Source: an uncultured Pelagibacteraceae bacterium
Lineage (GTDB): Bacteria; Pseudomonadota; Alphaproteobacteria; Pelagibacterales; Pelagibacteraceae
Length of the DNA: 64,000 nucleotides
Direction: 5' to 3'
Assembly (NCBI GenBank): GCA_902582765.1
Contig: CACHTK010000002.1
Span: 1 to 64,000 of the forward strand
Part shown: positions 1-64,000 of the stretch, one piece after another
How positions within the stretch are numbered: the stretch's first letter is position 1
Layout: each line of letters starts with the position of its first letter
The notes under the pieces: model-generated
Told to the model about the DNA's origin: nothing
What the model saw: only the letters and a program-made list of their open reading frames with translations
Databases searched by the model: none
Program-made: the position numbers and the translations under genes

Positions 1-47
1 AATGTTTAACGCTTCCAATAAAAGCTTTAAAAAAAGTAATACAATAA

Positions 48-509
48 ATGAATAAAGATAAAATTATAAGATCCCTTTTAGCGTTGATTTTCACAACTAT
101 AACAATTGGTGTTCTCACTTTATTAACTTATAAAACTAATTTTGGACTTTTTTTAATTGCATCATTTGGATCCTCAATGGTTCTTTTATATGGTTACCCA
201 GAAAGTCCATTTGCGAAACCTAAAAATATATTATTTGGACATCTAGTAACTTCAACAATTGGAATTCTATTTTATAATTTTATCCCATTGCCAATTTATA
301 TATCAATACCTTTAGCGGTAGGTCTCGGTGTTGGATTTATGATTTTACTAGATGTAACCCACCCCCCAGCTGGAGGAAATCCTATTATAGTCATATTGGG
401 CTCAGTATCGTTTGACTATTTATTCTCTCCAATATTAACTGGATGTTTGATTATAATAGCCTTTGGAATTATTTTGAATAAATTCGTTGCTAAAAAGAAA
501 TACCCCTGA
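48..509 (+). CDS. HPP family integral membrane protein
   Basis: ORF of 153 aa with several TM segments; motif DVTHPPAGGNPII typical of HPP family. Confidence 0.8.
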   Translation: MNKDKIIRSLLALIFTTITIGVLTLLTYKTNFGLFLIASFGSSMVLLYGYPESPFAKPKNILFGHLVTSTIGILFYNFIPLPIYISIPLAVGLGVGFMILLDVTHPPAGGNPIIVILGSVSFDYLFSPILTGCLIIIAFGIILNKFVAKKKYP

Positions 510-608
510 TCAACTACTATTAGTTTGATTGATGTTCTAATTTTATGCTACACTTTCTTAAGAAAATATCTATAGAGAGATTTTAAAACATAAATATTAG
601 GAGAAAAA

Positions 609-1808
609 ATGAAAGTACTTTGCGTATTATATGATGATCCAAAAGGTGGGATGCCTAAAAGCTACCCATTGTCAGATCTTCCAAAACTAGAAAAATATCC
701 AGATGGGATGACACTACCAAGTCCAAAAGGTAGAGATTTTACGCCTGGAGAACTATTAGGATGTGTATCTGGTGAATTAGGATTAAGAAAATTTTTAGAG
801 AGTAACGGTCATGAGTTAGTTGTAACAAATAGTAAAGATGGTGATGGATGCGAAGCTGACAAACATATCGTTGATGCTGATATAGTTATTTCTCAACCAT
901 TCTTTCCATATTATTTAACAAAAGAAAGAATTGAAAAGGCAAAAAATTTAAAAATTGCGATCACAGCAGGAATTGGTTCAGACCATGTAGATTTGCAGGC
1001 AGCAATGGATAATAAAATTGATGTTGTCGAAGTAACATTTTGTAATTCAAGATCAGTTGCTGAGCACATAGTAATGATGATTGTATCAATGGTAAGAGAT
1101 TATCACAACCAACACCGAATTGTTAATGAAGGTGGATGGAATATTGCTGATGCAGTTCAAAGGTCTTACGATGTTGAAGGAATGCACATTGGAACAGTTG
1201 CGGCTGGAAGAATTGGTTTAGATGCATTAAGAAAAATGAAACCATTTGATGTACATCTTCATTATTTTGATAGACATAGATTACCTGAGTCAGTTGAAAA
1301 AGAGTTAAATCTTACTTTTCATGAAACTGTAGAGTCTATGGTTAAAGTATGTGATGTTGTTACAATTAACTGTCCTCTTCATCCTGAAACAGAAAATTTA
1401 TTTGATGATGAAATGATATCTAAAATGAAAAAAGGTGCATATATTGTAAATACAGCAAGAGGTAAAATTTGTAATAGAGATGCAATTGCTAAAGCTTTAG
1501 AAAGTGGTCAACTAAGTGGGTATGCAGGAGACGTGTGGTTTCCTCAACCAGCTCCAAACGATCATGTATGGAGAACAATGCCAAACCATGGAATGACACC
1601 TCATACTTCTGGAACTTCACTATCTGCTCAGGCTAGATACGCAGACGGTGTTAGAGAAATACTTGAGTGCTTTTTTGATGGTACTGAAATGAGAGATCAA
1701 TATTTAATTGTCAAAGATGGTCAGTTAGCAGGAATGGGTGCTCACTCTTACAGTAAAGGAAGTGCTACAGGCGGTTCTGAAGAAGCGGCAAAATATCAAA
1801 AAAAATAG
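609..1808 (+). CDS. NAD-dependent formate dehydrogenase (D-2-hydroxyacid dehydrogenase fold)
   Basis: 399 aa; GTVAAGRIGLDALRKMKPFDVHLHYFDRHRLP and HTSGTSLSAQARYADG motifs; AGGAG ribosome site upstream. Confidence 0.93.
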   Translation: MKVLCVLYDDPKGGMPKSYPLSDLPKLEKYPDGMTLPSPKGRDFTPGELLGCVSGELGLRKFLESNGHELVVTNSKDGDGCEADKHIVDADIVISQPFFPYYLTKERIEKAKNLKIAITAGIGSDHVDLQAAMDNKIDVVEVTFCNSRSVAEHIVMMIVSMVRDYHNQHRIVNEGGWNIADAVQRSYDVEGMHIGTVAAGRIGLDALRKMKPFDVHLHYFDRHRLPESVEKELNLTFHETVESMVKVCDVVTINCPLHPETENLFDDEMISKMKKGAYIVNTARGKICNRDAIAKALESGQLSGYAGDVWFPQPAPNDHVWRTMPNHGMTPHTSGTSLSAQARYADGVREILECFFDGTEMRDQYLIVKDGQLAGMGAHSYSKGSATGGSEEAAKYQKK

Positions 1809-1826
1809 AGTTTTAAATACAAAACA

Positions 1827-1866
1827 TTAAAGGTAAGCTATCATTAATCTAGATAGCTACCTTTAA
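1827..1866. promoter_or_regulatory. Stem-loop (about 15 bp with one bulge) between fdh and msrA, overlapping the msrA start codon
   Basis: TTAAAGGTAaGCTATC (1827-1842) pairs with GATAGCTACCTTTAA (1852-1866). Confidence 0.6.
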
Positions 1867-2444
1867 TGAAAAAAATTTTATCAATAATTTTCTTTCTTAT
1901 TTCTTCAATCAGCTTTGCCAATTCACCAAATTTTGAAAAAGCCTATTTTGCTGGAGGATGCTTTTGGTGTATGGAGGAATCTTTTGAGAATATTCTTGGT
2001 GTTTCAAAAGTTATCTCTGGCTATTCAGGTGGTACTACAGAAAATCCAACTTATAAAGAAGTTACATATGGAAACACAGGTCATTTTGAGGTTATTGAAG
2101 TCATATATATTCCAGAAGTAGTTAGCTATGAAAAACTCTTAGAAGAATTCTGGGTAAATATTGATCCATTTGATGCTGTAGGACAATTTTGTGACAAGGG
2201 ATATAGTTATAGATCAGTGGCATTTTATCAAAATGATGAGCAAAAAAACTTAATAGAAAATAGTATTAAGGAAATAGAGAAAAAATTCGAAAAAAAAGTA
2301 GTAACTTATGTAAGAAAATTTGATAAATTTTATTTTGCAGAGGCTGTTCATCAAGATTATTACCAAATAAATTTTCTTAATTACCTAAGATATAAAAAAG
2401 GATGTAGACGCGAAGCAATATTAAATAGTATTTGGGGGAATTAA
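1866..2444 (+). CDS. msrA: Peptide-methionine (S)-S-oxide reductase MsrA, with predicted signal peptide
   Basis: AYFAGGCFWCMEESFENILGV motif; N-terminal hydrophobic leader. Confidence 0.93.
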   Translation: MKKILSIIFFLISSISFANSPNFEKAYFAGGCFWCMEESFENILGVSKVISGYSGGTTENPTYKEVTYGNTGHFEVIEVIYIPEVVSYEKLLEEFWVNIDPFDAVGQFCDKGYSYRSVAFYQNDEQKNLIENSIKEIEKKFEKKVVTYVRKFDKFYFAEAVHQDYYQINFLNYLRYKKGCRREAILNSIWGN

Positions 2445-2445
2445 T

Positions 2446-3453
2446 ATGTCTGTGGTTAGTAAATACGTATCTTTAAAAAATTATATTCCAACCGGATTAC
2501 CAAAAGAGACAGATTTTGAAATAAAATCAAAAGAAATTTCAATTAATGATGAAAAAAATATTTTAGTGTCAAATTCATGGATATCAGTTGATCCATACAT
2601 GCGTGCAAGAATGACTGAGAGAAAAAATTATAAACCACCATTTAAAATCGGTGAGGAAATGGAAGGGTATGCAATTGGTAAAGTAGAACTCTCAAATGAT
2701 AAAGATTTTAGTGTTGGAGATTTAGTATTTAGCAGTCTTGGTATGAGAGATAAATTTGTTTGTAGTTCTGATGAACTAAAGAAAATAAAACCAATTGATA
2801 TACCTATACAGTCATACTTGGGTCCACTTGGAATGACAGGGCACACAGCTTATATTGGACTTTTCAAACATGGAAAATTGAAATCTGGGCAAACTATATT
2901 AGTCTCTTCTGCTGGAGGTAGTGTTGGATCTACAGTTTGTCAAATTGCAAAAAATCTTGGATGTAAAGTTATTGCCAGCACAGGGTCTGATGAAAAAGTT
3001 GATTGGTTAAAAAATGAATTAAAAGTTGATCATGCTTTTAATTATAAGAAAGTAGAAAACCTTGTATTACATTTCAAGGAAATTTGTCCTGATGGTTTTG
3101 ATCTTTATTTTGATAATGTTGGTGGAGACTTTTTAGAGTCCGCTATTTTCCAAATGAAAACATATGGTCGTATTGTGATTTGTGGAAGAATTTCACAGAT
3201 GAATGCAACAAATCCTGGATCTGGTTTGAAAAATATGGCTTATGTTTTAGTAAAAAGACTTACAATTAAAGGATTTCTTATTTTTGATCACGATAATGAA
3301 AGAGAACTATTTGAAACTGAAATGTCAAAATGGTTGGCGGATGGTAAAATAAAATTTAAAGAAACTATCTACGAAGGAATAGAGAATGCTCCAAAGTCAT
3401 TTATTGATTTATTAAACGGTAAAAATATTGGCAAAATGCTTGTCAAAATTTAG
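2446..3453 (+). CDS. NADP-dependent oxidoreductase, MDR superfamily (CurA/leukotriene B4 12-hydroxydehydrogenase-like)
   Basis: VSSAGGSVGSTVCQIAKNLGCKVIAS Rossmann motif; DPYMRARM. Confidence 0.88.
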   Translation: MSVVSKYVSLKNYIPTGLPKETDFEIKSKEISINDEKNILVSNSWISVDPYMRARMTERKNYKPPFKIGEEMEGYAIGKVELSNDKDFSVGDLVFSSLGMRDKFVCSSDELKKIKPIDIPIQSYLGPLGMTGHTAYIGLFKHGKLKSGQTILVSSAGGSVGSTVCQIAKNLGCKVIASTGSDEKVDWLKNELKVDHAFNYKKVENLVLHFKEICPDGFDLYFDNVGGDFLESAIFQMKTYGRIVICGRISQMNATNPGSGLKNMAYVLVKRLTIKGFLIFDHDNERELFETEMSKWLADGKIKFKETIYEGIENAPKSFIDLLNGKNIGKMLVKI

Positions 3454-3485
3454 TTAGGAAATTTTGTGACTTAAATCCTCAATAA

Positions 3486-4334
3486 ATGATTAAAACATTT
3501 CCTTTACTATTTATATTGCTATGGTCATCTGCATTCATCTCAGGTGATATTATAGTTCAGAATGCAACACCTTTTGCGGCACTTTCCTTTAGATTTGGAA
3601 TTGTAACTATAGGTTTCTTCTTATTCGCATTACTTAAAAAAGAGATAATTTTTACAAAAGTGAGATATATATTAGAAAGCATAACTACAGGTGTATTATT
3701 TCATGGATTATATCTTGGTGGTTGTTGGTACGCGTTTCATGTAGGAGTCCCTGCAAGTGTTGTAGCTTTAATAGTTACTCTTCAGCCAATATTAACTAAC
3801 TTATTATCAGGACCAATTTATAAGGAAGTAATAGGGTGGAGACAGTGGGTTGGTATTATATTTGGTTTTATTGGCTCTTTACTAGTGCTTGGAGTAGATT
3901 TTGGAGATGAGTTCCCAAAGGATGGACTAGTAACTTGTTTTATTGCTCTTGCTGCAATCACTACAGGAACTTTGTGGCAAAAAAAATTAAGTGGTAATGT
4001 TCCATTATCAGTTAATAATGGATTTCAAGCTTTTGGTGGCTGTGCTTTTAATTTAATTTTAATATTAAAATTTGAAACTCCTTATATAAATTTTACAACA
4101 GGATTTTTATTAGGAATGACACATCAGATTATTCTAGTGTCATTTGGAGCCTTCACAATTTTAATGTTTTTAATAAAAGCAGGCTCAGTGAGTAAAACTT
4201 CAACATTATTTTTTCTTGTCCCACCTACAACAGCTATGATGGCCTATTTATTTTTAGGAGAAAAGTTATCTAATATTGATATAGCAGGATTTATACTTGC
4301 AACAATTGGCGTTTATATTGCAACTAGAAAGTAA
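3486..4334 (+). CDS. DMT family (EamA) transporter
   Basis: About 10 TM; two EamA-like repeats (WSSAFISGDI..., GTLWQKKL...). Confidence 0.82.
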   Translation: MIKTFPLLFILLWSSAFISGDIIVQNATPFAALSFRFGIVTIGFFLFALLKKEIIFTKVRYILESITTGVLFHGLYLGGCWYAFHVGVPASVVALIVTLQPILTNLLSGPIYKEVIGWRQWVGIIFGFIGSLLVLGVDFGDEFPKDGLVTCFIALAAITTGTLWQKKLSGNVPLSVNNGFQAFGGCAFNLILILKFETPYINFTTGFLLGMTHQIILVSFGAFTILMFLIKAGSVSKTSTLFFLVPPTTAMMAYLFLGEKLSNIDIAGFILATIGVYIATRK

Positions 4335-4514
4335 GTGAAAATTTTAAATTTTATAAAAAAATTTTATCGGCCTTTTGTGTTAACTTATCTTTTTTTTTCG
4401 ATTGGGATAAGTTTTTATCCATCCTTTGAATTTTACTCGTTTAAAGGACAATTATTGATATTAGCTGTATCTATATTTAACGGAATACTAGGAGTTTATG
4501 TTAAAAAATTATAA
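4335..4514 (+). CDS. Small membrane protein (59 aa, GTG start), not in the supplied ORF track
   Basis: Begins directly after the TAA of the preceding gene: MKILNFIKKFYRPFVLTYLFFSIGISFYPSFEFYSFKGQLLILAVSIFNGILGVYVKKL; two hydrophobic segments. Confidence 0.55.
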   Translation: MKILNFIKKFYRPFVLTYLFFSIGISFYPSFEFYSFKGQLLILAVSIFNGILGVYVKKL

Positions 4515-5612
4515 AACGTAAGGTTCTGGTCTAGCATTACTTTTTAAAACTCTTTCTACATCAAAAACACTTATATCTATTGATTGGTAGCTACCTGTTG
4601 TAATCAATTCAGTCAGAGCCCTTCCAATACCTGGTGCCTGCATTAAACCTCTTCCAGTGAAACCAGAGGCTAAATAAACATTGTCATATTTTGGATGTTT
4701 GCCTACAACTGCGTTGTTATCAAGTTTATTACAATCATAAAATCCTGCCCAACCACCGGTTAATTTTAGTTCTTCAAAGGCTGGAACTCTTTTTGCCAGA
4801 GCAGGCCAAACTAATTCTTCAAAATCATTCCATGCTGGTTCTAAATCTTTCGCATCAAATACAGATATAGGTGAACCTGCTAAGAACTCTTTACCCTCTG
4901 GTCTCCAATATACACCTGTTGTTAAATCTCCGGTTAGTGGCATATCAGGAAAATGTTTTGGACATTTAACTCGAAATACAGTGTGCTTTTGTGGTTCAAC
5001 TGGAATATCTGATAACAATTCTTTAGTCCAACATCCCGCTGCTGAAATGATAGTTTTTGCATTTATCTCAGACAAATTTTTAACCTCACCTTTAAGAAAC
5101 TCTGCGCCTAACTCAATTGCTTTACTTTTTAAAGCACTATGAAACATAAAAGGATCAATCCAACCTTCACTTTTGTTATCAGTATATGTAGCTGTTTCTA
5201 TACCTTCGTTATTTATATATGGAAAAATTTTATTTAATTCTGAACCTTTAATATTTTTTGTACCAGCATCGCATTCTCTATGATTTTCCAAAGCTTTATA
5301 TTGTTCCTCTGCATGTTCTGGTCCAAACATTAAAAGGTATCCATTAGGAACCATGCTTGCCGTTGGGTTTGGATTTTTTTTTGTTTTTAATAATTCTGGT
5401 ATTTTAAAAATGAATTCTCTAGCAAACTTACCTAAAAGTATATTTTCTTTTTGAAAAAATTGTCTTCTAAATCCACCTAAAGATAAAGGAAATGAGGCAG
5501 TCTTATATGTAGGGTCTCTCTCAATTACCTTAACTTTTCTACCTTCCATTGATAAAAAGTATGCAGTTGCAGCGCCTATTATACCTCCACCAACTATGAC
5601 GACATCATCCAT
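4509..5612 (-). CDS. FAD-dependent oxidoreductase (DAO family)
   Basis: VVIVGGGIIGAATAYFLS dinucleotide-binding motif; C-terminal NVYLASGFTGRGLMQAPGIG. Confidence 0.88.
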   Translation of the reverse strand: MDDVVIVGGGIIGAATAYFLSMEGRKVKVIERDPTYKTASFPLSLGGFRRQFFQKENILLGKFAREFIFKIPELLKTKKNPNPTASMVPNGYLLMFGPEHAEEQYKALENHRECDAGTKNIKGSELNKIFPYINNEGIETATYTDNKSEGWIDPFMFHSALKSKAIELGAEFLKGEVKNLSEINAKTIISAAGCWTKELLSDIPVEPQKHTVFRVKCPKHFPDMPLTGDLTTGVYWRPEGKEFLAGSPISVFDAKDLEPAWNDFEELVWPALAKRVPAFEELKLTGGWAGFYDCNKLDNNAVVGKHPKYDNVYLASGFTGRGLMQAPGIGRALTELITTGSYQSIDISVFDVERVLKSNARPEPYVL

Positions 5613-5627
5613 AAATTTTAATATATA

Positions 5628-6692
5628 CTATTTTCTTTGCATTAACCATAAAGCATCTTGAGATAAAAAATAAATTTTTCCGTTAGAGGGATGCACTTGA
5701 ATGTCTCTAATTCTTCCAATTTTATTTTTAAAAATAACCTCTTCTTTTACATTTGATAAGTCATCAAATATCAGTTTTCTTAAGGATTTATCTTTTAAAG
5801 AAGTGATTAAAGCATGACTATTCCACTCATTAAACTCATCACCTTTATAAATAGTTATTGCACTAGTTGCTATTGAGGGTATCCAATATTGAATAGCTTT
5901 TGTAAATCCAGGTTTCCATTTTGGGCCAATTGGAATTCCAGAATAATTGGTTCCTCCCCATCCTAAAATTTTCCATCCATAATTTTCACCTTTTTTAACT
6001 TCTCCGAACCAATCTCCACCTTTTGCCCCATGATTACTCATGTAAACTTTTCCATCAAATTCAGAAAGTGCCATCCCTTGAGGATTTCTAATTCCAATTT
6101 GATAAATCTCTGGCAACCAATCTACCATACCCTCAAACTTTGGATTATCTTTTGGTATACTTCCATCTAAATGAATTCTTATAATACTACCTGGGTGCTT
6201 TGAGGCGTCTTGTGCAATCATACCTTGTCCTCTCTCACCCGCAGAAGCAAATAAAAAATTATCTTTGATAACTAATCTTGATCCAAAATGATAACCAGAG
6301 TCTATTGGGGGATTTGATTGAAAAATATTTTTAAAGTTTAATTGTTTCCTATTAAATTCTGCTTTTGCAATAGAAGTGCTAGTTTTATATCCACCTCTAT
6401 CTTCAGTATATGAAATCCAAATATTATTGTCTTTATGAATAATATCTAATAAGCCTCCTTGACCATGGACAACAAAGTTAAGTTGATGACTAATTTCTTG
6501 AACTTCTCTAGATAAAATATTTACAATTTTTATTTTGCCACTTTTTTCTGTAATTATTATTTCATTACTATTAATAAAAGAGGATCCCCAAGGTGAATCT
6601 AGGTTAACTAATTTTTCTAATTTAAAGTTTTGTGAATACGATTTTGAGGCAAATACGAAAAAAAGAATTAAAACGTATATTATTTTTTTCAC
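5628..6692 (-). CDS. PQQ-dependent sugar dehydrogenase (glucose/sorbosone dehydrogenase family), secreted
   Basis: YQIGIRNPQGMA, NHGAKGGDWFGEVKKGENYGWK; the GTG start at 6692 gives a signal peptide (VKKIIYVLILFFVFASKSYSQ) and better fits the upstream gene end than the ORF-track start at 6728. Confidence 0.85.
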   Translation of the reverse strand: MKKIIYVLILFFVFASKSYSQNFKLEKLVNLDSPWGSSFINSNEIIITEKSGKIKIVNILSREVQEISHQLNFVVHGQGGLLDIIHKDNNIWISYTEDRGGYKTSTSIAKAEFNRKQLNFKNIFQSNPPIDSGYHFGSRLVIKDNFLFASAGERGQGMIAQDASKHPGSIIRIHLDGSIPKDNPKFEGMVDWLPEIYQIGIRNPQGMALSEFDGKVYMSNHGAKGGDWFGEVKKGENYGWKILGWGGTNYSGIPIGPKWKPGFTKAIQYWIPSIATSAITIYKGDEFNEWNSHALITSLKDKSLRKLIFDDLSNVKEEVIFKNKIGRIRDIQVHPSNGKIYFLSQDALWLMQRK

Positions 6693-6693
6693 T

Positions 6694-7404
6694 TTATGAA
6701 AGTTTTGATCTTCCACCATCAACTGCAATTATTTGACCCGTTACCCAGGAACTTTCCTCGGTAAGTAAAAATTTTGCTAAAGCTGCTCCATCTTTACCCT
6801 CACCTAGTCTTTTAAGTGGATGGGCTTTAGCTATTCCTTGAGCAATTGCTATATTTTTTAACATTGGTTGAGCTATCTTAGAATTAGTTAAACTTAGAGC
6901 AACACTATTAACTCTTATGTTTGGAGCAAATTCAGCTGCTAATGATACAGTTAGTCCCTCAATAGCCGCTTTGGTTGATGCTATTATTGAATGATTTGTA
7001 AAACCTCTTTGAGCTGCAACTGTTGAAAATAAAACAATTGAACCATTATTTTGTTTTAGGTTATCTTGATATCCTTTTATTAAGTCCACCGCAGAATAAA
7101 AATTAAGTTTCATACATTTATTGAAATCATTCTCAGTTGCCATCTTTAAAGGCTTCAAATCTATAGATCCAACACAATATGCTACACCTTTGATTTCTGG
7201 TATGTCTGATTTAATTGTATCCACGAACCCCTCGTGTAATACATCTGCCACAGTATAAGAAGAGTTCAATTTCTCAGCTAAATTTTTAAGTTGACTTTCA
7301 TCTCTTCCAACTAAATGAATTTCTTTACCAGAAGAATACATTTGCTCTGCTAAATTGGATCCGATAGAACCTGTCGCACCGACAATTAGATATTTTTCTG
7401 ACAT
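6694..7404 (-). CDS. SDR family oxidoreductase
   Basis: VGATGSIGSNLAEQM, STKAAIEGLTVSLAAEFAPNIRVN. Confidence 0.88.
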   Translation of the reverse strand: MSEKYLIVGATGSIGSNLAEQMYSSGKEIHLVGRDESQLKNLAEKLNSSYTVADVLHEGFVDTIKSDIPEIKGVAYCVGSIDLKPLKMATENDFNKCMKLNFYSAVDLIKGYQDNLKQNNGSIVLFSTVAAQRGFTNHSIIASTKAAIEGLTVSLAAEFAPNIRVNSVALSLTNSKIAQPMLKNIAIAQGIAKAHPLKRLGEGKDGAALAKFLLTEESSWVTGQIIAVDGGRSKLS

Positions 7405-7414
7405 ATAATAATTA

Positions 7415-8912
7415 ATGAAATTATTTTTTATACTTGGAAATCAGTTATTTCCATTAAAAAACCTCGACCGCTTCAAAAAAGACCACCTATTTTTTATGTC
7501 AGAAGACTACCAATTATGTACATATGAAAGACATCATAAATTAAAAATTCTACTATTTTTATCTTCAATGAGATCTTATGCGGATAAATTGAAGGAAAAT
7601 AAATTTAAGCTTAATTACTCAAAAATTGATTCTACTGATTTTAAAAAGGACTATACGAAGAAATTAGAAAAATTGTTAAAGATGAATAAGATAAAAGAAG
7701 TAACTAGTTTTGAAGTAGAGGATAAATTTTTTGAAACAAAAATATATAATTTTTTAAAAAAACAAAATATTCAGTGGAATATAATTCGATCGCCAATGTT
7801 TTTAGATAGTCGTGAAGATTTTAAAAAATATTTATCAAAAACAAAAAAAACCCTTTATGGCAAAGTTTTATAAAGAAAAGCGAGAAAGATTAAACATTTT
7901 GTTAAACAAAGATGGCACACCAGAGGGAGGAAAATGGAGTTTTGACGAGGATAATAGAAAAAAACTGCCAAAAAATATCTTAATACCAAAATTTCCAGAA
8001 ATTAAAGAAACTAAACATACAAAAAGTTTAAAACCAATTATTGAAAAATTATTTAGTAAACATCCAGGTGATACCAAAAAATTTTGGTTTGCAACTGAAT
8101 ATAAAGATATTTCAAAATTATTAGATTTTTTTATTAAAGATAAATTAAACCTATTTGGTGATTACGAAGATGCTGTTGATCAAAAAAATAATATTTTATT
8201 TCACAGTGCTCTTAGTCCGTATTTAAATCTAGGTTTAATAACTCCAGACATTATCATTCAAAAAATAATGACTTATCACCATAGTAAGAGTGTGAGACTA
8301 AATTCTTTAGAAGGTTATATAAGACAAATAATTGGTTGGAGAGAGTTTATGAGAGGAATATATCAAAATTATAGTAAAGAAATGGAAAGTGGAAATTTCT
8401 TTAAACATTATAGAAAAATGAAAGATACATTCTATGATGGCAGCACTGGTTTGGATCCTTTAGATCATGCAATTAAAAATGCTAGCAAATTTGGTTGGTC
8501 GCACCACATTGAAAGATTAATGATATTGTCAAATATTATGAATTTATGCGAAGTTGAACCAAAATCAGTTTATAAATGGTTCATGGAAATGTTTGTGGAC
8601 TCATCTGATTGGGTTATGGTTCCAAATGTTTATGGAATGGGTTTGTTTAGTGATGGTGGAATTTTCGCAACTAAGCCTTATATCTGTGGATCAAGTTATT
8701 TTATGAAAATGATGGATTTTAAAAGGGGCAACTGGTGTAATGTTATGGATGGTCTTTATTGGCGTTTCATAGATAGAAATAGAAAATTTTTTTTGAAAAA
8801 TCCAAGGTTGTCTATGATGGTAAGAATTTTTGATAAAATGAAAGAAGATAGAAAAAAATTAATATTATCAGAAGCAAACAAATTCATTAAAGATAATACT
8901 TATGGGAATTAA
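7415..8912 (+). CDS. Cryptochrome/photolyase family protein (FeS-BCP/PhrB-like), disrupted by an apparent frameshift near 7843-7851 (ORFs 7415-7873 and 7812-8912)
   Basis: N-part FFILGNQLFPLKNL...; C-part GYIRQIIGWREFMRGIYQ, SKFGWSHHIERLMILSNIMNLCEVEP, NVYGMGLFSDGGIFATKPYICGSSYF; the two frames join at A8. Confidence 0.85.
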
Positions 8913-9273
8913 AGTTTATTTTAACGATTCTTGCAATATTTGTAGAATGGAAATAAATCATTATAAAAAAATTGCAAATAGTGATTTGGAGTGGATAGAT
9001 ATTACAAATAATGATGAGGCTATAAAAATAACATCTAAGTCGCAAAAAGAGTTGCTCAGAAGGTTGCATGTAATAAATGATGGTGAAGTTATTGGAGGTG
9101 CTAAAGCATTTATTATAATTTGGTCAAAAATACCAAAATATAAAATCCTATCTAAAATTTTTTCAATAAAACCCTTATTTATTATTTTTCATTATATATA
9201 CGAAATTGCTGCATTTTTCTTATTTTTAAAAAACAGAAAACAATTAAATGAAAAAACAAAACCTACCAACTAA
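8902..9273 (+). CDS. DCC-type thiol-disulfide oxidoreductase family (DUF393)
   Basis: [17 protein letters not shown] and internal [18 protein letters not shown]. Confidence 0.8.
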
Positions 9274-9376
9274 GGTATGCAAAGTTTGTAACAAGCCTTT
9301 TTCTTGGAGAAAAAAATGGAAACTTAATTGGGAAAAAGTTAAGTATTGCTCTAAGAGATGCGCCTCTAGTAATTAA
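9248..9376 (+). CDS. DUF2256 family small protein (42 aa), not in the supplied ORF track
   Basis: ATG..TAA translation [42 protein letters not shown], the four-Cys CxxC...CxxxC pattern of DUF2256. Confidence 0.85.
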
Positions 9377-9670
9377 TTATTGTGTATTGCTTTTTCTAGG
9401 ATCTTTAAGTGATTTTAAGATTTTTGATAGCCCTGTAATTTTTAAACTATAATAAATTACATAAATTAAAGTTAGTCCTAAAGCCATGGTAGATAGAAAC
9501 ACAAAGATGGCTGTCAAAATTTTTTCTTGGAACCAGTTCTCTACTCCAGAGTTAGAATAATAAAGAATATTCCAAAACGCGACGAAAATTAACTCATATA
9601 TGATTATAATTTTGAACATATGGTTGATATAGTTCTCAATATAATTAATACTATTCAATTCTTGTCGCAT
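9377..9670 (-). CDS. Hypothetical membrane protein (97 aa)
   Basis: ORF with two to three hydrophobic segments; fills the gap between flanking genes. Confidence 0.55.
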   Translation of the reverse strand: MRQELNSINYIENYINHMFKIIIIYELIFVAFWNILYYSNSGVENWFQEKILTAIFVFLSTMALGLTLIYVIYYSLKITGLSKILKSLKDPRKSNTQ

Positions 9671-9707
9671 GTCGATAAAAATTTATGAGATAAAACAAAG
9701 AAAATAG

Positions 9708-10463
9708 ATGAAAAAAGTAATTTGGATAACTGGCGGTAGCAGTGGAATAGGAAAAGCAGTTGCATTAAAGTTTGCAAATAAAGGATGGCAGGTAATTATA
9801 TCATCAAGACGTGAGGAAGTCTTAAAAGATATTTCAGATAAAAATGAAAATATTGATTATTTGAAATTAGATATTGTTGATTATGAAGCATGTAATTCAG
9901 TTTTTAAAACAATCGTGGAGAAATACAATAAGGTTGATATTTGTTTTTTTTCTACTGCAATTTATGAGCCTGAAAAAGAGAAGAATTTTGATCTTCAGAA
10001 TATAATTGATGTTACAAATGTCAATTATATTGGAACCATAAACTGTATTAAAGCTGTTGAAAAATATTACAAAGAAAAAAGGCAAGGAGTTATATCTATT
10101 GTATCTTCTACTGCAGGATACAGAGGATTGCCAAATTCAACTGCCTATGGGCCTGCAAAAGCAGCTCTTATTAATTTAGCAGAAAGTTTATATCTTGATT
10201 TTCAAAGATATGATGTTCGCGTATGTCTAGTCAGCCCTGGATTTATCAAAACAAGACTTACGGATAAAAACACATTTAAAATGCCATTTTTAAAAACCAC
10301 ACAATATGCGGCTGAACAGATTTATGATGGTTTAATAAATAAAAATTCATTTGAAATAGCTTTTCCTAGAAGTTTATTTTTAATATTAAAATTTTTTAAG
10401 ATTTTGCCAAATGGGATCTACTTATATTTGATAAGAAAAATGACGAAGCTTCAAAAAAAATAA
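9708..10463 (+). CDS. SDR family NAD(P)-dependent oxidoreductase
   Basis: WITGGSSGIGKAVALKF; YGPAKAALINLAESL. Confidence 0.9.
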   Translation: MKKVIWITGGSSGIGKAVALKFANKGWQVIISSRREEVLKDISDKNENIDYLKLDIVDYEACNSVFKTIVEKYNKVDICFFSTAIYEPEKEKNFDLQNIIDVTNVNYIGTINCIKAVEKYYKEKRQGVISIVSSTAGYRGLPNSTAYGPAKAALINLAESLYLDFQRYDVRVCLVSPGFIKTRLTDKNTFKMPFLKTTQYAAEQIYDGLINKNSFEIAFPRSLFLILKFFKILPNGIYLYLIRKMTKLQKK

Positions 10464-10465
10464 AT

Positions 10466-11002
10466 TTAATCTTTAACAAACATCACAGTTAATTCTGCAA
10501 CTTTAATACCAAACTTTGTCATTTTTGCTCTATTAATTGCTACTCTTTCATCTTGCATAAAGATCCAATCATCAAAAGTTATTTTCATTTCTCTTCCTTT
10601 TACAGGAACTAACAGTACATATTCAAACTTAAATGCAGGACCATAAGAAAAACCCTTTGCAGTTCCAACTACATCTCCAGCAGTGCCTTCATAGTTATGT
10701 TCATCGATTTTATTGATTGTCCATTGCCTATTTTGAATTTCTCCATCGTTCCAAACAAATTTTTCGTCAAGTATTAATTGTTTTCCATCCCACTTTCCAT
10801 CTAGGTCTGCAGAAAATTGTCTTGTCACTTTACCTGATCTATTTTGTAAAATTCCCCATGCTTTTACATTTCCAGATAAATACTCTTCTATTATTAATCT
10901 AGGTTTTTGGTTTTTGAAATCTTCTGGTTTCATTGCTTGGTTTGATGAACAACTTGTAATCAATACTGAGATTATTATCAATAATAAATATTTTATTTTC
11001 AT
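10466..11002 (-). CDS. DUF3833 family lipoprotein
   Basis: Lipobox ITSCSS; PRLIIEEYLSGNVKAWGILQNRSGKVTRQFSADLDGKWDG. Confidence 0.82.
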   Translation of the reverse strand: MKIKYLLLIIISVLITSCSSNQAMKPEDFKNQKPRLIIEEYLSGNVKAWGILQNRSGKVTRQFSADLDGKWDGKQLILDEKFVWNDGEIQNRQWTINKIDEHNYEGTAGDVVGTAKGFSYGPAFKFEYVLLVPVKGREMKITFDDWIFMQDERVAINRAKMTKFGIKVAELTVMFVKD

Positions 11003-11010
11003 AGTATTAT

Positions 11011-12183
11011 TTATTTTTGAAGAGCAAATTGGATTAAGTCTATATTTTTTGATTTAAAACCTGCTTCACAATAAGATAAATAAAAATTCCACATTCTTTT
11101 AAAAGTATTGTCAAAGCCTTGGGATGAAATTTGTTCCCATTTTTCTAAGAACTCTTCTCTCCAAATATTTAGTGTATTTGAGTAATGATCACCATATGAA
11201 TTACAATTCTCAAACTTAAGTCCAGATTGATTTGCTAGTTTTACTAACTCATTTTTACTAGGTAAAAAACCACCAGGAAAAATATATTTTTGGATAAAAT
11301 CAGTTTTACTTTTATATCTATCATAGATGGATTCATCTATAGTAATTGATTGTATAGCTGCTGTTCCTCCATCAACTAAGTTTTCTTTGATAGTATTAAA
11401 ATAGTTTTTTAAATAACTCTGCCCTACTGCTTCTATCATTTCTATAGAGGCTATTGAATTATAATTATTTTTAACATCTCTAAAATCTAACATTTGTATA
11501 TTTATTTTTTCATTCAAACCCTCTTTGTGAATTCTTTCTTTTGAATATTCGTATTGTTTTTTGGAGATTGTTATGCAATCTAACTTTACGTCATAATTTT
11601 TTCCAATATATTCTGCAAATCCTCCCCAGCCACAGCCAATCTCAAGCATCTTATCACCTGATTTAGGCTTAACAAGACTCGAGAGTTTTTTATATTTATT
11701 TAACTGAGCTTTTTCCAAATCATTACTATCGTCAAAAATTGCGCTCGAATAAGTTAGGGTTTTATCAAGCCATAATGAGAAAAATTCATTCCCTAAATCA
11801 TAATGTTTTCTAATGTTTTCTTTACTCCTAGATTTATTATTTTTAATAAACAAACCTTTAATTTTATTAAATATTGAAAGATCGAAAGAGCCAGAAAATT
11901 TATGAACTATTTTTATATTTTTTGCCGCAAGCTCTATAAGATTAGTTAAATTATTTGTCTCAAAATAATTATCCATATATGCTTCTGCTAGACCTACACT
12001 TCCATTTTTGATAATTTTAAAAGTTAACCCTGGTTTATTTATTTTTAGATTAGCATTTAATTTTTCATTACCATTTCCGAAGGTATATTCTTTTCCATCA
12101 TGGTTTATTATTTTTAAATTTCCATGTTTAATAAATTTTAGTGAGTTAAAGACAATTTTGTCTGATAATTTATTCAAATTCAC
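11011..12183 (-). CDS. cfa: Cyclopropane-fatty-acyl-phospholipid synthase family methyltransferase
   Basis: LEIGCGWGGFAEYIGKNYDVKLDCITISKKQYEYS; NIRKHYDLGNEFFSLWLDKTLTYSSAIF. Confidence 0.9.
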   Translation of the reverse strand: MNLNKLSDKIVFNSLKFIKHGNLKIINHDGKEYTFGNGNEKLNANLKINKPGLTFKIIKNGSVGLAEAYMDNYFETNNLTNLIELAAKNIKIVHKFSGSFDLSIFNKIKGLFIKNNKSRSKENIRKHYDLGNEFFSLWLDKTLTYSSAIFDDSNDLEKAQLNKYKKLSSLVKPKSGDKMLEIGCGWGGFAEYIGKNYDVKLDCITISKKQYEYSKERIHKEGLNEKINIQMLDFRDVKNNYNSIASIEMIEAVGQSYLKNYFNTIKENLVDGGTAAIQSITIDESIYDRYKSKTDFIQKYIFPGGFLPSKNELVKLANQSGLKFENCNSYGDHYSNTLNIWREEFLEKWEQISSQGFDNTFKRMWNFYLSYCEAGFKSKNIDLIQFALQK

Positions 12184-12946
12184 TTTTTTCTACCGAACTA
12201 TTATTTTTAATATTTATTTTTTTTTTAATAAACTTTATTCCTTTTAACCATAGTTTAAATGCCTCATAGTGGATTGCGACAATAACTTTAAATGTCATCA
12301 AGGGGTGAAAAATATAGGAAACGAATAGATTTTTATTACTAAATTCTTTTGCGGTACCGTCCTGGGATGCGAATAAAAGTTTACCATCATTATCAGATTG
12401 GTCAATTATAACTGATATTTTGTCTGAGGGTTTATTTACTCTAAATTTGTAACTACACTCCATATCTATGAAAGGCGATACATGAAATTTTTTTACACAA
12501 CTATTTTTTAAAGTTTCATTATCTTCAGCTTTGAAAATGTATGTGTGTTGTTCACCAAATGTATTTTTAACCTCATAAAATAAAGAGATTATCTTATCGT
12601 ACTTATCATATATAAAGAAAACACTTAGAGGATTAAATACATAACCCAATATTCTTGGATAACAGAATAATTTGATTTTAACGTCTTTATTGTCGATACC
12701 AATATTTTCTAGTTTTTTTTTTACCCAGTTTTTTAAAGAGGTACCATCTCTATCCCCATGGTCTTTATCAAAAAAACTAATGATATTGAATTTATTATAT
12801 GAAAATATTTTAATTTTATTATCAATTTCATCTAAATCATCTAAGTCTATTAGTAATGAAAAAACCCTATATTTGAAATAATGATTTTTAGGTTTAAATC
12901 GTCTATGTATTACTTTTCCTACGTATATCTTAGAGTTTTTAAGCAT
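12170..12946 (-). CDS. DUF1365 family protein
   Basis: IYVGKVIHRRFKPKNHYFKYRVFSLLIDLDDL; PRILGYVFNPLSVFFIYD. Confidence 0.88.
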   Translation of the reverse strand: MLKNSKIYVGKVIHRRFKPKNHYFKYRVFSLLIDLDDLDEIDNKIKIFSYNKFNIISFFDKDHGDRDGTSLKNWVKKKLENIGIDNKDVKIKLFCYPRILGYVFNPLSVFFIYDKYDKIISLFYEVKNTFGEQHTYIFKAEDNETLKNSCVKKFHVSPFIDMECSYKFRVNKPSDKISVIIDQSDNDGKLLFASQDGTAKEFSNKNLFVSYIFHPLMTFKVIVAIHYEAFKLWLKGIKFIKKKINIKNNSSVEKSEFE

Positions 12947-14177
12947 TTATATACTTAATCATATCTATTGATGATTTTATACCATCTTCATGGAATCCAT
13001 ATCCAAAATAACTACCACAAAATAAAATATTATTTTTATTTTGAATTAGGTGAAGATCTTTCTGGCTATTGATTGCATTTTGATCAAAGTAAGGGTGTGT
13101 AAATATAACTTTTCGGATTATTTTTTCTTCGGGTATCTCTAAATAAGGATTTAATGTTAAAAAAATATTTTTACTTATATTTAAATTTTGTAATAGGTTT
13201 AACCAATAAGTAATTGAATTTTTTTCACTATTCTCAGATTCGATCGAGGAATTCCATGAACACCAAGCACTTTTATTATTTGGCATATAACTTATATCCT
13301 CATGGACTATAGCCTCATTTGTTTTATATTTAAAATTACTTAAGATCTTATTTTCTATTTCTTCAGGATTTTCAATTAAAGAGAGAGCTTGATTAGCATG
13401 AGTGGCCAATACGACTTTATCATAAGTAAAATATTCATTTTTATCTCCATAATAAACCTGAACTCCTGATCCAATTCTTTTAATTTTATTAATATTATAG
13501 TTTTTATAATATTCACCACTGATTTTGCTTAGAATTTTATCTACATATGTTCTACTTCTTTTGGAAACTGTGAACCATTGCGGTCGATCTTTTAATTTAA
13601 ATAATCCATGATTTTGAAAAAATTTAAAAAAAAATTTCAAAGGCATTTGTTTTGCCTCGTAAGGAGGCATTGACCATATAGCTGATACCATAGGTATAAT
13701 ATGGAATTTGATAAAATACTCTGACAGTTTTAAATTGTCTAAATAGCTGCCTAAAGTAATATTTTCTTTAAGGGGATCTTGGTTTTCACTTTGTTTATAA
13801 AAACTAATTATAGTAAAAAACATCTTCAAAAATTTTATATTTAACAAGTTTGATTTATTGCTAAAAATTCCGGAAAGACCTTTTCCACAATATTCTATAT
13901 TTGAGTCTCTAACAGATACTGAGAATGACATATTGCTTTTTTCGATAGCAATATCATTTTCTTGAAAAAAATTTATTAAATTTGGATAGGTTTTTTTATT
14001 AAATACAATAAAGCCTATATCAACAGGGACTATATTATCTCCAACATTAACATCAATAGTATGAGAATGACCTCCAAAATGGTCTTCTTTCTCAAATAGA
14101 TCTACTTTATATTTTTTAGATAAACTATACGCTGCACTTAGACCTGATATACCAGAGCCTATAATAGCTAATTTCAT
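12939..14177 (-). CDS. FAD-dependent NAD(P)-binding amine-oxidase-like protein
   Basis: MKLAIIGSGISGLSAAYSLSKKYKVDLFEKEDHFGGHSHT. Confidence 0.88.
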   Translation of the reverse strand: MKLAIIGSGISGLSAAYSLSKKYKVDLFEKEDHFGGHSHTIDVNVGDNIVPVDIGFIVFNKKTYPNLINFFQENDIAIEKSNMSFSVSVRDSNIEYCGKGLSGIFSNKSNLLNIKFLKMFFTIISFYKQSENQDPLKENITLGSYLDNLKLSEYFIKFHIIPMVSAIWSMPPYEAKQMPLKFFFKFFQNHGLFKLKDRPQWFTVSKRSRTYVDKILSKISGEYYKNYNINKIKRIGSGVQVYYGDKNEYFTYDKVVLATHANQALSLIENPEEIENKILSNFKYKTNEAIVHEDISYMPNNKSAWCSWNSSIESENSEKNSITYWLNLLQNLNISKNIFLTLNPYLEIPEEKIIRKVIFTHPYFDQNAINSQKDLHLIQNKNNILFCGSYFGYGFHEDGIKSSIDMIKYINA

Positions 14178-15055
14178 TATTGAGGATTATATTTATTTTC
14201 TTTTGTAAAGGATGAGACAAATTGTAGAAAAACTGCAAAAATTATAATGCTTCCTCCTATTAATACATAGAATGAAGGATTTTCATTTACAAATAGCCAA
14301 GCCCAAAGAGGACCAAATATCGCCTCTGTAAGCATTATTATGCCAACCATAGCTGATAGAGTTTTTCTCGCACCAATTGTTATAAAAATAAAGCCAAGTC
14401 CTATTTGAAATGTCCCAGACAAAAATGCCAAAAACATATCATTTAAAGATATAGAAATTTTTGTTGAAGCTAAAAAACCTATTATCATTGCAACTATTCC
14501 AGCAACTAATTGTAGGGGCACCATATCTACATGAGGATATCTTCTTACAATTAAAATTAGAGATGCAAAGGTAATTGGCATTACAAAGGCAACGATATTT
14601 CCAGACATTTGTCCACTTGATAGAGTATTTCCTAGCATTAAAATTAATCCAGAAATTGCTAAAATGATAGAAGCTAAAGTAATTTTTGAAATTTTTTCTT
14701 TCAAAAAAAAATATCCAAATATCGCTAAGAAAATTGTTTGTGTTTGTATTATGAAATTTGTATTTGCAACAGTAGTATTATACATAGCGTAAACGTAACT
14801 GCTAAATCCAATACCCAATATAATTCCACCAATTAAGCCAGGAATTCCCGATACATAAATTTTTTTAAATACCTCTCCTTTGTAAGTTACAATTAAAAAA
14901 ATAGTTACAACAATTATAAAAAAAACCTGTCTCCAAAATAAGATTTGCCATAAAGTTGATCCTTCAAATGATTTGACAATCAACCCACCGAAACTAAGAC
15001 AAAATGCGCCAAAAAAGATTAATAATGGACCTGGTAGCTTTGAAATAAAATTCAT
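14177..15055 (-). CDS. DMT family (EamA) transporter
   Basis: About 10 TM, EamA-like; 4-bp overlap with pxpC. Confidence 0.85.
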   Translation of the reverse strand: MNFISKLPGPLLIFFGAFCLSFGGLIVKSFEGSTLWQILFWRQVFFIIVVTIFLIVTYKGEVFKKIYVSGIPGLIGGIILGIGFSSYVYAMYNTTVANTNFIIQTQTIFLAIFGYFFLKEKISKITLASIILAISGLILMLGNTLSSGQMSGNIVAFVMPITFASLILIVRRYPHVDMVPLQLVAGIVAMIIGFLASTKISISLNDMFLAFLSGTFQIGLGFIFITIGARKTLSAMVGIIMLTEAIFGPLWAWLFVNENPSFYVLIGGSIIIFAVFLQFVSSFTKENKYNPQ

Positions 15056-16011
15056 TTAATATTGGAAATCAAATTTTGAGTTTCCATCTCATACAACTTA
15101 AAAATAGTTTCTGCATCTTTTAAATTAATTTCTTTAAATTTAATTTTTGATCCTGGAGGTATTTGTACTAGTTTGTCATAATCAGCACTTATTACAACTC
15201 CAATCTTAGGATAACCTCCTATTGTTCCATGATCAGAGAGCATAATTATTGGATCCCCATCTGCAGTAATTTGGATAACACCCTTCACTAAACCTTCTGA
15301 CTTTATATTTGTGTTTTTAATATTATTAATCTTAGGTCCTTTAAGTCTTATGCCCATACGGTCACTTAATTTGGTTACATTAAATTCATTACTAAAAAAT
15401 GAATCTATTGCATTCTTTGAAAAATAATCAAAATGGGGTCCTTTTATTATTCTAATATTTTCAATTTTAGAATTTAGGTATTCTATTTTATTTTTTGGCA
15501 GGATTTTTTTTATATTTTTTAATTTAATTATTTGTCCTATCTCAAGTTTTTCACCACTATTTGCGCCAATTTTAGCCTTAGTATTTGTAGAACAACTGTT
15601 TAAATAATAATCTACCTCAAATGTGCCTCCAATAGATAAATAACCATATACAGATCGATTGGTAGACAGTATATCTAAGCAATCATTATTTTCTAAAACA
15701 ATATTTTCGTAACAACTAAATTCTAAATTTTTGTTTTTTCTTATAATTTTAAAATTAACATCTCCAGTAACATTGATGGAGATATTTTCTCCAATATATT
15801 TCAATTTTGGACCTTGATATGCAAATTCTAGGACCGGATTATTTATTTTATTATTTGAAATAGTATTTGCTAATAAAAAATTCCTATTATCCATTGCTCC
15901 ACTAAAAGGTATGCCTATGTGATAAAAATTATTTCTACCATTGTCTTGAAATGTAGAATTGATACCTGGTCGTAATACCTCAAAATAGTTTTTATTCATA
16001 TTTTTTTTCAT
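15052..16011 (-). CDS. pxpC: 5-oxoprolinase subunit C / biotin-dependent carboxyltransferase-like (KipA)
   Basis: RPGINSTFQDNGRNNFYHIGIPFSGAMDNRNFLLAN; GVIQITADGDPIIMLSDHGTIGGYPKIG. Confidence 0.9.
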   Translation of the reverse strand: MKKNMNKNYFEVLRPGINSTFQDNGRNNFYHIGIPFSGAMDNRNFLLANTISNNKINNPVLEFAYQGPKLKYIGENISINVTGDVNFKIIRKNKNLEFSCYENIVLENNDCLDILSTNRSVYGYLSIGGTFEVDYYLNSCSTNTKAKIGANSGEKLEIGQIIKLKNIKKILPKNKIEYLNSKIENIRIIKGPHFDYFSKNAIDSFFSNEFNVTKLSDRMGIRLKGPKINNIKNTNIKSEGLVKGVIQITADGDPIIMLSDHGTIGGYPKIGVVISADYDKLVQIPPGSKIKFKEINLKDAETIFKLYEMETQNLISNIK

Positions 16012-16666
16012 ATTCTAGTTTAGAAATTGGATAAAATGATATTGTATCACCTGGATTAATTAGATTTGGTTCAGTATTTTTTTTATTATCAAAAATATCA
16101 ACTGGTGTTTTGCCAATTATATTCCAACCACCTGGGCTTTCAAAAGTATAAATATTACAAAATTGCTCTGTAATACCTATGGAATTTTTTGGGACTTTAA
16201 CTCTTGGTGTTTCTAAACGTTTTGCAAAAAGAGATTTATCCATATCTCCTAAGAATGGCATTCCCGCAATAAAACCTGTCATATAACAATAATAATTTTT
16301 TGAAAAGAATTTTTCATAAATTTTTGCTTCATTTATTTTTAATAATTTTTGTAAACGTTTTATATCTAGTGCAAATTCCTCTGCACAACAAACTGGGATT
16401 TTAATTAGATTATTTTTTGAATTATTATTTTTTTTTAACTCTAAATTTTCAACTTGTTTTTTTAATTTAGCATAACTCGTAAGTTTTAAATCGAAACTGA
16501 TTACTAGTTTATTATAACTTGGTGTAATATTTGTAATACCTAAAAAATTACTTTCTCTTAAATTATTAAAATAATTTATAACATTTCTGTTTATTTCTTT
16601 ATTTACCTCAGTACCAAAGTCACAGTACAATGCTGCGTCACCAAGATTTGATATATTTTTAATCAT
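15992..16666 (-). CDS. pxpB: 5-oxoprolinase subunit B (KipI)
   Basis: MTGFIAGMPFLGDMD; TPRVKVPKNSIGITEQFCNIYTFESPGGWNIIGKTP. Confidence 0.9.
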   Translation of the reverse strand: MIKNISNLGDAALYCDFGTEVNKEINRNVINYFNNLRESNFLGITNITPSYNKLVISFDLKLTSYAKLKKQVENLELKKNNNSKNNLIKIPVCCAEEFALDIKRLQKLLKINEAKIYEKFFSKNYYCYMTGFIAGMPFLGDMDKSLFAKRLETPRVKVPKNSIGITEQFCNIYTFESPGGWNIIGKTPVDIFDNKKNTEPNLINPGDTISFYPISKLEYEKKYE

Positions 16667-16693
16667 GTCATGTTATACTTTAAGCTTTATAGT

Positions 16694-17467
16694 ATGGAAA
16701 TTAATTTAAATTGTGATTTAGGTGAAAAATCAAAGCATCATTCAAATGAGAATGATCCCGATTTACTCAAAATAGTAAACTCTGCAAATGTGGCTTGTGG
16801 GTATCACGCTGGTGACGAGGAAACCATGAGAGAAGTTGTAGAGATTTCAAAGCAAAACAATGTAAGTATTGGTGCACATCCATCTTTTAATGACCCAGAA
16901 AACTTTGGAAGAAAAAGGATTAATCTTGGTGCTGATGAGATTTCTAAGCTTTTAACAGATCAATATGAAATTTTGCAAAATATTGCCATTAAATTAGATG
17001 AAAAAGTTTCTCATATTAAGCCACATGGAGCCTTGAATAATATGGCTTGTGAAGACCTTGAACTAGCAACAATTTTAGCAAAAACTATTTATAGTATTGA
17101 TAAAGATATAATCTATTTAGTACCAACAGGTTCAAAAATGGAAATTGCAGCTAAAAAATTAAATATGAAAATTGCATGTGAAATTTTTGCAGATAGAAAT
17201 TATGAAGACGATGGAACGCTTGTATCAAGAAGTAAGGATCATGCCCTAATAACTGATCCTGAGCAAGCTAAAGAACATGTATTCAATATGGTAAAAAACC
17301 AAACCCTTAATTGTCACAGTGGAAAACAAATACCTTGTGAAATCGATTCAATTTGCATACATGGAGATAATGTAAGTTCTCTTTCGACTGCAAAACAGGT
17401 AAGAGAAAACTTGATAAAAAATAATTTAGAATTGAAGCCTCTAAATAAAATGAAAAAGTTTATATAA
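16694..17467 (+). CDS. pxpA: 5-oxoprolinase subunit A (LamB/YcsF)
   Basis: MEINLNCDLGEKS, NVACGYHAGDEETM, IGAHPSFND; internal ATG at 16694 preferred over the ORF-track start at 16670. Confidence 0.92.
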   Translation: MEINLNCDLGEKSKHHSNENDPDLLKIVNSANVACGYHAGDEETMREVVEISKQNNVSIGAHPSFNDPENFGRKRINLGADEISKLLTDQYEILQNIAIKLDEKVSHIKPHGALNNMACEDLELATILAKTIYSIDKDIIYLVPTGSKMEIAAKKLNMKIACEIFADRNYEDDGTLVSRSKDHALITDPEQAKEHVFNMVKNQTLNCHSGKQIPCEIDSICIHGDNVSSLSTAKQVRENLIKNNLELKPLNKMKKFI

Positions 17468-17469
17468 TT

Positions 17470-17949
17470 ATGATTAAAAAACTATTTACTCTGCTCATAC
17501 TCTTTTTTTTAACTGTTGAAACTTTTGCTGCTGGAACAAGTTCATCAGATAAAAAACCGAGCTATAAAAATGCTGTAAAAATAATTGAAGCTGCTAAAAA
17601 ATATGAATCTAAAAATAAAATGGATAAAGCATTAAAAAGATACGAAAAAGCTCAAAAAATTTTATTAAAACTCGACAAAGAAAAGCCCTTACAAGCTGAT
17701 ACACTAAATTACCTGGGTTTTACAACTAGAAAACTTGGGGACTTTGAAGCAGGAGAAAAATATTATTTGTTAGGTTTGCAAGTCGATCCAAAGCATGTTG
17801 GTATAAATGAATACTTAGGTGAATTATATGTTGTGACCAACAGAATTGATTTAGCAAAAGAAAGATTGGAAATTTTGAAAAGCTGTAATTGTGAGGAGTA
17901 TCAAGAGTTAAAAGAAATTATTGAAGGAACCAAAAAATCAAAATACTAA
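17470..17949 (+). CDS. Tetratricopeptide-repeat protein, secreted
   Basis: Signal peptide and TPR-like repeats (YLGFTTRKLGDFEAGEKYYLLGLQVDPKHVGINEYLGELYV). Confidence 0.8.
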   Translation: MIKKLFTLLILFFLTVETFAAGTSSSDKKPSYKNAVKIIEAAKKYESKNKMDKALKRYEKAQKILLKLDKEKPLQADTLNYLGFTTRKLGDFEAGEKYYLLGLQVDPKHVGINEYLGELYVVTNRIDLAKERLEILKSCNCEEYQELKEIIEGTKKSKY

Positions 17950-19256
17950 TTGATATTTTGAATCATTTGTTCGGGCATCCATAAAGCGATTTGTGGGAAC
18001 ATTACAATCAATAAAACTGCAAAAATCATTAATAAAAATAACGGGAAGGCACTTTTTGCTATGAACCCCATATCTTTGTTTGCCATTCCTTGGAGAACAA
18101 ATAGATTAAAACCAACAGGTGGTGTAATTTGAGCCATTTCTACAACAATAACTAAAAATATTCCAAACCAAATCATATCAAAGCCTGCCTGTCTTATCAT
18201 TGGTTCAATTATTGCCATTGTAAGAACAACTGCAGAAATTCCATCAAGAAACATCCCAAGAATTATGTAAAAAACCATTAATACAAATATTAATACATAA
18301 GGTGATAACTCCATATTCTGTATCCACAACGCTAGATTTCTGGGCAAACCTGTAAATCCCATTGCAAGTGACAAGAAAGTTGCCCCAGCTAAAATAAATG
18401 CAATCATACATGAAGTTTTAGTTGCTCCAAGCAATGAGTCTTTAAATGTTTTATAGGTTAAACTCTTTTGAAAATAAGAGAGAATTAAAGCTCCAACAAC
18501 ACCTAAAGATGCAGCCTCGGTTGCTGTTGCTATACCAGTATATATTGAACCTATTACTCCAAGTATTAATAAAATAACTGGAATTAATTGTTTGGATTTA
18601 CCTAGTTTATTTAAAAATGAAAAATTTTCATAATTTGTTGGCATTTTATTTTTATTTAATAAAGACCAAACAATTACATAGCCCATAAAGATTAGGGCAA
18701 TCATTATCCCTGGAATTATTCCAGCTATAAAAAGTTTTGCAATTGACTCTTGAACGGTCACACCATAAATAATTAAAATTATTGAGGGTGGAATTAATAA
18801 ACCTAAAGTTCCTGAACCTGCCAAACTTCCAAGCAAAATTTTTTCAGGATATTTTCTTTTTCTTAGTTCTGGAATTGACATTTTTCCAACTGTAGCAACT
18901 GTGGCAGCAGATGATCCGGAGATAGCTGCAAACAAGGCACAACCAACAACATTAACATGTATCAAACCGCCTGGTAACTTCTGAAGCCATGGTGCCAATC
19001 CCTCAAATAAATTTTCTGATAATTTAGTTCTAAAAAGAATTTCACCCATCCACACAAATAATGGTAATGCTGTTAGTGTCCACGATGATGAAGCTCCCCA
19101 TATTGTTGTGGCCATCGCATCTCCTACTGGTCTAGAAGTAAACAAAATCATGCCTATTGAAGATACCCCAACCATACTGATGGCTACCCATATCCCAGAT
19201 CCTAAAAAAAACAGTAAAACACTAATAAAAAAAAATGCTAATAAAATTTCAATCAT
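17946..19256 (-). CDS. dctM: TRAP transporter large permease subunit (DctM)
   Basis: ISGSSAATVATVGKMSIPELRKRKYPEKILLGSLAGSGTLGLLIPPSIILIIYG. Confidence 0.93.
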   Translation of the reverse strand: MIEILLAFFFISVLLFFLGSGIWVAISMVGVSSIGMILFTSRPVGDAMATTIWGASSSWTLTALPLFVWMGEILFRTKLSENLFEGLAPWLQKLPGGLIHVNVVGCALFAAISGSSAATVATVGKMSIPELRKRKYPEKILLGSLAGSGTLGLLIPPSIILIIYGVTVQESIAKLFIAGIIPGIMIALIFMGYVIVWSLLNKNKMPTNYENFSFLNKLGKSKQLIPVILLILGVIGSIYTGIATATEAASLGVVGALILSYFQKSLTYKTFKDSLLGATKTSCMIAFILAGATFLSLAMGFTGLPRNLALWIQNMELSPYVLIFVLMVFYIILGMFLDGISAVVLTMAIIEPMIRQAGFDMIWFGIFLVIVVEMAQITPPVGFNLFVLQGMANKDMGFIAKSAFPLFLLMIFAVLLIVMFPQIALWMPEQMIQNIN

Positions 19257-19737
19257 ACTTGTTAACTATTCTTAAAATTAATTGATGAAAGACACATATA
19301 AAAAATAATAATGAACCAATTGCTACACTTGATTGAGGTATCCAAATTAATATTTCGTCAGCACCTTCACTTCTTTCTTGAAACTCATAAGATATCTTTA
19401 ACATTTTAAGAAAATAAAATGCCATATATCCTGAAAAAATAGATGCTATGATTAAACTCCAAATTTCTAGAAATTTTTTTCTTAGATCAGAGGCTTTTTC
19501 TAAAAATAATGTGATCCTTATATGACCTCCATTTACAAAAGTGTATGAAAGTGCAAAAAATGAGGAAGCGGCCATACAGTAACCAGAATATTCAGCTAAA
19601 CCTCTTATATAAAAACCAAACATTCTTGAGGCAATTCCAGTTAAAATAAAAGCTGCTATCAAAATTAAAAAAAATGCAGCGATATATCCTGAGAAATTAT
19701 AAAGATTATTTAATGATTTATTAATTTTTTGTAACAT
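19249..19737 (-). CDS. dctQ: TRAP transporter small permease subunit (DctQ)
   Basis: 4 TM; position between dctP and dctM; GHIRITLFLE. Confidence 0.88.
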   Translation of the reverse strand: MLQKINKSLNNLYNFSGYIAAFFLILIAAFILTGIASRMFGFYIRGLAEYSGYCMAASSFFALSYTFVNGGHIRITLFLEKASDLRKKFLEIWSLIIASIFSGYMAFYFLKMLKISYEFQERSEGADEILIWIPQSSVAIGSLLFFICVFHQLILRIVNKYD

Positions 19738-19740
19738 AAA

Positions 19741-19766
19741 AAAGGCCGTTTTTTTAAACGGCCTTT
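19741..19766 (-). terminator. Intrinsic terminator/attenuator between dctP and dctQM
   Basis: Perfect 11-bp inverted repeat AAAGGCCGTTT-TTTT-AAACGGCCTTT followed by a U-tract in minus orientation. Confidence 0.85.
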
Positions 19767-19781
19767 CTCATTATATTAATT

Positions 19782-20753
19782 TTATTTGTAAGCAGCAAGT
19801 ACGCTAGCTCCTGTTTTGCCAGCCTTTTTCTTCCATTCCTTTGCCATTTTTTTTCCAACTTTTTGGAAATGTTTTTCTAAATCAGCGTTTACTTTACCTA
19901 CTGTCATTCCTGCAGCAGCTAAAGCTTTCTTATCCTCAATATTTCCAACTCTAGAAAGCATCCAACCTTTTTCTTCTGCAGCAGTTGCTTCTTTCATTAT
20001 TAGTTTTTGAGTATCTGCATCTAGTTTGTTCCAAGATCCTCTATGAGCAACTACCATATTTTTTGGGAACCAAGCAGCTATATCATAGAAATATTTTACT
20101 CCATTCTCCCAAATTTTACTATTTTTTCCAGTAGTTGGTGAAGTAATCATGCTCTCAACTGCTCCAGTTGAAAATGCTTGACTTATTTCTGCAGCTTCAA
20201 TTTTTGTTGGAGCCATACCAGTTAGTTCAGCAATTCTAATTGTTGCTGAATTATAAGCTCTAAATTTTAAACCTTGTAAATCTGAAACACTATTAATCTC
20301 GTTTTTACTATACAAACCTTGTGCAGGCCATGGTACAGCATACAAAAATACCAATCCTTTTTGACTTAAGCTTTCTATGATTGCTGGTTTCGATGCTTGA
20401 TAAAGTTTCATAGCATCGTCATAAGATGTTGCTAAGAATGGTTGTGAGTCAATCTCAAGAATTGGATCTACTTTTCCAAGAGCCGACATAAATCTCTCTC
20501 CCATTTGAGCTTGTCCAGTTCTGACAGCTCTAAAGATTTCTCCACCTTTAAATAATGCTCCCCCAGGGTGAGTTACAATAGTTAATTTACCTCCACTTTT
20601 TTCTGAAACGTTTTTAGCAAATTCTGCAGCATTAGCTGAATGAAAATTGCTTGCACCATAAGCTAAAGCCATATCCCACTTCTCAGCAGCATTTACGTTA
20701 GCTGTTAACAAAACAGAAAATAAAATAGAAATTAAAGTTTTTAAATTTTTCAT
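19782..20753 (-). CDS. dctP: TRAP transporter substrate-binding protein (DctP)
   Basis: Signal peptide; GGKLTIVTHPGGALFKGGEIFRAVRTGQAQMGE; LQGLKFRAYNSATIRIAE. Confidence 0.92.
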   Translation of the reverse strand: MKNLKTLISILFSVLLTANVNAAEKWDMALAYGASNFHSANAAEFAKNVSEKSGGKLTIVTHPGGALFKGGEIFRAVRTGQAQMGERFMSALGKVDPILEIDSQPFLATSYDDAMKLYQASKPAIIESLSQKGLVFLYAVPWPAQGLYSKNEINSVSDLQGLKFRAYNSATIRIAELTGMAPTKIEAAEISQAFSTGAVESMITSPTTGKNSKIWENGVKYFYDIAAWFPKNMVVAHRGSWNKLDADTQKLIMKEATAAEEKGWMLSRVGNIEDKKALAAAGMTVGKVNADLEKHFQKVGKKMAKEWKKKAGKTGASVLAAYK

Positions 20754-20808
20754 TAATCCTCCTTATTTTTAAAAAAATACATCTGATTATGTATTATTTG
20801 TTAAATCA

Positions 20809-20824
20809 ATAGAAAATTTTCTAT
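20809..20824. promoter_or_regulatory. 16-bp perfect palindrome in the dctP/terC divergent intergenic region
   Basis: ATAGAAAATTTTCTAT; a second inverted repeat AATACAT-CTGATT-ATGTATT lies at 20776-20795. Confidence 0.45.
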
Positions 20825-20867
20825 GTTTTATTGAAAAATAAGAAAATACTACTATTATAAAGTTACT

Positions 20868-21482
20868 TTGATCGAAGAAGCCCTTATTTTACTACAAATT
20901 ATATTTATAAATATAATTTTAACTGCTGATAATGCCATAATAATTGGCCTTATCGCATCTAATTTTGTCCCTAAAAATAGAAAAAAAATTATATTTTGGG
21001 GAGTAGTTGGCGCTTTAGTCTTTAAAGTTTTATTTGCAATATTTGCTACATATTTATTTAAATTTTACTTTATAAAAATTCTAGGAGGTTTGCTATTAAT
21101 TTGGATAGTTAACGATTTAAGAAAAGATCTTTTACAAGTTCAAAAGCAAACTAAATCACCTACAAAAAAATCTTTAGAACCATCATTTGCTAAGGGTATG
21201 TATAAAGTACTTTTTGCAGATATTACAATCAGTTTCGATAATGTTATAGGTGTTGTTGGGGCTTCTAAGGGTAAATTTGGATTCTTGATTTTTGGTTTAA
21301 TTTTATCTGTAGTACTTACAGGTGCAATGGCCACTTATCTAGCTAATTACGTACAGAAACATTTATGGGTCGTCTATGTTGGAATGGCATTTATTCTTAT
21401 ATTAGCAATACAACTTATTATTGGAGGACTTGTAGACTTAGAAATTTTAAATATAAACGAAGAGTTTAAAAAATATTTTTAA
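20868..21482 (+). CDS. TerC/YjbE family integral membrane protein (putative metal transporter)
   Basis: LTADNAIIIGLIASNF and FADITISFDNVIGVVGA motifs; TTG start. Confidence 0.82.
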   Translation: MIEEALILLQIIFINIILTADNAIIIGLIASNFVPKNRKKIIFWGVVGALVFKVLFAIFATYLFKFYFIKILGGLLLIWIVNDLRKDLLQVQKQTKSPTKKSLEPSFAKGMYKVLFADITISFDNVIGVVGASKGKFGFLIFGLILSVVLTGAMATYLANYVQKHLWVVYVGMAFILILAIQLIIGGLVDLEILNINEEFKKYF

Positions 21483-22258
21483 TAAGAATATTTAATTGAC
21501 GGATATGAGCCTTTCTTAACATCTAATTTAAATTTTTTAACTGCTTTCCTTACATTGCTTTTCAAATCAGCATATTTTTTTACAAATTTTATTTTATTAT
21601 CTGTTAGTCCCAATAAATCATCAGTAACTAAAATCTGACCATCACAAAAATTTGATGAGCCTATCCCTATTGTAGGAATGTTAATTGATTCTGTAATTTT
21701 TTTTGAAACTTTTTTTTCAATACATTCTAAAACAATTGCAAATACTCCAGCATCTTCTAAAGATTTGGAATCTTTTAACAAATTTTTTTTTTCTATATCT
21801 GTTTTACCTTTGTATCTAAATTTTCCTCTTACAGTTTGTGGTGTTATACCTATATGGCCCATTACAGGAATTTTATATTTTATTAAATGTTTAACAATTT
21901 CTATAATTTTCCCCCCTCCTTCTAATTTTACGCCATCACATTTTGTTTCTTTCATTACTTTTTTACAATTCTTAAGTGCTTGAGATTTATTTTTGTATGT
22001 ATTGAAAGGCATGTCAATAATCAATAAACTTTTTTTAACTCCTTTTCTTACACTCTTGGAATGCTCAATCATCATTGATAAATTTACTTTTCTTGTGGTT
22101 TCAAAATTATATAAAACTGAACCCAAAGAGTCCCCAACAAGTATTAAATCTGTGAAGTTATCAATCTCTTCAGCTATATTTTTTGAATAAGCAGTTAAAC
22201 AAACAATTTTTGACTTATTTTTTTTTTTAAGAACTAGCCTACTCGTTTTTGTAAGCAT
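21479..22258 (-). CDS. panB: 3-methyl-2-oxobutanoate hydroxymethyltransferase
   Basis: LVGDSLGSVLYNFETTRKVNLSMMIEHSKSV; GHIGITPQTV; PTIGIGSSNFCDGQILVTDDLLGL. Confidence 0.93.
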   Translation of the reverse strand: MLTKTSRLVLKKKNKSKIVCLTAYSKNIAEEIDNFTDLILVGDSLGSVLYNFETTRKVNLSMMIEHSKSVRKGVKKSLLIIDMPFNTYKNKSQALKNCKKVMKETKCDGVKLEGGGKIIEIVKHLIKYKIPVMGHIGITPQTVRGKFRYKGKTDIEKKNLLKDSKSLEDAGVFAIVLECIEKKVSKKITESINIPTIGIGSSNFCDGQILVTDDLLGLTDNKIKFVKKYADLKSNVRKAVKKFKLDVKKGSYPSIKYSY

Positions 22259-22268
22259 AAATATCTGC

Positions 22269-22688
22269 TTACCAAGTACCCGTATTTTCCATAGATTTCC
22301 AAGGTTCTATGGGTTCTAAGTTACCTTCTTGAAGAATTTCAACTGATATTTTATCTGGAGATCTAACAAAAGCCATGTGACCATCTCTGGGAGGTCTGTT
22401 TATTGTGTAACCCATATCTTTTAATCTCTGACAAGTCTCATAAATATTATCAACTCTGTAAGCTAAATGTCCAAAATTTCTTGATCCTTCACCTAAATTG
22501 TCTCCATCCCAGTTATAGGTTAATTCTATTTCTGCATTTTCATCATTTGGAGCTGCAAGAAAAACTAGTGTGTATCTTCCTCTTTCATTTTCCATTCTTT
22601 TTGTTTCTTTTAATCCTAAGCCATCACAAAAAAATTTAAGTGAATCTTCAATATTTGAAACTCTGATCATTGTGTGTAAATATTTCAT
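22269..22688 (-). CDS. gloA: VOC family protein, lactoylglutathione lyase-like
   Basis: MKYLHTMIRVSNIEDSLKFFCDGLGLKET; FGHLAYRVDNIYETC. Confidence 0.85.
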   Translation of the reverse strand: MKYLHTMIRVSNIEDSLKFFCDGLGLKETKRMENERGRYTLVFLAAPNDENAEIELTYNWDGDNLGEGSRNFGHLAYRVDNIYETCQRLKDMGYTINRPPRDGHMAFVRSPDKISVEILQEGNLEPIEPWKSMENTGTW

Positions 22689-22710
22689 ATAATTTACTTA
22701 TATATTCTTA

Positions 22711-24285
22711 TTATTCCAATTCAATAGTGCTTGGTGGCTTTGAAGTAATATCATAAACAACTCTATTAATACCTCTAATATTATTTACAATTTGGTTAGA
22801 TATTGACTGCATGAAAGATTTATTAAATTGAAAGAAATCTGCTGTCATTCCATCTTCTGAGGTGATTGCCCTTAATAAACAAAGATATTCATAAGTTCTA
22901 TTATCTCCCATAACCCCAACAGTCTTAACTGGAAGTAAAGCAGCATATGCCTGCCAAATCTTATCATAAAGATTATTTTCTTTTAAAGATTTGATATAGT
23001 AATTATCTGCCTCTTTTAAAATTTTTATTTTTTCTTTAGTGATTATACCAGGCATTCTTATTGCAAGACCTGGTCCTGGAAATGGGTGTCTAGATATAAT
23101 TTCATGACTTAATCCAAGTTCTAATCCTAATTTTCTAACTTCATCTTTAAAAAGATTTTTCAATGGCTCTACTAATTTAAGTTTCATTTTTTTTGGTAAA
23201 CCACCTACATTATGATGTGATTTAATTTTCGATGTTTGGCTACCTGTAACAGATTTACTTTCAATTAAATCAGGATACAAAGTGCCTTGGGCCAAGAATT
23301 TTACATTTTTAATTTTATTCGCGCATTTTTCAAAAATTTTAATAAAAAGATTTCCTATTATTTTTCTTTTTTTTTCTGGATCGGAAACATTTTTTAATTT
23401 TGTCAAAAATAAATTTTCTGCATTTACATAGATTAGATTAATTTTAAATCTCTTCTTAAATGTGTTTACAACTTGATTTTCTTCATCTTTTCTAAGTAAA
23501 CCAGTATTAACAAAAATACATGTTAATTTTTTTCCTATTGCGTTTGATAGTAATTTAGCAACTACACTGCTATCAACACCTCCAGATAGTGCACAAATTA
23601 CCTTTGAATTTCCTACGCTATTTCTTACTTCATTTATTAATTTTTTTTTCTGGTCTCTTGAAGACCAATTTTTAGTTAATTTACATATAGAAAATATAAA
23701 ATTTTTAAGTATTAACTTTCCTTTAATAGTGTGGCTTACTTCTGGGTGAAATTGAATACCAAAAAATTTTTTTTCTAAATTTTCAATAATACACATCTTA
23801 GAATTTATAGTTTGTGCAATTATTTTAAAATTTTTTGGTAATTTTGTTACTTGATCTGCATGGCTCATCCATACATTATTTTTTCCCTTAGAAAAAAAAT
23901 CTTTAGTTAACTTACTTTTCCTGGTTTCTTTTACTTCAGCAAGCCCAAATTCTCTCTGCTTAGAACTTCTTACACTTCCTCCCATTGCTTTTGAAATAAT
24001 TTGATGACCAAAACATATGCCCAGTACAGGTACTCCTAGTTTAAGAATTTTATTATTAAATTTTACTTTTTTACTCTCATAGACATTTAAAGGACCACCA
24101 GATAAAACTATTCCTTTAATATTTTTTTTAAAGTTTGTGAATTTTTCTATTTTTTTGTGACTTACTATCTCACAATATATACCCAGTTCTCTGATTTTTC
24201 TTGCAATTAATTGTGTAAATTGGGAACCGAAGTCTACAATTAGTATTTTATTAAGAGTGTCTTCAAGACGCATCTTTTCTTTCAA
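22711..24285 (-). CDS. guaA: GMP synthase (glutamine-hydrolysing)
   Basis: [45 protein letters not shown]. Confidence 0.96.
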
Positions 24286-24691
24286 AATCTTTTAAACGAC
24301 TTTCAATTGAAGCAATTTTTTCACACAAATCTACACAAATTTTCTTAAAATCTTTACTCAATTCATCTGCTTTTGAAAAATTTGATCTTTCTAATTCCAT
24401 ATCAATTAAAAGGAACATTGCCTCTTCATTCTTAGGGTCTAAAAGTAAAGTAGTTTTTATATTCTTTTCTTCTTGTCTTTTATCTTCTTCAATTTTAAAA
24501 ATTTTAGCTAAATAAAGGTAAGATGCTGAGTCTTTTGGGTTATAGACTATATTTCTATGAAATAAAAACTTTGAATCTTCATATTTTCTTTTGTCAAACA
24601 AATCCTTGGCTTCCTCAAAAAAATTATTTTCATTAGCCTTAGCAAAAAGGCTAAATGAAATAAATGTAAAAATTAAAATTAAGTATTTCAT
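24263..24691 (-). CDS. TPR-like periplasmic protein
   Basis: Signal peptide; TPR-like helices; lies between guaB and guaA. Confidence 0.7.
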
Positions 24692-24693
24692 AT

Positions 24694-25758
24694 TTATTTT
24701 TTCACAACATCTATATTATGTACCATACTTTCATAAAAACCTGCTTTAGTAATTTTAACAAATTTTGGTTTTTTTCTCAGATCAATTACTTTCTTAGCTC
24801 CCATGTAACCCATTGAAGATTTCAAACCTCCAACTAAGTTGTATATTATTTTATCAACTTTACCTTTGTATTTAATGTATCCCTCTACACCTTCCGCTAC
24901 ATATTTTGATGAATCTTTTTGTTTCGTCTGAAAATATCTGTCTGCTGAACCTTTATTCATTGCACCTATTGACCCCATACCCCTAAAATATTTATATAAT
25001 TTACCATTTTTCTTTATTTTTTTTCCAGGTGCTTCATCTGTGCCTGCAAATAATGAACCAATCATAACTGCATCTGCACCAGCTGCTAATGCTTTAGCAA
25101 TATCACCAGAAAATTTTATTCCACCATCAGCAATTAATCTTGTTTTACTTTTCCCAATTCCTCTTTTAACATTTAATATAGCACTTAGTTGTGGAACTCC
25201 TATTCCTGCTACAAGTCTTGTTGTACAAATAGAACCTGGGCCTATTCCTACTTTTATAATATCAACACCTAATCCAACCAAAAATTTTGCAGCTTCCGCT
25301 GTAGCTATATTTCCAGCGCAAATTGCTGTTTTTTTGGGACGTATTTTTTTTATTTTTTTAATTATATCTCCTACTTTTTTCGTATGTCCGTGAGCTGTAT
25401 CAATTACTATTATATCTAAGTTTTCTTTTAGTATTTTTTCAGCTCTATTTAATTCTTTTTCGCTTGCACCAACTGCTGCGCCTATTAATATTTTTTTTGA
25501 TTTTACTTTTCTAATTTCTTTAATCTGTTCTTGGATATTTAAGTTTCTATGAATTATTCCTAATCCCCCAGCGATCCCCATTGCGATCCCCATTGACGAC
25601 TCTGTAACAGTATCCATTGCAGATGACAAAAGAGGTATTTTTATCTTTAAACTTTCTGTTAAATTCACAGAGGTGTTTACTTCACTAGGTAGAATTGATG
25701 AGTAATTTGGCGCTAAAGTAACATCATCAAATGTTAAAGCTTCTTTAATAGTTTCCAT
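24694..25758 (-). CDS. guaB: IMP dehydrogenase (short form lacking the CBS/Bateman domain)
   Basis: EALTFDDVTLAPNYSSILPSEV; VGIGPGSICTTRLVAGIGVPQ; 354 aa. Confidence 0.92.
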   Translation of the reverse strand: METIKEALTFDDVTLAPNYSSILPSEVNTSVNLTESLKIKIPLLSSAMDTVTESSMGIAMGIAGGLGIIHRNLNIQEQIKEIRKVKSKKILIGAAVGASEKELNRAEKILKENLDIIVIDTAHGHTKKVGDIIKKIKKIRPKKTAICAGNIATAEAAKFLVGLGVDIIKVGIGPGSICTTRLVAGIGVPQLSAILNVKRGIGKSKTRLIADGGIKFSGDIAKALAAGADAVMIGSLFAGTDEAPGKKIKKNGKLYKYFRGMGSIGAMNKGSADRYFQTKQKDSSKYVAEGVEGYIKYKGKVDKIIYNLVGGLKSSMGYMGAKKVIDLRKKPKFVKITKAGFYESMVHNIDVVKK

Positions 25759-25797
25759 GTCCCTATATAAATGATTCTTGGAAAAATAAAAGGATAA

Positions 25798-26409
25798 CTA
25801 TCTTAAATTTCTACAAATTATAAAATTTTCTTTAGAATCTTTTCTGCTTGAAGGTGGCTTAAAAATATCAACATCTTTAAAAGATTTTTTACCTAATGCG
25901 ACAATCTCGTTAAAAGATGATCCCATAAAAAGCTTAGAAATAAAATTTCCTTTTTTATTTAGAAATTCAATTGCAAAATTCATTGCCTCTAAACATAGTT
26001 CTCCTGTAACTAATGAGTCTACACTTTTATTACCTGTAGTGTTTACAGCCATATCAGAGACTATAAGATCTACTTTCTTACCAAAATAATTTTTGATATT
26101 TTTTTTTTGCTGCTCCTCAGTAAAATCCCCAATTATATGTACTAAATTTGTAATTGGCTCAATATCCTTTAAATCAATTGAAATTATTTTAGTTTTACTA
26201 AAATTTCTTGATATATACTGAGACCAACTACCTGGGGCTGCACCAAGATCTATAACTAAAATATTATTTTTTATTATTTTAAATTTATCGTTTATTTCTT
26301 GCAATTTATATACAGCTCTTGACCTGTAACCCTCTAATTTTGATTTTTTGACATAAATGTCTCTTTTTTGCTTAATGATCCAATTCTTAGAAAATTTATT
26401 CTTTTTCAA
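25798..26409 (-). CDS. rlmE: 23S rRNA (uridine-2'-O-)-methyltransferase RlmE/FtsJ
   Basis: YRSRAVYKLQEINDKFKI, VIDLGAAPGSWSQY, DLIVSDMAVNTTGN. Confidence 0.92.
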   Translation of the reverse strand: MKKNKFSKNWIIKQKRDIYVKKSKLEGYRSRAVYKLQEINDKFKIIKNNILVIDLGAAPGSWSQYISRNFSKTKIISIDLKDIEPITNLVHIIGDFTEEQQKKNIKNYFGKKVDLIVSDMAVNTTGNKSVDSLVTGELCLEAMNFAIEFLNKKGNFISKLFMGSSFNEIVALGKKSFKDVDIFKPPSSRKDSKENFIICRNLR

Positions 26410-27309
26410 CTAATTCTCAAACCTTAAAGATTTTTCAATTATATCTCCATCTAATGTTTTAATTTTGGATATATAATTTTTATTATTTCTTATAATGTCA
26501 TTATTTTTTCCTGCTAAATGAATAATTCCTATTTCATGGTTTGGTAAATATGGTTCAACAAAAGTTTTTTGTTTTTTGTCAAATTTAATTGCTTCAATTA
26601 GAGTCCAGTTGCAATAAGCAGGTAGAATTTCCACATCTAAATTGTCTGAATATATCGTAATATTCATCGCTATTTGCTCTGAACCCCAAATTTTTCCAGA
26701 GGACAATGCTTTTTTTAAATTTTTTTGCCAAATTTCCCAATGAGGAGCACTTTCTTCCAAGCAAAATAATCCAATATTTAAATGAGGTTTGAGTGCAACT
26801 TCTCTTGAAACTTTTTCTGAAAATCCAGATGACTTCGCATGTTTGTAATTTTGTGATTTTATTCTTGCAAAACTTCCAAATACCCATTCTGCTCTTAAAA
26901 CTCTTCCATAGGATCTATCTGCTGATGTTGCTATTGCTAATTTTTTATTCTCACATCCTTTAAAATAAAGATCGATAGCATACCAAGAGTTTACCCAAGC
27001 ATCAGCATCTATCCATAAATATTTTTTATATCCTGGAAAATAATTTGGCAAGAATGCTCTAGATACCTGACTTTTCAACCATTCTCTTCCTTTTATCTTA
27101 GAATTTGGAACTTCTATATCCCACTCAGCCTTTTTGATTTGAAATACTTTTTTTTCTAATACTTTAATTTGTTCATCAGTTAATCCTGCATCCATGATAC
27201 AAATATCTACTGTTTTGCTTTGTTCAAATCTATTAATTGAGTCAATTAATTCGTTCAGAAGATTGAAATAATTTGAATCTGCTAATGAGATTATTGTATT
27301 TTCCCTCAT
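26410..27309 (-). CDS. Glycosyltransferase (GT8-like/nucleotide-sugar transferase)
   Basis: YLWIDADAWVNSWYAIDLY; overall GT-A pattern. Confidence 0.65.
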   Translation of the reverse strand: MRENTIISLADSNYFNLLNELIDSINRFEQSKTVDICIMDAGLTDEQIKVLEKKVFQIKKAEWDIEVPNSKIKGREWLKSQVSRAFLPNYFPGYKKYLWIDADAWVNSWYAIDLYFKGCENKKLAIATSADRSYGRVLRAEWVFGSFARIKSQNYKHAKSSGFSEKVSREVALKPHLNIGLFCLEESAPHWEIWQKNLKKALSSGKIWGSEQIAMNITIYSDNLDVEILPAYCNWTLIEAIKFDKKQKTFVEPYLPNHEIGIIHLAGKNNDIIRNNKNYISKIKTLDGDIIEKSLRFEN

Positions 27310-28125
27310 TTATAATACATCTTCATGATGATCGGTGTCATCAGCGATGGCTTTTACATTCTTTTTAATCATAAGATAATGCATTGAACTTATTGGTACC
27401 ATTAACAAATAAATTACACCTGAAATAATAATAGCATTAAATGTATAAACAAGAATTAAGCCAAAATATAAGATTATTCCAAATAATAAAAATATTGATG
27501 TACTTCTTGGGACTGCTATCCTTTTAAAAGAATAAGTGGGTATTTTGCTTATTAATAATATTGAAATAATAATAAACATAATAGGCACAATAATTTGATA
27601 ATTTAAATTTATAAATTTAAATTCACTAATACTTAATATCAAAGGCATTAAAACTAGAACTCCACCCGCAGGAGATGGAATACCCTCAAAAAAATTATCT
27701 TTCCAAGAACTCTCTTCGTTGGATGAAACATTAAACCTTGCTAATCTAAGTGCAACACAAACAACATAAATTAACGAAATTAACCAACCTACTCTACCAG
27801 TTTCAGACAAAGCCCAAAAATACATTATAAAAGCTGGAGCAACACCAAAACTTATAACATCAGTGAGAGAGTCTAGTTCTTTTCCAACTTTAGAAGTTCC
27901 TTTAATTAACCTTGCAATTCTGCCATCTAACCCATCAATAATTGCAGCAACAATAACTGCGATAATTGATAATTCAAATTTACCGTCAAATGCAAACTTT
28001 ATTGAAGTCAGTCCAATACATACTCCAACAAGTGTTAAAATATTTGGTAGAATAACTCTTGTTTTTTTATTAGAAACTAATTTAATATTTTTATTTTGTA
28101 GCTCCATTAAATTATTTTTTTGCAA
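27310..28125 (-). CDS. pssA: CDP-diacylglycerol--serine O-phosphatidyltransferase
   Basis: DGLDGRIARLIKGTSKVGKELDSLTDVISFGVAPA CDP-alcohol phosphotransferase motif. Confidence 0.93.
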   Translation of the reverse strand: MQKNNLMELQNKNIKLVSNKKTRVILPNILTLVGVCIGLTSIKFAFDGKFELSIIAVIVAAIIDGLDGRIARLIKGTSKVGKELDSLTDVISFGVAPAFIMYFWALSETGRVGWLISLIYVVCVALRLARFNVSSNEESSWKDNFFEGIPSPAGGVLVLMPLILSISEFKFINLNYQIIVPIMFIIISILLISKIPTYSFKRIAVPRSTSIFLLFGIILYFGLILVYTFNAIIISGVIYLLMVPISSMHYLMIKKNVKAIADDTDHHEDVL

Positions 28126-28756
28126 TTAAAGTTTCGCCAGCTATAGTTTTTTGATCAACTTTTACTAAAGGAGAATAATTTTCAAAATACATATCAGCTC
28201 TACTTCCAAATCTGATCATGCCTATTCTTGAACCTTGTTCTACAAGCTCATCTTTAGAAACCTCTGTTACAATCCGTCTTGCAACAAGTCCTGCTATTTG
28301 GACAACAATTATATCTTCCCCATCAGAATTTTTTATTTTATAATAATTTCTCTCATTATCTTCACTTGCCTTATCTAAAGATGCATTAAAAAACTTTCCT
28401 GGTTTATAAAGTATCTCAGATATTGCTCCAGAACATGGAGACCTATTTACATGGCAATCAAAGACATCCATAAAAATACTTATTTTTTTCATTTGTTTAT
28501 TTTCTAAACCTAATTCTTTGGGACCATTAGTATCCATTACTTGCAATACAACTCCATCAGCTGGACTTGTGAGATAACTGTCATCTCCGATAGAAATTCT
28601 TTCAGGATCTCTAAAAAAATAATAGCACCAAATGGTTAATATCAATCCTAAAAACCCAAGAAATCCATTTATGAAATAGAGAATTATAGTTGCGATTGCA
28701 AAAATAATAATAAATTTGTAACCTTCATTGTGTATTTTTGGAAATATTTTACTCAT
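28112..28756 (-). CDS. psd: Phosphatidylserine decarboxylase
   Basis: SPADGVVLQV, FMDVFDCHVNRSPCSG, RFGSRADMYF. Confidence 0.93.
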   Translation of the reverse strand: MSKIFPKIHNEGYKFIIIFAIATIILYFINGFLGFLGLILTIWCYYFFRDPERISIGDDSYLTSPADGVVLQVMDTNGPKELGLENKQMKKISIFMDVFDCHVNRSPCSGAISEILYKPGKFFNASLDKASEDNERNYYKIKNSDGEDIIVVQIAGLVARRIVTEVSKDELVEQGSRIGMIRFGSRADMYFENYSPLVKVDQKTIAGETLIAKK

Positions 28757-28834
28757 GACAAACCTATAATTGATAATTTTGGATTAATATGTATACAAAA
28801 AGAATAAATTCAACTATTAAGATATATCGAAAAA

Positions 28835-30049
28835 ATGAGTAAAATTAAGGTTAAAAACCCTATCGTAGAGTTAGATGGCGATGAAATGACCAGAGTGATA
28901 TGGGACTTCATAAAAAATAAGCTCGTTTTAACTTACCTTGATCTCAAAATTGAGTACTACGATTTAGGAATGGAAAGTAGGGATAAAACTGAAGACAAAA
29001 TAACAATTGAATGTGCAAATGCAATTAAAAGAAATGGTGTTGGTATTAAGTGTGCGACCATCACTCCTGATGAAGCTAGAGTAAGAGAATTTAATCTTAA
29101 AAAAATGTGGAGATCTCCAAATGGTACAATAAGAAATATAATTGGAGGAACTGTTTTTAGAGAACCTATAATTTGTAAAAATATTCCAAAACTTGTGCCC
29201 TCATGGACAGATCCATTGATCATAGGCAGGCATGCATTTGGTGATCAATACAGAGCAACAGACTTTACAGTACCTGGTAAAGGTAAGTTAGAAATCAAAT
29301 GGACTGCTGAAGATGGTTCTGATGAGAGAAAATATGAAGTCTTCAATTTCCCAGGTCCTGGAATTGCATTATCAATGTATAATTTGGATAAATCAATAGA
29401 AGACTTTGCAAGATCTTGTTTTAACTACGGATTAATTAAAAAATGGCCAGTTTATCTTTCTACTAAAAATACAATTTTAAAAAGATACGATGGAAGATTT
29501 AAAGATATTTTTAAAGAAGTTTTTGAAAAGGAATTTAAAGATAGATTTAATGAAAATAAAATTACTTATGAACATAGATTAATAGATGACATGGTGGCAT
29601 GTGCAATGAAATGGCATGGTAAATATATTTGGGCGTGTAAAAATTATGATGGAGATGTACAATCAGATACTGTTGCTCAAGGATATGGATCTTTGGGTTT
29701 AATGACAAGTGTTTTGCTTGCTCCAGATGGTAAAACAATGGAAGCTGAAGCCGCACATGGAACAGTAACAAGACACTTTAGAATGCATCAACAAGGCAAA
29801 GAAACATCAACAAATCCTATTGCATCTATTTTTGCTTGGACAAGAGGTTTGGCTCATAGAGGAAAATTAGATGGGAATGAAGAATTAATAAAATTTGCAG
29901 AAACACTTGAAAAAGTATGTGTTGATTGTGTTGAAGAAGGTTCAATGACTAAGGACTTAGCTATTTTAATAGGACCTTCAACAAAGTATTTAACAACTAA
30001 TCAGTTTTTAGATACTTTAGACGGTAAGTTGAGACAAAAACTAAATTAA
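28835..30049 (+). CDS. icd: NADP-dependent isocitrate dehydrogenase
   Basis: [50 protein letters not shown]. Confidence 0.95.
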
Positions 30050-32704
30050 AGTTTTAATTTTTTCAAAAGCCTCATTTATTTTATTTTTAAATTGGCCTCC
30101 TGCTTGTGCAAAATCTTTTCTGCCACCACCACCTTTTCCACCAATAATTTCAGATCCTGTTTTAGCAAATGTGACTGCATCATACTTATCAATAAGTTCA
30201 TCTGTTATCCCAACTGCAAGACCTACTTTGTCTTCTAAACTAGCAAAAACTATCACAATTCCTGTTTTTAATTCTTTTTTTCCAGCATCAACCAATTTTC
30301 TTAGCTCTTTAGGTGGAAGATCATCAACTTTTTGAAATCTTACACTTATATTATTAATTTTAAGATCTTGAATTGTATTTTTGGAATTATTTTCTAAAAT
30401 TGAGCTAAATTTTAATTGTTCTAATTGTTTTGATAATTCTTTAATTAAAATTTTATTATCTTCATTTTCAAGATTTGGTTTAACACCAAATTTAATTATC
30501 TGTTTTGATAAGTCATTAATCATTTCTTCATCTTTTTGTGCAGATAAGTCAGATAATTTCTCTTTATTTTGTAAAAAACTATTTAATTGATTTTCTCTAA
30601 GAGCTTCTACTCTTCTAACACCTGCTGCAATTGATGATTGACTAATAATTTTGAATTTCCCAATATCACCAGTGTTTCGTACGTGCGTACCTCCGCATAA
30701 TTCAGTGGAAAAATACTTTTCTTTCTCATCTCCCATAGATAATACTCTAACTTCCTCTCCATATTTCTCTCCAAAGAGTGCAAGAGCTCCATTATTTACT
30801 GCTTCTTTAGGAGTCATAATCCTTGTTTTAACTTCTGATTTTTTTTGAACCATCAAATTAACGTGATTTTCTATTTTTTCTATTTCCTGATCTGAAATTG
30901 GTTTCATATGGCTAAAATCAAATCTTAGTCTATCTGGTGCTACTAATGATCCTTTTTGTGTAACATGAGTACCTAATACTCTTCTTAAAGACTCATGCAA
31001 AAGGTGTGTTGCTGAATGATATGCTCTTATATTATTACGTCTATCAATATCAATTTTCATCTCAACATTGTCTTTAATTTTTATACTTCCTGATTTGACT
31101 TTGCCGTAGTGTACAAATAGATCGCCTAATTTTTTTTGGACATCTGTGATCTCAAACTTAAAGTCTCCAGATATTATTTCACCAGTATCTCCTACCTGTC
31201 CCCCAGACTCTCCATAAAAAGGTGTTTGATTTAAAATAATAATTCCTTCATCGTTTTTGTTCAATTCATTTACTTCTTTGTTGTCTTTTAATAATGATAA
31301 AATAATACCTTCTGCTTGATCAGTCTCATATCCTAGGAATTCTGAAGGACCTAATCTATCTTTTATCGAAAACCAAATATCATCTACCGCACTGTCACCT
31401 GAGCCTTTCCAATTTTTCTTAGCAAGTTCTTTGCTTTCTTTCATTAAACTTTGAAATTTATCGTTGTCTATTGTTAATGATTTATTTTTTAAGATGTCTT
31501 GTGTCAGGTCTAATGGAAAACCATAGGTATCATAGAGTTTAAAGGCTACTTCTCCAGGTAGTATCTTGTCTATTTTAGTTATTTCCTCATTTAATATTTT
31601 AATACCTCTGTCTAAAAGAATTAAAAATTTTTCTTCTTCCATTCTTAATGTTTCTTTTATTAAAGATTCAGCCCTTTCTATTTCTGAATAATTACCTTTC
31701 ATCTCATCTTTTAAGGTTTTAAAAATATTATAAAAAACTGGTTCTTTAGAACCAAGAAGATGAGAATGCCTCATTCCTCTTCTCATAATTCTTCTTAGGA
31801 CATAACCTCTTCCTTCATTTGATGGCAAAACTCCCTCAGCAATTAAAAATGAGCTTGCTCGTAGGTGATCAGCTATTACTCTAAAACTTGCTAAATTATT
31901 ATTATTCGGCTGGACTTTTAAAATTTCTGCAGCAGAGTTTATTATTTTTTTAAAATGATCTGTTTCGTAGTTGTCGTGAGTTCCTTGAAGTAATGCAGCA
32001 ATTCTCTCTAAACCCATTCCAGTATCAACTGATGGTTTTGGCAGATTAATACGCTTATCTTTTGAAATTTGCTCATACTGCATAAAGACTAAATTCCAAA
32101 TTTCTATAAATCTATCCCCATCCTCATTTTTTGATCCTGGTAATCCGCCTTCTAAGTGGTCTCCATGATCATAAAATATTTCTGAACAAGGACCACAAGG
32201 TCCAGTTTCACCCATAGACCAAAAATTATCAGATGTTGCTATCCTTATGATTTTATCTTCACTTAACCCAGCAATTTTTTTCCAGTAATTAAAGGCTTCG
32301 TCATCGTCGTGGTAGACTGTTACATAAAGCCTATTCTTATCTAAACCAAATTCTTTTGTTATTAAATTCCACGCAAGTTCAATAGCTCTTTCTTTAAAAT
32401 AATCACCAAAAGAAAAGTTTCCCAACATTTCAAAAAACGTATGGTGTCTTGGAGTATAGCCAACATTTTCAAGATCGTTATGCTTACCACCTGCTCTTAC
32501 ACATTTTTGAGATGTTGTAGCTCTTTGATAGTCTCTCTTTTCCAGTCCAGTAAATACATTTTTAAATTGGACCATTCCTGAATTGGCAAACATCAATGTT
32601 GGGTCGTTATTCGGGACTAAATTGCTAGACTCAACTATTTTATGATCATTTTTTTCAAAATAATCTAAGAATGCTGACCTGATTTCATTTAATGTTTTAG
32701 CCAT
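30041..32704 (-). CDS. alaS: Alanyl-tRNA synthetase
   Basis: [60 protein letters not shown]. Confidence 0.97.
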
Positions 32705-32753
32705 ACTTAACCAAAATACAGCATTTTTATATGATGTCTACACTTCTGAAGGG

Positions 32754-32783
32754 AAAAAAGGCGCCCAATTGAGCGCCTTTTTT
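32754..32783 (-). terminator. Intrinsic terminator downstream of recA
   Basis: AAAAAAGGCGC-8 nt-GCGCCTTTTTT perfect hairpin. Confidence 0.85.
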
Positions 32784-32803
32784 TAATAACTAAAAGTTAT
32801 CTG

Positions 32804-33949
32804 CTAATTTTTTTTAGTAGGAACTTCCTCCTCTTTCTTCTGCGCTTCAAGCTTTTCTTCACTTAAAGGATTGCCTTCAATCTTCTTTGAAATAACTCCA
32901 GCTTTTTCTCTAATAGCCATTTCAATTTCAGCAGCAGCTTTTGGATTTTGTTCAAGGTAAAGTTTAGCATTCTCTCTACCTTGACCAATTTTTTCACCTT
33001 TATAAGCATACCAAGCTCCAGATTTTTCAACAATCTCAGCTTTGGCACCAAGGTCGATTAGTTCCCCTACTTTACTAATTCCTTTTCCATACATTAAGTC
33101 GAACTCAACTACTTTAAATGGTGGTGCAACTTTGTTTTTAACAACTTTTACTCTTGTTGTATTTCCAACAATTTGCTCTTTATCTTTTATTGCTCCAATT
33201 CTTCTAATATCCATTCTTACTGAAGAATAAAATTTTAAAGAATTACCTCCAGAAGTTGTTTCTGGACTTCCAAACATTACACCAATTTTCATTCTAATTT
33301 GATTAATAAATATAACCATTGTATTAGTTCTTGATATTGATCCTGTTAATTTTCTAAGAGCTTGAGACATTAGTCTTGCTTGAAGACCAACATGGTGATC
33401 CCCCATATCTCCCTCAATTTCTGCTCTTGGAGTTAATGCTGCAACAGAGTCGACTACTAAAACTGACATTGAGCCAGATTTGATTAAAGTATCAGTTATT
33501 TCTAATGCTTGTTCACCAGTGTCTGGTTGTGAAATAAGCAACTCCTCTGTGTTAACTCCTAATTTCTTTGCATAAACTGGATCCAATGCATGTTCTGCAT
33601 CTACAAATCCACAAATTCCACCTGCTTTTTGTGCTTCAGCAACAACTTGTAATGCTAATGTAGTTTTACCAGATGATTCTGGTCCATAAATTTCAACAAT
33701 TCTGCCTTTTGGTAATCCACCTATTCCAAGTGCCAAGTCTAAACTCAAAGATCCAGTAGAAATGGACTCAATATCCATTGCTTTTTGTTCTCCAAGCTTC
33801 ATCACAGAGCCTTTTCCAAAGCTATCTGTTATCTGGCTAATCGCTGCATCTAGTGCTTTATTTTTTTCTTTATCTTCCAATTCTTTATCTTTTGTGGATT
33901 TCACCACTTTTAAGTTATTTTTAGTCATTTTTTGCCTCGTTTTTTTCAT
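32804..33949 (-). CDS. recA: Recombinase A
   Basis: [39 protein letters not shown]. Confidence 0.98.
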
Positions 33950-33978
33950 TTATTAACATTCGAATCATGAAAATAAAT

Positions 33979-33993
33979 GTACACATTTTGTTC
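33979..33993 (-). promoter_or_regulatory. Candidate LexA-type box upstream of recA (one mismatch)
   Basis: In recA orientation GAAC-AAAATGT-GTAC, about 30 nt upstream of the start; resembles the umuD box GAACAAAATAAGAAC. Confidence 0.5.
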
Positions 33994-34036
33994 TCATTCG
34001 CAATATTTTTTTAAAATTAGAGCTAGAAGTCGCTAT

Positions 34037-35335
34037 TTATCTAAGTTTTAGGTATTCACTATTTAATAAACCTACAGACTTTAAGAGTCTATATTGAGCT
34101 AATAAATAATTTCTTTCAGCTTCGGCAAGATTAATTTTAGCATTAATTAAATTTGATCTGGATTGAAGAACATCAAATGTAGATCTATTCAGACCACTCT
34201 CATATTCAAAACTAATCCCTTCATTTGCAATTTCAGCAGCCTTGACTTGTGATTGTACAGCTCTTAGAAGGCTTTTCGAAGACTCTAAAGTGGACCAAGC
34301 TGCAGTAACCCCTTGAGTATTATTTCTAAAAGCATTCTCTAGTAGTAATTTTTTCATTCCTTTAACTTGAAGATTTTTATTTATATTAGATTTATTCTTT
34401 CCTCCGAATTGAAATGGCCAACTTACAGTTGCTTGTAGTACATCTTTCTCTCTTTCATCATACGTTGCGCTTAAATCATCAGTATATGATCTTTCAAGAG
34501 AAAGTTTTGCTGTCGGAGATAAATCTGATCTTGCAATTTTAACATCTAATTCAGACTGTCCATATTCTATTTCAGCAATAATAAGATTAGGACTTTTTTG
34601 TTCAGAAATCTTTTTTGCATCAACTAAACTTGAAGGTAATGGAACTTCAGAATTATAAATTTTTTTTAATTTTTCATTGCTGTTGATTGGTCCAATTATA
34701 TTTTCATAAGCTAATTTGCTGGTTACGATATAATTTTGTGCTCCAATGTAACCTGCTTGTGCCCCTGATAAAGAAGATTGGGACTGTGCTAAGTCAGTTG
34801 CAGTTATTTGAGCTCTAGATAGTCTTGCATTATCTATTTCGAATTGTCTTTGAAGAAGGTTAACATTTTCTTCATTAATACTTAATTTTTCATAAGCAAG
34901 GATTAAACCTGTATAAGCCTCAATTGCTTTCATAAAAACATCTTGTTCTTTTTTAATAAGTTGTGCTTCAGATAAGTTTAGTCCTAATTTGCTTTTTTCA
35001 TATTTTGTGCCACGTTCACTACCATCTAAAAGTGTTTGTTCTAACTTTATAGAAGATGTCATTGGATTTGTATTAGTTATAGAAGCATCAGTACCATTTT
35101 GATTAGTAAGTTTATTGGTATCTTCAATACTTTTGGTTCCTGTAAGAGTTAAAGTTGGAAAAAAATCACTTTTAGAAATATTTAAGACTTCCTTTTGAAC
35201 TTCTAAATTTTTTCTCTCAGCTTTAAGCTCTAAATTGTTCTGATAGGTCTGTCTTAATGCATCACTCAAAGTTGCTGCATTTACTGGTAGTATAAAAACT
35301 ATTAAGCAAAAAGTGATTAAAGAGATTTTTTTCAT
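34037..35335 (-). CDS. TolC family outer membrane efflux protein
   Basis: Signal peptide; ATLSDALRQTYQNNLELKAERKNLE; repeated coiled-coil pattern; C-terminal LLAQYRLLKSVG. Confidence 0.9.
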   Translation of the reverse strand: MKKISLITFCLIVFILPVNAATLSDALRQTYQNNLELKAERKNLEVQKEVLNISKSDFFPTLTLTGTKSIEDTNKLTNQNGTDASITNTNPMTSSIKLEQTLLDGSERGTKYEKSKLGLNLSEAQLIKKEQDVFMKAIEAYTGLILAYEKLSINEENVNLLQRQFEIDNARLSRAQITATDLAQSQSSLSGAQAGYIGAQNYIVTSKLAYENIIGPINSNEKLKKIYNSEVPLPSSLVDAKKISEQKSPNLIIAEIEYGQSELDVKIARSDLSPTAKLSLERSYTDDLSATYDEREKDVLQATVSWPFQFGGKNKSNINKNLQVKGMKKLLLENAFRNNTQGVTAAWSTLESSKSLLRAVQSQVKAAEIANEGISFEYESGLNRSTFDVLQSRSNLINAKINLAEAERNYLLAQYRLLKSVGLLNSEYLKLR

Positions 35336-36258
35336 TAATTATATTTTATTGATTTAATTTGATGATTTCTATTTAAATTTAATACAATTGATGAATATTT
35401 TGGAGCAAATTTAAACATATTTTGTGTGACCCTTTGGTAAGTCTGCATAAAAGTTAATACCTCATTTTTGCTCATAATCTTACTATTTGCTTTGTTTTTT
35501 GAGTTTAATTTTAGTAACGCCTCCTGTTTAAGCCTCCAGCTCTGCAACAATTTAAAATTACCTGCTTTTAAAAATAACAAACAGTCTAATTTAGAAAATA
35601 ATTTTTTGTATTTAGTTTGTAACTGAGCATTTACATATTTTCTCCATCTTAAATTTTTATCTTCTGTTCTTTCCAGAGAATTAATTGATTTTTTTAAGGT
35701 TATATCTTTTTCTGCTCTAGCTCCTACACACCATCCCTCAAAGATTATCACATCTGGTACCTTTTTAACTAGATACCAAGACTTTCTTTTTAATCTATCG
35801 TCTATTGCCTTATTAAATTTAGGAAGTCTCTGTTGATTAAATCGCTTTCCCTTTATTTTTTTAAGAAGATCAAAAATAAAGTTTATGTCGTGAGTGCCTG
35901 GAACACCTCTGGTCATTAGTAAGGGATGAATTTTTTTAGATAATTTTATTCTGTCTTTTCGGGTTTTATACAAATCATCAATTGATATTTTAAAAACATT
36001 TAACTTGAAATATTTTGTTAAAATGATTCTTAGAATAGAACTAATTGTTGTTTTACCAGTTCCCTGACCTCCTGCTAAGCCTATTAAGTAAGGTTTAGAT
36101 TTATTTGTTCTATTATTGATCCAGAAACTTATTGGAATTAGAAAAGATTTAATCATCTTTTCTTTATTTTTAAATTTTTCTTTTGATGTTTCTTGTGACT
36201 TAATAAATTTAAAGCAATCTTTACTAACTTTTCTGTAACACTCAGTAATTGATTGCAT
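35335..36258 (-). CDS. P-loop kinase, D-glycerate 3-kinase-like
   Basis: YLIGLAGGQGTGKTTISSILR; ISIDDLYKTRKDR; TRGVPGTHDINF; VIIFEGWCVGAR. Confidence 0.75.
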   Translation of the reverse strand: MQSITECYRKVSKDCFKFIKSQETSKEKFKNKEKMIKSFLIPISFWINNRTNKSKPYLIGLAGGQGTGKTTISSILRIILTKYFKLNVFKISIDDLYKTRKDRIKLSKKIHPLLMTRGVPGTHDINFIFDLLKKIKGKRFNQQRLPKFNKAIDDRLKRKSWYLVKKVPDVIIFEGWCVGARAEKDITLKKSINSLERTEDKNLRWRKYVNAQLQTKYKKLFSKLDCLLFLKAGNFKLLQSWRLKQEALLKLNSKNKANSKIMSKNEVLTFMQTYQRVTQNMFKFAPKYSSIVLNLNRNHQIKSIKYN

Positions 36259-36265
36259 AAAAAAT

Positions 36266-36634
36266 TTATTGTTTTTGATCTAAAGGATGATTTTTGCCAT
36301 CGTTCACTGGCACATCTTCAATTTCAAATGGCTCCACACCTTCTATACAAGCTATGTTTACACCAAATATTTTTGGATTACTTCTAGGTCTATTATGAGT
36401 GTGAATTCCACAAATTGAGCAAAAGTAATGTTTGGCAGTATTAGTATAAAATTGATAAAGAGATAATTTATCTTCTCCTTTAGTAAGTTTAAAATCATCA
36501 GGACCAAGTACCCCTATAATATAACCTTTTTTTTTGCATATTGAGCAATTACAACGCATGATTTTTTCAATACCACCTAAAGGCATCTTAACCTCTGCTT
36601 CTATTGCACCACAATGACATGATAATTTTTTCAT
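36266..36634 (-). CDS. GFA family (glutathione-dependent formaldehyde-activating-like) protein
   Basis: CHCGAIEAEVKMP, CNCSICKKKGY, YFCSICGIHTHNRPRSNP. Confidence 0.85.
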   Translation of the reverse strand: MKKLSCHCGAIEAEVKMPLGGIEKIMRCNCSICKKKGYIIGVLGPDDFKLTKGEDKLSLYQFYTNTAKHYFCSICGIHTHNRPRSNPKIFGVNIACIEGVEPFEIEDVPVNDGKNHPLDQKQ

Positions 36635-36653
36635 ATTTTAATCTCCTAAAAAT

Positions 36654-37175
36654 TTATCTTTTATTATCTTTTAAATAATTTTTATATCTTGCGTAACTTT
36701 CTTTTGGCCAAGTATTTTTTAAATCATACATTTTTTCAAAACAATTTGCATCATCAGTAAGTTTTAACCATGGATCTTTATCTTTTATAAATATATGCGC
36801 TTCAGGAGGAAAGTTTTCTGAATTATCTAAAGTTTTAGTTCTAACTGTTGATCGACCAACTGCTGTAGCATAATCTGTGTAAATATAAGTACCACATTTG
36901 TTACAAAAATAAGCCCTCGAAGTAGCTCCACTACCTGTTTTAAGTTCAGTTGACGAAATATTACCCTCTATAATTAAAGTATTGTCTAGAACGCTCGTAT
37001 TAACAACATAAGAAGACCCAGTTATAATTTTACAATCTTTGCAATGGCAAGCTTGGGTGAATAAAGGTTTTTCTGTAATTGTATACTTAACTTGCCCGCA
37101 TATACATCCACCGGTTAAGTTTTTATTTTTTTCCATTTTAATATTTAATCTATTTGTGGTTAAAGTTATCCACAT
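36654..37175 (-). CDS. GFA family protein; an internal ATG at about 37136 is a possible start
   Basis: GGCICGQVKYTITEKPLFTQACHCKDCKIITGS, YFCNKCGTYIY. Confidence 0.85.
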   Translation of the reverse strand: MWITLTTNRLNIKMEKNKNLTGGCICGQVKYTITEKPLFTQACHCKDCKIITGSSYVVNTSVLDNTLIIEGNISSTELKTGSGATSRAYFCNKCGTYIYTDYATAVGRSTVRTKTLDNSENFPPEAHIFIKDKDPWLKLTDDANCFEKMYDLKNTWPKESYARYKNYLKDNKR

Positions 37176-37190
37176 GTATACAACATGTGG
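37170..37190. repeat. Inverted repeat between GFA gene and umuD
   Basis: CCACATGT-ATACA-ACATGTGG; left arm overlaps TTATCCACA (37166-37174), an exact DnaA-box consensus. Confidence 0.55.
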
Positions 37191-37282
37191 TTTTGATGTT
37201 CACGTTTTGATTCACTTTTGATTCAGTTACAGACTCAAAATACAACCTGATTGACACTATTGAATAACTTAGATATTAATTA

Positions 37283-37297
37283 GAACAAAATAAGAAC
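37283..37297 (+). promoter_or_regulatory. LexA-type SOS box of alphaproteobacterial form
   Basis: Perfect GAAC-AAAATAA-GAAC direct repeat ending 4 nt before the umuD ATG. Confidence 0.75.
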
Positions 37298-37301
37298 ATT
37301 T

Positions 37302-37697
37302 ATGAAGCTAACTATACCTTACTATTTACATAAAGCTGGCGCGGGTTTTCCATCCCCTGCTACGGACTATATTGAGGAAGACATCGATTTAAATGTTCAT
37401 TTAATCAAAAATGTTCCAGCAACCTTCATCATAAGAGTTCAAGGAAAATCAATGGTGGATGTTGGAATTAATGATGGCGATCTATTAGTTGTTGATAAAA
37501 GTTTAACACCAAAAAACTTCTCAACAGTTATTGCAAATGTTCATGACGAACTAGTTGTTAAAAGTTTAGTTCAAGAAAGAGATAAAAAATTTTTAACATC
37601 AGGCTCTAAAGAATTTACAGATCGAATTTTAATTAACGAAGATGAAGATATATTTATTTGGGGAGTTGTAACTTATGTCATCCATTCAGTATACTAA
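37302..37697 (+). CDS. umuD: UmuD-like S24 family (LexA/UmuD) autoprotease
   Basis: [44 protein letters not shown]. Confidence 0.92.
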
Positions 37698-38952
37698 AAA
37701 AATAGCACTTATTGATTGTAATTCTTTTTATGTTTCTTGTGAAAGATTATTCAATCCTAAAATAAGAAAAAAACCTGTTGTAGTTTTATCTAATAATGAT
37801 GGTTGCATAATTTCAAGATCAACTGAAGCTAAAGCTTTAGGTATTAAAATGGGAGAACCTTACTTTAAAGCAAAAGATATTATCATTAAAAATAAAGTTG
37901 AAGTCTTTTCATCTAATTATTCTTTATATGGAGATTTATCTAGAAGAGTGATGAGAACACTAAAAAGATTTAATTCTGCTATTGAAGTTTATTCTATTGA
38001 TGAAGCATTTTTAGATTTATCAAACTTTCCAGACAATGAAGTTGAAAAAGTTGGAAAAGAGATCAGAGAGACAGTTTTAAAATGGACAGGTATTCCAACT
38101 AGTATTGGGATTGCTAAAACAAAAACTTTAAGCAAGGTTGCAAATCATATTGCTAAGAAAAAAAAATCAGGTGTAACAAGTTTAATAGGAATTGAAAATA
38201 TTGATCCTATACTAGAAAAAGTAGAAATTAATGATGTATGGGGTGTTGGAAGACAATTAACAAAGTTTTATCATAAAAATGGGATTTATAACGCCAAGCA
38301 ACTTAAAAATAAATCTAATACATGGATAAAGAAAAACTCTAATGTTTTAGGGTCAAGAACTGCAATGGAGTTAAGAGGAGTTCCTTGTATTGATATTGAG
38401 ACAACTCAATCAAAAAGAAAAAGCTGCGTTGTATCTCGTTCTTTTGGTCAAAGAATTGAAAAATACCAAGAATTAAAAGAAGCAGTTGCAAATTATTGTT
38501 TGAATGCATCTGAAAAAATAAGATCTGAGTCTTTAATTGCAAAGTCAATTACTGTTTTTGTTAGAACTAGTCCTTTTCAGAGTAGATTTGGATATTATTC
38601 AAACTCAAAAACGATAGATTTTGCAATTTCTACAAACAACAGCATTGAAATAGTAAAAACTGCCCTAGTTGCTTTAGACTCTGTCTTTAAAAACGGTTAT
38701 CGTTATCAAAAAGCGGGTGTAATGCTTACTGGTTTATCTAATGAAGATGGTAGCAAGAACCTATTTTCTTCTGAAAAAGATGAGAAAATAAAGGGTTTAA
38801 TGAAGTCTATTGATAATACGAACTATCGATATGGAAGATCTACTCTAAGTCTTGCTAGTGCTGGTGTTCAAAAAAGATGGAACATGAGAAGAGAGCATTC
38901 ATCTAAAATAGATACTGCAGATTTTTATTTACTACCAACGATCAGAACTTAG
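37675..38952 (+). CDS. umuC: Y-family DNA polymerase V subunit UmuC
   Basis: [60 protein letters not shown]. Confidence 0.95.
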
Positions 38953-38982
38953 TTTAAAAACATTAAAATAATCTTAATATTT

Positions 38983-40167
38983 TCAATTGTTTGCTACAGC
39001 ATTGTAAATGCAACCTATTCCTATTCCAATTTCTAAACCGTTTTTCAAACTTGAGCTATCTACTAATACTTTCTTTAGCCACTTTGAAATTTCGTGATCA
39101 GGATATCTTACTTGAAAAATATGAAACCATCCGGATGCATACCCTTGCCTATTTATTTTTCTGAATACCTGATTACCATTGGATGGTTGAGAATTGTATT
39201 TTTTTTTTGCCCAAGGTTCTATTGACATTGGGTCCAGATAGCCTTCATGAAATATCTGAACAGCTTTTAATAATTTAGTTTCCATATTTTTAGGCAGATC
39301 TAAATTTGCTGCATAAGCCATTTCAATAACTAAAAATAACTCAGCTAAAGATTGATTGTGATAGTGAAGAGCTCTATTTCCACGAGTTGTTCTATCTTTA
39401 AAACTTCCATCTTTTAAAAGTTCTTTATTCATTCCTTTTAATACTTTTTTTATGTTATTTTTGTATTTTTTATGTTGCGAATGTTTAATAAATACATTTG
39501 GAAATGACCAACCACCTTGGTGACCATAAAAATCATTAATTGATTGATTGGGTATTCTTTTATAAAAACTTTTAAACCATTTATTTATAATTTTATGTCG
39601 ATAATCCTCAATTTTAAATCTCTTAAAATAAAAATCATAAATATAATTTAAATTCAGTATTGTTAATAATGTGCTAGCATCATCAAATTTAATTGCTGGA
39701 TCTTGTCCATCTTTATCTTTCCATACACTTTTGCAATCTTTTGATTTGAGATTTTTTTGTTTATCACTAGAATAACATGGTTTAGTTTTAGTAAGTGCAT
39801 CATTCGAAGCCCATATAAATAATTTATCAAAAAGTCTTTCTTTTAATATTTGATCATCTGTGGCTGACATAAAAATAGTTGCTTTACTAAATTGTTGGAA
39901 AACATCCTCAAAATGTCCACCTTCAACCTCATCAATGTTATCCATTCGAGAATTAAACCCTTTAATTCTTTGAGGTAGATCTTTATCAATTATATCAAAA
40001 CGTGTCTTATATTTATTAAATTCACAATATTTAATTTTATGTTCTTTACTCAAAGAATTATAGGTTTGTAAAATACCGTTTGGAACAAAAACATTCTCAC
40101 TTAACTGATAGGCGTAAGAAGAAGAATAAAAAAAATAAACAATTAAGAAAACTAAAATTTTTCTCAT
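38983..40167 (-). CDS. Alginate-lyase-family-like (alpha/alpha toroid) secreted protein
   Basis: Signal peptide; HQGGWSFPNV, GNRALHYHNQSLAELFLVIEMAYAANLDL. Confidence 0.6.
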   Translation of the reverse strand: MRKILVFLIVYFFYSSSYAYQLSENVFVPNGILQTYNSLSKEHKIKYCEFNKYKTRFDIIDKDLPQRIKGFNSRMDNIDEVEGGHFEDVFQQFSKATIFMSATDDQILKERLFDKLFIWASNDALTKTKPCYSSDKQKNLKSKDCKSVWKDKDGQDPAIKFDDASTLLTILNLNYIYDFYFKRFKIEDYRHKIINKWFKSFYKRIPNQSINDFYGHQGGWSFPNVFIKHSQHKKYKNNIKKVLKGMNKELLKDGSFKDRTTRGNRALHYHNQSLAELFLVIEMAYAANLDLPKNMETKLLKAVQIFHEGYLDPMSIEPWAKKKYNSQPSNGNQVFRKINRQGYASGWFHIFQVRYPDHEISKWLKKVLVDSSSLKNGLEIGIGIGCIYNAVANN

Positions 40168-40176
40168 AACTTAAAT

Positions 40177-40959
40177 TTATATTTTACTAAATGTAGATTT
40201 TTTTTTGTTCTTTAATGATAAATTATTGTAATTATAAGTTGTAGTACCTGTATCTCCAATTCGGTAAATTCCTATTTTAATATAAGGTTTATTAGGACCA
40301 TAAGGTCCATCTGTTTTTTTTGAAGATATGGGTACATCATAATGCTGTAAAATAAATTCATCATCTAAGTAATATTTAACAGATAAATATTTTGATTTTT
40401 TTTGATAATCAATTTCTGCCCTAAATTTATAAATTTTACCTACTTCTAAAGTTATAAAATTGTGCATTTTACAATTATCTTCAGAACATTCTCCTTTTGG
40501 AAACTTGTGAATTATACTCCACTTACCATTTAATCCAATCCATGAAGGTGGTGCACCACTATTTCTACCATCATGAATTTGAAAAATAGTAGTCCTTTTT
40601 GATGGAGCACCTTCTATTAATAAATCTGTTTCAAATATTGAGTGACCAATTGGTAGTTTATGAGTAACTTCTTGTCTTCCTGAGTAAGGATATCCTCCTG
40701 AAGACTTTTTATCATTTTTACATTTACCAATATCACCCTTGTCTAACTTAAATGTTATATCTTTAACTTTAAACTCATTTTTGTTGTAACTTTTTTTTGA
40801 CTTTCCATTCACAACAAGCGCTTCTTTATCAACTATACCACAAGAAACTTTCCATTTATTTTTATTTTTCCATTCTCCAGCATTTGCAGGAACATTAATA
40901 GTAATTACAATAATCAAAAATACCAGAAAACTTTTCATATATTTTTTAAAAATTACCAA
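40177..40959 (-). CDS. Secreted polysaccharide-lyase-like (concanavalin-like fold) protein
   Basis: Signal peptide; RQEVTHKLPIGHSIFETDLLIEG, TIFQIHDG, YLDDEFILQH, KIGIYRIGD. Confidence 0.6.
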   Translation of the reverse strand: MVIFKKYMKSFLVFLIIVITINVPANAGEWKNKNKWKVSCGIVDKEALVVNGKSKKSYNKNEFKVKDITFKLDKGDIGKCKNDKKSSGGYPYSGRQEVTHKLPIGHSIFETDLLIEGAPSKRTTIFQIHDGRNSGAPPSWIGLNGKWSIIHKFPKGECSEDNCKMHNFITLEVGKIYKFRAEIDYQKKSKYLSVKYYLDDEFILQHYDVPISSKKTDGPYGPNKPYIKIGIYRIGDTGTTTYNYNNLSLKNKKKSTFSKI

Positions 40960-42127
40960 CTACACTTTCATAGTGCACATAGCATGCATTATTCTCTTGG
41001 TCAGAAAAATTAGTGAATTTTTCCATACACTTAGTTAAACCCTCTTTAGCTGCTCCAGCTTTACTATATCCTATATACTTTAAAAGATATTCATCGTTAT
41101 TTTTATTTTTAATTATTGCTAAAAAATTACCTTTCATTTCCTCAAATTTTATTTCTTTAGGAACAACTTTAGAAGTAATTCTCTTAATTTTTTTTGCGCC
41201 CTCAGGCATATATTCTGAATCACGGATTTTATATTTATATTTCGATCTTGCTATTTTATCTTTAGATTTGTAATCACATTTTTCTTTATCCATAATTTTT
41301 TCACAATTTTTACTTATTACATACTCTTTAATAGATAGAGTTGATGGTTCAATTGAATTTGGATCATAAGCTGTGCTCCAATATCTATATAAACCAATTT
41401 TAAAAGCTATACCCCCAGTTTTGTCTAAAATCATGTTCGGTCCATAAAATTCGATTACTTTTTCATCGTTTAACCACATTATAAATTCTCCATCATCTTT
41501 TTTAGATGGTTTTATTTTAAACAGTGCAGTGCTGTATTCTTTTTTAAATGCAGTTAAACTCCCTAAATCGAATTTATACAACTTTTGTTTAACTCTGTTT
41601 GCTACAGGGTCAATATCTGTCCAATAAACTTCTTCTATTTGTTTATAATAAAATTGCATTCTATTGGGAAGATCGTCCTCATCGGTGGTATACATAATTT
41701 GCATTGAAGGGTAAATTATCTCTCCTCCTTTTTTAGTTCCAACTACTTGCCAAATATTGGCACTATGATTTTGTCCTGCATTTAATTTAAAAGTATATTT
41801 TAAGTAAACTTCCTTACCAAGTTTATGATAATTTTTCCTTTTAGTAACAAATTCCCATCTTTGAGCTTGATCATCTGAGAGATCCCAGTCTTCAGGATGC
41901 CCCTTCATACTATAATCAAGGGTAATCTCTACAGCTTCCTCATCTTCATTGTAATTAAGTATTTGTTCATGTTTTGTCAAAGAGTCATATGCAAGACTCA
42001 TTTTTTTCTTTGCTTCTTCACCAAGAATTTCTTTTTTAAATTTTTTCAAAGCATCAACTTTTTCTGCAAAGACGTTTGTGTTTATGAAAAATATTAAAGA
42101 AAATATAATTATTAAGTTTTTTTTCAT
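40946..42127 (-). CDS. Secreted polysaccharide-lyase-like (concanavalin-like fold) protein, paralogue of 43151-44113
   Basis: Signal peptide; EITLDYSMKGHPEDW...QRWE, YLKYTFKLN, WLNDEKVIEFYGPN, FKIGLYRYW. Confidence 0.55.
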   Translation of the reverse strand: MKKNLIIIFSLIFFINTNVFAEKVDALKKFKKEILGEEAKKKMSLAYDSLTKHEQILNYNEDEEAVEITLDYSMKGHPEDWDLSDDQAQRWEFVTKRKNYHKLGKEVYLKYTFKLNAGQNHSANIWQVVGTKKGGEIIYPSMQIMYTTDEDDLPNRMQFYYKQIEEVYWTDIDPVANRVKQKLYKFDLGSLTAFKKEYSTALFKIKPSKKDDGEFIMWLNDEKVIEFYGPNMILDKTGGIAFKIGLYRYWSTAYDPNSIEPSTLSIKEYVISKNCEKIMDKEKCDYKSKDKIARSKYKYKIRDSEYMPEGAKKIKRITSKVVPKEIKFEEMKGNFLAIIKNKNNDEYLLKYIGYSKAGAAKEGLTKCMEKFTNFSDQENNACYVHYESVVGNF

Positions 42128-42136
42128 TTGTATATT

Positions 42137-43147
42137 TTAGTTTAATTTTAATTTTTTTGTTGAACCATCTTTATAAGTAAATTCTACTTCTTCATTTGAA
42201 AGAGATTTTATTGATGTAAAGCCATCGTACTCAAAAATAAATTCGTTTAGTTTTTTTCTACTTTTCTTGCTCATTTTTTTACCTGGAGCATTTACACCGA
42301 CATCAATAATTAATTCAGCTCCATTTAGAAAAGCATTTACATAAGCTTTTATTGGAGGACCACAGGTCATAGCCTCTGTCAACCAAATTGGCTTATCAAT
42401 ATCAACACTTTTTAACAAATCTGCAAATTCATCTACCCAAAGCTGTTTATCACACTGACCATCTGGACCGCTTATATGGTGAATGTTTGCAATATCAAAG
42501 TGATCCTTAATTTTTGGCAAAGCTGATTTCCAATATTTTTTATTTTCTGGAAACATCCCTGCAGCACCAGCCATAACAATAACTGCATCTGGTTGCTGTT
42601 CTTTAATTACTTTTGAAGAAAAATTAAAAATTTCAACAAAATCTTCCTCACTTCCTTTAAAAAACATATCAAACTCAGGTTCATTCATAACGTCCCAATA
42701 TATAATTGGTTTTGTTAATCCAGGCATATCATTTAAACCATCTCCATCATATCGATCCACCAATTTTATAAGAAAAGTTTTATAATTTTCCATTGAACAT
42801 GGTTTGCTCAAATATTTTGTAAAATGTTTTCCAAATGGACTTCTGGACTTTTTTCTTTTACAAGATTTTTGATCCCAATTTGTATGAGGCCATATGGTTG
42901 CTAAAATTGTTTGGTTGTGATCTTGAGCGTATACAACGTATTTATCTACATCTTCCCAAAAAAATTTGCCTTTTTCACTTTCTATATGATTCCAAACAAA
43001 GGGTCCTGGATGAGGTCTAACCCATTGTCCGTCTTTGCCACGCATTTTTTTATCTCTCATTTCAGTTAATTCACCAAATCTAGATTGAGAATTTGCAAAA
43101 TTAGTCAAAAATAAGAGTGATAATAAAATCGTTAATAATTTTTTCAT
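42137..43147 (-). CDS. Clan GH-A-type glycoside hydrolase (GH39-like), secreted
   Basis: Signal peptide; IYWDVMNEPEFD (acid/base region), KPIWLTEAMTCGPP (candidate nucleophile). Confidence 0.65.
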   Translation of the reverse strand: MKKLLTILLSLLFLTNFANSQSRFGELTEMRDKKMRGKDGQWVRPHPGPFVWNHIESEKGKFFWEDVDKYVVYAQDHNQTILATIWPHTNWDQKSCKRKKSRSPFGKHFTKYLSKPCSMENYKTFLIKLVDRYDGDGLNDMPGLTKPIIYWDVMNEPEFDMFFKGSEEDFVEIFNFSSKVIKEQQPDAVIVMAGAAGMFPENKKYWKSALPKIKDHFDIANIHHISGPDGQCDKQLWVDEFADLLKSVDIDKPIWLTEAMTCGPPIKAYVNAFLNGAELIIDVGVNAPGKKMSKKSRKKLNEFIFEYDGFTSIKSLSNEEVEFTYKDGSTKKLKLN

Positions 43148-43150
43148 TAA

Positions 43151-44113
43151 TTAATTTATTTTGATTTCTGGTAAAGGCTTTGTCCATTTAATTGATTTAG
43201 AAATTTTTTTTCCATATGTAGGCATCCTATGACTACTTTTTCTAAAACTTACATAAGAAACAGAATCTTTATTTTCTGATTTATATAAGCATTTATCTTG
43301 ATCTAAAATTTCCTCGCATTTATCACTAAATCCGAATTCTTTTACTGTTAAAGATTGTGTCGGAGTTTCATTTAAAAGCGCATCTTTAAGCCATCGATAG
43401 AAACCCCATTTAAAAGTATATCCGTCTCCTATAGTAAAATTAGGACCATAAACCTCAAAAACTTTCTTATTATCAATCCAACCTATTAATTCTCCATTAT
43501 CTTCTTTTGATGCTAAAATTTTAAAACTAATTGTTCTGTAATTTTTAAATTGATCTACTGATCCTAAAGGAAATTTATATGAAACCTTGTCGAAATTAGA
43601 GTTTTCTGGGTCACCTTTTAAATAGAAAACTTCTTTAGTGAAGTTCAGCTGATGAACAACTTCATTTCCTCTATATTGTAATTTCATCCAAGGTAAAAGT
43701 CTCGAAGATCCTTTGTTGGCTATAACTTGAAAGAAACTCCCTCCTACTGCAGGATGTATAGGAAACTCATTTAATTTAAAAGTATATTTGATGTATGTTG
43801 GCTTTTTAAATTTTCTTGGTTTTTTTTTATTTGCTATCTCCCATCTTTGATTTCTCTCACCAGTTCTTTCCCAATCGTTTTTATGACCTTTAAATTTCGT
43901 ATCTAAAGTAATTTTTATTGCTTTACCATCTTCATCTTGATGTATAGATAGTGTTTTTTTCTTTGATATAGATCTATTTTCCTTAGATAGTTCTTTTTTT
44001 GCTTTTCCAATCAAAATTTCTTTTTTTAAAAATTTATACGGATTTTCAGAAGCATTAGAATTTTCAGATGCAAAAATAAGAAGTATTAATATTAAAAATA
44101 ATTTTTTCTTCAC
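43151..44113 (-). CDS. Secreted polysaccharide-lyase-like protein, paralogue of 40946-42127
   Basis: KITLDTKFKGHKNDW...QRWE, YIKYTFKLNEF, WIDNKKVFEVYGPNF, FKWGFYRWL. Confidence 0.55.
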   Translation of the reverse strand: MKKKLFLILILLIFASENSNASENPYKFLKKEILIGKAKKELSKENRSISKKKTLSIHQDEDGKAIKITLDTKFKGHKNDWERTGERNQRWEIANKKKPRKFKKPTYIKYTFKLNEFPIHPAVGGSFFQVIANKGSSRLLPWMKLQYRGNEVVHQLNFTKEVFYLKGDPENSNFDKVSYKFPLGSVDQFKNYRTISFKILASKEDNGELIGWIDNKKVFEVYGPNFTIGDGYTFKWGFYRWLKDALLNETPTQSLTVKEFGFSDKCEEILDQDKCLYKSENKDSVSYVSFRKSSHRMPTYGKKISKSIKWTKPLPEIKIN

Positions 44114-45282
44114 ATTTTGAACAATTTGTCAGAGAGGTTGACTAATTTTTCTCCCCAAAAAACCTCTTTTTGTATTCTGTTGAAATCAATATCAAAAACA
44201 GTAGACATGGCTGATGCATAAACAGATCTTGCATCCAATGTTACATTGAGATCTCTACCATCAAAAAGCTCTTTTTTTTTTAATCCTGGCCAATCTGTGT
44301 GCACTTGGCTTTTCTTAATTAATCCACCAGCCATAAATATTGCTGTTCCATAACCGTGCTCAGTTCCATTACCGCCATTTTGTTTAATGGTTCTCCCAAA
44401 CTCAGTAACAGTTAGTATCAACGTATCTTTATATGAGTCTTTAAGTTCAGCTTTTAAATTTTTTATAATGTCATCCATTTCAACTAAACATTTCGTATGA
44501 GTACCGTTCACTCCACCTTGGGCCGTATGTGTATCGAAACCATTTACCTCAAACACTGCAACTCTTGGTCCATTTGGTTTTCTTAAATATGCAGCAGCTT
44601 GTTTTGAAAGATTGTTATTTTCTCTTTTATCCCAATTGCTAGAATACCCAGCCATCATCTGTTCATTTTTCCGTTTTTTTATGTAGTTCATCATATCCAT
44701 TAACTCTTCTTCTGAGCTATCGGCATATATAGATTGTAATAAATTTAACGTTTCGTCTCTTGGAAGTTTTCCATCTGATGGAAAATAATTATTATTTTTA
44801 GGAACTCCTCTTAATAAAAGAGGCATAGGTAAAGATAATGCCAATCCTTCTCCTTGAAGCTTAGCTAATTTCATAGCTCTTCCTACCCAGCCTGTCTTTT
44901 CTTTATATGGAGTTCTTCCGCCAGACTCCATTAGGTTTTGGCCTTCAAAGTGAGATCTTGCTGTGTACGGAATACTTGTAGCATGGACTATAGCCCCTGT
45001 ATTTTGCTGCCAACAACTATGGAAAGTTTTTAGTTTTGGATGCAAAGCAAAATCTGAATCTAGCTTAATTGTATTTTCGATTAAAATATTCCTTCTTCTT
45101 TTTTCAAAATTTTTATCTCCGATTACGGGTACTGCACAAAGTCCATCCATTCCTCCCCTAAGCATAATAACTACTAGATTTTTCTTTCTTGATGAAGAGG
45201 CTAAGATAGGCAAATTAAATCCTGATAAAAATAAAGTAGTTGCTGCTGTACCTTTTAAAAAATCTCTTCTTGATATCTTCAT
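44110..45282 (-). CDS. DUF1501 family protein with Tat signal
   Basis: MKISRRDFLKGTAATTLFLSGF Tat motif; VVIMLRGGMDGL; TVTEFGRTIKQNGGNGTEHGYGTAIFMAGG. Confidence 0.9.
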   Translation of the reverse strand: MKISRRDFLKGTAATTLFLSGFNLPILASSSRKKNLVVIMLRGGMDGLCAVPVIGDKNFEKRRRNILIENTIKLDSDFALHPKLKTFHSCWQQNTGAIVHATSIPYTARSHFEGQNLMESGGRTPYKEKTGWVGRAMKLAKLQGEGLALSLPMPLLLRGVPKNNNYFPSDGKLPRDETLNLLQSIYADSSEEELMDMMNYIKKRKNEQMMAGYSSNWDKRENNNLSKQAAAYLRKPNGPRVAVFEVNGFDTHTAQGGVNGTHTKCLVEMDDIIKNLKAELKDSYKDTLILTVTEFGRTIKQNGGNGTEHGYGTAIFMAGGLIKKSQVHTDWPGLKKKELFDGRDLNVTLDARSVYASAMSTVFDIDFNRIQKEVFWGEKLVNLSDKLFKM

Positions 45283-46724
45283 GCTTTTAATACCTCTGGT
45301 AAATTAAATAGAATCATATGTTTTTCCTCATTAGTTTTAGCTCTTGCTACAATTTTTAAAATTTTATCAGGATTATCAAAGTTAGTACGAATTATTCTTT
45401 CATGGATAGTATTATCGATTTGATCACTTATTTTATACTGATGGAATGCTTTTTTAGCGTAAATTAATCTTCTAATAACTAACTCTGTTGATAGCCAGTC
45501 TTTTTCTAAGTCTGAATATCCATTTGGTTGTTTTTGCTTATAAGGATGACACCCAATATCTTCTAATAACCAACTTGGAAATCTCATTTCATGAGATGGT
45601 TTAAAACCGAATACAAATTGATTCATTTTATATTCACTAACAGGATATTTATAAATAGAACCTGACATATTAATTGTTGTTAACCACCAATTTTCTGGAT
45701 TTTGAAATTTTTTATATTTATCGTTGTATTCAAATGCAACTTTAATTGCAGCTTTGTGAACTTCTGGAAGGAGACCGTCTGATTTTTCCCAAGCTTTAAT
45801 AACTGGTGCAATCATTTCAGGTGTTGGATTGTCAGTAATTAAATATTTACATAGTTTTGTTGATATAAACTCTCTACAAGACGGGTGATTAACTAAATCT
45901 TTTATTGCAAGCTTAATACCTTTCTTTCCACTTTTGTAAACTTTTCCTAATACTTTTTTCTTACCTGGTTCATGTATTTCTCTGTCAAATGATACGTCAT
46001 GACCATGTTCTCTTCCCTTTGTCCATTTAGGTCTCCAACCAGTCATAATTTTTGCAAGTTCTATAACATCCTCTTGTGTGTATCCTCCATCTGGAGAAAT
46101 AGTATGCAGTTCCATTAACTCTCTAGCATGATTTTCATTTATAGTTGCTGGTTCTTTTTTTTGTCTTCTCCAATCTTCTTTTCCACTAATTGATTTTGGA
46201 CCAACATTATCTTTATTATCAAGATGCATTATCATTGGCCAAGCAAGAGTGGCTTCTTTTACCATGGTCTCAAATGTTTTATCCATATTGGATCTTAAAA
46301 ATTCTCTTTGATAAGCTCCAGTTGAAAAAGAAGACAAAGTTTGAGTATCACTTATTGTAAAATGATTTCCCCAAAAGTACCAAAGCTTTGCAAGAACTGG
46401 GTGGTCACTTCTTAAAGCCTCTGCGTGTCTTATACAAATTTCATTATTTGGCCAAAACTGTTTACCAACATCATTTTTTAATTGACGTTCTGCTCTTCTA
46501 AATCCTTCTGGGTCATTTTTATATTTTTTACTTAATGTTGTATTCTCTTCTACTCTAAACTTAATCCAATACTTTCTCATCTCTTTTTCGGATAAGATAT
46601 ATTTTCCTTTCCAATTGAATTCTGGAATGGTTTCAACTTGTTTTTGAGCCCAAACTAATGGATCAGATGGAGCTTTCTCATCAGGTTTTAAACCAAAAGC
46701 AACTTTTCTAAAAAAGTTTTTCAT
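45279..46724 (-). CDS. DUF1800 family protein
   Basis: LAKLWYFWGNHFTIS, NENHARELMELHTISPDGGYTQEDVIELAKIMTGWR. Confidence 0.92.
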   Translation of the reverse strand: MKNFFRKVAFGLKPDEKAPSDPLVWAQKQVETIPEFNWKGKYILSEKEMRKYWIKFRVEENTTLSKKYKNDPEGFRRAERQLKNDVGKQFWPNNEICIRHAEALRSDHPVLAKLWYFWGNHFTISDTQTLSSFSTGAYQREFLRSNMDKTFETMVKEATLAWPMIMHLDNKDNVGPKSISGKEDWRRQKKEPATINENHARELMELHTISPDGGYTQEDVIELAKIMTGWRPKWTKGREHGHDVSFDREIHEPGKKKVLGKVYKSGKKGIKLAIKDLVNHPSCREFISTKLCKYLITDNPTPEMIAPVIKAWEKSDGLLPEVHKAAIKVAFEYNDKYKKFQNPENWWLTTINMSGSIYKYPVSEYKMNQFVFGFKPSHEMRFPSWLLEDIGCHPYKQKQPNGYSDLEKDWLSTELVIRRLIYAKKAFHQYKISDQIDNTIHERIIRTNFDNPDKILKIVARAKTNEEKHMILFNLPEVLKA

Positions 46725-46742
46725 ATAAAATATTATAAAAAA

Positions 46743-47615
46743 TTATTTTATTTTTTCAATATTATGTATATTTGTTAAAGAATTATTAAATTCAGTCATA
46801 TTTTCTCTTCCTGAGACTTTTAAAATAACCAGACCAAATATAATAATTAAAGCTAGAGGTATAGCTGTAATTATACTTATATATTCAGCAATTATTATTA
46901 AATATAATGCATAAAAAGCTATTGATCTAAAAATTACACCTGTTTTAAAAACAGCAATAATAGCTAAAGAATGCTTTATCAAATTTAAAAAACTCATCTT
47001 TGAGGGACCAAAGTATCTTAATCCTCTTATTGAAGGAGATTTAGTTAAGTTATTTTCTGTCTTGGACAGGGAACCAGAAAAACTACTCCAAGTTGCTTTC
47101 TCCTCGATTAATTTTTTAACAGATTGTTTTGTAAGACAACTGTAATTTCCAAATTTTATAAATTTTCCTGTAAAGGTAAAAGTAATAATTTTATGAAAAA
47201 AATAACAGATTTTAAAAATAATACTTTCTGATCTTTTCACTCTTTCTCCAACAATAGTATTATCAGGATTATCTTTAATCTTTTCCACAAAGTTTCTTAT
47301 TTCCACAGGTCTATCTTCTCCATCTCCATCCATAGGAATTACATAATCAAACTCCTCATTTTCTGAGATATATTTAAGTCCTGCAGCAATACATCTTGCA
47401 TGTCCTCTATTATTTCTCATATTTATTAATTTTAAAGATTTAATATTATTTATATTTTGAGTTTCTAATATTTTTTCCTCAGTTGAAGCATCATTCACTA
47501 CAACTACTGAAAATGAAGCGTTAAGGTCAGATATATTAATATTAATTTCTTCAATTAATTTTGATACAGATTTAAAATCATTATAGACTGGAATTAATAT
47601 TATAATATTCATCAA
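46743..47615 (-). CDS. Glycosyltransferase family 2 with C-terminal TM segments
   Basis: NIIILIPVYNDFKSVSKLIEEI, VIPMDGDGEDRP. Confidence 0.9.
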   Translation of the reverse strand: MMNIIILIPVYNDFKSVSKLIEEININISDLNASFSVVVVNDASTEEKILETQNINNIKSLKLINMRNNRGHARCIAAGLKYISENEEFDYVIPMDGDGEDRPVEIRNFVEKIKDNPDNTIVGERVKRSESIIFKICYFFHKIITFTFTGKFIKFGNYSCLTKQSVKKLIEEKATWSSFSGSLSKTENNLTKSPSIRGLRYFGPSKMSFLNLIKHSLAIIAVFKTGVIFRSIAFYALYLIIIAEYISIITAIPLALIIIFGLVILKVSGRENMTEFNNSLTNIHNIEKIK

Positions 47616-47737
47616 CTTACTGAACCTATAAGCCTAAATAGAGAAGCAAAAAAACCATACCCTGAAAGTTCAATCAAAATAACAATTCCAATGATAAACA
47701 AAAGTTTTTTATTTTTTTGGTTTAATTGAAATTTCAT
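47612..47737 (-). CDS. Small membrane protein (41 aa) between two glycosyltransferases, not in the supplied ORF track
   Basis: MKFQLNQKNKKLLFIIGIVILIELSGYGFFASLFRLIGSVS; ATGA overlaps with both neighbours. Confidence 0.75.
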   Translation of the reverse strand: MKFQLNQKNKKLLFIIGIVILIELSGYGFFASLFRLIGSVS

Positions 47738-49044
47738 TTATATGTTAAGCATTTCATATCTTTATTGCACAAGTAAACTTCACTTGAGTTATAAATCCAT
47801 TTTGGTCTTTCTGGAAGATGATAAGATATATTTCCAGCGATCCATTCATTACCCTTAATATATTCCATTTTTCCAAGGTCCTTACCCTCTGTTTCATAAA
47901 AAACTTTAGCCTGCTTAGCTAAATTTTTACCATTAAAATCAGTTCTTTTGTCAGTTTGTGAGATTGAAACATAAGAATACAAAATTGGGGATAATAAGAA
48001 TAATATCAAAAAGATTGAAGAAAACGCTCTAATTTTTTCCAAATTAATTTGAGATTTATAAACATAAACAAATAATAAACCAAAACTTATATAAAAAGGT
48101 GTCATCCACATAGTTCTTATTTTTACACCCATCGTAAATGATGTTAGAAAGATAAACAGAATAGGAATTAAATTAATTGATAGCAAAAACAGAAGCTTTT
48201 CGTCGTTTAAACTAATATTTATTTTAAATTTTTTAACTAAAACAAAAATCATTAGTAAAAACGGCAATAATATACCAATTTGCTTAATTAAAAAAATCAT
48301 AGGGTGTTTTATGTGGTTAAAAATACTTGCTTCTTCTGAACCAGTTCTAAGAAGTCCATAAGTAATTGTTATATAATTATTTTCAGTTAACCAAATAATG
48401 TGTGGTAATAAAATTATAATAAATGGGACGAAAGAAACTAGACACTTTAAATTTAGTCTTTTTGTATAAATCATGTAAATTAAAAGTACGTCTATTGCTA
48501 AACCTAAATAAATAAATAAATATTTAGATAGAAACCCAAATCCAGCAAATAGACCGAGTAGTAACCAATCTAACATTTTATTATTCTTAATACCTTTCCA
48601 TAAATAAAAAACAGAAAGAGACCAAAAGGGTATTAAGCAAACATTTACATTAAATTCAGGTGTTGTGAAGTTGTAGAAGTATATTCCTTCTAATAATAAA
48701 ACAGATAACAAACAATAAATTTTATTATCAAAAAAGTCTTCGGCTAACTTAAAAACTACAATGAATGAAACAACGATACAAATTTGACTTAAAAAATAAT
48801 AAGCCCAGTCTTTAGATCCAAAAATTTGGTAAAAAATTTCTGGCAGCAATGCGCTCATTGGGGGATGCTTATTAAATCCCCAGTCTAGATTACTTCCCCA
48901 TGCTAATGCCTCGATAGTATCAAGTGGTAAATTGTGATTTGTTAAACTTGGAACCAATGTCCAAATTAATAAATGAGATGTAACAAAAATATAAAATAAA
49001 CTATTAATATTTTTATAAATGGCCATTTTTATTAATTTATACAA
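47734..49044 (-). CDS. Glycosyltransferase family 39 (ArnT/PMT-like) membrane protein
   Basis: LPLDTIEALAWGSNLDWGFNKHPPMSALLPEIFYQIFG; multiple TM. Confidence 0.88.
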   Translation of the reverse strand: MYKLIKMAIYKNINSLFYIFVTSHLLIWTLVPSLTNHNLPLDTIEALAWGSNLDWGFNKHPPMSALLPEIFYQIFGSKDWAYYFLSQICIVVSFIVVFKLAEDFFDNKIYCLLSVLLLEGIYFYNFTTPEFNVNVCLIPFWSLSVFYLWKGIKNNKMLDWLLLGLFAGFGFLSKYLFIYLGLAIDVLLIYMIYTKRLNLKCLVSFVPFIIILLPHIIWLTENNYITITYGLLRTGSEEASIFNHIKHPMIFLIKQIGILLPFLLMIFVLVKKFKINISLNDEKLLFLLSINLIPILFIFLTSFTMGVKIRTMWMTPFYISFGLLFVYVYKSQINLEKIRAFSSIFLILFLLSPILYSYVSISQTDKRTDFNGKNLAKQAKVFYETEGKDLGKMEYIKGNEWIAGNISYHLPERPKWIYNSSEVYLCNKDMKCLTYK

Positions 49045-49069
49045 TTAATGCATTCTTGACACTGATTAA

Positions 49070-49522
49070 ATGATGAATATATTCTCGAAATTCATAAAGT
49101 TGAGCATGGTAAAAATCTCTAAAAAATACATCCCAAAAGAAACAGAAAAGTATATGTGCGCTAAACATCTTGCTTTTTTTAAACAAAAATTAACAGAGTG
49201 GAAAAAAGATCTCAAAAGAACAAATAATGAAGCAATATTTAATGCTTCAATGGATGATAATAGTGCATCTGCAGATATTGTTGATCAAGCAAGCTCTTAT
49301 ACAGAAAAAAATGTTGAGATGAGAGCAATTAATAGACAAATAAAACTAATTTCAAAAATTGATGGTGCCTTAAAAAAAATACAAGATGGAACTTATGGTT
49401 TTTGTGAAGAAACTGCGGAACCTATTGGTCTTAAAAGATTAATGGCAAGACCAGTTGCCACTTTATGTATAGCAGCACAAGAAAAGCACGAAAAAGAAGA
49501 AAAAGTTTACGCTGATATTTAA
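49070..49522 (+). CDS. dksA: RNA polymerase-binding protein DksA
   Basis: DIVDQASSYTEKNVEMRAINRQIKLISKIDGALKKIQDGTYGFCEETAEPIGLKRLMARPVATLCI. Confidence 0.93.
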   Translation: MMNIFSKFIKLSMVKISKKYIPKETEKYMCAKHLAFFKQKLTEWKKDLKRTNNEAIFNASMDDNSASADIVDQASSYTEKNVEMRAINRQIKLISKIDGALKKIQDGTYGFCEETAEPIGLKRLMARPVATLCIAAQEKHEKEEKVYADI

Positions 49523-50145
49523 GGGTAATCTATCTCAGCGTCTTTATTTAATACTTTATATCCTTTAATTACGGCAGGACGTTTTGCAATATCCACATAC
49601 CACCTAGATAAACCTTTAAAATTTTCTAATCCAATATCATGTCTCTTATGTCTCGCAATCCAAGACCATGTTGCGATATCTGCAATTGAATACTCTTTAC
49701 CTGCTAAATAATCACTCGCAGAAAGTCTTGCTTCCAAATCCTCGTATAGTTTTCTTGTAATTTTAAAGTATCTTTCTTCTCCCCACTCGCTTTTACCTTG
49801 ATGATAATAATGAAACTGATGATGTTGTCCTATCATTGGACCAATCAAACCCATTTGAGCCATTAACCATTGATTTATTTCTAGTCTATTCTCTTCAGGA
49901 TAAAACATTTTACTTTTTGCACCTAGATACATCAGTATTGCTCCGGATTCGAAGATTGATTTATTATTTTCGTGATCGGTTATTACTGGAATTTTGTTAA
50001 ATGGACTAATTTTTTTGAATTCTGCTTTATGTTGTTCACCTTCGGACAAATTTACCTTTGTAACTTTATAATCAAGTTTTATTTCTTCAAGCATGATACT
50101 AATTTTCCAACCATTCGGAGTATCAGCAGTAAATAGCTCAATCAC
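49519..50145 (-). CDS. Glutathione S-transferase family protein
   Basis: MIELFTADTPNGWKISIMLEEI; NKIPVITDHENNKSIFESGAILMYL. Confidence 0.92.
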   Translation of the reverse strand: MIELFTADTPNGWKISIMLEEIKLDYKVTKVNLSEGEQHKAEFKKISPFNKIPVITDHENNKSIFESGAILMYLGAKSKMFYPEENRLEINQWLMAQMGLIGPMIGQHHQFHYYHQGKSEWGEERYFKITRKLYEDLEARLSASDYLAGKEYSIADIATWSWIARHKRHDIGLENFKGLSRWYVDIAKRPAVIKGYKVLNKDAEIDYP

Positions 50146-51157
50146 TATTTTACACCCAATCTGTCTTTGATAGTATTAGATGCTGTTGTAAATTCAAATC
50201 TATATTTTTCGTTAGGTCTTGCATACTTGAAACAACCTCTAGCAGCTAGAGCACCTTCATGAAAACCTGATAAGATTAATTTAAGTTTTCCTGGGTAAGT
50301 ACATATATCACCAATAGCAAATATACCTTTCTTGTTAGTTTCAAAGTTTTCAGTATTAACTGGAATTACTTTTTTATCTAAGTTAAGGCCCCATTCTGCT
50401 ATTGGTCCAAGTTGCATAATCAAACCAAAAAATCCCAAAACATAATCTGCTTTTAATATTTTACTTTCCCCATCTTCACTTTTAATTTCAACTTCTTCTA
50501 AAGATCCATTTCCTTTGACATCTTTAATTGAGTACTTGGTAAATAATTTAATTATATTTTTTTCACTTAATTCTTTAATTTTTTTAACACTCGCAGGTAC
50601 GCCTCTAAACTCGTCTCTTCTATGGATAAGTGATACATTAGAAGTATTAGATAGTTCAATCGCCCAATCAAGAGCACTATCACCTCCACCAAATATTACA
50701 ACCGACTTATCTTTAAAAATTGTTTTGTCTTTTATTGAGTATAAAACTGAAGTGCCATCAAACTTTTCTGCACTTTTTGTTGTAAACTTTCTTGGTTCAA
50801 ATGACCCAACACCTCCAGCAATTACAACATTTGGCGTATGGAATTTTTTTCCACTGGTTGTTTTAACAATCCAGCTCTCATTCTCACTAGTAACTTCTTG
50901 AACTCTGTCATTTAAATGAAACTTAAAGTTAAATGGTTTAATTTGTTCTATTAAATTGTTTGTAAGTTCCTCTCCAGTACACTCTGGAACTGCAGGAATA
51001 TCATAAATTGGTTTATCTGGATAAAGTTCTATACATTGACCACCAATTTTATCCAGGTTATCAACTATTTCACATTTCAATCCAATAATTCCAAGTTGAT
51101 GTGCACAAAATAATCCAGTTGGACCTGCACCGATAATAACAACATCAGTTTTAATCA

Positions 51158-51158
<1 letters not shown>
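50145..51158 (-). CDS. Ferredoxin--NADP reductase (thioredoxin-reductase-like type)
   Basis: [79 protein letters not shown]. Confidence 0.92.
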
Positions 51159-51534
<376 letters not shown>

Positions 51535-51555
51535 ATATTTCGTAACTAATTGTTA

Positions 51556-52335
51556 CTACGCTCTTCTTGTAGAGTTAGATACTGCACAAGACCAGATAAT
51601 TAAACCAAATGCGATTTTATTAACAAAGTCTGCTAAGTTATAGATAACGTTTAACGCGTTACCATCTATTCCACCTGTTAGGTAACCAAAAATGTAACCT
51701 AATGGGTAAATAGCCCAACCTACAGTAACAATCATTCTTAAAGCTCCAAATGCAGTTACTAAAGATTTATTTCCAGATTTAGCAGCAACTTTTCCTGCTT
51801 CTCCTGAAAAGATTTCATAAAGAATGTAAATCCATCCAGCCATACCGATTATGAAACCTAGTGTAGCATTGATGAATCCAGCTTCTCCAAGATATCCACC
51901 TATTAACATAACTAGTGAACCGATTAAGATTCTCCAGAATATGTTTGTGTCAACTTTTCTTACTGCTGAAAGAATTAAGTAAAATTCTACTAGCTGTAGT
52001 GGTACAGTAATTAACCAGTCAATGTATCTGTAAACAGTTGGAGTATCACCTGTTTCTATCCAAACTGCTCTCATATACATATAGTGAATAAATGCTATAC
52101 CTGTTACTAATCCAGCTACGTTTACTGATTTTCTCCATTGCGAACTGACGTTAGCCTGTTCCATAAAGAAAAACGCTGTAGCTGCTAACATACCCATTGA
52201 TATTAACCAAAACGAAATACCTACGAAATCGTCTGTAGCTAAAAAGGCTGTTGCTGCGTTAGCTGCTGTAGTTGCTCCGAAAAGCACTGCCGCTAATGCT
52301 AACATTTTCATTGTCTTCATAAAAAACTCCCTCAT
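51556..52335 (-). CDS. Proteorhodopsin (blue-tuned, light-driven proton pump type)
   Basis: RYIDWLITVPLQLVEFYLIL (retinal-binding helix C; Asp acceptor, Gln tuning residue, Glu donor), NLADFVNKIAFGLIIW (Schiff-base Lys). Confidence 0.97.
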   Translation of the reverse strand: MREFFMKTMKMLALAAVLFGATTAANAATAFLATDDFVGISFWLISMGMLAATAFFFMEQANVSSQWRKSVNVAGLVTGIAFIHYMYMRAVWIETGDTPTVYRYIDWLITVPLQLVEFYLILSAVRKVDTNIFWRILIGSLVMLIGGYLGEAGFINATLGFIIGMAGWIYILYEIFSGEAGKVAAKSGNKSLVTAFGALRMIVTVGWAIYPLGYIFGYLTGGIDGNALNVIYNLADFVNKIAFGLIIWSCAVSNSTRRA

Positions 52336-52351
52336 AGTTAGTTTTTTTTTT

Positions 52352-52369
52352 TAGTTTAAATTTAAACTA
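52352..52369. promoter_or_regulatory. 18-bp perfect palindrome upstream of proteorhodopsin
   Basis: TAGTTTAAATTTAAACTA; followed by CTAATC-TAAT-GATTAG at 52374-52389. Confidence 0.5.
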
Positions 52370-52535
52370 CAGACTAATCTAATGATTAGCCTAAAGTTAG
52401 GGTTAGATAGCAAAAAAAATTAGTTTATTGAAGAGTTTTTGACCTCTAAAAAGTATTGATTTTACTTACTTTGTGAAATTAAATACAACCTGTTACATAA
52501 AATCATTATAAAAGTGAGTCAAAAAACAAATCACT

Positions 52536-54434
52536 ATGACAAATAGTTTTAATAGAATTTATAACCAATCTATTCAAAATCCTGAGGAATTTTGGAAAAA
52601 TGTGTCTGAAGATATCTTTTGGTTTAAAAAACCTACAAAAATTTTGAATAAATCTAAACCTCCTTTTTATAAGTGGTTTGAAGATGGAGTAACAAACACA
52701 TGTTACAATGCAATTGATGTTCATGTTGATAATGGGAATGGTGATAAGACTGCTTTGATCTATGATAGTCCCATAACTAACAGCAAAGCAAAGTTTACAT
52801 ACAGTGAATTAAGAGAAAAAATCTCAAAGTTTGCTGGTGCACTAGGTAATCAAGGTATTAAAAAAGGTGATAGAGTTATTATTTACATGCCAATGATACC
52901 TGAGGCCGTTATAGCAATGCTGGCCTGTGGAAGAATTGGTGCAATACACTCAGTCGTATTTGGAGGATTTGCTTCAAATGAATTAGCAAGTAGAATTGAT
53001 GATAGTAACGCAAAAATTTTAATCACTGCCTCTTGTGGGTTTGAACCAGGAAGAACTGTTGAATATAGACCTTTAGTTGATGGAGCATTAAAACTTTCAA
53101 AACACAAAGTTGAAAAAGTAATTTTCTTTCAAAGGAAAGATCACGAGATAAAACTTAACTCTCCGCTTGAAATAAGCTGGGAAGAAGCGCTTTTAAATGC
53201 AAAAAATAAAGATTGTGTTGAGATTGGAGCAAATGATTTTGCTTACATTTTATATACATCTGGAACTACAGGAATACCAAAAGGTATAGTAAGAGACGTT
53301 GGAGGTCATATCGTTGCTCTAAAATGGACAATGAAAAATATTTATAATGTTGATGAAAATGATGTGTGGTGGTCAGCTAGTGATATTGGCTGGATAGTGG
53401 GACATTCATATATTGTTTATGCTCCATTATTTAAAGGTTGTACTACAGTTTTATTTGAGGGAAAACCTGTTGGGACTCCTGATGCGGGAGTATTTTGGAG
53501 AATAATTTCAGAGTATAAAATTAAATCTTTGTTTACAGCTCCAACAGCATTTAGAGCTATTAAAAAAGAGGACCCGGATGGAAAGTTTTTCTCAAAATAT
53601 GATTTGAGTTCTTTTGAATCTTTATTTCTAGCTGGAGAAAGAGCTGATCCTGACACAATAAAATGGGCTGAAAATCTTTTAAATGTTCCCGTCATAGATC
53701 ATTGGTGGCAAACCGAGACTAGTTGGGCAATAAGTTCAAATTGTACTGGAATAGAAATGCAAAAAACTAAGTATGGTTCAGCCTGTAAAGCAGTTCCAGG
53801 TTATGATGTAAAAATAATTAAACCAGATCATTCAATCGCAGAACCTAATGAGATGGGTGATATAGTTGTTAAATTACCTTTACCACCAGGTACTTTTCCT
53901 ACTCTTTGGAATGCAGACAAAAGATATGAAGAAAATTATATGACTAATTATAAAGGCTACTATCAAACTTATGATGCGGGACACATCGATGAAGATGGAT
54001 ACATTTGGATTATGTCGCGAACCGATGACATTATAAACGTTGCTGGTCATAGATTATCGACAGGTGCAATTGAAGAGGTATTATCTGAACATCAATCAGT
54101 TGCTGAGTGTGCTGTTCTTGGAATTGCAGATAAATTGAAAGGACAATTGCCTATTGGTTTAGTTGTTTTAAAATCTGGCGTTGAAAAAGACAATGAAACT
54201 ATTTCAAAGGAATGTATTAAAATGGTAAGAGATAAAATTGGACCTGTTGCTGCGTTCAAAGTTGTTATTGTTATTAAAAGATTACCTAAAACAAGATCAG
54301 GAAAAATATTGAGAGGAACTATTCGTAAAATTGCCGATAAGGAAGATTATAAAATGCCAGCAACAATTGATGATCCAGCAATTTTAGATGAGATTACTCA
54401 AAGTTTAATAGAAAATAAAGTTCTGATTAAATAA
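52536..54434 (+). CDS. prpE: Propionyl-CoA synthetase/acyl-CoA synthetase
   Basis: AYILYTSGTTGIPKGIVRDVGGH; VIDHWWQTETSWAI; KTRSGKILRGTIRKIAD. Confidence 0.9.
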   Translation: MTNSFNRIYNQSIQNPEEFWKNVSEDIFWFKKPTKILNKSKPPFYKWFEDGVTNTCYNAIDVHVDNGNGDKTALIYDSPITNSKAKFTYSELREKISKFAGALGNQGIKKGDRVIIYMPMIPEAVIAMLACGRIGAIHSVVFGGFASNELASRIDDSNAKILITASCGFEPGRTVEYRPLVDGALKLSKHKVEKVIFFQRKDHEIKLNSPLEISWEEALLNAKNKDCVEIGANDFAYILYTSGTTGIPKGIVRDVGGHIVALKWTMKNIYNVDENDVWWSASDIGWIVGHSYIVYAPLFKGCTTVLFEGKPVGTPDAGVFWRIISEYKIKSLFTAPTAFRAIKKEDPDGKFFSKYDLSSFESLFLAGERADPDTIKWAENLLNVPVIDHWWQTETSWAISSNCTGIEMQKTKYGSACKAVPGYDVKIIKPDHSIAEPNEMGDIVVKLPLPPGTFPTLWNADKRYEENYMTNYKGYYQTYDAGHIDEDGYIWIMSRTDDIINVAGHRLSTGAIEEVLSEHQSVAECAVLGIADKLKGQLPIGLVVLKSGVEKDNETISKECIKMVRDKIGPVAAFKVVIVIKRLPKTRSGKILRGTIRKIADKEDYKMPATIDDPAILDEITQSLIENKVLIK

Positions 54435-54440
54435 ATTAGA

Positions 54441-55751
54441 TTAATTATCGAACTTGATGGGCCTACCTGATGCTTCTCCTAGGATTTTCCCATCTTTCAT
54501 TTTAATCTCTCCATTTATGATTGTATAAACTGGAGTTCCCTTAAACTTATATCCATCAAAAGGTGACCATCCACACTTACTCTCTATTTTTTCATTTTTG
54601 ATTTCGATAATTTTGTTCATATCCACAATTGTAAAGTCTGCATCATAGTTTTCCTTTATATGTCCCTTACCTATAATACCAAAAATTTTTGCAGGATTTT
54701 CACAGACGAGATTCATAAGCTGAATTAAAGTCAGTTTTCCATCATTTACATGGTTAAGCATCACAGGTAATAAGGTCTGAACCCCAGGCATTCCTGAAGG
54801 GGTATCTGGATATTCTTTGTCTTTATTTATCTTTAGATGAGGAGCGTGATCCGAACCAATAGTATCATTATAATTGTTTCTTACCGCATACCACAGCCTG
54901 TCATAATGACTTTTTTCTCTAATAGGTGGGTTCATCTGAGCATAGGTACCTAGTTTGTTATAACAATCTGGTGCAAACATAGTTAAATGCTGTGGAGTTA
55001 TTTCGAAAGTTATGTCTCCTTTATTCTGAGACAAGAAATCAATCTCTTGTTTTGTAGTGATATGCAAAATGTGAGCTTTTTTACCTAATCTTTTTGCAAT
55101 TTTTACAATCTTTCTAGTAGATGAAATCGCACATTCTTCATCTCTCCATATTGGATGTGAGTGAACATTGCCTTTTTCTCTTAATTTTTTTCTAAGATTT
55201 AAAATATCTTCATCTTCTGAATGAACTGCAACAATTTTAGATGTGCTTTCAAATACTTTTTCGATATCTTCTTCTTTATGAACTAGCAAAGTTCCTGTGG
55301 ATGAACCTGCAAATAATTTAACTCCACAACATCCATCTAAACCTTTAAGGTCAGCTAATTCGCTTTGATTAGTTGGAGTTGCTCCAAAATAAAATGCATG
55401 ATTACAATACATTCTATTTTTTGCTAAATCTATTTTTCTTTGAAATTCTGCTTTGTTTGTAGTTGCAGGATTAGTATTTGGCATTTCAAATACTGAGGTT
55501 ATACCTCCGACAATTGCTGCTCTACTTCCGGAAGCTAAATCCTCAGTGTCTGTTGAGCCTGGTTCTCTAAAATGCGTCTGAGTGTCAATACAACCGGGAA
55601 GAACAGTAAGTCCAGTTGCATCAATTGATTGACTTGAATCTTCATCTAACTTACCAATTTTTACAATTTTGCTATTTTGGATGCCTATATCAACATCTTT
55701 GAGATCTTTATCAATATAACACTTTCCATTTTTGATTATTAGGTCTAACAT
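54441..55751 (-). CDS. pyrC: Dihydroorotase
   Basis: GLTVLPGCIDTQTHFREPGSTDTEDLASGSRAAIVGGIT; GSDHAPH. Confidence 0.92.
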   Translation of the reverse strand: MLDLIIKNGKCYIDKDLKDVDIGIQNSKIVKIGKLDEDSSQSIDATGLTVLPGCIDTQTHFREPGSTDTEDLASGSRAAIVGGITSVFEMPNTNPATTNKAEFQRKIDLAKNRMYCNHAFYFGATPTNQSELADLKGLDGCCGVKLFAGSSTGTLLVHKEEDIEKVFESTSKIVAVHSEDEDILNLRKKLREKGNVHSHPIWRDEECAISSTRKIVKIAKRLGKKAHILHITTKQEIDFLSQNKGDITFEITPQHLTMFAPDCYNKLGTYAQMNPPIREKSHYDRLWYAVRNNYNDTIGSDHAPHLKINKDKEYPDTPSGMPGVQTLLPVMLNHVNDGKLTLIQLMNLVCENPAKIFGIIGKGHIKENYDADFTIVDMNKIIEIKNEKIESKCGWSPFDGYKFKGTPVYTIINGEIKMKDGKILGEASGRPIKFDN

Positions 55752-55791
55752 TTAAAAAAACTACTTATATCATTCGTTATAGTATTACAAT

Positions 55792-56673
55792 ATGAATAGA
55801 AATAATATTTACATCCTAGAGGATAGGGGTCTTATTTATATTAATGGAGATGATGCTAAAGAATTTCTACAAAACATAATTACAAACAACATTGAAAATG
55901 TGTCAGATGATAGAAGTTGTTTCTCAGCTCTCTTAACCCCACAAGGCAAATATCTTTACGATTTTATAATTATTAAACATAAATCAGGCTATTTTTTAGA
56001 TTGTGAAAAGAAAATTATTGAGAATTTATATAAACAGTTAAGTTTATATAAGCTTAGATCTAAAGTAGAAATTTTAAATCTAAGTAATGAATTTGTTGTT
56101 GCAAATTTAACAAAGGAAAAATTTCTAGAATTAGAAAATTCTAAAGATGAGATGGGCTTTACTATAAAATTTAGAGAAGATCCTATTCTTTTAGATCCAA
56201 GATCTGATAAATTAGGAGCTAGATTGGTGATTAATTTAGAAAAATTGTATCTTTCAATAAAAAAATTAGGATTAAAAGTTTCTGATGCAAATGAATATTA
56301 TAATTACAGTCATGAATTAGGAATTGCTCAAATTGATACGAATAATCTGCAAGATAAAATATTTGGAATTGAATGTAATTTTGAAGAACTAAATGGAATT
56401 GACTTTAGAAAAGGATGTTATGTAGGGCAAGAAAATACAGCTAGAATAAAACTTAAAGATAAACTTAATAAAAGACTATTTGCAATTAAAGTTTTAGATG
56501 GAGAGATCAATAGTGACGAAATTACCTCTGAAAATAAAAATTTAGGAAAGTTATTGATCAATAATAAAAATCCATTTGCTTTAATGAAACTTGAAGATAA
56601 AAGCTTTAATTTTGATAAAGATCTTAAGTGTGGTGATGCAATAATAAAGGTGTTAAAACCAAGTTGGATATAA
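55792..56673 (+). CDS. ygfZ: Folate-binding YgfZ/GcvT-like protein
   Basis: FLQNIITNNIENV...LLTPQGKYLYDFII; GIDFRKGCYVGQENTARIK (KGCYxGQE motif). Confidence 0.92.
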   Translation: MNRNNIYILEDRGLIYINGDDAKEFLQNIITNNIENVSDDRSCFSALLTPQGKYLYDFIIIKHKSGYFLDCEKKIIENLYKQLSLYKLRSKVEILNLSNEFVVANLTKEKFLELENSKDEMGFTIKFREDPILLDPRSDKLGARLVINLEKLYLSIKKLGLKVSDANEYYNYSHELGIAQIDTNNLQDKIFGIECNFEELNGIDFRKGCYVGQENTARIKLKDKLNKRLFAIKVLDGEINSDEITSENKNLGKLLINNKNPFALMKLEDKSFNFDKDLKCGDAIIKVLKPSWI

Positions 56674-56674
56674 A

Positions 56675-57046
56675 TTATTTAATAAATTTTGATAAATTTG
56701 GTTTGAAATAGTCTGGTCCTTTCATAACTTTTCCAAATTCATTATATATCGGTTTTCCATCTTTTCCCAATTTACTCATATTAGATATTTGAACTTCTTC
56801 AAAACATTTATCTAAATTAATACCAAAAGCATGACCTGCACCATAAGTAACATACAAAATATCTGTTAATGCATCTGCAACTTCAGTCAAATTTTTTTCT
56901 AATATTGCCTTTTTAAGTTCCTCTAACTCTTCATTAATCAATGAAATTCTTAATGAATTAATTTTATCTGTGCTTAAACTTGATGTATCTTTTACATCTT
57001 GATTAAAAGTTTTCATAAACACACCAACTTTTTCAAAATTTGTCAT
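56675..57046 (-). CDS. MazG-like NTP pyrophosphohydrolase family protein
   Basis: LINEELEELKKAILEKNLTEVADALTDILYVTYGAGHAFG (EExxE...ExxD). Confidence 0.85.
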   Translation of the reverse strand: MTNFEKVGVFMKTFNQDVKDTSSLSTDKINSLRISLINEELEELKKAILEKNLTEVADALTDILYVTYGAGHAFGINLDKCFEEVQISNMSKLGKDGKPIYNEFGKVMKGPDYFKPNLSKFIK

Positions 57047-57113
57047 CTTACTCCTATATGATTTTATTATTATTTAATGTATAAGTTTATAAATATACTC
57101 TCAAAACTAAAAT

Positions 57114-58502
57114 ATGAAATTCAGAAAAGAATATGACAGCATTGGTTCTATAAATGTACCTGTGGATAAGTATTGGGGTGCATCCACACAAAGATCAAAA
57201 AAATACTTTGATATAGGAGATGTATTAGTCAGACCAAAGTTAATAAAAGCCATAGCTATTATAAAAAAAGCAGCTGCCATTACAAATTATAAAAATAAGG
57301 ATATTAGTTCAAAAGTTTATAAATCAATTGAACGTGCTTCTAATGAAGTTATTTTAGGTAAATTAGATAATCATTTCCCACTTAAAGTTTGGCAAACTGG
57401 TTCAGGCACACAAACAAATATGAACGTAAATGAAGTTATTTCTAATAGAGCAATTGAAATACTAAAAGGTAAAAAGGGTACAAAAAAACCTGTGCACCCT
57501 AATGATCACGTTAATAAATCACAGTCAACGAATGATGTATTTCCCACAGCAATGCATATTGCAATAGCAATGGAAACTAGAGAAAAACTATTACCAAGCT
57601 TAGTATTATTAAATAAAGAATTAAAAAAAAAGGTAAGTGAATTTAATAAAATAGTCAAAATAGGTAGAACACACCTTCAGGATGCTACCCCTTTATCATT
57701 GGGTCAAGAATTTTCCGGCTACCAATCTCAACTAGAAGAATGCATTAAAAGAATAAAAGTTTCACTGAATGAAATTTATTATTTAGCACAAGGTGGGACC
57801 GCTGTTGGAACTGGCATAAATACCAAAAAAAATTTTGATAAGAAAATAGTAAACGAAATTAAAAAAATCACCAAGTTACCTTTTAAGCCAGCTAAAAATA
57901 AGTTTGCTGCACTTGCTGCTCATGATGCAATAGTACATTATTCAGGTACATTAAATACAACTGCGGTATGTTTAATGAAAATAGCAAATGATATTAGGTT
58001 TTTAGGATCAGGACCAAGAGCTGGATATGGAGAGTTGATATTGCCGGAGAATGAACCTGGATCATCAATTATGCCTGGTAAAGTAAATCCAACTCAGTGC
58101 GAAGCTGTAACAATGGTTTGTGTAAAAATAATTGGAAATCATAACGGTATTACTATGGCTGGATCACATGGTCATTTTGAACTTAATGTTTTTAAACCTT
58201 TAATAATTCATAATGTACTTCAATCAATCCAAATTCTCTCGGATAGCACAAAAAGTTTTGCAAAGTATTGTATCTCTGGACTAAAAGCTGACAAAATCAG
58301 AATTAAACAATTATTAGATAACTCTTTAATGCTGGTCACTGCCTTATCTCCAAAGATTGGCTACGATAATGCAGCAAAGATTGCTAAAAATGCATTAAAA
58401 AATAAAACTACTCTTAAAGCTGAAACACTGAAATCAGGGTTAATAAATGAGAGAGAATACAATAAAATTGTCGATCCTAATAAAATGATAAAACCAGACT
58501 AA
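57114..58502 (+). CDS. fumC: Fumarate hydratase class II
   Basis: [37 protein letters not shown]. Confidence 0.95.
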
Positions 58503-59872
58503 CTATTTATAATATTTTTAACTAAAGATTTAAGCTCTTGAGAATTTCTAATGTTATATCTAGTCTTATCACTTTTTTTATCTTTATATGCTGTTTGATT
58601 AATTTTTATATCAAATATTGATATTATTCCGGTATTTATATTTTTCTCAATTTTAAAATACATCACATTTATATCCTTCACTTTATCTAATTTTACTTGG
58701 AATTTTTTGGCAAACTCTTTTTTATTTTTTATTACAAAAGAATTTGATGAATGAAATATTATGTCACCAGTTTCTTCTTTATATTTTATTTCAGTTTCAA
58801 TTTGGCCAATTTCTCCAATATTGAGTAAAACTTCAATTAAATTTGTAGTTTTTTGACTTATATTTAAACTTATTTTACCGCTTCTGATAAGTTCGTGCTC
58901 AATATTAGTTAATTGGAATTTGATATCTCCATTTAGATTACCTAATAAATCAGGCCTTAAATTCAAAATAGAAAATATTAATTCATCTACCAAAAAATTT
59001 AGATTTTGTTTATTCAAAATAATATTCGAATTGAGATAGAAAGGTGATAACTCAATTTTTGTATCAATTTTAATATCATTATTATTTTGTGGGGATTTTA
59101 AAGAAATAATATTATTTTTAAGTTGGTATCCTATTTCAATATTCTGATTTAAGAAATTAAGTGAAGTTGCACCTTCAAAACTAGAATTATTTTCATAATT
59201 TAATTCATTTTTTATCGAAATATTTGGTTCATTAAAATCTATTTCTATTTGTGAATTCATTTGAGAATTATATTTTTTTTTCCAAAGTGAATTAAAGTTT
59301 AAATCAAACAAATTACCCTTGATATTTAATTTTTTGAAATCATCTTTTAGAGATGTAGTAAAATTAATTTTTTCTATCGGGGATATAATCAAAGTCTCAT
59401 CATTTTCATCTATTATAAATACTTTACTTTTTTTAATATAAATTGGCTTACTTTCACTATTATGAAAATATTTTCTTAAAATATTATATTCTTTTTTTTT
59501 TATTAAAAAATTTGTATTTATTATTTCAAATTTTTCAAAATTAATTTTAGATTTTGGATATAAACTATTGGAGTTCAAAAAAACTTTTAATTTTTTTATG
59601 TCAAATGAAATACTTTCATTATTATTTTCATCTATTGATAATGAAGAATCACTAATTAATAAATGAGGCTTTGGAAGTAATTGATACTTTATGTCACCAT
59701 TTATATTTAAGTTAATATTAAAATCTGAAAAAAACTTACTTTCAATGATGTTTTCTACACTTTTATAATTAAATAAAACTGGTATTGATAAATAAATGCC
59801 AAATAAAAAACACAATGTAATTAGAAAAAAAACGAACTTAGCAAATGTTGTTACTTTAAATTTTTTTATCAT
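58499..59872 (-). CDS. AsmA-like envelope protein
   Basis: N-terminal TM then long beta-rich region; [28 protein letters not shown]. Confidence 0.65.
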
Positions 59873-59908
59873 TAATCCAATATCGCTTAAAATGAAAAAA
59901 AATAAACG

Positions 59909-61936
59909 ATGAATTTGGATTATTTAAGAAATCTTAATGAAAGACAGGAGGAAGCGGTTCTGCATTTAAACGGACCTCTTTTAATTGTAGCGGGAGCAGG
60001 CTCAGGAAAAACCAGAGTTCTTACAGCTAGAATTGCCCATATTGTTAAACAACATAAGGCATTTCCCAATCAGGTCCTAGCAGTAACATTTACAAACAAA
60101 GCTGCAAAAGAAATGCAATTAAGAGTTTCTAAATTCTTAAGAAAGGAAGCCACTAGTCTTCCATGGTTAGGGACTTTTCATTCAATTAGCTCAAAAATAT
60201 TAAGAAAACACGCAGAAGCAGCTGGATTAAAATCTAATTTTTCTATTATTGATCAAGATGACCAGGTAAGATTAATAAAAAACATTTGTAAATCTGAAAA
60301 TATAGATACAAAAAAAATATCCCCAAAATATATTTTAGCAGTCATTGATAAATGGAAGAACAAAGGGTTTTACCCTGAAGAAGTTATACTCAAACGTAAA
60401 GACATATTAGAAAAAAACTTTCTTGGAATTTATAAGATTTATCAACAAAAATTAATAGATTTAAATGCTGCTGATTTCAATGACTTAATACTTCATACTG
60501 TTAAAATTTTTGAAAAACATAGTGATATATCAAAAATGTATTCAAAAAAGTTTAAATATATTTTAGTTGATGAATATCAGGATACAAACTTTATTCAAAG
60601 CGAATGGCTTAAATATCTAGCAGAACATAATCAAAATATTTGCTGTGTGGGAGATGATGATCAGTCAATATATAGTTGGAGGGGAGCAGAAATCAAAAAT
60701 TTTCTTCAATTTGAAAATGTTTACGAAAATACAAAAATAGTTAGATTAGAAAAAAATTATAGATCCACTCAAAATATTTTAAATGTAGCATCAAATATTA
60801 TTGAAAATAATCAAAATAGAGTTGGAAAAAAACTTTTTACAGATCAAGAAGACGGTGAACTTGTGACTTTAAACTGTTTTAGAAACGTAAAAGATGAAGC
60901 AACTGAAATTGGTTCTAATATTGAAGATTTTAAAAATAAATTTTCATTAAATGAAGTTGCAATTCTAGTAAGAGCTATTTTTCAAACTAGAGAATTTGAA
61001 GAAAGGTTTTTAAAAATTGGTATTCCATATAGAATTATTGGAGGTATTAAATTTTATGAAAGAGCTGAAGTAAAGGATTGTGTTGCATACTTAAAAACAG
61101 TTTTTCAACCTCAGGATGACTTAGCTTTTGAGAGAATTTTAAATGTTCCAAAAAGATCTATTGGGGATACTACTGTAAAGGCTATAAATAATTTTGCAAG
61201 ATTAAATAAATGCTCATTAGAAGTTGCCTCAAGACATTTAATTGAACAAAATAAAATTAAACCCAAAACAAAATTAGGTTTAAATTCTCTCCTAAATCTT
61301 TTAGCTAAATGGAGAAATGATTTAAGGAATAAAATAAATCACAATAAGCTATTGCAAACAATTCTTGATGAGTCCGGATATAGTGAAATGCTAAAAAATA
61401 AGAAAGATTTAGAAAATGAAAATAGATTAGAAAATATAAAAGAATTATTAAATGCAATGAAAGAATTTGATAATTTAGAGAGTTTTTTAGAACATGTTGC
61501 TCTTGCGACCTCCTTAGACCAAGATTGGCAGAGTGAAAAAGTCAATTTGATGACAATACACGCATCTAAGGGGTTGGAATTTGATGTCGTATTCTTACCT
61601 GGTTGGGAAGAAGGTTTATTTCCACATCAAAAAAGTATTGAGGAAAAAGGTGAAAGTGGTTTAGAAGAGGAGAGAAGATTGGCTTATGTTGCGATTACTA
61701 GGGCAAAAAAACTTGCTAAAATATCATTTTCTATGAATAGATTTTATCAAGGAGACTGGATAGACAGTATGGCTTCAAGGTTTGTAGATGAGCTACCAGA
61801 TGAATATATTAAAAAGAATAATAATTTTGTAGATGAAAAAGAAGAGGATTTTGAATTTAACCAAGATATAGATTTCGATAGCGATAGTGAAATTAGGAGT
61901 CCTGGTTGGATACGATATCAAAAAAAGTTAAAATGA
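59909..61936 (+). CDS. uvrD: UvrD/PcrA-type ATP-dependent DNA helicase
   Basis: LIVAGAGSGKTRVLTARIAHI; VDEYQDTNFIQ; VGDDDQSIYSWRGAEI; LMTIHASKGLEFDVVFLPGWEEGLFPH. Confidence 0.95.
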   Translation: MNLDYLRNLNERQEEAVLHLNGPLLIVAGAGSGKTRVLTARIAHIVKQHKAFPNQVLAVTFTNKAAKEMQLRVSKFLRKEATSLPWLGTFHSISSKILRKHAEAAGLKSNFSIIDQDDQVRLIKNICKSENIDTKKISPKYILAVIDKWKNKGFYPEEVILKRKDILEKNFLGIYKIYQQKLIDLNAADFNDLILHTVKIFEKHSDISKMYSKKFKYILVDEYQDTNFIQSEWLKYLAEHNQNICCVGDDDQSIYSWRGAEIKNFLQFENVYENTKIVRLEKNYRSTQNILNVASNIIENNQNRVGKKLFTDQEDGELVTLNCFRNVKDEATEIGSNIEDFKNKFSLNEVAILVRAIFQTREFEERFLKIGIPYRIIGGIKFYERAEVKDCVAYLKTVFQPQDDLAFERILNVPKRSIGDTTVKAINNFARLNKCSLEVASRHLIEQNKIKPKTKLGLNSLLNLLAKWRNDLRNKINHNKLLQTILDESGYSEMLKNKKDLENENRLENIKELLNAMKEFDNLESFLEHVALATSLDQDWQSEKVNLMTIHASKGLEFDVVFLPGWEEGLFPHQKSIEEKGESGLEEERRLAYVAITRAKKLAKISFSMNRFYQGDWIDSMASRFVDELPDEYIKKNNNFVDEKEEDFEFNQDIDFDSDSEIRSPGWIRYQKKLK

Positions 61937-63612
61937 GTGCTGAGATAAATAATATTATTTTTTCAAATAATTTAGATGGATATATTTTGCCAAAAAATGA
62001 TAATTATTTTACTGAATATTCTAAATTAAATAATCTAAAATCGATTACAAAATTCTCAGGTTCTGCAGGCTTTGCAATTTTTTTGAAAAATAAAAAATAT
62101 TTATTTGTTGATGGTAGATATACTATTCAAGCAGAAAAAGAGTCAGGTAAAAAATTTAAAATTTGTGAAATACCATATGTGTGGCCTAAAGATATTTTAA
62201 AGAAGCAAATTAAAATTGGATACGATCCTGATCTTTTTACTTGGTCAACTCTAAACAAATATTTTGGAGAAAATTACAACTTAGTTCCTTTAAATATTAA
62301 ATTTGAAAATAAAAATAAGACTCAAAGTAATTATCCATTTTTTAGCTTAGATTCTTTTGTAGCTGGTGAAACCGTAAATAGAAAAATTAATCGATTAATT
62401 CAAATTATGAGAAAAAAAAAAGTAGATTATACATTTGTTAGTTCAGGTGAAAATATTTGTTGGCTTCTAAACATCAGAGGTAGAGACCTTCCAAATTCTC
62501 CTGTTGCTAATTGTAAAATGATCATAACAAAAGATAGAAAAATCTATTTCTTTTCAAATCAAAACAAAATTAAAAAAATTAAATTAAGTCTCCAAAAATT
62601 AAAAATATATTTTTTTGAAGAAAATAAAATTTTTAATTGTTTGGTCAGATTAAAAAAAGGAAATTTTTGCATTGATGCAAAAACTTGTTCAATTTTTGAG
62701 GAAAACTTAATAAGCTATAAATTTAAGATAATCAACCGTGAAGACCCTATTTATAATTTAAAATCTTTAAAAAATAAAATTGAGATAAATAATATGGTTA
62801 ATGCACATATTGAAGATGGAGTTGCTTTAACAAAATTCTTATATTGGATTAAAAATATTAAAATAAATAACCTGACAGAAAAAAAAATTGAAAGAAAATT
62901 GGAAAATTTTAGAAAAAGTAGAAAAAACTATTTGTACCCAAGCTTTGATACAATTGCTGGATCTGGACCAAATGGAGCAATCATACATTATAGATCTGAT
63001 AAATTTTCAAACAGAAAGTTAAGGAAGAATGATTTATTATTGCTTGATTCTGGCGGTCAATATAAGTGGGGAACAACAGATGTAACAAGGACAGTATGTT
63101 TTTCTAACGTCCCAAATAAAGTTAAAGATATATTTACCAGGGTTTTAAAAGGCCATATTGCTGTTGCCTTAACAAATATAAATAAAGTGAGAAATGGCCA
63201 TAATATTGATAAGATTGCCAGAAAAAGCCTTAATTCAATTGGTCTTGATTATCGACATGGAACTGGTCATGGAGTTGGAGCATTTCTTAATGTTCATGAA
63301 GGACCACAAGGAATATCAAAAAATAATTACGTACATCTAAAAGAAGGAATGGTTTTAAGTAATGAACCTGGTTTTTATAAAAAAAATGAATTTGGAATAA
63401 GAATTGAAAATTTAGTTTTTATTAAAAAAATCAAATCTAAGCTTTTATTTGAGAATCTAACAATGGCACCTATAGATACTGACCTAATTAACTTCAAAAT
63501 GCTTAATAAAACAGAAAGGGATTATTTATTTAAATATCATTTTGATGTTTACAATAATATTTCACCATTTTTAAATAAGAATGAGAAAAAATGGTTAGCT
63601 AAGCTAATTTAA
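61933..63612 (+). CDS. pepP: Xaa-Pro aminopeptidase (M24 family)
   Basis: LLLDSGGQYKWGTTDVTRTV; YRHGTGHGVGAFLNVHEGPQGI; internal ATG at 61933 gives an ATGA overlap with uvrD. Confidence 0.93.
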   Translation: MSAEINNIIFSNNLDGYILPKNDNYFTEYSKLNNLKSITKFSGSAGFAIFLKNKKYLFVDGRYTIQAEKESGKKFKICEIPYVWPKDILKKQIKIGYDPDLFTWSTLNKYFGENYNLVPLNIKFENKNKTQSNYPFFSLDSFVAGETVNRKINRLIQIMRKKKVDYTFVSSGENICWLLNIRGRDLPNSPVANCKMIITKDRKIYFFSNQNKIKKIKLSLQKLKIYFFEENKIFNCLVRLKKGNFCIDAKTCSIFEENLISYKFKIINREDPIYNLKSLKNKIEINNMVNAHIEDGVALTKFLYWIKNIKINNLTEKKIERKLENFRKSRKNYLYPSFDTIAGSGPNGAIIHYRSDKFSNRKLRKNDLLLLDSGGQYKWGTTDVTRTVCFSNVPNKVKDIFTRVLKGHIAVALTNINKVRNGHNIDKIARKSLNSIGLDYRHGTGHGVGAFLNVHEGPQGISKNNYVHLKEGMVLSNEPGFYKKNEFGIRIENLVFIKKIKSKLLFENLTMAPIDTDLINFKMLNKTERDYLFKYHFDVYNNISPFLNKNEKKWLAKLI

Positions 63613-64000
63613 TAAATTAAGCCACTCTTTTTGAGATAAAATTTTTATTCCTAATTCTTTAGCTTTTTGGACTTTTCGGATTGTTGGTTTTTCGCCAATA
63701 ATCAAATATTTCAATTTCTTGTTTACCGAGCTTACAACAGATCCTGAATTTTCTTCAATCAAAGATTTTGCTTCAGCTCTACTCATATTTGATAATTTTC
63801 CAGTGAACATAAATGTATTATTTAAAAGTTTGCCATCTTTATTTAATTTGAGATCAGAAATATTCAAAATGGAAGATAACTTTTCGATAATTTTATAATT
63901 TGACTTATTTTCAAAAAAAGTTTTCAAAGAATTTATTTGAGTTTCACCAATTCCATCTATATCTAAAAATTCATTCAATTTATCTTTAGTAACTAAAAAT
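63604..64000 (-). CDS. ligA: NAD-dependent DNA ligase, C-terminal part (HhH and BRCT); open to the window edge
   Basis: FLDIDGIGETQINSL; FMFTGKLSNMSRAEAKSLIEENSGSVVSSVNKKLKYLIIGEKP; frame stays open (FLVTKDKLNEF) to 64000. Confidence 0.9.
   Translation of the reverse strand, partial: FLVTKDKLNEFLDIDGIGETQINSLKTFFENKSNYKIIEKLSSILNISDLKLNKDGKLLNNTFMFTGKLSNMSRAEAKSLIEENSGSVVSSVNKKLKYLIIGEKPTIRKVQKAKELGIKILSQKEWLNLLN

Follow-up and report, generated by a model that had tools for sequence, protein, structure and literature searches.

In the surface ocean, SAR11 bacteria outnumber all others, and their capacity for polysaccharide degradation is described as poor. In more than half of the versions of the genomic island read here, exported polyuronate-lyase-like genes are present and canonical use of their products is absent, which raises the question of whether these cells cut their own coat. 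We analyzed one version of the island, located at 38983-49044 of a 64,000-nucleotide stretch of Pelagibacteraceae DNA (the window). The locus comprises nine densely packed genes, all on the minus strand, and its features and flanks are as follows.

37302-38952, plus strand: umuD-umuC, conserved left flank of the island, facing GT39
38983-40167, minus strand: AlgL-like protein, PL5-like (PF05426), Sec signal peptide; variable cargo
40177-40938, minus strand: PLc, PF14099 lyase-like (44.7 bits), Sec signal peptide; variable cargo
40946-42127, minus strand: PLb, PF14099 lyase-like (41.5 bits), Sec signal peptide; variable cargo
42137-43147, minus strand: GH-A hydrolase (GH39/PslG-like fold), Sec signal peptide; variable cargo
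43151-44113, minus strand: PLa, PF14099 lyase-like (39 bits), Sec signal peptide; variable cargo
44110-45282, minus strand: DUF1501 protein (PF07394, 95.6 bits) with a Tat signal (TAT_signal above cut-off); variable cargo
45279-46724, minus strand: DUF1800 protein (PF08811, 243.5 bits) without a signal of its own; variable cargo
46743-47615, minus strand: GT2, GtrB/ArnC-like polyprenyl-phosphate sugar transferase (PF00535); constant right flank
47734-49044, minus strand: GT39/PMT_2 membrane glycosyltransferase (PF13231, 109.6 bits); constant right flank
49070-52335: dksA (plus), gst, FNR-like, ferredoxin and proteorhodopsin (minus); conserved core past the right flank

From the AlgL-like gene to GT2, the genes are separated by 3-18 bp or overlap by 4 bp, and GT2 and GT39 lie 118 bp apart; therefore, the gene run is operon-like. 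The start of PLc is probably ATG 40938 rather than TTG 40959. Profile searches agreed with the original prediction on the family calls (alginate-lyase-like, three lyase-like, GH-A, DUF1501/DUF1800, GT2, and GT39) and on the nine minus-strand genes. The additional small ORF was unsupported, as the listed candidates (41013-41273 and 44963-45307) run antisense over genes. The SAR11 assignment was also right: every named relative of the GH-A gene (66 in total) belongs to Pelagibacteraceae.

As the comparison of related genomes shows, umuDC and the GT2-GT39-dksA core of Pelagibacter enclose a flexible genomic island, of which this locus is one version. In every Pelagibacter genome that carries both flanks on a single contig (74/74), umuC faces the GT2-GT39 pair, with constant site and orientation, and the dksA-to-proteorhodopsin block keeps its order in most retrieved loci extending that far. 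The gap between the flanks ranges from 923 bp to 32 kb. It holds exported lyases at 36 of the 51 loci read, and DUF1501/1800 and GH-A are further interchangeable cargo. Alternative versions carry urease, PEP carboxylase, an ammonium transporter, TauD or a TRAP/ring-cleavage/sulfatase block, and some are empty. Strictly between the flanks, a region of about 1% of the genome, lie 9 of 13 DUF1800, 33 of 71 PF14099, and 11 of 18 PF05426 matches; the other four DUF1800 matches and several more lyases are on contigs that break at the island site. The DUF1800 gene, found in 13 of 121 genomes, is at the island site in 13/13. Twelve other PL-bearing regions occupy scattered sites, and a second shared lyase hotspot was rejected.

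The presence of lyases does not co-vary with that of DUF1501/1800 (13/18 versus 23/33). A fixed nine-gene system was ruled out, as lyase and DUF genes are gained and lost independently. Among loci whose umuC shares 97.6% identity or more with that of the window (n = 21), DUF1800 was 55-57% identical in 19 and 97% identical in 2; in a distant relative (umuC 87.5%), DUF1800 was 79% identical to the window protein. Such mosaic alleles, seen for DUF1800/1501, are consistent with homologous recombination.

Replacement flexible genomic islands are known in aquatic prokaryotes (PMC4033161), and the diversity of the Pelagibacterales O-chain cluster is documented (PMC11898729). The present site resembles both in its fixed flanks, in the cargo differences between close relatives, and in its mosaic alleles. 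However, it lies between umuC and GT2-GT39-dksA, its cargo consists of lyases and nutrient genes instead of glycan synthesis genes, and empty versions occur. The cargo spans lyases, urease, and nothing at all; since function differs between versions, we consider it a mixed flexible island and not a strict replacement island. A literature search found no description of the umuC/GT2-GT39 island. Thus, the proposal of an undescribed system stands as to the missing description and falls as to a self-contained unit, because cargo is swapped among close relatives and unrelated cargo shares the site. Gene order across Pelagibacter proved constant for the flanks, but the cargo between them is not conserved. 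The alternative of a common, already characterized SAR11 core locus fits only in that the site is common; the literature search found no description of it, and its cargo is not core.

The three PF14099 proteins exceed the curated cut-off (39-45 bits versus 29.9). Their closest solved structures are the PL20 glucuronan lyase (E 1e-14) and then PL13 heparinase I (E 8e-5), and all three contain the active-site Gln and Tyr. From these profile and motif matches, PLa, PLb, and PLc are predicted polyuronate-type lyases, kin of PL20/PL13. They differ from the PL20/PL13 references in that the SAR11 proteins are remote (16-42% identity to one reference within the SAR11 set) and the His position is variable. 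PLc has a complete motif, with R, Q-I-H, and Y present in 10/10 family members. PLb retains Q-V-V, R, and Y, and PLa is its paralogue with 39% identity. The His of PL7/PL13 is replaced by Ile or Val in PLa and PLb and throughout their family (31 of 31 members), and by Lys in half of the c2 group. These replacements would suit non-cleaving proteins with a concanavalin fold that are exported to bind glycans, a reading that we consider very improbable, given that 2zzj, a PL20 enzyme of solved structure, likewise has Ile (Q-F-I) with Gln and Tyr retained, that Gln and Tyr occur in all three window proteins, and that the PLc motif is complete. The idea that PLa and PLb are degenerate through His loss was likewise weakened by the Ile at the equivalent position of 2zzj. 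Purifying selection acts on the lyase genes (dN/dS about 0.05-0.3; PLb about 0.1).

The AlgL-like protein matches PF05426 with 26.9 bits, weakly but over the cut-off of 22.2, and falls far under the NCBIfam equivalog cut-offs. Its family profile matches the PL5 alginate lyase A1-III (1hv6, E 2.6e-14). Like AlgL/A1-III, it has the active-site Arg and Tyr, and it carries a signal peptide; unlike AlgL, the Asn-His motif is indistinct in the window protein, although it is seen in its c25 relatives. No alginate synthesis genes were found in the island.

For the GH-A protein, no family profile match was significant, and only a GH10 model appeared, under its cut-off. The glutamates of NEP (E156) and TEA (E258) are invariant. 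A structure search, as the original prediction had proposed, did find a CAZyme fold: the modest-confidence model (pLDDT 64) matched GH39 XynB1 and PslG in Foldseek (E about 1e-7). Because GH39 is indicated by fold only and GH10 is under cut-off, the protein was placed in clan GH-A and not in GH39. It shares with PslG (5bx9, 9g17) the clan GH-A barrel, the NEP acid/base Glu, the nucleophile Glu, and export; however, it is shorter, with about 13% identity. PslG acts on a polymer made by its own producer. Beyond SAR11, a single relative of GH-A turned up when 246 genomes from the class were sampled: a 728-aa Calx-beta-like protein (domain named by eye) in a neighborhood without recognized lyases.

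The DUF1501/DUF1800 pair is also contained in bacterial chitin synthase operons (PMC5122149). The window pair resembles those in being adjacent and co-oriented, with a Tat signal on DUF1501 and glycan genes alongside. It differs in that chitin synthase, epimerase, and aminotransferase are absent from the locus and the GT2 is GtrB/ArnC-like. A PDB search by sequence returned no relative of DUF1501, and the DUF1800 model (pLDDT 48) was excluded from fold interpretation.

The signal peptides predicted for the five putative carbohydrate-active proteins were borne out: the N-termini are signal-peptide-like and lack a lipobox, according to a heuristic that was positive for 1/90 UmuC and 0/17 UreC controls. 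These five Sec-exported glycan-cleaving or glycan-binding proteins probably reside in the periplasm. The signals indicate periplasmic export only and not release from the cell. The proposed secreted polysaccharide-degrading locus is supported as to exported, predicted polysaccharide-cleaving proteins in a streamlined genome.

The components expected of a polysaccharide utilization locus, namely a TonB/SusCD-type importer and product catabolic genes, were lacking. Neither KDPG aldolase nor KduI was detected in any of 121 relatives. The reported absence of a TonB/Sus-type importer from the window was confirmed and extends to the rest of its genome (70.6% complete); of 37 same-genus genomes, 35 lacked TonB receptors, among them the window's own, and 2 had them. 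No transporter genes adjoin the lyases in the window.

We give an even chance to the reading that this flexible-island version encodes an exported operon that trims the cell's own acidic envelope glycan, with cargo exchanged by recombination in the flanks. The operon would export five Sec proteins plus the Tat-exported DUF1501 with its DUF1800 partner. These would most likely act on the envelope of the cell itself, trimming or turning over an acidic polysaccharide that contains uronates. The mosaic alleles suggest that homologous recombination within the conserved flanking genes may exchange cargo between strains, so that the surface would be edited differently from strain to strain. Favoring this are the uronate-lyase kinship (PL20 E 1e-14, PL13 E 8e-5, PL5 E 3e-14), the export signals, the low dN/dS, strong UDP-glucose/GDP-mannose dehydrogenase matches in 29/37 same-genus genomes, and the GH-A fold nearest GH39/PslG. 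Against it are the absence of polymerase, flippase, and synthase from the island, the lack of co-variation of the lyases with DUF1501/1800, the modest GH-A model confidence, signals that point to the periplasm only, and the nutritional co-cargo (urease, Amt, TRAP block), which favors a nutritional role by association.

Such a role would have dissolved acidic poly- or oligosaccharides cut in the periplasm, followed by sugar ABC/TRAP uptake and non-canonical catabolism. The alternative cargo at the site is mostly for nutrient acquisition, and a 2023 metagenome study attributes sugar ABC transporters to Pelagibacter (PMC10322874); however, the missing KDPG aldolase and KduI, the rarity of TonB receptors, and the lyases' lack of an adjoining transporter make this rather doubtful. 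The suggestion of a self-made glycan rather than food is supported, indirectly, by the missing enzymes and the rarity of TonB receptors and not by the glycosyltransferase pair. GT2 (PHROG GtrB-like, E 3.8e-21) persists at loci without any other cargo, and same-genus genomes make up 95 of the 105 with a GT39 match. As in GtrB/ArnC plus GT39 (ArnT-like) O-antigen/lipid A modification, a polyprenyl-phosphate sugar transferase adjoins a membrane transferase, but the window pair is a constant flank and not cargo. Since the pair is kept where lyases are absent, its adjacency is no evidence that the lyases act on a GT-built glycan, and it was rejected as proof of a self-made target.

A swap-locus of exported uronate lyases without food use that edits the envelope glycan per strain, thereby changing phage receptors or grazer recognition, seems unlikely. 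Unlikelier still is surface editing against phages and grazers as the driver, in which swapped enzymes alter exposed glycan epitopes after synthesis and predation drives cargo diversity. The site behaves as the O-chain cluster, diverse in Pelagibacterales (PMC11898729), very close relatives differ in cargo, and the flanking GT2 resembles GtrB of O-antigen conversion. Conversely, the alternative cargo is largely nutritional, PADLOC gave no defence family match, and no relatives occurred in the viral contigs searched; a defence system and phage-borne cargo were rejected on the latter two results. The umuC/GT2-GT39 island is a second hypervariable locus besides the O-chain cluster, small and well bounded, and its clean empty versions provide natural controls.

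The window's own genome, G000 (0.96 Mb, 70.6% complete), belongs to the Pelagibacteraceae. We mapped the positions of umuC and GT39 across 201 relatives. The two genes stood opposite each other in 74 of the 74 genomes carrying both on one contig, and the gap between them ranged from 923 bp, with GT2 alone inside, to 32 kb (median 3.6 kb). Past GT39 lie dksA, gst, ferredoxin reductase, ferredoxin and proteorhodopsin. In the window, nine genes at 38983-49044 are 3-18 bp apart or overlap by 4 bp, the sole exception being the 118 bp between GT2 and GT39. Pfam agreed with the family labels of the original prediction, as follows:

AlgL-like protein, minus strand: PF05426
PLa, PLb and PLc, minus strand: PF14099 in each
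GH-A protein, minus strand: weak GH10-type signal
DUF1501 protein, minus strand: DUF1501 and a Tat signal
DUF1800 protein, minus strand: DUF1800
GT2 and GT39, minus strand: GT2 and PMT_2

The cargo between the flanks was then compared in 51 retrieved and annotated island loci. Lyase-type cargo was present in 36 of the 51 (PF14099 in 25, PF05426 in 19), DUF1501/1800 in 18 and GH-A in nine. Other loci carried urease (6/51), PEP carboxylase (6/51; L114, L115, L117, L119, L120 and L122), a TRAP transporter with ring-cleavage genes (5/51), an ammonium transporter-SpoIIE fusion (4/51) or a GMP-reductase-like gene (4/51), and at 13 further loci the gap has room for GT2 alone. When 121 relatives were searched for these families, 9 of 13 DUF1800, 33 of 71 PF14099 and 11 of 18 PF05426 hits lay strictly between the flanks; the remaining four copies of DUF1800, together with several additional lyases, were on contigs ending at the site, and the lyases inspected outside it were at scattered genome positions. 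Given this swapped content and the concentration of families between the flanks, the umuC/GT39 site qualifies as a flexible genomic island, one version of which is seen in the window. Lyases were present at 13/18 loci with DUF1501/1800 versus 23/33 without, showing no co-variation, and the main PF14099 cluster comprises about 15 subfamilies (linkage at 45% identity). With PEP carboxylase encoded at the island in six genomes, closely related strains may differ in anaplerosis.

Flexible islands are known in SAR11 (PMC7318151, PMC11898729, PMC4033161). No description of the umuC/GT39 site or its cargo was found in the portions consulted of the literature on SAR11/Pelagibacter lyases, CAZymes and genomic islands, subscription journals and preprints aside.

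Several side observations concern the alternative cargo. The urease operon occupies the site in several Pelagibacter genomes (L060, L062, L127, L130, L131, L133, L137, L143). The TRAP block (L054, L134, L138, L139, L141, L143) includes an extradiol dioxygenase, FAA hydrolase, FAD monooxygenase, BKACE and a sulfatase that lacks a signal peptide. At L110:2348-4498, a SpoIIE phosphatase domain is fused to the ammonium transporter.

In the 21 loci whose umuC shares 97.6% identity or more with that of the window, DUF1800 was 55-57% identical to the window copy in 19 and 97% in two, whereas one locus with umuC at 87.5% had a DUF1800 at 79%. This mismatch shows that cargo alleles travel independently of the flanks. 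The window contains no tRNA genes, and no integrase was found among the annotated cargo families; the cargo is likely swapped via homologous recombination in the flanks. The cargo genes tested are under purifying selection, as their dN/dS against relatives was low (~0.05-0.3).

The five carbohydrate-active-looking window proteins, for which signal peptides had been proposed, all have signal-peptide-like N-termini without a lipobox, and export to the periplasm is predicted from this hydrophobicity heuristic. It was positive for 31/31 of the PLa/PLb family, 10/10 PLc, 7/7 AlgL, 71/73 GH-A and 90/92 other PF14099 cargo proteins, and flagged 1/90 UmuC and 0/17 UreC controls.

The profile of the PF14099 set matches glucuronan lyase 2zzj of family PL20 (E 1e-14) and, at E 8e-5, heparinase I of family PL13. 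PLa, PLb and PLc keep the Tyr of G-x-Y and the Gln of Q-x-x; the His of Q-I-H is present in PLc, and PLb and PLa have Val or Ile in its place. The solved PL20 enzyme 2zzj also has Ile there, so the missing His is no proof of lost activity. The AlgL-like profile matches PL5 alginate lyases (E 2.6e-14), and the window protein keeps the active-site Arg and Tyr, its His being ambiguous. We infer cleavage of an acidic polysaccharide by the island proteins.

In the GH-A protein the glutamates of the NEP and TEA motifs are invariant, and its structural model (pLDDT 64) resembles GH39 xylosidase and PslG (E ~1e-7); on this evidence it is filed in clan GH-A, with no single family assigned. It is encoded at 66 named loci, all Pelagibacteraceae and mostly single-cell genomes, which supports placing the window's genome in that family. 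The sole relative found beyond SAR11, among 246 genomes of the class sampled, forms one domain within a protein of 728 aa that bears Calx-beta-like repeats (G272:C27, L153:8053-10239).

The original prediction suggested that the cluster may act on a self-made surface glycan. The adjoining GT2-GT39 pair, whose GT2 resembles GtrB, is present genus-wide, lyase-free loci included, so its position beside the lyases is no sign that they target what the pair makes. A feeding lyase yields unsaturated uronates, which normally pass through KduI or DEH reductase to KDPG aldolase. PF01081 and PF04962, the two uronate-route families searched, matched in none of the 121 relatives (24 near complete), and positive controls matched in 8/14 and 6/14 genomes, respectively. 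TonB receptors were absent from 35 of 37 same-genus genomes. A strong match to a sugar-nucleotide dehydrogenase of the UDP-glucuronate- or GDP-mannuronate-making type was found in 29 of these 37, which probably equips the cells to synthesise a uronate glycan. Together, these three results favour a role in which the exported proteins would edit the cell's own envelope glycan, to which we give an even chance. A nutritional role via a non-canonical route, which we consider rather unlikely, ranks second because the remaining cargo found there is nutritional. The DUF1501/DUF1800 pair also occurs in chitin synthase operons of other bacteria (PMC5122149), and sequence search found no PDB relatives of either protein.

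Two further cargo families were observed. The c28 protein, exported, ~820 aa, Ala/Gly/Met-rich and without Pfam match, has a collagen-like PGNPGQPG tail and looks like a surface fibre. With its small partner c29, it sits immediately 5' of the GH-A gene at 15 loci (e.g., L059:135-2606 and L061:3773-6765), and the pair also occurs outside the island at L091 and L092. The c26 family (e.g., L083:11092-12471), exported proteins of ~460 aa resembling a beta-lactamase fold under the Pfam cut-off, is recurrent cargo adjoining lyases.
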